This document shows, in pieces, positions 1 to 41,423 of a stretch of 41,423 nt of DNA. Both the position numbers and the translations under genes were made by a program. Under the pieces are notes generated by a model, which was not told the origin of the DNA, did no database searches, and saw nothing but the letters and a program-made list of their open reading frames with translations. Origin of the DNA: Methanobrevibacter sp. (GTDB taxonomy: Archaea > Methanobacteriota > Methanobacteria > Methanobacteriales > Methanobacteriaceae); assembly GCA_017434555.1 (NCBI GenBank), contig JAFRFB010000054.1, positions 1-41,423 of the forward strand, given 5' to 3'. Each line of letters begins with the position of its first letter. Position 1 is the first letter of the stretch.

Positions 1-189
1 AATTATCTCATAATGTTAAAAAAAATTATGAAGTGATATTTCAAGTGTAAAACTACTCCCGAAATCTCACTAATCCCCTACTTAAATTAGAACCTCTTTA
101 CAAAAATCCAATCAAAAAATTGAATTATTGGACGGACTCTTTTTAAGAAATTTTTTTAAAATTTAATAGGTAATGGTTACAGATTAAGT

Positions 190-969
190 TTAAATCTCTA
201 AATAATCTTTTAATACATCTAAATCTCCAGTTAAATCAATCTTTAATGGAGTTATAGTAGTTTTTTGTGAAACTTTTAATTCATAACCATCAGTTCCTTT
301 TTTATCTGAAGTATAAGGTTCACCACCAATCCAATAATAAGGTTGGCCTCTTGGATCAAGTCTTTTTTCCATTACTGGAATATACATTCTTTTTCCTAAT
401 GTTACAACTTCAAATTCTTCGTCAACGGGATTTTCTGGTATATTTACATTTAATAAGTCAATTCCTTCAGGCAATCCTTTTTTCAATACTATTTTAGCCA
501 GTTTATTGAGCATTTTTTGTGCAAATTCGAAATCAACATCATTTTCTCCGCTTTCAAATTTTATTTCATCTTTTGTCACTTCTTGGGAAACGGCAATTGT
601 AGGAATTCCAAAACTGGCTGCTTCAATAGCCGCACCGATTGTTCCTGATGTTGTTAATTCTGCTTGACCTAAATTAAAACCAGTATTTATTCCTGATATC
701 ATCAAATCCGGTTTTTCTTCAAGTATTTGGAATAATCCTATTGTCACGGCGTCAGTTGGTGTTCCGCTAACTCCATAAGCCAGACTGCCATCTTTTAAAA
801 TTCTTTCTTTTACTCTTAATGGTTCATATAATGTTAATGCATGTCCTATTCCACTTTGTTGTGTTTCAGGTGCCACAATGATGGTTTCACATAAATCTTC
901 GACTGCTTTTTTAGCAGCAAATATTCCTGATGCGGTTACTCCATCATCATTAGATATTAAAGCCTTCAT
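190..969 (-). CDS. surE: 5'/3'-nucleotidase SurE
   Basis: SurE-family metal-dependent phosphatase that removes phosphate from nucleoside monophosphates in the cytoplasm. The family fold is recognisable from the N-terminal ISNDDGV motif, whose two aspartates (residues 8-9) bind the divalent metal, the SGTPTDAV segment near residue 70 and GINTGFNLG near residue 95. The length of 259 residues is normal for SurE. The start is the first ATG of the frame. No Shine-Dalgarno is visible upstream, so the message may have a very short leader. It stands alone on the minus strand, divergent from the membrane protein at 1075. Function by family is certain; the physiological substrate is not known from sequence. 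Confidence 0.95.
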   Translation of the reverse strand: MKALISNDDGVTASGIFAAKKAVEDLCETIIVAPETQQSGIGHALTLYEPLRVKERILKDGSLAYGVSGTPTDAVTIGLFQILEEKPDLMISGINTGFNLGQAELTTSGTIGAAIEAASFGIPTIAVSQEVTKDEIKFESGENDVDFEFAQKMLNKLAKIVLKKGLPEGIDLLNVNIPENPVDEEFEVVTLGKRMYIPVMEKRLDPRGQPYYWIGGEPYTSDKKGTDGYELKVSQKTTITPLKIDLTGDLDVLKDYLEI

Positions 970-1074
970 GTATTATTGTTTTGTTTTATACTTATTAAAA
1001 TTTTTAGATAATAATAAACTTTAATAATAATTTAGTTTATAAGTTATAATATTGAAACACATGTTGGTGGAATT

Positions 1075-1983
1075 TTGGAAAAACCACAATTGATTAATTT
1101 TATAGCTAAAGTATTGGAGGATTCTGGTTTTAAAGTATATAAGAACTTTAAGACTTCACAAAGAGTTATTGACATATATGCTGTATTACCTACTACAATT
1201 GGTGATTTTGGTGTAGTTATGGCATGTAATAACTATGATAAGGAGTTTGAAGTTGGAATTGATTTATTAAAAGAAATGGAGGATGCAGCTGAAAGTTTAA
1301 AAGCTTCCAAAGTTGCTGTTGTCACATCCGCTTACTTTAATAATCAAGCTACTAATTATGCTTTAAGAAAAAACATTAAATTAGTTGACAGAGACAATTT
1401 AACTGAATTGGCTAAAAAATATCAGGATAATTCTCAACAAACTACTTTAGACAGTGATTATTCTGCTGGCGAAGTTTCTTATATTGAGGAAGAATATCCG
1501 GAATATACTTATGATGCTTCTGATATGGATTATATAATGCGCAGAAGAGATGAAAATCCGGTAATTTATAAAAATACATTATATCCTCAAGTTGAAGAAT
1601 ATAATCGTTCTTCCAATAATTTTTTATCTTCTCTATTTAATAGAAGGAAAAAATCTAAAAATAACGGTTTATATCCTGCAAATCTTTATAATCATAATTA
1701 TTATCGTGGTCCATCATGGTTTGATAGGTTACAGCCAATTTTAGGCAATCCTATTGTTACTATTATTTTAGTTGTAGCTATTTCATACTTGCTCTCTTTT
1801 ATATTCGGTAATTTATTGAAAGTAAATCCGGGAATTACAGGTTTAATCGAGATGGTTGTAGCTTTACTATTGTCTTATGGTTTGACCTTTATGTTTGTAG
1901 ATAGATCAAGGTTCTTTATTACTCGTGGAACTGTAATATTCTTTATTTCACTTATAATATTGATTATTTTGATTTTTGTATAA
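1075..1983 (+). CDS. Membrane protein with degenerate Mrr-like (PD-(D/E)XK) nuclease domain
   Basis: The start is a TTG preceded by GGTGG five bases upstream. Residues 1 to about 115 read like a restriction-endonuclease (Mrr-type) domain: helix, strand with D-I-Y, then a strand VVMACNNYDKEFEVG and alternating helices and strands ending in KLVDRDNL. In active Mrr-like domains the central strand carries (E/Q)xK; here that position reads A-C-N, so the catalytic acid and lysine appear lost. Residues 115-220 are a polar, Tyr/Asn-rich linker with a basic RRKKSK patch. Residues 220-302 hold three or four hydrophobic segments. It is probably a membrane-anchored binding or sensing protein, not an active nuclease. 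The fold assignment is by eye and moderate; the membrane part is clear. Confidence 0.7.
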   Translation: MEKPQLINFIAKVLEDSGFKVYKNFKTSQRVIDIYAVLPTTIGDFGVVMACNNYDKEFEVGIDLLKEMEDAAESLKASKVAVVTSAYFNNQATNYALRKNIKLVDRDNLTELAKKYQDNSQQTTLDSDYSAGEVSYIEEEYPEYTYDASDMDYIMRRRDENPVIYKNTLYPQVEEYNRSSNNFLSSLFNRRKKSKNNGLYPANLYNHNYYRGPSWFDRLQPILGNPIVTIILVVAISYLLSFIFGNLLKVNPGITGLIEMVVALLLSYGLTFMFVDRSRFFITRGTVIFFISLIILIILIFV

Positions 1984-2063
1984 TATTTTACAAAAAATAC
2001 TTTTATATATCATGTTTTATTACATGTAAGAATCATAGACTTTTTAAAATTGGATGATGACTT

Positions 2064-3119
2064 TTAATCTTTTTTCAATGCTAAAATTATTAGAATCAAT
2101 CCAAGTAAATATAAAAACCATATCATTATGTCGGTTGGACCTGTTTCAATCCATATTAATGTATGAGTTAATATTATTGAATAAATTCCAATTCCAATAC
2201 CTTTAGAAGCTAGGGAATGAATTATTTTTAAAAATACTCCCATAAATAGCATTTGTATTGTAAGGCCAATATAACCGAAGTCAAGCATTATCGGACCGAA
2301 AAGACTTGAAGTTAAACAGACATCATAGTGAAGCACATAATTTCCAATAAATGATCTGGGACTTCCTGATGAAAAAATCATTGATAATATGTGTCCGTGG
2401 GTTGTACCTGCTAGAGGTATGATTTTTTCAAAGACTTCCAGTGTAAAAGCAAGCCTATAAAACACTAATTCCACAGGGTTAAGTGTCCAGTGTTGTGTTG
2501 CAATGGACTGGGATGCAATATATCCGATTGCCAGTGCACCCACACCAATAATTATAACGAATATAATGCCTAATTTGCGGGAAATTTTTCCAAGGTAAAA
2601 CATTGTAATGAAAACACTTCCAAGAATTCCGACTACTGAAGTTCTATATCCGTTAAGACCAAACACTAATGCTCCAAGTAAAACAAGTATTAAATACTTC
2701 TTATCATAATATTTTGCCAGTAATATATTTATTAAAATTAAAAATAATGGGTATGCAATTCTCCAGAGATTTGTCGTTGCATTTGATTTTAGAACACTGT
2801 TGAATAATGGTATTCCGCCAAGTAAAACCATATTTAAGCTCTGTAAAACTAATGCCAGGATGATAAATATTACTAATATTTTCTCAGATAGAAAATTTAT
2901 TTTGACCTCTTTTTCTATTGTAAATTTTTTTGAAGCTATAACCACTCCAATTATAAAAACAATAACTGCAAAGATGATTGTCAATATCGTTTGTGTATTT
3001 AGAGGGTCTTCAAATCTGTAGTTGAATGACCCAATATATCCCATTATCAAAACAGCCAAAATTATAACGGGCACGATATAAGGATGAAAGAAATCTATTT
3101 TTCTAAAGCTGAAAGACAT
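2064..3119 (-). CDS. Wzy-like oligosaccharide repeat-unit polymerase family membrane protein
   Basis: A 351-residue polytopic membrane protein with about ten hydrophobic segments. A larger hydrophilic loop around residues 215-275 contains [23 protein letters not shown] and [11 protein letters not shown], the layout seen in archaeal Wzy/EpsG-like polymerases. The start overlaps the 3' end of cfbB by 25 bases. The strong GGAGGA site just upstream of the ATG lies inside cfbB, so the overlap is real and the two genes are very likely co-transcribed. The role would be joining lipid-linked sugar units outside the membrane, but no biochemical residue fixes this, and a general multi-pass protein of unknown function remains possible. 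Pairing with a tetrapyrrole gene gives no functional clue. Confidence 0.6.
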
Positions 3120-4438
3120 AAGTTTCCTCCAAAGTTAGGCATAGCCGCCACATGGGTATGAACATAGCTTGCTAGTGTATTTCTTTCCATAAATCCGTCC
3201 TGTAAATTGTATGATCCTTTTCCACGGGTTATTTTAAATGCAAATTCATGTTTTGGAGTATCGACGATAACCTTTGAGTAGTGGAATTCATGTCCGTTAA
3301 AGACTTCCCCTTTTTTGGATATGATATTGTCCTTTTGGACTTCTGCAATCGTATACTTCAGTGCCTGGACACGTTCGGTCAGAATTGACTTGTAAGGATA
3401 TACATTTACAACTGCATCTTCATGAATCGATTTCATAAGATACATTAAACCACCACATTCGGCAAAAATTGGGCGGTCGTTCATGTGGAAGTCCTTGATA
3501 TCTTTAAGCATACTTTTATTATCTGATAATTCTTTTGAAAATAGTTCAGGATAACCTCCGCCAATGTAGAGTCCATCTATATCTGGCAAGTTTTCATCTT
3601 TTAATGGAGAAAAATATTCAATTTTAGCGCCGTTAGCTTCAAGTGATTCAATATTTTCCTTATAATAAAAATTAAATACTTCATCATATGCAACTCCAAT
3701 TTTTAATTTTTTTGAATTTAACTTATTCCAAATTGGCTCTAAATTGGAGTCTATTTTAGGGGCAGTTTTAGCTATTTCCACCAAACGGTCCAAATCAATG
3801 TAATTTTTAATGGTTTCACACCAAATATCAATAAATTTCAAAGAGTTCTCTCGCTCACGTGCAGGAACAAGGCCCAAATGTCTCTGTTCTATTGAAATAT
3901 TATCGTCACGGATAATGCCTCCGATAACTTCGGTTCCCGTGATTTCTTCAACTGAACGTTTGGTTTTTTCATAGTGAGCCTTGTTTTTAACCTTGTTTAA
4001 AATGACTCCTGCAATATTAATTTCAGGGTCCAATGCCTTAAAGCCTAAAACCAATGCTGCGGCACTTTTAACTAAACTTCTTGAATTTATAATTAAAATA
4101 ACAGGAGCTTTCAGGGATTTTGCAATTGAAGCAGTACTTCCAATATCGTTAATGGAATCAATTCCTTCATAAAGGCCCCTAACGCCTTCAATAACAGCAA
4201 TATCCTTGTCTTTCATTGCCTTATTGTAGGAATCTCTGACCTGACCGTCATGCATAAAAAAAGAATCCAGGTTTCTGGAAGTATTTCCTGTCGCCAAAGT
4301 ATGATATGACGGATCAATATAGTCCGGACCAACTTTAAATGGCTGAACATTATATTTTTCAGATAAGGCTTTCATTATTCCAGTTGCAATTGTAGTTTTT
4401 CCAACTGCACTACCAGTTCCTGCTAAAATAACTCTCAT
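3095..4438 (-). CDS. cfbB: Ni-sirohydrochlorin / cobyrinate a,c-diamide synthase
   Basis: Glutamine- and ATP-dependent amidase of the CobB/CbiA/CfbB family. In methanogens it amidates the a and c acetates of Ni-sirohydrochlorin on the way to coenzyme F430, and may also serve cobyrinate in corrinoid synthesis. The N-terminus has the P-loop [14 protein letters not shown], followed by [12 protein letters not shown]. The C-terminal class I glutamine amidotransferase has the nucleophile in AECGGLMYL near residue 330 and the HEFHYS motif near residue 390. The length of 447 residues is typical. No Shine-Dalgarno is visible, and a TATA-like AATATATTA centred about 26 bases before the ATG suggests a leaderless mRNA. 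Sequence alone cannot separate the F430 role from the cobamide role. Confidence 0.92.
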
Positions 4439-4452
4439 GAATAATAATTTAT

Positions 4453-4469
4453 TTTGATAATATATTATT
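4453..4469 (-). promoter_or_regulatory. cfbB promoter, predicted leaderless
   Basis: On the minus strand AATATATTATC is centred about 26 bases before the cfbB ATG, and no ribosome site intervenes. This places the transcription start at or next to the start codon. Confidence 0.45.
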
Positions 4470-4496
4470 CTTTTGTAAAATGTGACTTTTTAAATC

Positions 4497-4545
4497 ATTT
4501 TATATAATATTAAATATAAAAATTAAATCATAATATATGGTGGTC
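4497..4545 (+). promoter_or_regulatory. thrS promoter and ribosome site
   Basis: TTTTATATAATATT at 4497-4510 is a clear TATA box, and GGTGGT at 4539-4544 is the ribosome site. The leader is predicted to be about 15-25 bases. Confidence 0.6.
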
Positions 4546-4547
4546 AA

Positions 4548-6371
4548 ATGAGAATACTATTGATTCATTCTGATTATTTAAATTACAATGTTAAAAAGAA
4601 AACTCCTGTAGCTGAAGAAATTGAAGAAGCTAAACATAACGGCTCATTTGATGATTCTTTAGTTGTATTTACAGCGGTTGAAAAAGAAGATGAAGAAAAT
4701 CCTCAAGGAATTGTCCAAAATCTTGTCAAAGAAGTTTTAAAAACTAATGATCAAGTAAATGCAGAAAATATCGTTTTATACCCTTATGCTCATTTATCTT
4801 CTTCATTAAGCTCACCAAAAGTAGCTGTTGAAATCCTAAAAGATGCGGAACAAGCTCTTTTAGCTGAAGATTTAAATGTCCAAAGAGTACCTTTCGGTTG
4901 GTATAAGGCATTTGAAATATCCTGTAAAGGACACCCTTTAAGTGAACTTTCAAGAACAATCACTGCTGACAGTGATGAAGAAAAAGTTGAAAGAAAACCT
5001 TCCAAATGGCAAATCCTTGAAGGAAATAAAATTACTGAAATTGATGACTTTAAATTTGATAATAAAGCATTCAAACAGCTTGTTGATTATGAATTAGGTC
5101 AAGGCGCATCAGATGAAGGCGAACCTCCTCATGTTAAATTGATGAGGGAAAAGGAAATCTGTGATTATGAACCTGCTTCTGACGTTGGTAACCTCCGCTG
5201 GTATCCTAAAGGAAAATTAATCAGAGACTTATTGGATGATTATGTTTACAATTTGGTCGTTGCAAGAGGAGCAATGCCTGTTGAAACTCCAATTTTCTAT
5301 GATTTGGATAACCAGGCAATTTACGAACATGCATACAAATTCGGTGAAAGACAGTACAGAACCGACACAAAAAAGAATTTGATGTTAAGATTTGCTGCAT
5401 GTTTCGGAGCATTCAGATTAATGAGCGATTCATTCTTAACCTGGAAAAACTTGCCTGCAAAGATTTTTGAGCTAACACATTACAGTTTCAGATATGAGAA
5501 AAAAGGTGAAGTTGTTGGTCTTAAAAGATTAAGGGCATTTACCATGCCGGATTTCCACTCTTTCTGTGCTGACGTTCCGGCCTCTTTAAATGAGTTTTCA
5601 GCTCAGACTGACATGTGTTTACAGACTGGAAACGACTTAAACCTGGACTTTGAAGTAATTTTCAGAGCAACCCAGGATTTCTTTGAAGAAAATGAAGAAT
5701 GGATGTATGAAATCGCATCCAAATTCCAAAAACCAATCCTTTTAGAAATTTTACCTGAAAGACATCATTACTGGGTTTGTAAAATAGACTTGGCCAATAT
5801 CGACTACTTAGGCCGTCCGATTGAAAACCCTACAGTTCAAATCGATGTTGAAAGTGGTAAAAGATTCGATATCCAATACTTAGGTGAAGACGGTGAGCAA
5901 CACAATCCAACAATCTTGCACTGTTCTCCAACCGGTAGTATTGAAAGGGTTTTATGTGCAATGCTTGAAAAAACAGCTATTGAATTAAATGAAAAATCTC
6001 CAATGTTACCAACCTGGTTAAGCCCGATACAGGCCAGAATAATTACTGTTGGGGAAGCTCATGAAAAATTCGCTGAAGAAATATATGAAAAAATTAATGC
6101 TTCAAACATTCGTGTAGATATTGATGACCGTGATGAAAGTGTCGGTAAAAAAATCAGAAACGCTTCTAAAGAATGGATACCTTATATTTTCGTCATTGGT
6201 GATAAGGAAGCTGAATCAGGTAGGTTCCAAGTGACTGTACGTGAAACCGGCCAAAAAGTCGATATGGATGTTGATGAATTAATATCAGAAATTAATGAAA
6301 AAACTGAAGGAATGCCTTTCAGAAGATTACCTTTACCAAAAGATATCTCAAAAAGGATAAACTTCCAATAA
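4548..6371 (+). CDS. thrS: Threonyl-tRNA synthetase, archaeal type
   Basis: Class II aminoacyl-tRNA synthetase that charges tRNA-Thr. It has the archaeal layout: an N-terminal D-aminoacyl-tRNA-deacylase-like editing domain (about residues 1-140, starting [13 protein letters not shown]), a catalytic core (about 200-500) and an anticodon-binding domain opening with [13 protein letters not shown] near residue 495. Catalytic-core signs are [33 protein letters not shown] (a motif 2-type arginine stretch, split here by its loop) and [12 protein letters not shown] (motif 3). The length of 607 residues is usual for euryarchaeal ThrRS. The ATG follows a GGTGGT site by a few bases, and a TATA element lies about 45 bases upstream. 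Confidence 0.97.
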
Positions 6372-6428
6372 TTATATTTATGGATAAACATAAATTATTA
6401 AATGTTATTATATAACGGAGGAAATTTA

Positions 6429-7664
6429 ATGGACCCAATGTATAAAATAGGAGAAGCTCTTATTGGAGACGGCCAGGAATTAGCACACATTGATTTATTA
6501 ATTGGTGACAAATTCGGACCTGTTGGTCAAGCTTTCGCTAATGGATTATCTAACCTCTCAGTAGGTCATACTCCATTAACCAGTGTAATCAGACCAAATT
6601 TAATGACCAAACCTGCTACTTTAATTATTCCTAAAGTAACTGTTGGTGACTTAGAAGATGCTAGTAAAATATTTGGACCTGCACAAACCGCTGTTGCAAG
6701 AGCAGTAGCTGATGCAGTAGAAGACGGATACATTCCAAAAGAAATCGTAGAAGACATTGTTATTAATGTTAGTGTATTCATTGATCCTTCTGCAAAAGAT
6801 TTCAGAAAAATTTATCAATATAACTATGGAGCTACCAAATTGGCTATTAGAAGAGCTATGGAAGGATACCCTTCAATTGATAAAGTTCTCGCAGAAAAAG
6901 ACCGTGGAACTCACCCAATCATGGGATTCAGAGTACAAAAACTTTGGTCTCCACCTTACTTACAAGTTGCTCTTGACTTAGACAGTAAAGAAGCAATGGC
7001 TAAAATCTTAGAAGATTTGCCTGATAAGGAAAGAGTACTCGTTGAAGCAGGTACACCACTCGTTAAAAAATTCGGTGTAGGTGTAGTTGAAGATATTAGA
7101 GCACTTCGTCCATCCGCATTCATTATTGCTGATTTAAAAACTTTAGATGTTGGACGTGTAGAAATTAAAATGGCAGCTGACGCAACAGCTGATGCAGTAG
7201 CTATTTCTGGACTTGGTACTATTGAATCAATCAAGAAAGCTATTCATGAAACCCAAAAACAAGGTATCTATGCAATATTGGACATGATGAATGTAGCTGA
7301 CTTTGAAGAAAAATTATCACAATTGCCTGATGATTTAAAACCTGATATAGTCTTGTTACACAGAAATGTCGACCTTGAAACTTACAAAGCCGAAAAAGGT
7401 GAAGATGTAAGTGAAATGACTGAATGGGGTAACATCAAAAAGATTAAAGAAATCCTTGGCGGTGGACTTATTGCAGTAGCTGGAGGAATCACTCCGGATA
7501 ATGTTGAAGAAGCTATCGAAAAAGGTGCAGATGTAATTATTGCAGGAAGATATATTATTGGTTCAAGAGATGTCAGAAGATCTGCTCAAGACTTCTTAGC
7601 ACACTTCCCACCTGATCCAGATAATATGAGACTTGCAATGGATGAAGACGAACAAGTAAATTAG
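6429..7664 (+). CDS. fae-hps: Bifunctional formaldehyde-activating enzyme / 3-hexulose-6-phosphate synthase
   Basis: A fusion of Fae (residues 1 to about 160) and Hps (about 170-411). Fae condenses formaldehyde with tetrahydromethanopterin. Hps interconverts D-arabino-3-hexulose 6-phosphate and ribulose 5-phosphate plus formaldehyde, which in methanogens supplies ribulose 5-phosphate for pentose synthesis. Fae signs are [20 protein letters not shown] with its catalytic-type histidine, and the [12 protein letters not shown] helix. Hps signs are [16 protein letters not shown] and the phosphate-binding GGIT and AGRYIIGS loops of the barrel. An in-frame ATG 27 bases upstream exists, but the GGAGG site at 6417-6422 sits between the two and selects 6429, giving 411 residues. 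It ends in a hairpin terminator that contains the stop codon. Confidence 0.96.
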
Positions 7665-7695
7665 ATTAATTTCTAATTTATTTTCTATTTTTTTT
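7658..7695 (+). terminator. Hairpin terminator containing the fae-hps stop codon
   Basis: AAATTAGA-TTAATT-TCTAATTT followed by a T-run. The TAG stop is inside the left arm. Confidence 0.7.
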
Positions 7696-7711
7696 AAAAT
7701 GAGGTATTTTT

Positions 7712-7990
7712 ATGGGTTTTTGTAATTCCTGTGGCAGACCTATCGTAAAAGAAGATTATGGAACAAATGAGGATGGTAGCCTCAATCCAGAATTCTGTAA
7801 AGATTGTTTTAAAGACGGTAAATACACAGAACCTGATATAACATTAACCGAAATGATTGTCCGTAAATCAAAAGAGATGATGGAAAAAAATCCAAGATTG
7901 CCTGAAACTACAGCAACCGGGATTACTACAACATTCATTCCTGGACTTAAAAGATGGAATCCTGAATTTAAGGATGATTATCAATTTTAA
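7712..7990 (+). CDS. Putative zinc-ribbon protein
   Basis: A 92-residue cytoplasmic protein beginning MGFCNSCGRPI. Cysteines at 4, 7, 29 and 32 form two CxxC knuckles, matching the 'putative zinc ribbon' family typified by a CNSCG...EFCKDCF pattern. The rest is a short helical tail with no other recognisable domain. The ATG has a GAGGTAT site about eight bases upstream. Its last bases overlap the last bases of the convergent coiled-coil gene by four. The role is unknown; small proteins of this type may be annotated as transcription-related, but nothing here proves DNA or protein binding. Confidence 0.85.
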   Translation: MGFCNSCGRPIVKEDYGTNEDGSLNPEFCKDCFKDGKYTEPDITLTEMIVRKSKEMMEKNPRLPETTATGITTTFIPGLKRWNPEFKDDYQF

Positions 7991-8832
7991 ATTTCTTTAT
8001 TTAATATAAATTCTTTAACTCTGCTTGCGATATATTCGTCACGAGTTCTGCTGGTTTTTAACTTATATAATTCTTCTTCCAGGTCGTTGTATTTGTCAAC
8101 TAAATCATTGTAATCAAGACGTAAATCGTCATAATCTTTTTCTAAACTTTCATTAACTTCATACATTTCTGCATATGAGGTTTTTGTATTGAGATTTTCC
8201 TGTTTAAGTTGATCATATTTTGAAGTAACGTTATCGTAACTTGTTTTAATGTCTGCATGTTCTTCTCTTAAGGTGGAACATTTGGTTTTAAGGTTTTTAT
8301 TTTCTTCTTTAATACTTGAATATTTGGTTTTCAGGTTTTCATTTTCTATTTTCATATTCACGTATTTATTTTTAAGATTTTCATTTTCTTCAATTAATCT
8401 AGAATGTTTGGTTTTTATTTTATCATTCTCTTCTTTTAGAATGGCTAATGTATTATCTTTAGTTTCAGCGTTTATTGCTTCTAAATCATGTATTTCATTT
8501 TCTTTTAAATGAAGTTCCCTTTTAAGTTCTTCAATGGTTTTTTCATATTCTGAAGGGTCTTGATTTTTAAGTAATTGCTCCAATTTTTCCACTTCCATCA
8601 TGTATAAATAATTAGCCACTTTATTTGCATGCAATTCTTCCTCTAGATTATTAAATGCTTCTATTTCAGATTGAGGAATAATAAGAACATTTTCTTTGTT
8701 AGAATAGATATCTTCATTTTTTGGCACTGTAATCTGGATTTGCTCGGTTGTATATTTCTTTTTTTCTCCAGTTTTTAAAGTTCTATGATATTCTCTTGAA
8801 TATTTTTTTACAACACCATGCCCTATTTTCAT
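7987..8832 (-). CDS. Long coiled-coil protein of unknown function
   Basis: A 281-residue protein. The first 60 or so residues form a small basic, probably beta-rich domain (MKIGHGVVKKYSREYH, then TTEQIQITVPK). Residues about 60-265 are one long coiled coil. Within it, four or five consecutive 14-residue blocks of the form ENxNLKxKYxxxxE are nearly identical, so the coil grew by tandem duplication of a double heptad. No signal peptide or membrane segment is seen, so it is cytoplasmic. It ends tail to tail with the zinc-ribbon gene. I do not recognise the N-terminal domain. Structural spacer, chromosome- or division-associated roles are all possible and none is supported. Confidence 0.8.
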   Translation of the reverse strand: MKIGHGVVKKYSREYHRTLKTGEKKKYTTEQIQITVPKNEDIYSNKENVLIIPQSEIEAFNNLEEELHANKVANYLYMMEVEKLEQLLKNQDPSEYEKTIEELKRELHLKENEIHDLEAINAETKDNTLAILKEENDKIKTKHSRLIEENENLKNKYVNMKIENENLKTKYSSIKEENKNLKTKCSTLREEHADIKTSYDNVTSKYDQLKQENLNTKTSYAEMYEVNESLEKDYDDLRLDYNDLVDKYNDLEEELYKLKTSRTRDEYIASRVKEFILNKEI

Positions 8833-8966
8833 AAATATTCCTCAAATAATTAACTATTATATTAATTTATGGTATTTTGATTTTATAAATATTGTGTATA
8901 TTTTTTCAATAGAAATAACTTTTTAATCTTTTAAAAAGAAAATATATTTTAACGGTTGTGGTTTTA

Positions 8967-9551
8967 ATGAAAGTTTTTGGAATTTGTGGAAGTCCCAGGG
9001 CTAATACAACAGAATATGTTATTAAAAATGCTTTGGATAAATTAGAAAATAACGGTTTTAAAACTGAGTTATTTTCATGTGTTGGAAAGTCAATTAAACC
9101 ATGTATGCACTGTGATTACTGTTTGAAGAATAAAAAATGTATCATTGATGATGACATGGCTGATGTTTATAAAAATTTGCAGCAAGCCGATGGGATAATT
9201 TTAGCTACTCCTGTTCAAAGTGGTGGCATTTCAAGTAATCTTGCAGCTATTATGGATAGGACACGTGCTCTTGAAGCTATTGATTATAACCTTTTAAGGG
9301 GAAAAATAGGCATGAGCATTGCCGTTGGCGGAGACAGAACAGGCGGTGCTGATTTTGCCCATTTAAAAAATATTACTTACTTCATGATTCATGGGATTAT
9401 ACCGGTCAGCGGCGGACCTTTCGGATCCAATTTGGGTGCTTCTTTCTGGTCAAAAGACAGTTTGGATGACATTAAAAATGATGAGTATGGTATGGATTCA
9501 CTAGATAGAACTTTATTGGAGTTTGAAAACTTCCTAAAAAAATATATTTAG
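8967..9551 (+). CDS. Iron-sulfur flavoprotein (Isf-type NADPH-dependent FMN reductase family)
   Basis: A flavodoxin-fold protein of 194 residues. It opens with the FMN-phosphate loop GICGSPRANTTEYV and carries the compact cluster motif C46-x2-C49-x2-C52-x5-C58, the spacing that binds a [4Fe-4S] cluster in methanogen Isf proteins. ATPVQSGGISSNLAAIMDR near residue 75 is the second FMN contact. Members pass electrons from ferredoxin, often to O2 or H2O2 as a detoxification route; the acceptor here is unknown. A GTG three codons earlier is in frame, but the family begins MKVFGI and 8967 is preferred. It is convergent with the gene at 9569, with a shared hairpin between them. Confidence 0.9.
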   Translation: MKVFGICGSPRANTTEYVIKNALDKLENNGFKTELFSCVGKSIKPCMHCDYCLKNKKCIIDDDMADVYKNLQQADGIILATPVQSGGISSNLAAIMDRTRALEAIDYNLLRGKIGMSIAVGGDRTGGADFAHLKNITYFMIHGIIPVSGGPFGSNLGASFWSKDSLDDIKNDEYGMDSLDRTLLEFENFLKKYI

Positions 9552-9568
9552 GTTATAAAAAACCTAAA
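9547..9568. terminator. Bidirectional hairpin between the flavoprotein gene and the gene at 9569
   Basis: TTTAGGTT-ATAAAA-AACCTAAA, with T-runs leaving on both strands. It contains the flavoprotein's TAG stop and abuts the other gene's stop. Confidence 0.75.
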
Positions 9569-10057
9569 TTAATTTTTCTTTTTTAATATTAAAATGCCGC
9601 AACCAACACCAACAATTAATCCAATTACTATTCCAATGGCTAATGGTAGTCCAAAGCTATTTCCTTCTTGGCTGCTGCCTGTTGGAGCATTCATTATGTT
9701 ATTTAATCCTTGTAATATTGTATCATTTGTAACATTATCAACGACTATAATTCTATTTGATACTTCCTTATGATTTTTTAAAAAGTCATTAGCAGTATCC
9801 TGATATGCTACAAGCAGTATTCTTTTATTTGTATTGTTAAGACTATGTTCTAGGATGTGTGCTACTTCGTCTTCGGAAGTGAATTTGTAAACACTTATGT
9901 TTTTTCCATTTGCATCAGCTATGTCTTTTACAAGTTGTCCATTAGTTTCATTTGCAATAACCATAGTGTCTGCGGTAACATCAACACCATGTGCTGATAT
10001 TGCAGCCATTGTTAAAAATAAAATTAATGGTATAATTAATATTTTTAAATTTTTCAT
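9569..10057 (-). CDS. Small two-anchor extracytoplasmic protein next to CbiM-like component
   Basis: A 162-residue protein with an N-terminal hydrophobic signal or anchor (residues about 4-22, ending AISAHG), an exported region of about 110 residues that looks alpha/beta (TMVIANETNG, RILLVAYQDTAN, RIIVVDNVTN), and a C-terminal membrane helix (LPLAIGIVIGLIVGVGCG) followed by KKKN. Its GGTGA ribosome site overlaps the stop of the CbiM-like gene ten bases upstream, so the two are translationally linked. The topology (helix, external loop, helix) recalls CbiN/NikN/NikL accessory subunits of nickel and cobalt ECF transporters, but I see no sequence motif of those families. The accessory role is inferred from position and topology only. 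Confidence 0.75.
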   Translation of the reverse strand: MKNLKILIIPLILFLTMAAISAHGVDVTADTMVIANETNGQLVKDIADANGKNISVYKFTSEDEVAHILEHSLNNTNKRILLVAYQDTANDFLKNHKEVSNRIIVVDNVTNDTILQGLNNIMNAPTGSSQEGNSFGLPLAIGIVIGLIVGVGCGILILKKKN

Positions 10058-10067
10058 TTATTATCAC

Positions 10068-10691
10068 CTATATTTTTTTCATTTCTATTATTTCAGGTTT
10101 TATTTGTTCAATTGCAGTAATTATTATTGTATTTGCAAACCCTTCTATTATTGATATGAATAAATAGAATGGAATTAAAGTTGCGAGAAGCACATCAAAA
10201 TTCATTGCACCGGAAATTAATAATATTGCCACTTGTCCAAAAGTAGCTGCCATTATTCCAATTATTGTTGATGCAAAAATTGCAAATTTTTTATTCAAAT
10301 CGTCAAATAATTTATAAAATCCATAGCATACAAAGGACAATATTAATCCCATAACTATGAAATTTGCACCTAATATTGTAATTCCGCCCATATTAAGTAA
10401 AATTGCCTGTGCCAGTAGACTTATAAATGAAACGATGTTTGAAGTTAGTGGACCAAGCAAAATTGCTACAAGAGGGATTAAAAAGAAGTGTATTGGAACT
10501 CCTAAAGGTGAAGGAATTGATAATGAAGTTACTGTAATTGTAAAAACGCTAAAAATAGCAATTGAAATTATTCTTTTTTCTTTTTTCTCATCTTTTGAAA
10601 ATTTATAAAAGAAAATACTTATTATTATAAATGTAATGATCCAATAAATAATTGCTTGATTTAACGGTACTATTCCATCGGGTAAATGCAT
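10068..10691 (-). CDS. CbiM/NikM-like ECF transporter substrate-specific component
   Basis: A 207-residue membrane protein with about six hydrophobic segments. It starts MHLPDGI, the hallmark N-terminus of CbiM/NikM, where the backbone and His2 of the free N-terminus help coordinate Ni2+ or Co2+. The segment VPIHFFLIPLVAILLGP aligns with the conserved mid-protein histidine region. It is therefore a predicted nickel or cobalt binding component of an energy-coupling factor importer. GGTGG lies just before the ATG. No CbiQ (T component) or CbiO (ATPase) gene is in the window. Either these are encoded elsewhere or the unit works alone, as has been reported for some CbiMN proteins. Metal specificity cannot be read from the sequence. 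Confidence 0.85.
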   Translation of the reverse strand: MHLPDGIVPLNQAIIYWIITFIIISIFFYKFSKDEKKEKRIISIAIFSVFTITVTSLSIPSPLGVPIHFFLIPLVAILLGPLTSNIVSFISLLAQAILLNMGGITILGANFIVMGLILSFVCYGFYKLFDDLNKKFAIFASTIIGIMAATFGQVAILLISGAMNFDVLLATLIPFYLFISIIEGFANTIIITAIEQIKPEIIEMKKI

Positions 10692-10774
10692 TTAACCACC
10701 TTTGTTCATATACATATTTGGATTATTACTTATATAAATTAATTTATTACTATTTTATTTATTTTTTGACTTTA

Positions 10775-10783
10775 AGTATTACT
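10775..10783. promoter_or_regulatory. AGTATTACT motif, copy 1
   Basis: A nine-base near-palindrome, AGTA-T-TACT. It lies about 40 bases upstream of the leftward TATA-like element and 58 bases from copy 2. It is a candidate operator half of a pair; the binding protein is unknown. Confidence 0.45.
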
Positions 10784-10790
10784 TTTATAT

Positions 10791-10829
10791 AACAATGTTA
10801 ACCTATCTTGTTTTATTGTTAACGATGTT
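10791..10829. promoter_or_regulatory. Inverted repeat AACAATGTTAAC-N15-GTTAACGATGTT
   Basis: The two 12-base arms match as inverted repeats at 10 of 12 positions, and both contain the palindrome GTTAAC. The 15-base spacer is long, the arrangement used by ribbon-helix-helix metal regulators such as NikR. I do not claim a match to a known NikR consensus. It sits between AGTATTACT copies 1 and 2. Confidence 0.45.
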
Positions 10830-10832
10830 AAA

Positions 10833-10841
10833 AGTATTACT
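10833..10841. promoter_or_regulatory. AGTATTACT motif, copy 2
   Basis: Identical to copy 1 and immediately right of the inverted repeat. Both copies share the flanks AAGTATTACTTT. Confidence 0.45.
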
Positions 10842-11011
10842 TTATTTTTCTTTCAGTTTTTTATAGTAATTTTTAGTTTATAGGATTAATAACTAATTTA
10901 AATATTATTTACCTATTTGAATTTTGATATTTTTTAATTTGAAACTTTTTTAATAGATTATATTTAAATTAAATCTTTTTAATTGATTTATTTTTTTTTC
11001 AATTTTCAAAA

Positions 11012-11020
11012 AGTAATACT
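11012..11020. promoter_or_regulatory. AGTAATACT motif, copy 3 (reverse orientation)
   Basis: The exact reverse complement of copies 1 and 2, flanked AAAAAGTAATACTTTTTT so that the symmetry extends to about 18 bases. It is 53 bases from copy 4. Confidence 0.45.
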
Positions 11021-11064
11021 TTTTTATAAATTTTTATTTATTTAATAATAATTAAATATATATT

Positions 11065-11073
11065 AGTATTACT
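11065..11073. promoter_or_regulatory. AGTATTACT motif, copy 4
   Basis: This copy abuts the TATA-like element AAATATATATTA of the rightward gene, a position where a bound protein would block initiation. Copies 3 and 4 repeat the roughly 55-base spacing of copies 1 and 2. Confidence 0.45.
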
Positions 11074-11147
11074 ACAAATATTCAGTTGTATTCCTGTTAT
11101 TCACTTAACAGAATACAATTAACTTATATAATTATGGGGGCAAAAAT

Positions 11148-14033
11148 ATTAGAAAAGAGTTTTTTTTACTTGCATCTATTGCAATGTTAGCATTATTTGT
11201 AATGGGTGGCGTATCTGCTCAAGATGTTGATGTTGTTTCTGATGCTTCTGATATTCTTTCTGTTGATTCTAGTTTATCTCAAGTTAATGTCGATGTAAAC
11301 TATGAATTTACTAATGATAATGGAAAGATAACACCAACATTTAATATTGTGAATAATACAGTCAAATCTCAAGATTATGATACTGCAAATAAATATTATA
11401 ATGTTTTGATTAATTCCACTGTTTCTGATAAAGTTAATATTTCTGTTTCTGCACCTGGATACATTACTCAATATATGATTGTAGATGTAAATTCTAAATC
11501 ACCTATAACAGTTGATATGATGGCCAGTGAAAGTTATAAATTAGGTTATGAAATTACTGCTACAGCAGATTCATTACTTGATTTTAAAAATGCAGATGAA
11601 GTATTAGCTATCACTACTGCTGGTGTACCAAAATTAAATGGTCAAACTAGTGAGGCTGCAATAGATGGAATTCTTAACTATGCTACTGGATATATCTCTT
11701 ATGGTAGAGGTAACATCTTAATGTTACGTCAAACTGCTGTTGATCCTATTGATTTCTGTTTTGTAGTTAAAAAAGGCAATGAATTAAATGCTGCAATTTT
11801 CACAAATGGAAATAAAAAAGAGGTTTATCTCGGTACTATATCAGAGAATATGACTACTTCACAATGGAATGCTTTATATAAAGCAGTTGGTGGTGAAAAT
11901 GCATTTTCATTCGCTAGTTTAGCTAATGGATGGTATGATGGTGTTACATTTGATGTATTACAAGAAGCAGCTTTTCACGGACACATCTGTGAAGGAACCC
12001 TTGGCGGATACACAATTACTAAAGCATTACTCCAATATTATCCTCCAATTCAAGAAACTGGTAATGGAAAACAATCTCCTGGTGATATTACTTCTTATAA
12101 AGTATTAGGTATTCCGGGTGATTCAGCTAATGATGCTGTAATCTTTTTCTTAGATGCAACATCTGGTAAAACTTCTTATGTTGGTTTTAACACTACTTCA
12201 ACTGGTGCAACTGAAAAAATGATTGGTTTCATTCGTTGGAATGGTCAAACTAACAAAGGAACAATTATTGTAATGGAATATGATTCTGATGCTAATAAAG
12301 CATTGTTCGAAAAAGAAACCGGAATTACTGGTGATGGTAGTTTAGAACAATTAAAATATAATACCTGGTGGATTAACAGAATTTACAATGATCCTGCTAG
12401 CCTTGTTAATGTTTTAATTGAAAAAGAAGGTTTAACTAAAGAACAATATTTATATTTAGTCGGAGTCGCTGATGATGATGAAGATGAAGACGGTCATGTA
12501 ATTAACGCTACTAATTCTCATGGTTTAGATTATACTTATATCCAAAGCTTAGATTTACCAAATGCTGTTCGTGACAATGCTATTGCAAATAAAGGTTCAT
12601 TAACTTACGATGACTTCAAATCAATTGGTCAAAAAGCTGCAAGTACTGCTAAATCAATTTATGAAAATGAATTAGGTGTAAAAATCTATAAAGACATGCC
12701 TAATTTAATGGTTATGACTTCTGCAGGTTATGTAATGATTAATGAACAATCAACCGAAGCATGTTGGGATGGTTTATTTGAAGAGTTAGGTTCTAGATTA
12801 TCAAGAAAAACTTTATTGCCTGATCATAAAGCAATATGGACTCCATTATGGTTTAATTTTGTTTTAAATCTAGATGATGGTTCTTTAATGAGTATTTATA
12901 TGAGATATAATGAAGATGGAACATTTTACATCGGTGAATACAATGGAACTAATGTTTACAACATTAATATGACAACTTTAAATAATTCTGAGATTTCCGG
13001 AGGTATAAGTAAAGAAGCTTATATTGATGGTAATTACTTCAGTATTCAAAGTATTTCTAACGCATGGTCTGCAGGACCTGCATTTGATCAAATAATGTCA
13101 TTCTTGTTCCACAATCATGCATGTCCGGGTGTACAACCAGGATTCTTCATGGTTGATTATATCCATGAAAATTTCCCTCTTAACGAGAATCAATCTTACA
13201 TATATATCGCTAATGAGCAATATTGTAAAGATGACAGTCTGGAATACATTTTAGATGTATCTCCTGGTCTTGGTAATTATTTCGTTCAAAAGTTAACAAG
13301 TGATGAATATAAAGGTTCAGACGATTTTGATGAAGAAGGTATATTAATTATTTGGGATTCAGCTAATAATATTGGACAAGCAGTTTCACTCTCTTATAAA
13401 TGGCCAAGTCCTGATTTAAGTGCTTATGCTACTTCCGAATCAAAAAGAGCTGCTCAAATTCAAGCATTCATTGACTTGTATAACGGAAGAGAAAATCCTA
13501 TTGTAACTGAGAATTATCATAAAGTTGGTCACAATGACAGTAGATGGATTACTCAAGATCAATTAAATACTATACTTTCTGGAGGGGAAGGCAGTAGTCT
13601 CAAATACTTAAGAAGTTTGGAAGATATTAGTAAAGAAGATTTACTTAAACAAATTGCTGAAAGTAATAATCAAAATAGTAATTCAGAGTCTAATAGTACT
13701 AATTCAAATACTAATACTAATACTGATTCAAATACTAATTCTAATACTAATTCAAATAATCAAGCTATTCCTTCTAGAGCCACTACCCAAGGTAGTTCTT
13801 CTAGTGTGGGTGTTTCAAGCAATCCAGTAAGTACTTCTGCTTCTGCTTCTGAAGACACATCATCTGAGAGCCCATCTGACGATGATTCATCTGATGATGC
13901 AAAATCATATGAAATTGATAAAAAACCTTCTGTTACTAAATCTAGCAGCAATAATCTTATTTATGCAGTTATTGGAGCTTTGATTATCGGTGTCTTATTT
14001 GGTTTAGGATATATGAGAACTAGAAAAGAATAA
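11148..14033 (+). CDS. Cell-surface protein with two FmdE-like modules
   Basis: Counted from the preferred ATT start, the protein has 961 residues. It has a signal peptide (RKEFFLL then a hydrophobic run, cleavage after GVSA), two homologous modules of roughly 330-380 residues, a Ser/Asn/Thr-rich stalk (about 830-925) and a C-terminal membrane helix with RTRKE. Each module ends in an FmdE-like segment, H277-G-H-I-C281-E-G and H655-N-H-A-C659-P-G, and begins with a related block (TTAGVPKLNGQTSEAAIDG and TSAGYVMINEQSTEACWDG). FmdE proteins are named for the molybdenum formylmethanofuran dehydrogenase operon and bind metal through such His/Cys motifs. A surface form implies metal capture, not methanogenesis itself. 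The first in-frame ATG (11184) would cut off the basic part of the signal peptide; GGGGG at 11136-11140 is correctly spaced for the ATT at 11148. Metal role inferred. Confidence 0.85.
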   Translation: MRKEFFLLASIAMLALFVMGGVSAQDVDVVSDASDILSVDSSLSQVNVDVNYEFTNDNGKITPTFNIVNNTVKSQDYDTANKYYNVLINSTVSDKVNISVSAPGYITQYMIVDVNSKSPITVDMMASESYKLGYEITATADSLLDFKNADEVLAITTAGVPKLNGQTSEAAIDGILNYATGYISYGRGNILMLRQTAVDPIDFCFVVKKGNELNAAIFTNGNKKEVYLGTISENMTTSQWNALYKAVGGENAFSFASLANGWYDGVTFDVLQEAAFHGHICEGTLGGYTITKALLQYYPPIQETGNGKQSPGDITSYKVLGIPGDSANDAVIFFLDATSGKTSYVGFNTTSTGATEKMIGFIRWNGQTNKGTIIVMEYDSDANKALFEKETGITGDGSLEQLKYNTWWINRIYNDPASLVNVLIEKEGLTKEQYLYLVGVADDDEDEDGHVINATNSHGLDYTYIQSLDLPNAVRDNAIANKGSLTYDDFKSIGQKAASTAKSIYENELGVKIYKDMPNLMVMTSAGYVMINEQSTEACWDGLFEELGSRLSRKTLLPDHKAIWTPLWFNFVLNLDDGSLMSIYMRYNEDGTFYIGEYNGTNVYNINMTTLNNSEISGGISKEAYIDGNYFSIQSISNAWSAGPAFDQIMSFLFHNHACPGVQPGFFMVDYIHENFPLNENQSYIYIANEQYCKDDSLEYILDVSPGLGNYFVQKLTSDEYKGSDDFDEEGILIIWDSANNIGQAVSLSYKWPSPDLSAYATSESKRAAQIQAFIDLYNGRENPIVTENYHKVGHNDSRWITQDQLNTILSGGEGSSLKYLRSLEDISKEDLLKQIAESNNQNSNSESNSTNSNTNTNTDSNTNSNTNSNNQAIPSRATTQGSSSSVGVSSNPVSTSASASEDTSSESPSDDDSSDDAKSYEIDKKPSVTKSSSNNLIYAVIGALIIGVLFGLGYMRTRKE

Positions 14034-14043
14034 ACTTTCCATT

Positions 14044-14084
14044 AAAGATTATTTTTATAATAATCTTTATCTTTTTTATTTTTT
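14044..14084 (+). terminator. Hairpin terminator after the FmdE-like gene
   Basis: A ten-base perfect stem AAAGATTATT/AATAATCTTT with a five-base loop, followed by two T-runs. It lies just before the ribosome site of the next gene. Confidence 0.7.
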
Positions 14085-14094
14085 GGTGATTTTT

Positions 14095-14574
14095 ATGAAA
14101 TATAAATATTTGGCAATTTTGATTACAATTGTATTTATTTTATCATGTTTTAATTGTGTATTTGCCCATCCGGGTCATGGAACCGAATATGTTGAGGAAG
14201 TTTCATCATCTAGTTCAAGTTCTTCTCAATCAGTTCCTTCTACTACATCCGGAAGTGAATCCAGTCATTCTTCAAGTTCTGGTTCAAGTTCTTCTCAGTC
14301 TTCTAGTTCAAGTTCTGGTTCAAGTTCTGGCGGTAGTTCTAGTAGTGGTTCCAGCCAGTCTTCAGGCAATAATGGCGTTGGAAGTTCTGATGCATCGAAT
14401 AATGATAATTTAAATAATAATTCAAATAATCAATCTGCAGTTAATAATTCTAGTAATAATCAGGTAGTTAATGAAGATTCCCAATTATTTAGCATGACAA
14501 ATATTATAATCATGCTTTTTGCATTAATAATTGGATTTTTAGCAGTAATATTAATATTTAAATTATTTAAGTAG
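14095..14574 (+). CDS. Ser-rich membrane-anchored surface protein with N-terminal HPGHG
   Basis: 159 residues. A clear signal peptide ends CVFA, so the predicted mature protein begins HPGHGTEYVEE. An extended Ser-rich stalk follows (about residues 35-105, with Gly, Gln and His), then an Asn-rich stretch and a C-terminal membrane helix (IIIMLFALIIGFLAVILIF) ending in KLFK. A mature His-Pro-Gly-His start is also seen in the HupE/UreJ metal permeases, so a metal-binding tip on a flexible anchored stalk is plausible. GGTGAT lies five bases before the ATG and selects this start over a TTG four codons upstream. Regulation is probably shared with the FmdE-like gene by read-through, although a strong terminator lies between them. 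Confidence 0.75.
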   Translation: MKYKYLAILITIVFILSCFNCVFAHPGHGTEYVEEVSSSSSSSSQSVPSTTSGSESSHSSSSGSSSSQSSSSSSGSSSGGSSSSGSSQSSGNNGVGSSDASNNDNLNNNSNNQSAVNNSSNNQVVNEDSQLFSMTNIIIMLFALIIGFLAVILIFKLFK

Positions 14575-14597
14575 ATTTTATCTACATTCTTTTTTTT
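14571..14597 (+). terminator. Hairpin terminator after the HPGHG protein gene
   Basis: GTAGA-TTTTA-TCTAC followed by a T-run. The TAG stop codon lies inside the left arm. Confidence 0.65.
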
Positions 14598-14659
14598 CAT
14601 TACATTTATATATTATATTAAATTTAAAGTAATAATAACTATTTTATTAGGTTATATTT

Positions 14660-16222
14660 ATGGCAAATAAGTTAATTAGAGGCAGTTTAATAATTTTTGC
14701 AGGTAATATTATATTCCGTATTGGAGGATATGTTTACCGTTTTTTAATGGCTATGCTTCTAGGACCTACAATGTATGGTGTTTTAGGGCTTACTTTGCCG
14801 TTTCAAGGTATTTTTCAGACTCTTGCAGCAGGAGGTTTGCCTCCGGCAATTGCAAAATATGTTGCTGAATATAATGCCGTTAATGACTATGACATGGCCA
14901 GACAGACCATTTACACAGCTTTAAAGATAATGGTATTTTTAGGTTTGTTTTTAGGCGTTTTAATGATTTTTGTCGTTGCTCCATGGTTAGCTAATAGTTA
15001 TTTACATAAACCTTTAGCTTTAGTTCCACTTCAAATCGTTGGACTTATTACTCCTTTCAGTGTAATTTTAGGAGCATTTAGGGGAGCGTTTCAGGGTGTT
15101 TATAAAATGGAGTATATTCTCTATACTCGGGCTATTGAACAGCTTTTCATGATTTTATTTGCAACCGCTTTTGTTTTAATCGGATTATCCACTGTTGGTG
15201 CGCTATGGGGTACTGTTATCGGATATTCATTGGCTGCTTTTTCTTCAGTTTATATTTTTAAGGTTTATATGCCAAAATATATTCCTAAAGCTAATCCTGA
15301 TTTTGTTTTTACAACAAAACAGCAGTTAAGACTTGCCGGAACTTTAGTTAAGTTTTCAATTCCTGTTATTATAACAGCTATTGCTGAAATGCTTATCTAT
15401 AATATTTGTACTATTGTCATGGGTAAATTCTTAACATTGGATGCTGTTGGTTTTTTTGCAGCAGCAGATCCTATTGCACGTTTGCCTTTAATGATTTCAA
15501 TTTCTGTTGCAACAACAATTTTACCTGCTTCTTCTGAGGCTTTTAAAGTTAAAGATATTCCTACATTACAAAGATACGTTAATGAATCTTATAAATACTC
15601 ACTGCTCTTTGTTGTACCTATGTGTGTCGGATTGGCATTGTTTGCGGTTCCTACATTAAGGGTATTGTATTTTGCTAAACCAGAATATGTTGCTGGTGCT
15701 TCTGCATTGGCTATTCTAGCTATTGGTATGACATTTTATTCAATATTTTCAATTTCAACCAGTATTGTTCAGGGTATTGGTAATCCACGTATTCCTATGT
15801 ATATTTTAATTTTCGGTTCTGTTACAACAGGTATTTTATGCTGGCTTTTAGTTCCAAGCATGGGAATTGCAGGCGGAGCTCTCGGTACTACAATCGGTTG
15901 TTTGCTGATGATGATACCTGTAGTTTATTTTGTATTTAAATTAACTAAGGCAAAATTCCAACTACTGCCGGTTATTAAAATTACATTGGCATCATTGATT
16001 ATGGGTATTTTTGCATTATTCATTCCTAAAACAGCTTTATGGTTATTCCCAGGAATTATTGCATGTATGATTGTTTATTTCTTTGCATTGATTTTAGTGA
16101 AATTTTTCACAAAAGAGGACATTGCATCACTTAGGCAGTTATCTTCAAAATTCGGTCCGGTTTCTACAATTGCTAATAAAATTCTTAATTTCGTTGAAAG
16201 AATAGAATTCAGAAATAAATAA
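14660..16222 (+). CDS. Polysaccharide flippase, MurJ/SpoVB/Wzx-like (MOP superfamily)
   Basis: A 520-residue multi-pass protein with about 14 hydrophobic segments. The N-terminal pattern is GSLIIFAGNIIFRIGGYVYRFLMAMLLGP, broken by basic residues, with LQGIFQTLAAGGLPPAIAKYVAEY-type text after it, both characteristic of polysaccharide transporters of the multidrug/oligosaccharidyl-lipid/polysaccharide group. It would move lipid-linked glycan or cell-wall precursors across the membrane. In a pseudomurein-walled methanogen a wall or glycoprotein precursor is likely, but the substrate is not determinable. It is a single gene with a weak AGGTTAT site before the ATG. Confidence 0.88.
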   Translation: MANKLIRGSLIIFAGNIIFRIGGYVYRFLMAMLLGPTMYGVLGLTLPFQGIFQTLAAGGLPPAIAKYVAEYNAVNDYDMARQTIYTALKIMVFLGLFLGVLMIFVVAPWLANSYLHKPLALVPLQIVGLITPFSVILGAFRGAFQGVYKMEYILYTRAIEQLFMILFATAFVLIGLSTVGALWGTVIGYSLAAFSSVYIFKVYMPKYIPKANPDFVFTTKQQLRLAGTLVKFSIPVIITAIAEMLIYNICTIVMGKFLTLDAVGFFAAADPIARLPLMISISVATTILPASSEAFKVKDIPTLQRYVNESYKYSLLFVVPMCVGLALFAVPTLRVLYFAKPEYVAGASALAILAIGMTFYSIFSISTSIVQGIGNPRIPMYILIFGSVTTGILCWLLVPSMGIAGGALGTTIGCLLMMIPVVYFVFKLTKAKFQLLPVIKITLASLIMGIFALFIPKTALWLFPGIIACMIVYFFALILVKFFTKEDIASLRQLSSKFGPVSTIANKILNFVERIEFRNK

Positions 16223-16287
16223 TAGTAAATCTTATTTTATATAAAAAACAAAATATTTCATGTTATATATCTTTGGAGGATTATAAT

Positions 16288-16980
16288 ATGACTGATGTAA
16301 AAGCTGGTGTTGAATATAAGATTAATGTGGATGGTAATTCTTTTCTGCTTGACAGTAAAAAATACCAACTACTTGAATCTATTTTAGACACAGGTTCCTT
16401 AACGGAATCCGCTAAACTAGTAAAAATCTCTTATAGGACTGCACTAAACTATATCGACAAAATAGAATCAAATTTACAAGTTAAAATTGTAAGCACTTCT
16501 AAAGGAGGTAAAGGTGGTGGTGGGGGCACTACTTTAACCGAAGAAGGATATTCTATTTTAAAAGAATGTAAAAAAATTAATGCAATTATGGAACTTCATA
16601 AGGACGTTAATGAAATCGAAGCTGAAGTTTTAGCCATTGATCAGTCTAAAGGGGTAATGACTGTTAGAATGAGTAGTTTCGATATTAACATTCCTTTAAA
16701 TAAGAACTACGAAGTTGGAGATAAGGTTCTGGCATTAATCAGTTATGATAATATCTTTTTGATGCTTGAACCGCAAAAGTCAAGTATCCGTAATATAATT
16801 AAGGGTACTATTGTTGAAATGAGACTCAATAATGAGATAATTCGTGTTAATGTAGACGTTGACGGAGTTAATATCTATTCTGATATTACTGTGTCTGCTG
16901 AAAAAGAATTGAATCTCACTATTGGTAAAGAGATATATATTGGATTTAAAGCGATGTCTGTGGCTACTTTGAAGTTATAA
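16288..16980 (+). CDS. ModE-type molybdate/tungstate-responsive transcriptional regulator
   Basis: 230 residues. Residues about 5-110 are a ModE-like winged helix-turn-helix (LLESILDTGSLTESAKLVKISYRTALNYI in pieces), with the diagnostic glycine-rich wing GGKGGGGGTTLTEEG. Residues about 115-170 and 170-230 are two TOBE/Mop-like beta modules that in ModE bind oxyanions at the dimer interface. The upstream TTG is part of the ribosome site TTGGAGGA, so translation begins at the ATG at 16288. A TATA-like TTTTATATAAAA lies about 45-55 bases upstream. It is followed 15 bases later by a ferredoxin gene, suggesting an operon. Formylmethanofuran dehydrogenase genes (Mo or W enzymes) are plausible targets; the ligand and targets are inferred. 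Confidence 0.9.
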   Translation: MTDVKAGVEYKINVDGNSFLLDSKKYQLLESILDTGSLTESAKLVKISYRTALNYIDKIESNLQVKIVSTSKGGKGGGGGTTLTEEGYSILKECKKINAIMELHKDVNEIEAEVLAIDQSKGVMTVRMSSFDINIPLNKNYEVGDKVLALISYDNIFLMLEPQKSSIRNIIKGTIVEMRLNNEIIRVNVDVDGVNIYSDITVSAEKELNLTIGKEIYIGFKAMSVATLKL

Positions 16981-16995
16981 TTAGTCGGTGAGTTC

Positions 16996-17196
16996 ATGTT
17001 ACAAATTGATGTTGATGAGTCTAAGTGTATCGGCTGTGGCAAATGTTATGAGATTTGCCCCAAAGCAGCTAAAATTTGGAAAATTACTAACGTTGCACGT
17101 ATATTGGATTTAAGATATTGTCATGTTTGTACACTATGTGCAATGGAATGCCCTACAGATTGCATTAAAATCATGAGGGATGGTCCAAAGGACTAA
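16996..17196 (+). CDS. Small ferredoxin, two [4Fe-4S] motifs
   Basis: A 66-residue ferredoxin with [14 protein letters not shown] (CxxCxxCxxxCP) near residue 11 and [16 protein letters not shown] (CxxCxxCxxxCP) near residue 43, so it should hold two cubane clusters and act as a soluble electron carrier. The spacer between the motifs includes an Arg/Lys/Trp-containing stretch ([16 protein letters not shown]) that may be an interaction surface. GGTGAG precedes the ATG. It lies 15 bases after the ModE-type gene and 40 bases before hisB, probably in one transcription unit. The redox partner is unknown. Confidence 0.92.
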
Positions 17197-17236
17197 ATGC
17201 TTTAAGGAAAAATTAATTATTTGGAAGGTTATTGTC

Positions 17237-17815
17237 ATGAGTCGAATGGCTAATGTTGAAAGGAAAACATCCGAGACAGATATAAAAATTAAAATGAATC
17301 TTGACGGGGTTGGAAAATATAATATTTCAACCGGAATAAATTTCTTTAATCATATGTTGGAATCATTTTCAAAACACAGTATGGTTGATTTAGATGTGTT
17401 GGCTATAGGGGATATTGACATCGATGATCATCATACAATTGAAGATGTTGGAATTTTACTTGGCGAAGCTTTTAGTGAAGCTATAGGTGAAAAAGTTGGT
17501 ATTAAAAGAATGGCTCATGCAATTGTGCCTATGGATGAATCTATTGCTACCGTTGCAATCGATATAAGTGGACGAAGCTATTGTAACATGAACTTAAACT
17601 TCAAAAATGAAAAAATCGGAGACATGACTGCTGATATTGTAGTACATTTCTTCGAATCATTTGCATCTTCCGCCAAATTGAATATTTACGGCGAGGTTCA
17701 GGGTGTAAATGACCACCACAAATGTGAAGCTATTTTTAAGGCATTTGCAAAAGCGCTAAAAGATGCTGTAAAAATAGAACATAATCAAATACCATCCACA
17801 AAAGGAGTTTTATAG
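17237..17815 (+). CDS. hisB: Imidazoleglycerol-phosphate dehydratase
   Basis: Histidine biosynthesis enzyme that dehydrates imidazole glycerol phosphate to imidazole acetol phosphate. It has the family's two manganese-binding repeats, [16 protein letters not shown] and [17 protein letters not shown], and the opening R-x-T-x-E-T-x-I pattern. The length of 192 residues matches the monofunctional enzyme. The reading frame stays open upstream into the ferredoxin gene, but the ATG at 17237 has GGAAGGT at the right distance and gives the normal N-terminus. No other his genes are in the window, as expected for scattered archaeal his genes. Confidence 0.95.
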
Positions 17816-17851
17816 ATAATGGGAAATTTTCCATTATTTATTCTTATTTTT
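17816..17851 (+). terminator. Terminator after hisB
   Basis: Perfect arms ATAATGG and CCATTAT around GAAATTTT, immediately after the hisB stop codon, then a T-rich tail. Confidence 0.65.
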
Positions 17852-17862
17852 AGTAAATTTTT

Positions 17863-17901
17863 AAAAAAAAGTTAAAAAAATAAGTAGAAGTGAATCTACT
17901 T
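17863..17901 (-). terminator. Terminator after mtd
   Basis: On the minus strand, AAGTAGA-TTCACT-TCTACTT is followed by long T-runs. The mtd stop codon overlaps the first arm. Confidence 0.7.
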
Positions 17902-18730
17902 ATTCTGGTTTTGAGATTAAATCGGTTTTGCATCCAACGTTTCCTTCTTTCATGTGAGGAGTTCTTAAAACAGTGTCGTTGGATTTTTCGAGTTCTCTTG
18001 CTTCTTGTGCTAATTTAGCAGCAGCTGCAGCGATTTCGTGAGCAGCAGCAACTAAAGGAATGAAGTTTTCGAATCCTTTGGTCATGAAACAACCTTTCAT
18101 GTCTAAGTTTGCGACAGATCCAGCCATTTCGTATGCTGCAATAGCTTTAGCTTTTGCGTATGGGTTAGCGAATTCAGCTGCTTCAACAGCTTTTTCAGCA
18201 GTAATAATGAGTTTTGGTAATTCGATTTCTTCACCAGCATCAGCAGCAGCGATTACACCATCGATAGTTTTTTGTACTAATCTTAATGCTCCGGTTTCTG
18301 CTAATACTTTTAAGATATCTGCGTTGAAAATAGCCATTTCAGTTGGGTCTAACCATTCTCTTTTTGCACCAATCATTGGGTCAGACATTACGATAATGTA
18401 ACCGAGACCTTGTTCATCCATTTCATCTTTTTTACCTTTACCTGGTGCGTCACCAATGATAATAGCAGGGAGGTCTTTTTCAGATAAAAGTTCTCTTGCT
18501 TTTGCAGGACCTGGTGCACCTGGGTTTGGTGAAATGAATATTGCGAAATCAGGTTCAAATTGGTCTATTTTAGGAACAACGTCTTCTACTTGTTCTGGGT
18601 TCATTTTTGCTCCAGATCCAAATACTCTTACATCAATATTTGGTCTGTCTGCTCTTTCGTCTAACAACAAATCGATAACAGGTGAAGTACCAATGTTACC
18701 ACTTTTTATAATAGCAATTTTAACTACCAT
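17900..18730 (-). CDS. mtd: F420-dependent methylenetetrahydromethanopterin dehydrogenase
   Basis: Mtd reversibly reduces methenyl-H4MPT to methylene-H4MPT with reduced F420, in the central CO2-to-methane path. The 276-residue protein begins VVKIAIIKSGNIGTSPVIDLLLD and contains ISPNPGAPGPAKARELL and IIVMSDPMIGAKREWLDP, the well-conserved Mtd segments (each broken by variable residues), and ends with the usual LRTPHMKEGNVGCKTDL tail. AGGAGAT lies a few bases before the ATG. Codon choice is strongly biased toward a small set of codons, as in highly expressed genes. It is monocistronic with its own hairpin terminator. Confidence 0.98.
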   Translation of the reverse strand: MVVKIAIIKSGNIGTSPVIDLLLDERADRPNIDVRVFGSGAKMNPEQVEDVVPKIDQFEPDFAIFISPNPGAPGPAKARELLSEKDLPAIIIGDAPGKGKKDEMDEQGLGYIIVMSDPMIGAKREWLDPTEMAIFNADILKVLAETGALRLVQKTIDGVIAAADAGEEIELPKLIITAEKAVEAAEFANPYAKAKAIAAYEMAGSVANLDMKGCFMTKGFENFIPLVAAAHEIAAAAAKLAQEARELEKSNDTVLRTPHMKEGNVGCKTDLISKPE

Positions 18731-18820
18731 ATTAAATATCTCCTATATTTGTAATAATAAATATGGTAAGAAAATTATTTAAATCTTATTATTTAATTAT
18801 TTTATATGCTCTAGAATTAT

Positions 18821-18900
18821 TTTCATGAAAAATTAAATACTGTTTATAAATTTTAATTAATTTTATAATAATTAATATTATTTCACGAAAAATTTATAAT
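18821..18900. promoter_or_regulatory. Two TTTCRYGAAA palindromes upstream of mtd
   Basis: TTTCATGAAA at 18821-18830 and TTTCACGAAA at 18891-18900 are exactly 70 bases apart, and both continue into AAATT. They lie about 90 and 160 bases upstream of the mtd start, in an otherwise empty AT-rich stretch (18731-18997), so they are candidate operator sites. No regulator is identified. Confidence 0.35.
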
Positions 18901-18997
18901 TTATTTATTTTTTATTAAACTAAATTTAAAATAAACATAAAAAAATTTAGTTAAAAAATTCTGATAATTTTTTTTGGTAAAATAATAAAAAAAGTAG

Positions 18998-19069
18998 TGG
19001 TTCCGACGAGACTCGAACTCGTGATCCCCTCCTTGTAAGGGAGGTATCATACCACTAGACCACGGAACC
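18998..19069 (-). tRNA. tRNA-Val (anticodon UAC)
   Basis: A full cloverleaf is visible on the minus strand: acceptor arms GGTTCCG and CGGAACC with discriminator A, anticodon stem CCTCC/GGAGG around the loop CTTACAA (anticodon TAC), and T-arm ACGAG-TTCGAGT-CTCGT. No intron is seen and CCA is not encoded, so CCA must be added after transcription. The gene is 72 bases long. Confidence 0.97.
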
Positions 19070-19172
19070 AACAAATTATATTATGGTTTTGATAATATAT
19101 AAGTGTTTCGTTGAAAAATTATAAATAAAAATAAATCCAATATACTTATTTAGAAAAAAAGATGTGATAAAT

Positions 19173-20096
19173 ATGGCTTGGGATGATACAGCAAGTAAAG
19201 TATGGATGGACGGAGAATTTGTTGATTGGAAAGATGCAAAAATTCACTCACTTTCTCACGTAGTCCACTATGGAACAAGTGTTTTTGAAGGTATACGTGC
19301 ATATAGCAATGAAAATGGTGTTGCAGTATTTCGTTTAAAAGAACATGTAAGAAGATTATTTGATTCTGCAAAAATATACAAAATACCAATTCCATTTACT
19401 GAAGAAGAAATTGCAGAAGCGATAAAAGATACTGTAAGGGAAAACGGTTTAACCTCATGTTACATACGTCCAATCGTATTTAGAGGCTATGGTGAATTAG
19501 GTGTTAATCCTTTAAACTGTCCTGTTAATGTAGTTATCGCTGCATGGGAATGGGGTTCATACCTTGGAGAAGAAGGAATGGAAAACGGTGTTGACATCGG
19601 TGTTTCATCCTGGAGAAAACCTGCTCCTGACACTTTCCCTGCTCTTGCAAAATGTGGAGCTAACTATATGAACTCCCAACTGGCAAAACTCGAAGCAATT
19701 GAACACGGATATGATGAAGCTATCATGTTAGATTATACAGGATATGTTTCAGAAGGTAGTGGAGAAAACATATTCTTAGTAGAAGACGGTGTTTTACATA
19801 CTCCTTCACTTGGATCTTCTAACTTAAAAGGAATTACCCGTGATTCAATTATTAAAGTGGCTGGAGATTTAGGATTTGAAGTTATTGAAGAAACAATTAC
19901 CCGTGAAAGATTATATTTAGCTGATGAAGTATTTTTCACTGGAACAGCTGCTGAAGTAACTCCAATCAGATCCATTGACCATAAAGTTATTGGAATCGGA
20001 AAAAGAGGTCCAGTTGCTGAGAAAATACAATCCACTTTCTTTGACATTGTTGAAGGTAAAATCGAAGACAAATATGCATGGTTAGATTATATTTAA
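19173..20096 (+). CDS. ilvE: Branched-chain amino acid aminotransferase
   Basis: PLP-dependent class IV aminotransferase of 307 residues that makes valine, leucine and isoleucine from their keto acids. The PLP lysine is K160 in [16 protein letters not shown], and the cofactor-phosphate region follows ([14 protein letters not shown], then [10 protein letters not shown]). The N-terminal [18 protein letters not shown] is typical of IlvE. A GTG three codons earlier is in frame, but the ATG at 19173 gives the standard MAWDD start with GTGAT just upstream. uppP follows after ten bases and its ribosome site overlaps the ilvE stop, so the two form an operon although their functions differ. Confidence 0.95.
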
Positions 20097-20106
20097 GGTG
20101 TAGAAA

Positions 20107-20940
20107 ATGGATATTTTTCAGGGAATTATCATCGGTATTGTTCAGGGATTAACTGAATTTTTACCGGTCAGTAGTTCTGCACACTTAATATTTATCCAGA
20201 ATATTCTAGGTGTTGAAAGCTCTCTTGCTTTCGATACTTTTCTCCATTTGGGGTCTCTGCTTGCAGTCTTAATTTTTTTCCGTGCGGATATTTATAAAAT
20301 GATACGTGCATGGCTGTTAAGTGTTGGAGACTTGTTGCAACATAGATTCAAGGAAGGATTTTATGCAGATCCCTATAAAAGACTTGCATGGTATGTAATT
20401 ATAGCTACAATTCCAGTAGGTATTGCTGGTGTGCTTTTTGAAAGTCAGGTGGACGCATTATTTGCAGGTGCATTATATGTTCCGGGATTCTTTTTGTTTG
20501 TAACAGGTACAATATTATACCTATCTCAAAGAATGGCTTCAGGAAAAATTGACATGTCCCATATGGGATGGTTCCAGTCATTATTCATGGGATTAGGTCA
20601 GGCCTGTGCAATCATGCCAGGTTTATCCCGTTCAGGAACAACCATTGCAGCAGGTTTAGTAATGGGTCTTGATAAGGAATTTGCAGCAAAATTCAGTTTT
20701 ATATTGTCAATACCAGCTATTTTCGGTGCATTTATATTGCAGCTAAAGGATATCGGACTATCAATGAGTGGAGATGGTGCTGCCATTATTTTAGGATTTA
20801 TTGCAGCATTCATTTCAGGTTATTTTGCTATTAAATGGTTACTTGATTTAATCCAAAACAAAAGTTTGGATATATTCTCTTACTACTGTTGGATAGTTGG
20901 TATAGTTGTATTTATGGGTTCAATCGCCCATATATTCTAA
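20107..20940 (+). CDS. uppP: Undecaprenyl-diphosphatase-type polyprenyl pyrophosphatase (UppP/BacA)
   Basis: A 277-residue integral membrane enzyme that recycles polyprenyl diphosphate to the monophosphate glycan carrier. The two family signatures are present: GLTEFLPVSSSAHL near residue 15 and MPGLSRSGTTIAAG near residue 172, which hold the catalytic Glu, Ser and Arg residues. About eight membrane segments are visible. In a pseudomurein archaeon it would serve cell-wall and N-glycan lipid carriers, fitting the flippase at 14660. AGGTG precedes the ATG. Confidence 0.95.
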   Translation: MDIFQGIIIGIVQGLTEFLPVSSSAHLIFIQNILGVESSLAFDTFLHLGSLLAVLIFFRADIYKMIRAWLLSVGDLLQHRFKEGFYADPYKRLAWYVIIATIPVGIAGVLFESQVDALFAGALYVPGFFLFVTGTILYLSQRMASGKIDMSHMGWFQSLFMGLGQACAIMPGLSRSGTTIAAGLVMGLDKEFAAKFSFILSIPAIFGAFILQLKDIGLSMSGDGAAIILGFIAAFISGYFAIKWLLDLIQNKSLDIFSYYCWIVGIVVFMGSIAHIF

Positions 20941-20953
20941 AAATAATAATAAA

Positions 20954-20973
20954 ATGTAGTTATTTAACTACAT
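20954..20973. terminator. Bidirectional hairpin between uppP and cobT
   Basis: ATGTAGTTA-TT-TAACTACAT is followed by T-runs on both strands. The cobT stop codon lies inside the hairpin. Confidence 0.75.
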
Positions 20974-22037
20974 GTTTTTTCTATTTTTTTTCTTAACTTT
21001 TCTAAAGGAACACCACGGGCCAATGCAGTAAACATTGCTCCTCCGGCACCGGCTCCTTCTTTAACAAAACCGTCAAGATAATTTTTTAAACCGTCATGGT
21101 CTGAATCTTCAAATTTAGGGTCAACAGAGTGCAGTGTTATGTCATCGTCAATCTGCTTTAAAAGACCAAGTAAATCTGCAGTTTCATCGCCTACAACATA
21201 AACCGTTGTTGCAAGGTTTATTGTTGAAAAATCAAAGTTTGGCTTAATTGATTTTATAACAGCGCATGCTGCAGCCATCTGTGTTCCTCCAGCCAATATA
21301 AGAGGTATTTGGCCATCAACACCTAAAACAAAACCGCTTATGCCTGCTAATGTAGGATCACCAACTGCACCGATTGCCTGAAGACCATCGATATTGTCTG
21401 TATCAGGGTTCAATCCCGCATTTTCAAGTCCTTCATCAACTATTTTTGTTTTCATGTCATGGGGATTGTGGGGCATACTTCCGCTGACTTTTTCATTTGC
21501 ATCATAGCCTAAAGCTCTTAAAACCCCTAATGCGGTAGTTGTACCTGCAGCAATACTTTCTCCAATAATAAGCATTGGATGACGTCTTGCAAGTTCTGCT
21601 CCTAACTCACGGGCATTTTCATAAATCTCCAATGGGTTTAAAACACCTTTTCCGGTTCTTATGTCTCTGCCATAATCTTTTCCAAGATGCATGCATTCAA
21701 TATGAGGTTTGATTTTACAGCCTGCATCTGCAATAATAAATGGGATATCAGCTATTTCAAGGGACGCTTTTGTAAGCATTGCCGGTGTTGGAGCAGCAGC
21801 TTTTCCAACAACAGTCTGTGGGATTTCTTCCATACACTCAACATGGCCTAAAACCATTAATTCTGAATCTGCTGCAGGAGTGTATTCAGTCAGTTCCGCT
21901 GATGCGCCCGCACCTGATAAACCAGGTATTAATGAGGTTTCTGTAGTTCCTATTGTACAAATAAATACTGGATCAATCACTTCAGCCAAATATTCCATCA
22001 ATTCAGTTGATCCGTAAGTTGTAATTCCTTCTATCAT
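20964..22037 (-). CDS. cobT: Archaeal CobT-like nicotinate-nucleotide phosphoribosyltransferase family protein
   Basis: 357 residues resembling the archaeal branch of the CobT family, which activates the lower-ligand base for cobamide assembly. Visible signs are the glycine-rich IGTTETSLIPGLSGAGAS, VVGKAAAPTPAMLTKASLE, IGESIAAGTTTALGVLRALG and LILAGGTQMAAACAVIK, which match this group's conserved loops (each split by variable residues). The archaeal form differs from bacterial CobT, and its base substrate is uncertain. GAGGA lies before the ATG. The upstream 173-residue gene ends in an ATGA overlap with this start, so translation is coupled. Confidence 0.85.
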   Translation of the reverse strand: MIEGITTYGSTELMEYLAEVIDPVFICTIGTTETSLIPGLSGAGASAELTEYTPAADSELMVLGHVECMEEIPQTVVGKAAAPTPAMLTKASLEIADIPFIIADAGCKIKPHIECMHLGKDYGRDIRTGKGVLNPLEIYENARELGAELARRHPMLIIGESIAAGTTTALGVLRALGYDANEKVSGSMPHNPHDMKTKIVDEGLENAGLNPDTDNIDGLQAIGAVGDPTLAGISGFVLGVDGQIPLILAGGTQMAAACAVIKSIKPNFDFSTINLATTVYVVGDETADLLGLLKQIDDDITLHSVDPKFEDSDHDGLKNYLDGFVKEGAGAGGAMFTALARGVPLEKLRKKIEKTCS

Positions 22038-22555
22038 AATTTTTCCTCAATTTTTTCTAATAATTCTATTACTTTTTTATTTTGATTAATAATTTTTTGA
22101 TTTTGTAAAAATATTCTGTTTAAATAATCTGCAGTGGTTTTTTCCGGCTTTTTGTTGAATGTTTTACCGTCTCTAGCTCTTGGAGGAATACTGTCAAGTA
22201 TTTCATTTCTGGTAGGAGCTTCTTTTGGTCTTGCAGGAATCATTCCTTTACTTTTACCATCTTCAAATGACATTTCACTGATATAGTCATGTGATACTTC
22301 TTTTCTTCCTTTTTCTTCTAAAAGCTCCATCAAACGCCTATCAACAGCTTCTTCGCCTACAAGCATTTCCTGTTCAACTTCATGATACAGTCTCTTTTGA
22401 ATGTTGTATGCATCATAAATAGGGATACCTCTTTTTTGAGTTTCTTCTTTAAAAGCATCATTAATGTGAATATCCCCAGTTAGCTTATTTACTCTTTTTT
22501 CTTCTACAGTATTAGTGTTATAAAATCCCATGTATTGAATTATGTTTTCATTCAT
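22034..22555 (-). CDS. Unknown protein coupled to cobT
   Basis: A 173-residue soluble, charged protein that I do not recognise. It begins MNENIIQYMGFYN and has a central helical stretch (AYNIQKRLYHEVEQEMLVGE). A Pro/Lys-rich hinge follows (PARPKEAPTRNEILDSIPPR), and a C-terminal amphipathic helix (IINQNKKVIELLEKIEEKL) could form a coiled coil. No signal peptide or membrane segment is seen. Its TGA overlaps the ATG of cobT by four bases, the tightest coupling in the window, so a link to cobamide synthesis or simply co-regulation is likely. Function unknown. Confidence 0.75.
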   Translation of the reverse strand: MNENIIQYMGFYNTNTVEEKRVNKLTGDIHINDAFKEETQKRGIPIYDAYNIQKRLYHEVEQEMLVGEEAVDRRLMELLEEKGRKEVSHDYISEMSFEDGKSKGMIPARPKEAPTRNEILDSIPPRARDGKTFNKKPEKTTADYLNRIFLQNQKIINQNKKVIELLEKIEEKL

Positions 22556-22654
22556 TAAATAATTTTTTTTACAAGTTATCCATTATTGCTTTCTCATTAT
22601 TTTTTAAAATAAAATTTAAAAGTTAAATGATGCAAATATAAGTATGATGTTAAG

Positions 22655-25662
<3,008 letters not shown>

Positions 25663-25668
25663 TCATAG

Positions 25669-25681
25669 ATAATTATATAAA
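25669..25681 (+). promoter_or_regulatory. Promoter of the XTP pyrophosphatase gene, predicted leaderless
   Basis: AATTATATAAAA is centred about 28 bases before the ATG at 25705, with no ribosome site between. Confidence 0.45.
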
Positions 25682-25704
25682 AAATTTAATTCAAATCTAT
25701 TTTT

Positions 25705-26256
25705 ATGATAACATTTATAACTGGTAACGAACATAAAGTTATAGAAGCAGAGAATATTTTCAAAGTTCATGGTATTGAACTTGAGCATATTGACTTAGGC
25801 TACATGGAACCTCAGGGAACTCTTGAGGAGGTAGCTATGTTTGGTGCAAAATATGCTAGCCGTGAGCTAAATAGACCTGTGATTGTTGAAGATGCTGGTT
25901 TATTCATTAGAGCTTTAAATGATTTTCCAGGAACATATTCACATTATGTTCAAGATACTTTAGGTAATCAGGGAATTTTAAAGTTGTTAAATGATGTACC
26001 TGACCGTTATGCCGAATTCAGGTCAGTTATTGGGTACTGCGCCCCCAATTCTGAGCCCAAGACTTTTTTAGGCAAGGTCGTAGGAGAAATATCAGTTGAA
26101 GAAAAAGGAGATTTAGGGTTTGCTTTTGATCCTATATTTTATGTGCCTAGTGAGCATAAGACCTTTGGTGAATTAACAACTGAAGAAAAAAACCAATTTT
26201 CACATAGAAAAAATTCATTAAAAAAATTTATAGAGTGGTATACTACTCAAGATTAA
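25705..26256 (+). CDS. XTP/dITP pyrophosphatase (RdgB/HAM1 family)
   Basis: 183 residues. The enzyme hydrolyses ITP, dITP and XTP to monophosphates, keeping deaminated purines out of nucleic acids. The opening [17 protein letters not shown] and the metal-site loop [19 protein letters not shown] are diagnostic, as is [11 protein letters not shown] near residue 135. No Shine-Dalgarno is seen before the ATG, and a TATA-like TTATATAA is centred about 28 bases upstream, so the mRNA is probably leaderless. It lies between kae1-bud32 and the S15 gene on the same strand. Confidence 0.95.
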
Positions 26257-26281
26257 TTTATTATATAATTAGGTGTTATTT

Positions 26282-26680
26282 ATGGCAAGACCAGAATGGG
26301 TAACTTATAGTAACGAAGAAATTGAAGAAATGATTTTAAAATTTAACAAAGAAGGTAAAAGTACTTCCGAAATTGGTATTATCTTAAGAGACCAATACGG
26401 AATTCCTAAAGTTAAAGATGTAACTGGTGAAAGAATCACCGAAATCTTAAAAAGAAACGATCAAGCTGGTGAATACCCAGAAGATTTAATGAACTTAATC
26501 AGAAGAGCTGTTAACATCAGAGATCACTTAGAAGAAAATCCTAAAGATTTACACTCTAAAAGAGGATTAACTATCATTGAATCAAGAATCAGAAAATTAG
26601 CTTCCTACTACGTAAGTGAAGGCCAATTACCAGAAGGTTGGAGATATAATCCACAAACAGCAGCACTCCTTGTTAAATAG
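26282..26680 (+). CDS. rps15: 30S ribosomal protein S15 (archaeal/eukaryotic S13 type)
   Basis: 132 residues with the archaeal N-terminal extension [17 protein letters not shown] and the S15 core ([21 protein letters not shown], then [12 protein letters not shown]). It binds 16S rRNA and the small-subunit platform. A GTG three codons upstream is in frame but coincides with the GGTG ribosome site; the ATG at 26282 gives the usual MARPEW start. Codon choice is narrow, as for highly expressed genes. Its 3' end overlaps the likely start of the RecJ-like gene. Confidence 0.97.
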
Positions 26681-28001
26681 GGCTAGTGAAGCTAGTAATA
26701 TGCTCAAAGAGCATATTGAAAATGATGAAGTTATTCGTATAATTTCACATAATGATGCTGATGGTATATCAGCAGCAGCTGTAGTAGCGAATGCTTTAAA
26801 AGAAGAGAACGCTCAATTTCACACTACTATAGTGCCTAGATTAAAGGAAGATGTAATAAATCAGCTCAGACATGAGCAACATGATTTATTCATTTTTTCA
26901 GATATGGGAAGTTCCTTTGTAAGCGAATTGAATACGTTTAAAAGTGATGTTATTATAGCTGACCACCATCAAGTGGATGGAACTGAAGCAGATAGTAATT
27001 TGGTTCATGTAAATCCACATTTGTTTGAAATTGATGGTAGTAAAGATTTATCCGGAGCAGGTTCTGCATATTTATGTGTTCGTGATTTGGATAAAAAGCA
27101 TTTAGCTTATTTTGCACTTATAGGTGCTTTTGGTGATATGCAAGGCCAAGATGGATTTAATGGTGTCAACAAATTAATTTTAGAGGATGCAAAAGAAACT
27201 AACTTGGAAATTAATGAGGATTTAAAAATAGTTTCAAAAGCATCAGAACCATTATTCAAATCTCTTGCTTATACATTCACACCACCATTGCCTGGAATTA
27301 GTGGAGACTTGGAAGGCGCTACCGCATTTTTAGAAAAGATTGGATTGTCCTATGGTATCAAATTCAGTGATTTGGCTGATGAGGAAAAAGACGTTTTAAC
27401 AGCCGAATTAATAAAAATAAATCCTGATATTTATGGTGACTGTTATTTGATTCCAAAAGAAATTCCTATGTTAAGGGATTTGGAGGAATATGCATATATC
27501 TTAGATGCATGCGGTAAAAACAAGAAATTTGGTTTAGGTTTAAGCATCTCTTTAGGTGAAAGGGAAAAAGCATTGTCAACTGCAACTGAATTGCAGCGTA
27601 AATACCGTGACCAAATTGTAAAAGGTCTCGAATGGGTTAAAAGAGAAGGTGCTGTTCAATTAAATGCATCACAATATTTATATAGTGAAGATAAAGTTTT
27701 AAAGTCTGTAATGGGTACTATTGCAAGTATCGGACTTTCCGTTGAATTAATTGACTCATCAAAACCTGTGCTTGGACTGTCAAGACTTCACAATGACATT
27801 AAAATATCCGGTAGAACTACTAGGGATATGGTTGAACGTGGAGTTGACCTTGGAAAAGCTTTACGTGACAGTTCAAATAATTTCGGCGGTACTGGTGGAG
27901 GTCACGATATTGCGGCCGGAGCTATGATACCTTATGAAAGTAAGGATAATTTCCTTCATATATTTGACGAAATGATTGAATATCAATTAAAAAATGATTA
28001 A
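26670..28001 (+). CDS. recJ: RecJ-like DHH/DHHA1 phosphoesterase (archaeal)
   Basis: The DHH domain is marked by [15 protein letters not shown] and [10 protein letters not shown], whose Asp and His residues bind Mn2+. The C-terminal DHHA1 nucleic-acid-binding part carries [16 protein letters not shown]. This is the archaeal RecJ group, single-strand exonucleases that include the GINS-associated nuclease. The reading frame extends back into the S15 gene. The most likely start is TTG at 26670 (protein beginning [10 protein letters not shown], 443 residues), overlapping S15 by 11 bases; an ATG at 26700 is the alternative. Neither has a clear ribosome site, so expression probably depends on translation of S15. 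Confidence 0.88.
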
Positions 28002-28002
28002 T

Positions 28003-29190
28003 ATGTTTTTAACAAAAAAAGAAGAACAGATGTGCGATGGTGAATTTGGTGAAACCATCCGTAAAAGTATGGATATTCTAGTTGCTTTAGGAGATATCTA
28101 TGGGGCTTCTAAACTTGTTGATATTACTTCTGCTCAGGTATCTGGAGTTTCATACAAAACTATTGGCCAGGCAGGTTTAGAATATCTTGAAGATTTGGCC
28201 AGTGAAGAATTTGAATATTCAGGCATTAACGCTTCACTCAATCCTCCTGGAACTGATTTGGATAACTGGGAAGCTCTAGGATTTCCAAAGGAATTCTCAA
28301 TTAAACAAAATCAGATTGTAGATGCTTATGGAAAGCTTGGAATTTCCAAAACATGTACCTGTACACCATACCTTGTAGGTAACGTTCCTAGATTTAGAGA
28401 TCATGTGTCATGGTCCGAATCATCTGCTGTAGCTTATGTCAATTCTGTAATTGGAGCCAGAACCAATCGTGAAGGCGGTCCTGCAGCTCTTGCAGCAGCT
28501 ATTGTTGGTAAGACTCCTCTATATGGATTCCACTTAGATGAAAACAGAAAAGCAAACTTAATAGTTAATGTCAATACTGAATTATCCGGTGCAGATTGGG
28601 GAGCATTAGGTTATATTGTAGGAAAAACCGTTGGTGGCGGAGTACCTTACTTCAATGTTAAAAATACTCCAAACAATAATGATTTAAAAACTTTAGGTGC
28701 GGCTATTGCATCATCAGGTTCTGTAGCATTATACCATATGGAAAATGTAACTCCTGAATGGAGCGCAACAGATAAGGATGAAGTTGAAGATTACATGTTC
28801 GTATCTGATAAGGATATTTTAGAAACCCGCCAAAAATTAACTACAACTGATCGTGTACCTGATTTAATTTGTTTGGGTTGTCCTCATGCTTCACTTGAAG
28901 AAATCAAGAATGTTGCTATGATTGTTGAGGATAAATCTATTAAAAACAAGTTATGGATTTGCACATCCGTTTCTGTTAAGGCAACTGCTGATAGGATGGG
29001 TTATACTCAAATCATTGAAGCCGCAGGAGGAAATGTTGTATGTGACACATGTATGGTTGTTGCTCCAATAGAAGATATGGGCTTTGAAGTAATAGGTGTC
29101 AACTCAGCTAAAGCAGCAAATTATGTGCCTTCAATGTGCGGTCTTGATGTAGTTTATGATGATGTGGAAAATCTTATCAATTTTGAGTGA
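28003..29190 (+). CDS. Aconitase X family protein, probable phosphomevalonate dehydratase large subunit
   Basis: 395 residues of the AcnX (DUF521) large-subunit type. In archaea this subunit pairs with a small subunit to dehydrate (R)-5-phosphomevalonate in the modified mevalonate route to isoprenoids. Probable iron-sulfur cysteines are in [28 protein letters not shown] and [31 protein letters not shown] is another conserved stretch. An ATG at 27994 overlaps the RecJ-like stop, but the family usually begins MFLTKKEE, so 28003 is preferred. The small subunit is not in the window. The neighbouring RecJ-like gene ends at 28001, suggesting one transcript. Confidence 0.9.
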
Positions 29191-29669
29191 TAATAATATT
29201 TTCTACAATAGATTTTTTCATATTCTACTAAGAAAATTTTAATTGCATAAATGTTAATTTTTTTTGATATTTTTTTCTTATTTTTTTATATTTATTATTT
29301 AATATTTTTTTTAGAGATAAATTATTATTTTTAGTATTATTTTTCTTGTTTAACCTTTCATTTTTCGTTTTCAAATTTTTAAATTTAATTTTGTTTACAA
29401 ATATATTGTATAATATATGTTTTATTTATATGCATTATCATTTTTTTAATCATTTTTTATTTTTTATATATTATTTCATTAATATGTTTAATCATAAAAT
29501 ATTTTCCGATGTTTTGTTTAACTTATTTCATTATTTTCTGAAATGATTTTAATTGACCTTATTTTTTAAAAAGAAAAACATTTATATTGGCTTAACATAA
29601 ATTAACATCAGTATAATAGTTTTTTATTTAATGAGCATATTATACAATAGAATGAAAAGGTAATAGCAT
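29191..29669. other. AT-rich intergenic region before the giant surface-protein gene
   Basis: 479 bases of T-rich DNA with no convincing gene. A Phe/Ile/Tyr-rich open frame at 29346-29546 lacks a ribosome site and looks like random translation of T-rich sequence. The right end holds the promoter of the giant gene; otherwise no repeat or RNA structure stands out. Confidence 0.6.
29574..29664 (+). promoter_or_regulatory. Probable promoter and ribosome site of the giant surface-protein gene
   Basis: A purine-rich AAAAAGAAAAAC stretch followed by TTTATATT (about 29567-29588) resembles an archaeal BRE plus TATA box. AAGGTAAT at 29657-29664, five bases before the ATG, is the ribosome site. This predicts a leader of roughly 60 bases. 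Confidence 0.5.
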
Positions 29670-32600
29670 ATGAATAAAAAGAGACTAATCATTATCATTT
29701 GCTTGTTCCTGGTGTTCATCTCTACAATATCATTTGCATGTGCAGTTGAGGATGTTGAAAACCCACCGATTTCAACATCTGTTGTTGATGATTCATCAAG
29801 TTTGCAAGCATCGGATACACAAAACAATATTTTGACTGAGGGTTCAGATTCATTTTCAAAGTTGGATTCTTTAGTCCAGAATGCAGAGATCAATGCTTCT
29901 GTTGAATTAAATAACAATTATACGTACTCTGATAGTGATGTTGCATTAAAGAACGGTATTATAATTAACAAGAATATTACTATTGATGGAAAAGGATATG
30001 CTATTGATGGTGCGAATATCGCATCAATATTCAATATTACAAATAATGCCCACGTAATATTGAAAAATATTGTATTTAAGAATGCTCGTGGTACTAATGG
30101 TTCGGCCATTAGCTTAACTTCCAGTGAAAGTGTTGAAATTATTGAATCAACATTTATTAACAATTCCGCTTCTTTAAATGGTGGTGCAATATATATTGCT
30201 TCAGCAGGTTCCGATATAACCTCAAGTTCAACAATTAGGGGTTCAACTTTTATTAATAATAGCGCTATAACTGGGGGAGCTATTTATATAAATGCTAATT
30301 TAATCAATATATTATCATCTACTTTTAATTTCAACAATGCTTCACTTGATGGTGGTGCGGTTTATGTCGATGGTGATTTTGTTTATCTAATAGATTCTAA
30401 TTTTACCAATAACACTGCTGGTGATGATGGTGGTGCTTTATATTGGAATGGTGATAATGGTATTATTGATAATATAATATGTATGAACAATAAAGGTATA
30501 AGTGCTGATAAGTCTGATGGTGATACTTCCAGTACTCGTGGTGGAACAATATGTCTTACAGGTTCTAGTGTAATTCTATCTAATTCTTTATTTACCCAAT
30601 CATCTGCTTATATGGATGAAGGTAAAGATTCATCAAAGGTAGATGGTGGTGCACTATTTGTAACTGGTAATGATGTAAATATAACTAATACTAAGTTTAA
30701 TTACTGTACTGCTATAAATGGTGGTGGTGCATTATACATAATTGGTAACAATACACAAATCAATAACTGTGATTTTGATAATTGTAATGCTTCTGATGGT
30801 GCTGCATTATATGTCGAAGGAATAGGATGCAAATTATATAACACTTCTTTTGAAAACAATATTGCCGGCGATGATGGTGGAGCAATCTACTGGCAGGGCA
30901 GTAACGGTATAATCACTAATATAACATGTATAAATAATAAGGGAATAAGCGCAAACAAGTCTGATGGTGATACTTCCAGTACTCGTGGTGGAACAATCTG
31001 TCTTACAGGATCAAATGTAACAATTTCTGAATCAACCTTCTCTTTATGTCAAGCTTACATGGATAGTGGAAAAAACTCTTCTAAAGTTGATGGTGGAGCA
31101 TTATTCATTACAGGTGATGACGTAAGTGTAATAGGCTGTGAATTTGACAGGTGTGTCGCTAGTAACAATGGTGGTTCAATATATATTATTGGTAATGATG
31201 TTAATATTTTAAACAGTATTTTTGATAATTCCACTGCTTTAAATGGTGGTGCAATTTATGTTGCAGGTACAAATGCAAATATCAATGCTTCTAAATTTAA
31301 AACAAACAAAGCTTCTCAAAGAGGTGGATCAATTTTCGTTGAAGGTGATGGAGCATCAATTATCAATTCAACTATTGACAACACTCAATCCCTTATTGGT
31401 GGTGCAATATATATCTCCGGAAACAGTACTTTTGTAGACGGCTGTTCATTTAATAAAAATACAGGATCCGATGATGCAGGTACCGGAGGTTCTGGTGGAG
31501 CAATATATGTCGATGGTGATTATGCAACTATTATAAACTCCGACTTTTCATATGGAATTGCTGTAAATTATGGTGGTGCTATATCTGTATGGGGTAAAAA
31601 TGCTAATATTACATCAAACACTTTTGAAAATTGTTCTGCTACATCATTGAATGGTGGTGCAATTTATGTGGAAGGTACTAATGCTACCATAGCTCTTTCA
31701 AACTTCACAAACAACAAAGTCAATACTAAAAACTTTGCCCATGGTGGTGCTATCGATATTGAAGGTAGCGACTCAAAGGTTTTGAACTGTAACTTTGAAG
31801 AAAGTGAAGCTTATGTTGGCGGTTTTATATATTTAAGCGGTTCAAATTGTATCATTGACGGCTCTTCATTTAAAGAAGGTACTGCAGTTAATGGTGGTTC
31901 AATTTATGTATCTGGTGTTAATGCAAGTATTTCAGGCTCTGATTTCTCAACTATAGTTTCTGAAATGTATGGTGGAGCTATCTATGTTGAAGGGGATTAT
32001 GCTAATATTTCAGAAAACACATTCGAAGAGTGTAGTGTAAAGACTTACCATGGTGGAGCTATTTATATTGCCGGTGAATATACCAATGTTGAAAAATCAA
32101 ACTTCACTTTATGTACAGGTCTGAGCAATGTTGCACGTGGTGGAGCTATTGATGTTAAAGGACATTATACAGTCATTAAAGATTCTAATTTCAACCAGTG
32201 CAGTGCTATTGATGGTGGAGACATTTATGTATTTGGTAATTATGTAAGAATTGAGAATTCCTCATTCGATTTGAACACTGCCCGTAGCGGTGGTGCAATT
32301 TACCTTTATGGTTGGGGTGCTGTAATAGATAAGGCTAATATCACAGACTGTAATGCTTCACGTAGTGGTGGTGCAATTTATGTTGCCGGTGGAGGTACAC
32401 ATATTTTAGAAAGTAATATAGAAAATTGTTTGGCTAAAGGCACTACTTCAAACTATGGCGGAGGTGCAATTTACGTAGAAGGTCCAGATACCCATATAAC
32501 CACATCTAATTTTAATAACAATAAGGTTACCAACAATGCTCTTCGCGGTGGAACAATATATATTAAAGGTGAAAGGACATTCATTGAAGAGTCTAATTTC

Positions 32601-35600
32601 AATAACAGTTTTTCAGGTCAGGGTGGAATAATCTTTATCGAAGGTGAAGATACTATTATTAACTCATCCACATTTTCTAACAGTTCATCTTTGTATCATG
32701 GTGGAGCCATATTTGTATATGGGAATAATGCCGTAATTGAATGGTCTAGCTTCGAAAATATTTATTCTAAAGACAATGGTGGAGCCATATATGTAGATGG
32801 GGAATATACTGAAATTCTACACTCCACATTTGATAATTGTACTGTAAGTGGAAATCTTGTTGGCGGTGCAATTTATATTGCGGATATTGGAACCACTGTT
32901 GCTTATTCTAATTTCACTAACTCAAAAGCTGCTGTTGCCGGTGCAATTTATATTCAAGGTGAAAACACTACTATTTCTTACTGTAATCTAGACAATAATA
33001 CTGCAGGCTCTGCAGGTGCAATTAAGGTTTCCGGTGACGATACAATCATTTCAAACTGTAATTTAACAAACAATATTGCGACCTCACTTAATGGGGGTGC
33101 ATTAGATATTGAAGGAGAAAATGCATCAGTTTATTACTCCTGGTTTGACAATAATGACGCGAAAGGAGATGGTGGTGCTATTAATTGGATTGGTGGTCAT
33201 GGAGATGATTCCATTATAGGCTGTACATTCACTAACAATAACTGTAATGAAACTTCAAAAGGTGGCGGTGCTATTTACTGGACCGCAGGTGAGGTTATAT
33301 CTTCAGGAGGTTTGATTGAAGATTGTATTTTTATCAATAATACTGCATCTGGAAGGCATGGAGGAGCTATTGACTGGTTCCGTGCATTAGATAGTGTAAT
33401 TAATAACTGTTTATTTATTAATAACCATGCTTCAAGTGATGGTGGTGCTCTTTATACTGGTGATCAAGGAGGTAACAGCCATAATTTAATTATATACAAC
33501 TGCCAATTCTACAACAACTCTGCTGGAAAACACGGTGGTGCAATTGCAAATCAGATGAGTGATTCTTGGGTTTATAACAATACATTTGATGGAAATACTG
33601 CCGGTTTTAGTGGTGGAACAATTTTGATGAAAGAAGGTCCTGCAGTAAACTCTGTAATTGACCACTGTTACATATATAATTCATTTTGTAACCAACTCGG
33701 TGATAAATACGGTCATGGTGGAGGTTCAATTCATATTGCAGATAAAAACATTACTATTTCAAACTGTGCTATAATAAACTCAACGGTCAACATTACTCGC
33801 GGTGGAGCTATTTTATCCCAGGGAGCTGATTGTTCATTGATTAATGTCACAATCCAAAATGTTGAAACCATCAGTGGTAATGGCGGTGCTATATACTGGG
33901 AAGGAAGCAACGGCTATCTAAACAACGTTACAATATTCAATTCATCAACTAATTCTAATTATAATACTGATGCTAATGGTGGTGCCATCTTTTTATCCGG
34001 TACAAATTGTAATTTAGATAATATAAGTATAACTACATCATCTTCAAATAGGGGAGATAGCTCAAAATCTGCTAATGGTGGAGCTATTTATGTATTATCT
34101 GATAATAATGCTTTAACTAATATAATCATCGATGATTCAAAATCCACATCAGATAACTATAATTCTAAAGGCGGTGCTATTTATTGGAGTGGAAAAACCG
34201 GTACTTTAATTAACGCAACTATTTCAAATACTCTTTCCAATGGTGAAGGGGGCGCTATTTATTGGAGTGGCGGTTCCCCTAAAGTTGAAAACATATCCAT
34301 CAGTTATTCTCAAACAAAAGTTGAAAATTCAACAAATGATGCTAGCGGTGGAGCAATTTATTCAACATCCATATCTGATTTGACTAATGTATATATTGTG
34401 GATTCATTGGCTTCAACTACTAATGGAAACATTTATGGTGGTGCTATTTACTTTAACGGTAACTCTATGAACAACGTTACTGTTATAGGATCTCGTGCTA
34501 CAACCGATAGTGGAACTTCTTATGGTGGAGCGGTTTATTGGAAAAAAGGCTCTACTACTAATGCTTATATTTACAATTCTTCATTTAATGATAATAATGC
34601 TGATTTAGGTGGTTCAAATTACTTTAGCAGCATGACCGCTCGCGTTTATAATACTTCATTTATAGGAAATGTTGCTAATTATGATGGTGGTGCCATTTAC
34701 AGTATCGGCGGAGACGCTTTATTGTACAATGATACATTTGAACTTAACAGCGCTAAACGTGGTGGAGCCATATTTGCAGAAAACGTTCAGATTAAAATTT
34801 ATGACTCTTCATTTAGAAACAATACTGCTGAAAATCAGGGAGGAGCCATTTATCGTAATACTAACAGTGGAACAAGTGAAATCGTAAACACTGACTTGGT
34901 TAACAATACTGCATTCCAGGGTTCTGCAATTTTCACCCTTTCATTCTTCAATTTACAAGATGTTATTCTTCTTGATAATCAGGCAAATTCAAATAAATTT
35001 ATAAATAAGATCGTTGGTGTAGATGAAGAAGGAAATAATTATACTAGTGCAGTATTTGTTGGATTTGATAACTTATTAAATGGAATATGGTGTGAAAGTG
35101 ATTTGATTTCTATTGCATGCAATAATGTAATTTATTGGAGTGAAAACGGTACTGATGTGTGCAATAGCAAGCCTAAAAAAAGTGATTGTGAGGCCGGTCA
35201 GAATGTTACTGTAGAGATGTATGATCATAACGGAGAATTTATAAATAGCTCACGTTTAGTCACGGACAGCTCCGGTGCGGTTAAATATATATTCAATGCC
35301 GAAAATAATGAGGTTTACTATTTTGCATATATACATGAATCTGATAGATATTACACTTATTTAAGAGATACTCTCTCAAACAGCACTATTGTTAAAATTT
35401 ATGTGAATGACTTTTATTATGGAAACAGTACAACTGTCTCTATTTCCTTAACTGATGGTGCATGGGGAAGTTTATCCGGAAATGTTACAGTAACATTTAA
35501 TGATACAGACCATACAAAATTCACAGTTGAAGTTATAAACGGTACTTATGTTGGAAATCACACCTTTAATCTGCCTGTTGGCCTTTATAATGCAACTGCT

Positions 35601-38600
35601 ACATATGAAGGTAATATAACAACATTGGGAGATACTGACTCTAACTTATTTAGAGTAATGTCAGTAGATGATTTAGAAATTTTCAAATCAGTTAATATCA
35701 CTGCAGATACTCTTAATGTTTCTGAAAAAATAGAATATATAATAAATGTAACAAATCATGGTCCTACTAAGGATACCGGTGTAAATGTAACTGAAATTTT
35801 AAGTCCATATCTTTTATTGCTAGAAAATATAACATCTAAAGGAAGTTATGATGGTACTACCTGGTATATTGGAGATTTAGATGTTAATGAAACCGTAACA
35901 CTAACGATTACCGCTCAAATAATACATAGGGGACCTATAACTAATACTGTTTGGGTAATTGGTGATGGATTCGATACAAACATGTCAAATAATATCGCTT
36001 CCGCACACAACTTCACAGCTTTACCTATTGTTGATTTGCGTATTGTTAAAAATATTAATGTTACAGATACTGTTAATGTAACCGACACTATTCAATATAA
36101 TATTACAGTATTTAATGATGGTCCATCAGATGCTACAGGTGTTGTTGTTGGTGAAGTTTTAGACTATCGTCTTAGAATGATTTCTAATAATCCTAGTGTA
36201 GGCAGTTATAGCAATGGAACTTGGAATATCGGTAGATTGAATAAAGGTGCTAATGCAACATTAACAATTATTGCTGAAGTAATCTATTCAGGCAATATTA
36301 CTAATGCGGTTAATGTAACAAGCTATGAAAATGATACAAACCTTTCTAATAATTATTATAATATTACCACTCCTGCAAAAGCTTATGTGGATTTACAGAT
36401 TACCAAAAAGGCTAATCAGTCAGTTGTCAACGTTACAGACATGATTGAGTTTACAATATCTGTTTACAATGATGGTCCGGCTAATGCTAGTGGTGTATAT
36501 GTAAGTGAAATTTTAAGCTCAAATCTCAAACTTATATCAAGTCATGTAACCATTGGACGATATGATGGTGCTACTTGGGTTATTGGCACTTTAAACAAAG
36601 GCGAAGTTCATAACTTAACGATAGTTGCTCAAGTCACCTCTGAAGGAGATATTTCAAATTTTGTAAATATTACCGGTGCAGATATTGATACAAACCTAAC
36701 TAACAACAAAGATAATATTACCGTTACAGTATTGCCTATAGTTGATTTAGAGATTTCAAAAGATGTTAATGTATCCGGTTATGTCAATGTCACTGATAAA
36801 ATCAAATTCACAATTACCGTTAAAAACAATGGTCCTTGTGATGCTACCGGCGTTAATGTAACTGAGGTTTTAAGCCCATATCTTAAATTAACTTCAAATA
36901 CTACTGATGTTGGTTACTATGATGGTGCGGTTTGGCATATTGGTGATTTGGCTACTGGGGGCACTGTTGTTTTAACTCTTGTATGTGAAGTTATTTCTAA
37001 CGGCACCATTGGCAATGTGGTCAGTGTAACATCTAATGAAAACGATACTGACAAATCAAACAATAACGATACTATAGATAATATTACTGCACTGCCTATT
37101 GTCGATGTAATGATTAATAAAACTGTCAATATAACTTCCGGAGCTTTAAATCTTTATGATTATCTGGAATTCAATATTACTATCTATAATGCTGGTCCTT
37201 GTAATGCTACTGGTGTATATGTGAGTGAAATTTTATATCCTTCCCTTAAAGTGGTTTCTGTCAAAGCTACTAAAGGTGTGTATGATAATTCTTCAACTTG
37301 GAGTGGTATTGGTAAATTAAACGTTGGAGAATCTGCTACATTGACTATTATAGCTCAAGTGATGTATTCAGGTCTCATTACCAATGAAGTAATTGTATAT
37401 AGCTATGAAAAGGACACCAACATTTCTAATAATAAGGATAATATTTCAAGAATTAATGTAACAACAAACGTTGATTTGGAGATTTTCAAATCTGTCAATG
37501 TTACAGGATCTGTCAATGTCAGTGATATAATAGAATTCAATATTACCGTTCATGAAAAGCTCAAAAGTCCTGCTAGTGGAGTCTATGTTTCTGAGGTTTT
37601 AAGTCCTCATCTTAAATTGATTTCAGCTAATGCCACTAAAGGTACTTATGACGGAGCCACAACATGGAATGTTGGTTATTTGGATGGTGATGAATATGCT
37701 ACATTGACTATTGTTGCTCAAGTTATTTCAAATGGTACAATTTCCAATGTCGTTGTTGTATACGGATACGATAACGATACTAACATGTCCAATAATAATG
37801 ATTCCATTGATAACATTACTGCTCTTCCAATCGTTGATTTACAGATTACCAAAAAGGTCGATACCGAAAGCAAATTTGTAAATGTTTCTGATATAATCCA
37901 GTTTACTGTTGATGTTTTCAATAATGGGCCTAGTGATGCTACCGATGTTACCGTTAATGAAGTTATAAGCTCTCATCTTAAAGTATTGCAAGTTTTAAAC
38001 TCTACAGGATATTATAATGAAACTAGTGGAATTTGGCATATTGGTAATTTGGTTAACAATGCATCTGTACAGTTAATTATTCAAGCTCAAGTAATTTCCG
38101 TTGGAACAATTTCCAATGTCGTTGTTGTTACTTCATACGAAAATGACACCAACAAATCAAATAATAAAGATAGTATTGATAATATTACGGCTTTACCTAT
38201 TGTTGATTTAGAAATTAATAAATCAGTCAATGCAAGTACAGTTAATGTCACTGATAGAATCGAATTTACAATCACAGTTAAAAATAATGGTCCGTGCAAT
38301 GCTACAGGTGTTAATGTAAGTGAAATTTTAAACAAATCTTTCAAATTAATTAATAATATTACTAATGACGGATATTATAACGTTACTGAAGGTATTTGGC
38401 ATATTGGTAATTTAAATAATAATTCTACTGCTGTTTTAACTCTTGTTTGTGATGTTGTCTTACAGGGCACAATTTCAAATTACGTCGAAGCAAGCAGCTA
38501 TGAAAATGATACTAATGCCTATAATAATTGGGATGAAGAAACAGTCACCGCTTTGCCGATTGTTGATGTAAGCATTAATAAATCTAGCAATGCCTCTGGT

Positions 38601-41423
38601 GAAGTTAACATGTCTGATTTAATTGAATTTACAGTCACTATCTATAATTCCGGGCCTTGTAATGCTACTGGTGTATATGTGAGTGAAGTTTTACACCCTT
38701 CCCTTAGATTGGGTTCTGCCAAAGCTACTAAAGGTGTGTATGATAATTCTTCAACTTGGAGCGGTATTGACACTTTAAACGTTGGTGAATCCGCAACTTT
38801 AACTATTGTTGCTAGAGTAGTTTATTCCCTTCCTATTTCAAATGAAGTTATTGTATACAGTGCTGAAAAGGACACTAATTTAACAAATAATCACGATAAC
38901 ATTTCATACATTTACGTATCTACAGATGTTGATTTGGAGATTTCCAAATCTGTTAATGTATCTGGATTTGTTAACGTCACTGATAAAATAGAGTTCAATA
39001 TTACTGTTCACAATAAACATACAAACAATGCAAGTGGAGTCTATGTTTCCGAGATTTTAAGCCCTCATCTTAAATTGATTTCCGCTAATGCCACTAAAGG
39101 TACTTATGACGGATCCACTACATGGAATATCGGTTATTTGGATGGTGGTGAATCTGTTACATTGACTATTGTTGCTCAAGTCATTTCAAACGGCACAATT
39201 TCAAATGTCGTTGTTGTATATGGATACGATAATGATACTAACATGTCCAACAATAATGATTCCATTGATAATATTACTGCTTTACCTGTTGTTGATTTGG
39301 AAATTACTAAAGATGTGGATGTTGAGGGTCAATATGTAAATGTATCCGATGAAATTCAATTTACAATTACCGTTAGGAACAATGGTCCTTGTGATGCAAC
39401 TAATGTAACTGTTAATGAGGTGTTAAGTCCTCTTCTTAACATGACTTCATATTCCACATGGATTGGAAACTACAATGTAACTACTGGTGTCTGGTATATA
39501 GGTAATTTACCTAGCAAATCTACAGTATTTTTAGTTATTAAAGCTCAAGTCCTTTCAAATGGTACAATAACTAACACAGTAAATGTAACATCAAATGAAA
39601 ATGATACTGATAAATCAAACAATAATGATTCAATTGATAATATCACTGCTCTGCCTGTAGTTGATTTAGCTATTACTAAAGTATCTAATACTACAGGACC
39701 TGTTAATGTGACTGATTTAATTGAATTTACAATTACCGTTACGAACAATGGTCCTTGTAACGCTACTCAGGTTATCGTTAATGAAACTTTAGATTCTGCT
39801 TTGAAATTGATTTCATTTAATGCTAGCAAAGGTACTACTTATGAAGGAAATATTTGGATAATTGGCAATTTATCTGTTGGAGATACAAAAACATTAAATA
39901 TTACCGCTAGAGTGGACTACTCTGGTTTAATTAAAAATGAAGTTGTTGTAACAAGTTATGAAAATGATACGGATTTATCAAACAATAAGGCCAGTATTTC
40001 TGAAATAATTTCTCATGCAATCGTGGATTTAGTCATTACCAAAGAATCTAATGTTTCAGGTATGGTTAATGTATCAGATTATGTTGAATTTACTATAAAC
40101 GTCACGAATAATGGTCCTTCTAATGCTAGTGGAGTATATGTTTTAGAAAGCTTGGATTCTCACTTAGCTATGGTATCTTATAATGTCACTAAAGGTACTT
40201 ATGACAATTATACTTGGATTATTGGCTATTTAAACTACAATGAAACTGTTACATTGACTATTGTTGCTCAAGTTATTTCAAACGGTACAATTGCTAATGT
40301 GGTTACCGTAAACAGTTTTGATAATGATACTAATAAATCTAATAATAATGATTCTATTGATAATATTACTGCTTTACCTATTGTTGATTTGGAAATTACT
40401 AAATATGTTGATGTGGAAAGTAAGTTTGTAAATGTTTCTGATATAATTCAGTTCACTATTACTGTTAGAAACAATGGTCCTAGTGATGCTACAAATGTGG
40501 TTGTATCTGAAGTTTTAAGTCCTTACCTTAATATGACTGATTATCTTATTTATGGCGGTAATTATAATGTAACTAGTGGAATTTGGTACATTGGTGATTT
40601 GGCTAATCAGTCTTCAGCACAGTTGATTATTCAGGCACAGGTTATTTCAAATGGTACTATTTCAAATGTTGTTGTTGTAACCAGCAATGAAAATGATACT
40701 AATAAATCCAATAATAATGCTTCCATTGATAATATTACTGCTTTACCTGTTGTTGATTTGGAAATTACTAAAGTATCTAATATTTCTAAAGATGTTATTA
40801 ATGTAACTGATTTTGTTGAGTATTCCATTACTGTTGTAAATCATGGTCCTTCCAATGCTACTAATGTTAATGTATCTGAAGTTTTAAGTTCCAGTCTTAA
40901 ATTAATTAAAAACGTAACAAATATTGGTTATTATAATTATACTGGTGGTTACTGGTATATTGGTAACTTAAGTGTCAATTCAACCGCTGTTTTAACTATT
41001 GTAGTTCAGTCTCTTGTTAATGGCACTATTGACAATATGGTTGTTGTAAGTTCATTTGAGAATGATACTAATCCGTATAATAATTGGGCCGAATCTCTTA
41101 TTGAAGCAAGACCTATTGTTGATATAAGTATCAATAAATCATCAAACGTTACAGGTAAAATGAATATTACTGATAATGTCGAATTTACAATCGTGGTTCA
41201 CAATGCAGGTCCGTCTAATGCGACTGGTGTATATGTAAGTGAAGTTTTAAGTCCTTATCTTAAGTTAATTTCATGTAATGCAAGTGTTGGTAGTTATGAT
41301 GGTTTTACTTGGACTATTGGTGATTTGGCTAATGGTTCATCTGCTAAATTAGTTATTGTTGCTCAGGCTGTTTATTCTGGATTGATTGAAAATGTTGTTG
41401 TTGTAAATAGTTTTGAAAGTGAT
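29670..41423 (+). CDS. Giant adhesin-like surface protein (partial, continues past window edge)
   Basis: The frame is open from ATG 29670 to the last base: 3,918 codons with no stop seen. Reading checks at several internal points and the frame of the last codon agree. Residues 1-25 are a signal peptide (MNKKRLIIIICLF through FACA). Residues about 80-1775 are right-handed parallel beta-helix turns of the form GGAIYVxG...S.F.NN.A. Residues about 1780-1998 are Ig-like linkers including a Cys-containing patch. From residue 1999 on there are 16 DUF11-type domains of 118-123 residues. Methanobrevibacter adhesin-like proteins share this plan and are thought to mediate contact with bacteria, protozoa or plant particles. 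Asn-X-Ser/Thr sequons are extremely dense, implying heavy N-glycosylation. The C-terminal anchor is off the window. Confidence 0.92.
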   Translation, partial: MNKKRLIIIICLFLVFISTISFACAVEDVENPPISTSVVDDSSSLQASDTQNNILTEGSDSFSKLDSLVQNAEINASVELNNNYTYSDSDVALKNGIIINKNITIDGKGYAIDGANIASIFNITNNAHVILKNIVFKNARGTNGSAISLTSSESVEIIESTFINNSASLNGGAIYIASAGSDITSSSTIRGSTFINNSAITGGAIYINANLINILSSTFNFNNASLDGGAVYVDGDFVYLIDSNFTNNTAGDDGGALYWNGDNGIIDNIICMNNKGISADKSDGDTSSTRGGTICLTGSSVILSNSLFTQSSAYMDEGKDSSKVDGGALFVTGNDVNITNTKFNYCTAINGGGALYIIGNNTQINNCDFDNCNASDGAALYVEGIGCKLYNTSFENNIAGDDGGAIYWQGSNGIITNITCINNKGISANKSDGDTSSTRGGTICLTGSNVTISESTFSLCQAYMDSGKNSSKVDGGALFITGDDVSVIGCEFDRCVASNNGGSIYIIGNDVNILNSIFDNSTALNGGAIYVAGTNANINASKFKTNKASQRGGSIFVEGDGASIINSTIDNTQSLIGGAIYISGNSTFVDGCSFNKNTGSDDAGTGGSGGAIYVDGDYATIINSDFSYGIAVNYGGAISVWGKNANITSNTFENCSATSLNGGAIYVEGTNATIALSNFTNNKVNTKNFAHGGAIDIEGSDSKVLNCNFEESEAYVGGFIYLSGSNCIIDGSSFKEGTAVNGGSIYVSGVNASISGSDFSTIVSEMYGGAIYVEGDYANISENTFEECSVKTYHGGAIYIAGEYTNVEKSNFTLCTGLSNVARGGAIDVKGHYTVIKDSNFNQCSAIDGGDIYVFGNYVRIENSSFDLNTARSGGAIYLYGWGAVIDKANITDCNASRSGGAIYVAGGGTHILESNIENCLAKGTTSNYGGGAIYVEGPDTHITTSNFNNNKVTNNALRGGTIYIKGERTFIEESNFNNSFSGQGGIIFIEGEDTIINSSTFSNSSSLYHGGAIFVYGNNAVIEWSSFENIYSKDNGGAIYVDGEYTEILHSTFDNCTVSGNLVGGAIYIADIGTTVAYSNFTNSKAAVAGAIYIQGENTTISYCNLDNNTAGSAGAIKVSGDDTIISNCNLTNNIATSLNGGALDIEGENASVYYSWFDNNDAKGDGGAINWIGGHGDDSIIGCTFTNNNCNETSKGGGAIYWTAGEVISSGGLIEDCIFINNTASGRHGGAIDWFRALDSVINNCLFINNHASSDGGALYTGDQGGNSHNLIIYNCQFYNNSAGKHGGAIANQMSDSWVYNNTFDGNTAGFSGGTILMKEGPAVNSVIDHCYIYNSFCNQLGDKYGHGGGSIHIADKNITISNCAIINSTVNITRGGAILSQGADCSLINVTIQNVETISGNGGAIYWEGSNGYLNNVTIFNSSTNSNYNTDANGGAIFLSGTNCNLDNISITTSSSNRGDSSKSANGGAIYVLSDNNALTNIIIDDSKSTSDNYNSKGGAIYWSGKTGTLINATISNTLSNGEGGAIYWSGGSPKVENISISYSQTKVENSTNDASGGAIYSTSISDLTNVYIVDSLASTTNGNIYGGAIYFNGNSMNNVTVIGSRATTDSGTSYGGAVYWKKGSTTNAYIYNSSFNDNNADLGGSNYFSSMTARVYNTSFIGNVANYDGGAIYSIGGDALLYNDTFELNSAKRGGAIFAENVQIKIYDSSFRNNTAENQGGAIYRNTNSGTSEIVNTDLVNNTAFQGSAIFTLSFFNLQDVILLDNQANSNKFINKIVGVDEEGNNYTSAVFVGFDNLLNGIWCESDLISIACNNVIYWSENGTDVCNSKPKKSDCEAGQNVTVEMYDHNGEFINSSRLVTDSSGAVKYIFNAENNEVYYFAYIHESDRYYTYLRDTLSNSTIVKIYVNDFYYGNSTTVSISLTDGAWGSLSGNVTVTFNDTDHTKFTVEVINGTYVGNHTFNLPVGLYNATATYEGNITTLGDTDSNLFRVMSVDDLEIFKSVNITADTLNVSEKIEYIINVTNHGPTKDTGVNVTEILSPYLLLLENITSKGSYDGTTWYIGDLDVNETVTLTITAQIIHRGPITNTVWVIGDGFDTNMSNNIASAHNFTALPIVDLRIVKNINVTDTVNVTDTIQYNITVFNDGPSDATGVVVGEVLDYRLRMISNNPSVGSYSNGTWNIGRLNKGANATLTIIAEVIYSGNITNAVNVTSYENDTNLSNNYYNITTPAKAYVDLQITKKANQSVVNVTDMIEFTISVYNDGPANASGVYVSEILSSNLKLISSHVTIGRYDGATWVIGTLNKGEVHNLTIVAQVTSEGDISNFVNITGADIDTNLTNNKDNITVTVLPIVDLEISKDVNVSGYVNVTDKIKFTITVKNNGPCDATGVNVTEVLSPYLKLTSNTTDVGYYDGAVWHIGDLATGGTVVLTLVCEVISNGTIGNVVSVTSNENDTDKSNNNDTIDNITALPIVDVMINKTVNITSGALNLYDYLEFNITIYNAGPCNATGVYVSEILYPSLKVVSVKATKGVYDNSSTWSGIGKLNVGESATLTIIAQVMYSGLITNEVIVYSYEKDTNISNNKDNISRINVTTNVDLEIFKSVNVTGSVNVSDIIEFNITVHEKLKSPASGVYVSEVLSPHLKLISANATKGTYDGATTWNVGYLDGDEYATLTIVAQVISNGTISNVVVVYGYDNDTNMSNNNDSIDNITALPIVDLQITKKVDTESKFVNVSDIIQFTVDVFNNGPSDATDVTVNEVISSHLKVLQVLNSTGYYNETSGIWHIGNLVNNASVQLIIQAQVISVGTISNVVVVTSYENDTNKSNNKDSIDNITALPIVDLEINKSVNASTVNVTDRIEFTITVKNNGPCNATGVNVSEILNKSFKLINNITNDGYYNVTEGIWHIGNLNNNSTAVLTLVCDVVLQGTISNYVEASSYENDTNAYNNWDEETVTALPIVDVSINKSSNASGEVNMSDLIEFTVTIYNSGPCNATGVYVSEVLHPSLRLGSAKATKGVYDNSSTWSGIDTLNVGESATLTIVARVVYSLPISNEVIVYSAEKDTNLTNNHDNISYIYVSTDVDLEISKSVNVSGFVNVTDKIEFNITVHNKHTNNASGVYVSEILSPHLKLISANATKGTYDGSTTWNIGYLDGGESVTLTIVAQVISNGTISNVVVVYGYDNDTNMSNNNDSIDNITALPVVDLEITKDVDVEGQYVNVSDEIQFTITVRNNGPCDATNVTVNEVLSPLLNMTSYSTWIGNYNVTTGVWYIGNLPSKSTVFLVIKAQVLSNGTITNTVNVTSNENDTDKSNNNDSIDNITALPVVDLAITKVSNTTGPVNVTDLIEFTITVTNNGPCNATQVIVNETLDSALKLISFNASKGTTYEGNIWIIGNLSVGDTKTLNITARVDYSGLIKNEVVVTSYENDTDLSNNKASISEIISHAIVDLVITKESNVSGMVNVSDYVEFTINVTNNGPSNASGVYVLESLDSHLAMVSYNVTKGTYDNYTWIIGYLNYNETVTLTIVAQVISNGTIANVVTVNSFDNDTNKSNNNDSIDNITALPIVDLEITKYVDVESKFVNVSDIIQFTITVRNNGPSDATNVVVSEVLSPYLNMTDYLIYGGNYNVTSGIWYIGDLANQSSAQLIIQAQVISNGTISNVVVVTSNENDTNKSNNNASIDNITALPVVDLEITKVSNISKDVINVTDFVEYSITVVNHGPSNATNVNVSEVLSSSLKLIKNVTNIGYYNYTGGYWYIGNLSVNSTAVLTIVVQSLVNGTIDNMVVVSSFENDTNPYNNWAESLIEARPIVDISINKSSNVTGKMNITDNVEFTIVVHNAGPSNATGVYVSEVLSPYLKLISCNASVGSYDGFTWTIGDLANGSSAKLVIVAQAVYSGLIENVVVVNSFESD
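29910..35000 (+). repeat. Parallel beta-helix repeat region within the giant protein
   Basis: About 60 degenerate turns of 22-35 codons are recognised by GG(A/S)IY(V/I/W) followed by a G and, later, S/C-x-F. The coding DNA repeats GGTGGTGCAATTTAT and close variants. Pectate-lyase-like proteins of this design usually bind or cleave carbohydrate or act as rigid stalks. No catalytic residues can be assigned. Confidence 0.85.
30420..31313 (+). repeat. 149-codon tandem duplication inside the beta-helix
   Basis: Copy 1 is 30420-30866 and copy 2 is 30867-31313, exactly 447 bases apart. Protein blocks NNKGISA.KSDGDTSSTRGG and the following TICLTGS, SSKVDGGALF are shared in order, and one stretch of about 35 bases is identical in both copies, which indicates a fairly recent event. 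Confidence 0.8.
35664..41423 (+). repeat. Array of 16 DUF11-type domains (last one cut by window edge)
   Basis: Domain starts, at the VDL(E/Q)I motif: 35664, 36030, 36387, 36741, 37101, 37470, 37833, 38202, 38562, 38928, 39291, 39660, 40023, 40383, 40752, 41118. Spacing is 354-369 bases. Each has the order VNVTD-I-F-ITV-NNGP-ATGV-VSE-LSP-L-G-Y-G-W-IG-L-LTI-AQV-SN-V-ENDTN-SNN-ITALP. DUF11 domains are immunoglobulin-like stalk modules. Confidence 0.9.

Follow-up and report, generated by a model that had tools for sequence, protein, structure and literature searches.

On balance, the four-gene cluster at positions 9569-14574 of the window (the whole 41,423-nucleotide stretch of Methanobrevibacter DNA analyzed) is probably a nickel-regulated surface acquisition module that feeds a NikM variant, judging from sequence comparisons. 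The genes flank one divergent control region: leftward lie a CbiM/NikM-type gene and, directly after it, the gene for a partner protein, P4, and rightward lie FmdE2 and then the gene for an HPGHG protein (Table 1). An earlier note on this DNA had placed four genes and a shared control region here, with a CbiM/NikM-type component on the left and, on the right, a surface-anchored protein with two FmdE-like sites and a Ser-stalked protein with a mature HPGHG N-terminus, and all of these are confirmed by the family matches and, for the last, by an HPGHG sequence following a signal peptide that ends in A. The note's P4, a helix-loop-helix protein, is replaced in the AlphaFold model by a signal/TM helix, a compact alpha/beta domain and a TM helix, and its statement that three of the four proteins carry His/Cys motifs gives way to conserved His or Cys in all four, P4 included. 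The host genome (G000) comprises 3.15 Mb in 146 contigs and has two other CbiM-family genes, one in an operon with PDGLE (contig C91) and one in an operon with CbiN (C15). A ModE-like regulator (HTH_1 + TOBE) is encoded close to the module at 16273-16980. It was set aside as the module's controller, being nearby in the closest relatives only, and is probably unrelated to the module. A flippase gene (14660) and a flavodoxin-like gene (8958) are neighbors that vary by clade.

Table 1. Features of the four-gene cluster and its control region, in window coordinates.
Feature	Position	Strand	Remarks
P4	9569..10057	-	162 aa; signal/TM helix, alpha/beta ectodomain, C-terminal TM helix (28 orthologues, AlphaFold)
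NikM/CbiM-type ECF substrate-binding component, MHLPDG start	10068..10691	-	PF01891 E 2.8e-42; 4M58 homologue
Divergent control region	10692..11147		456 bp, 15% GC
Putative regulator site, copy 1, AAGTATTACTT	10774..10784	+	
Second palindrome TAACAATGTTAA	10790..10801	+	Further copy TAACGATGTTAA at 10820-10831
Putative regulator site, copy 2, AAGTATTACTT	10832..10842	+	
Putative regulator site, copy 3, AAGTATTACTT	11011..11021	-	
Putative regulator site, copy 4, TAGTATTACTA	11064..11074	+	
FmdE2: secreted, stalked, C-terminally anchored, two FmdE domains	11148..14033	+	PF02663 E 1e-21; AlphaFold pTM 0.78
FmdE domain 1, FHGHIC	11973..12389	+	Three metal ligands, no fourth Cys
FmdE domain 2, FHNHAC + C693	13107..13370	+	All four metal ligands of 2GLZ
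FmdE2 Ser/Asn-rich stalk, (S/A)YE(V/I)xK motif, TM anchor	13677..14030	+	Common to CobN-like surface proteins
HPGHG protein: signal peptide, Ser-rich stalk, C-terminal TM helix	14095..14574	+	Mature HPGHG from 14167

The divergent region carries a cluster of palindromic sites that is absent from the earlier note. Four AGTATTACT/AGTAATACT sites are found, at 10775, 10833, 11012 and 11065 (0.011 expected, P about 7e-10); the 9-mer AGTATTACT was picked from this region itself, and the independent tests are therefore its occurrences in other places. Upstream of FmdE2 it is present in 31 of 39 regions, the window included, compared with 6 of 152 background regions; this corresponds to 63 copies in the 39 regions (2.7 per kb) and 6 in the 152 remaining promoter regions from these loci (0.15 per kb). 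For eleven control words matched in composition and symmetry, the counts were 2 upstream of FmdE2 and 15 in the remaining regions. Sites are most commonly 53 bp apart, and 32 bp is also seen, both near whole helical turns. Over the whole host genome, the exact 11-mer AAGTATTACTT occurs 32 times, compared with 9 for the reversed word; when one mismatch is allowed, whole-genome counts show no enrichment over the reversed word, so that only exact sites and clusters are enriched. In another genome, G114, the exact 11-mer is found 23 times against 9 for the control word, but unclustered, judging from a list of the exact sites. The core of the second palindrome, CATTGTTA, is upstream of FmdE2 in 19 of 39 regions and in 1 of the 152 others. 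The full palindrome TAACAATGTTAA was rejected as part of a nickel regulon: it is missing from the other nickel-gene loci searched, and thus cannot be attributed to that regulon.

Elsewhere in the host genome, the sites precede a set of nickel genes, among others. Clusters or pairs lie before nikM-PDGLE-cbiQ and between hcgG and hmd (both on C91), upstream of two genes of C117 (one nikA-like, of the SBP_bac_5 type, and one a nikD-like ABC gene), and ahead of an fdhA-fdhB-flpD operon (C112) and of a CPC P-type ATPase gene whose product has a His-rich tail (C15). The cobN-DUF2162-ExbB-DUF2149 operon on C81 is preceded by two copies with one mismatch each, spaced 32 bp apart, and no site was found upstream of the Co-type cbiMNQO operon of this genome. 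About half of the 32 exact sites lie elsewhere, mostly singly, and some are intragenic. In G042, a complete genome in one contig of 1,853,160 bases, exact sites recur ahead of nikM-PDGLE-cbiQ, cobN, FmdE2/CbiM, a nikA-like gene and an fdhA-like operon, and another lies upstream of a gene pair containing nikR. NikR is present as one copy in the host genome, and with the shared site standing before nickel genes in two genomes it is the candidate regulator. Hmd is induced by nickel limitation in Methanothermobacter marburgensis (PMC3087415). Because the sites are common to nickel genes in two genomes and hmd responds to nickel, nickel is the best-supported metal for the module. The single surface metal-capture system proposed in the earlier note is supported in part: synteny speaks for it (see below), and its metal, left broad there, can be narrowed to nickel by regulon membership in the two genomes.

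In the site-bearing operons of C112 (L099/L039) and of G042 (L162), the fdhA-like gene is truncated and is accompanied by an FrhB/FdhB-like gene and flpD. Under nickel shortage, this unit may serve for electron transfer that spares nickel. In a lauric-acid transcriptome of M. ruminantium, a cbiM, nik genes and an ExbB gene rise together (PMC5816558); the locus tags are unmatched to the module, and this observation is given no weight.

The NikM-like protein aligns over residues 2-201 with positions 1-205 of PF01891 (145.3 bits, cut-off 23.1). Its M1, H2 and H68 are invariant in 26 sequences; the second His ligand of the 4M58 protein is H67. The NCBIfam models nearest to it bear the name cobalt transporter CbiM, and CobN takes its name from cobalt chelation, which would fit a module for cobalt acquisition, with the CbiM-type protein importing Co2+ for corrinoids and the CobN-like neighbor handling cobamides. 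This is improbable, however, as the scores fall far under the cut-offs of the cobalt CbiM equivalogs (at best 105.9 against 219, and 69.7 against 184.15 for TIGR00123), and the sites mark the PDGLE-type nickel operon, hmd and nik genes and not the CbiN-type cobalt operon.

P4 matched no family in Pfam or NCBIfam, being neither PDGLE (PF13190) nor CbiN (PF02553). His23, Gly24, His67 and His71 are invariant in its 28 orthologues. A compact four-stranded alpha/beta domain is predicted between the N-terminal hydrophobic helix and the C-terminal TM helix (mean pLDDT 83), and a fold search with the model gave nothing below E 0.026. The predicted mature N-terminus, HGVDVT, begins at the invariant His23-Gly24; this cleavage site was predicted from the small residue preceding the invariant His. 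P4 is a candidate functional substitute for NikN/CbiN. The cluster resembles the NikMNQO/NikKMLQO systems (PMC2667541; 4M58) in having a NikM with the MH start and His2/His68, and a small membrane partner with an extracytoplasmic part, like NikN. It differs in that the partner is not PDGLE/NikN or CbiN, in its additional FmdE2 and HPGHG genes, and in the lack of NikQ/NikO (EcfT/A) genes at the window locus; cbiQ/cbiO are on C91 and C15. At one other locus (L087), a CbiQ-like gene is divergent from FmdE2. NikMN1QO and NikMN2QO were the sole such systems found in archaea by a survey (PMC2667541).

The HPGHG protein is 30% Ser and ends in a hydrophobic helix. Among 35 distinct loci with the pattern HPGH[G/S], the motif always stands behind an Ala or Ser that ends a hydrophobic segment, and in some more distant homologues at the same gene position it is replaced by AHD...PHSHG. 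Some HupE/UreJ nickel permeases have an HPGH-type mature N-terminus after the signal peptide. As the HPGHG protein, unlike these, has only one TM helix, at its C-terminus, and lacks a permease domain, the likeness is a lead only.

FmdE2 scores 77.9 bits against PF02663 (cut-off 22.9) in two stretches, and much of its 961 residues lies outside both. The best PDB fold match to its model is 2glz (probability 1.00, E 0.017); a PDB sequence search gave one weak low-complexity match only. Four residues, His15, His17, Cys19 and Cys55, bind a Zn/Ni ion in the FmdE structure 2GLZ (PMC2954224). The corresponding domain 2 ligands of FmdE2, H655, H657 and C659, are present in 40 of 41 copies and C693 in all 41, and H277, H279 and C281 of domain 1, where the fourth Cys is absent, are likewise present in 40; the exception is a distant paralogue (L093). 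The crystals contained more Zn than Ni (PMC2954224). FmdE2 thus shares with the FmdE family (2GLZ, 2GVI; PMC2954224) the fold, the FHGHxC motif, the fourth Cys in domain 2 and metal-transporter neighbors, but is set apart from it by being secreted, tandem, stalked and membrane-anchored, by the three-ligand domain 1, and by adjoining an ECF NikM gene and not an fmd operon. The majority of PF02663 genes adjoin metal-ion transporter genes, and a role of FmdE proteins in metal-ion transport has already been suggested (PMC2954224). The sole other FmdE domain in the host genome is in a 189-aa ORF on C65 (L098 6657-10176), which lacks a signal peptide and shares its operon with the genes for a FecCD permease, an ABC ATPase and a Peripla_BP_2 binding protein, a further link between FmdE and transporters.

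The ATG at 11184 is probably not the start of FmdE2. The most likely start, from the sequence context, is an ATT codon at 11148, preceded by GGGGGC and seven bases downstream of the GGGGG, which yields a complete signal peptide (RKEFFLLASIAMLALFVMGGVSA). At the same place, 24 of 45 FmdE2 copies have an ATT behind a Shine-Dalgarno-like sequence, as counted with a pattern rule limited to in-frame codons that come after one. Apparent ATT (AUU) starts are seen for FmdE2 and for both CobN-like surface genes of the host genome, while neighboring genes start with ATG, GTG or TTG; they are found at 11136-11150 of the window, in L054-L078, L080, L082 and L092, at about 3003-3030 of L096 and at the start of a 1588-aa ORF in L157. 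AUU initiation may be a control feature common to FmdE2 and CobN-like genes.

At E 1e-6, 66 of 139 Methanobacteriaceae genomes have homologues of FmdE2, a count that takes in matches to the stalk/anchor region alone, and strong matches (E below 1e-50) are found in 40. P4 is present in 47 of the 139 genomes and in 37 of the 40 with strong FmdE2 matches (Fisher p 5e-21, uncorrected for relatedness). In 41 FmdE2 loci, the HPGHG gene is nearby in 37 and CbiM-P4 in 29, and several of the loci without them stop at contig edges. Synteny beyond this genome had been named beforehand as a test, and the gene group is conserved in nine Methanobacteriaceae genera. The divergent arrangement is that of the window's genus group, and outside it the genes mostly form a single operon in the order FmdE2, HPGHG, CbiM, P4, often extended by DUF2162, ExbB and DUF2149, in that order, and with a CobN-like gene in L080, L082 and L092. 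Among GTDB genome contigs, FmdE2 was found only in Methanobacteriaceae records, including Methanobrevibacter and Methanosphaera, and on two bacterial MAG contigs, which are probably mis-binned.

HPGHG-CbiM-P4 is also found without an adjoining FmdE2, in genus g19 of another family (f3) of the same order. FmdE2 is therefore not essential, being absent from part of the genomes that retain the other three, and may be a later addition to an older three-gene core. It could alternatively be an enzyme, chaperone or sensor at the surface that makes use of Zn/Ni without collecting it, leaving HPGHG-CbiM-P4 as the only transport unit. The large part of the protein outside the Pfam matches, the core standing alone in f3/g19, and a ligand, not identified, that was seen at the metal site in a different member of the FmdE family (PMC2954224) are consistent with this. 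Such a role is nonetheless unlikely, given the retention of ligands at two tandem sites in 40-41 of 41 copies and the nearly fixed neighbors of the gene.

In the nickel-acquisition module that we favor, nickel shortage would cause a nickel-responsive regulator, for which NikR is the candidate, to release the divergent promoters. Once exported, FmdE2 and the HPGHG protein would stand on their Ser/Asn-rich stalks in the wall space and hold Ni2+ at their His/Cys and N-terminal-His sites. We infer that the metal would then be handed over to the NikM-type membrane protein, perhaps via the His-bearing ectodomain of P4, which would take the place of the NikN/CbiN of classical systems, and that NikM would import it with an EcfT/A pair, NikQ/NikO, supplied from the nikMNQO operon of a different contig. 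Several observations count against this scheme: the sites also mark a P-type ATPase, and such ATPases are usually exporters; FmdE2 is not in all HPGHG-CbiM-P4 genomes; EcfT/A genes are absent from the cluster; Zn exceeds Ni in FmdE crystals; and the exact 11-mers of G114 are unclustered.

The earlier note does not mention that the module is linked through operons to DUF2162/ExbB/DUF2149 and to a CobN-like surface protein. On C81 the CobN-like gene is in a row with DUF2162, ExbB and DUF2149 genes (PF02514, PF09930, PF01618, PF09919), and the (S/A)YE(V/I)xK stalk anchor of FmdE2 is common to both CobN-like proteins of the host genome. Secreted, stalked CobN-like proteins with this motif, stalk and TM anchor are seen in L096 (C81), L157 (C111), L080, L082 and L119. 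The HmuS heme de-chelatase operon likewise combines CobN with ExbB and DUF2149 (PMC12583661, PMC10434189). The methanogen set resembles the hmu operon of Bacteroidota (PMC12583661, PMC10434189) in that a surface or envelope CobN-like protein is tied, by operon and DNA sites, to ExbB- and DUF2149-type genes; it differs in having no outer membrane or TonB-dependent receptor, and in its ties to NikM, FmdE2 and nickel genes and not to iron.

These similarities would accommodate a more tentative extension of the nickel module, one that does not contradict it, in which the CobN-like protein strips nickel from extracellular nickel tetrapyrroles, such as the F430 of dead methanogens. An ion gradient through ExbB/DUF2149 would drive the stripping, the DUF2162/ExbB/DUF2149 complex cooperating with the module; FmdE2 and the HPGHG protein would catch the released nickel, and NikM would import it. 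The HmuS-like make-up, the shared anchor motif, and the sites common to cobN, DUF2162, ExbB and DUF2149, which in relatives also share the operon, point in this direction. The CobN operon of the window's genome is, however, on another contig, and most HPGHG-CbiM-P4 loci have no nearby CobN gene, and we regard the extension as doubtful.

Nickel is needed for methane production (in F430 and [NiFe] hydrogenases), and little work has addressed its uptake by wall-bearing methanogens. The parts of the module, except P4 and the HPGHG protein, belong to known families. No description of the combination of FmdE with CbiM was found in the literature searched, which consisted mostly of freely accessible papers. 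The nickel transporter of Methanothermobacter was not firmly identified as of PMC3087415, and the use of CobN-like proteins in archaea has been described as unclear (PMC12583661). It is conceivable, at rather long odds, that gut methanogens have a nickel-regulated surface machine in which an ExbB/DUF2149-energized CobN-like de-chelatase frees nickel from scavenged nickel tetrapyrroles (F430), and tandem FmdE domains and N-terminal-His proteins relay it to a NikM variant; if true, archaeal CobN-like proteins would gain a function. Now that the gene set is defined and a probable operator sequence and regulator candidate are at hand, the questions of the nickel transporter and of CobN become testable in cultured methanogens.
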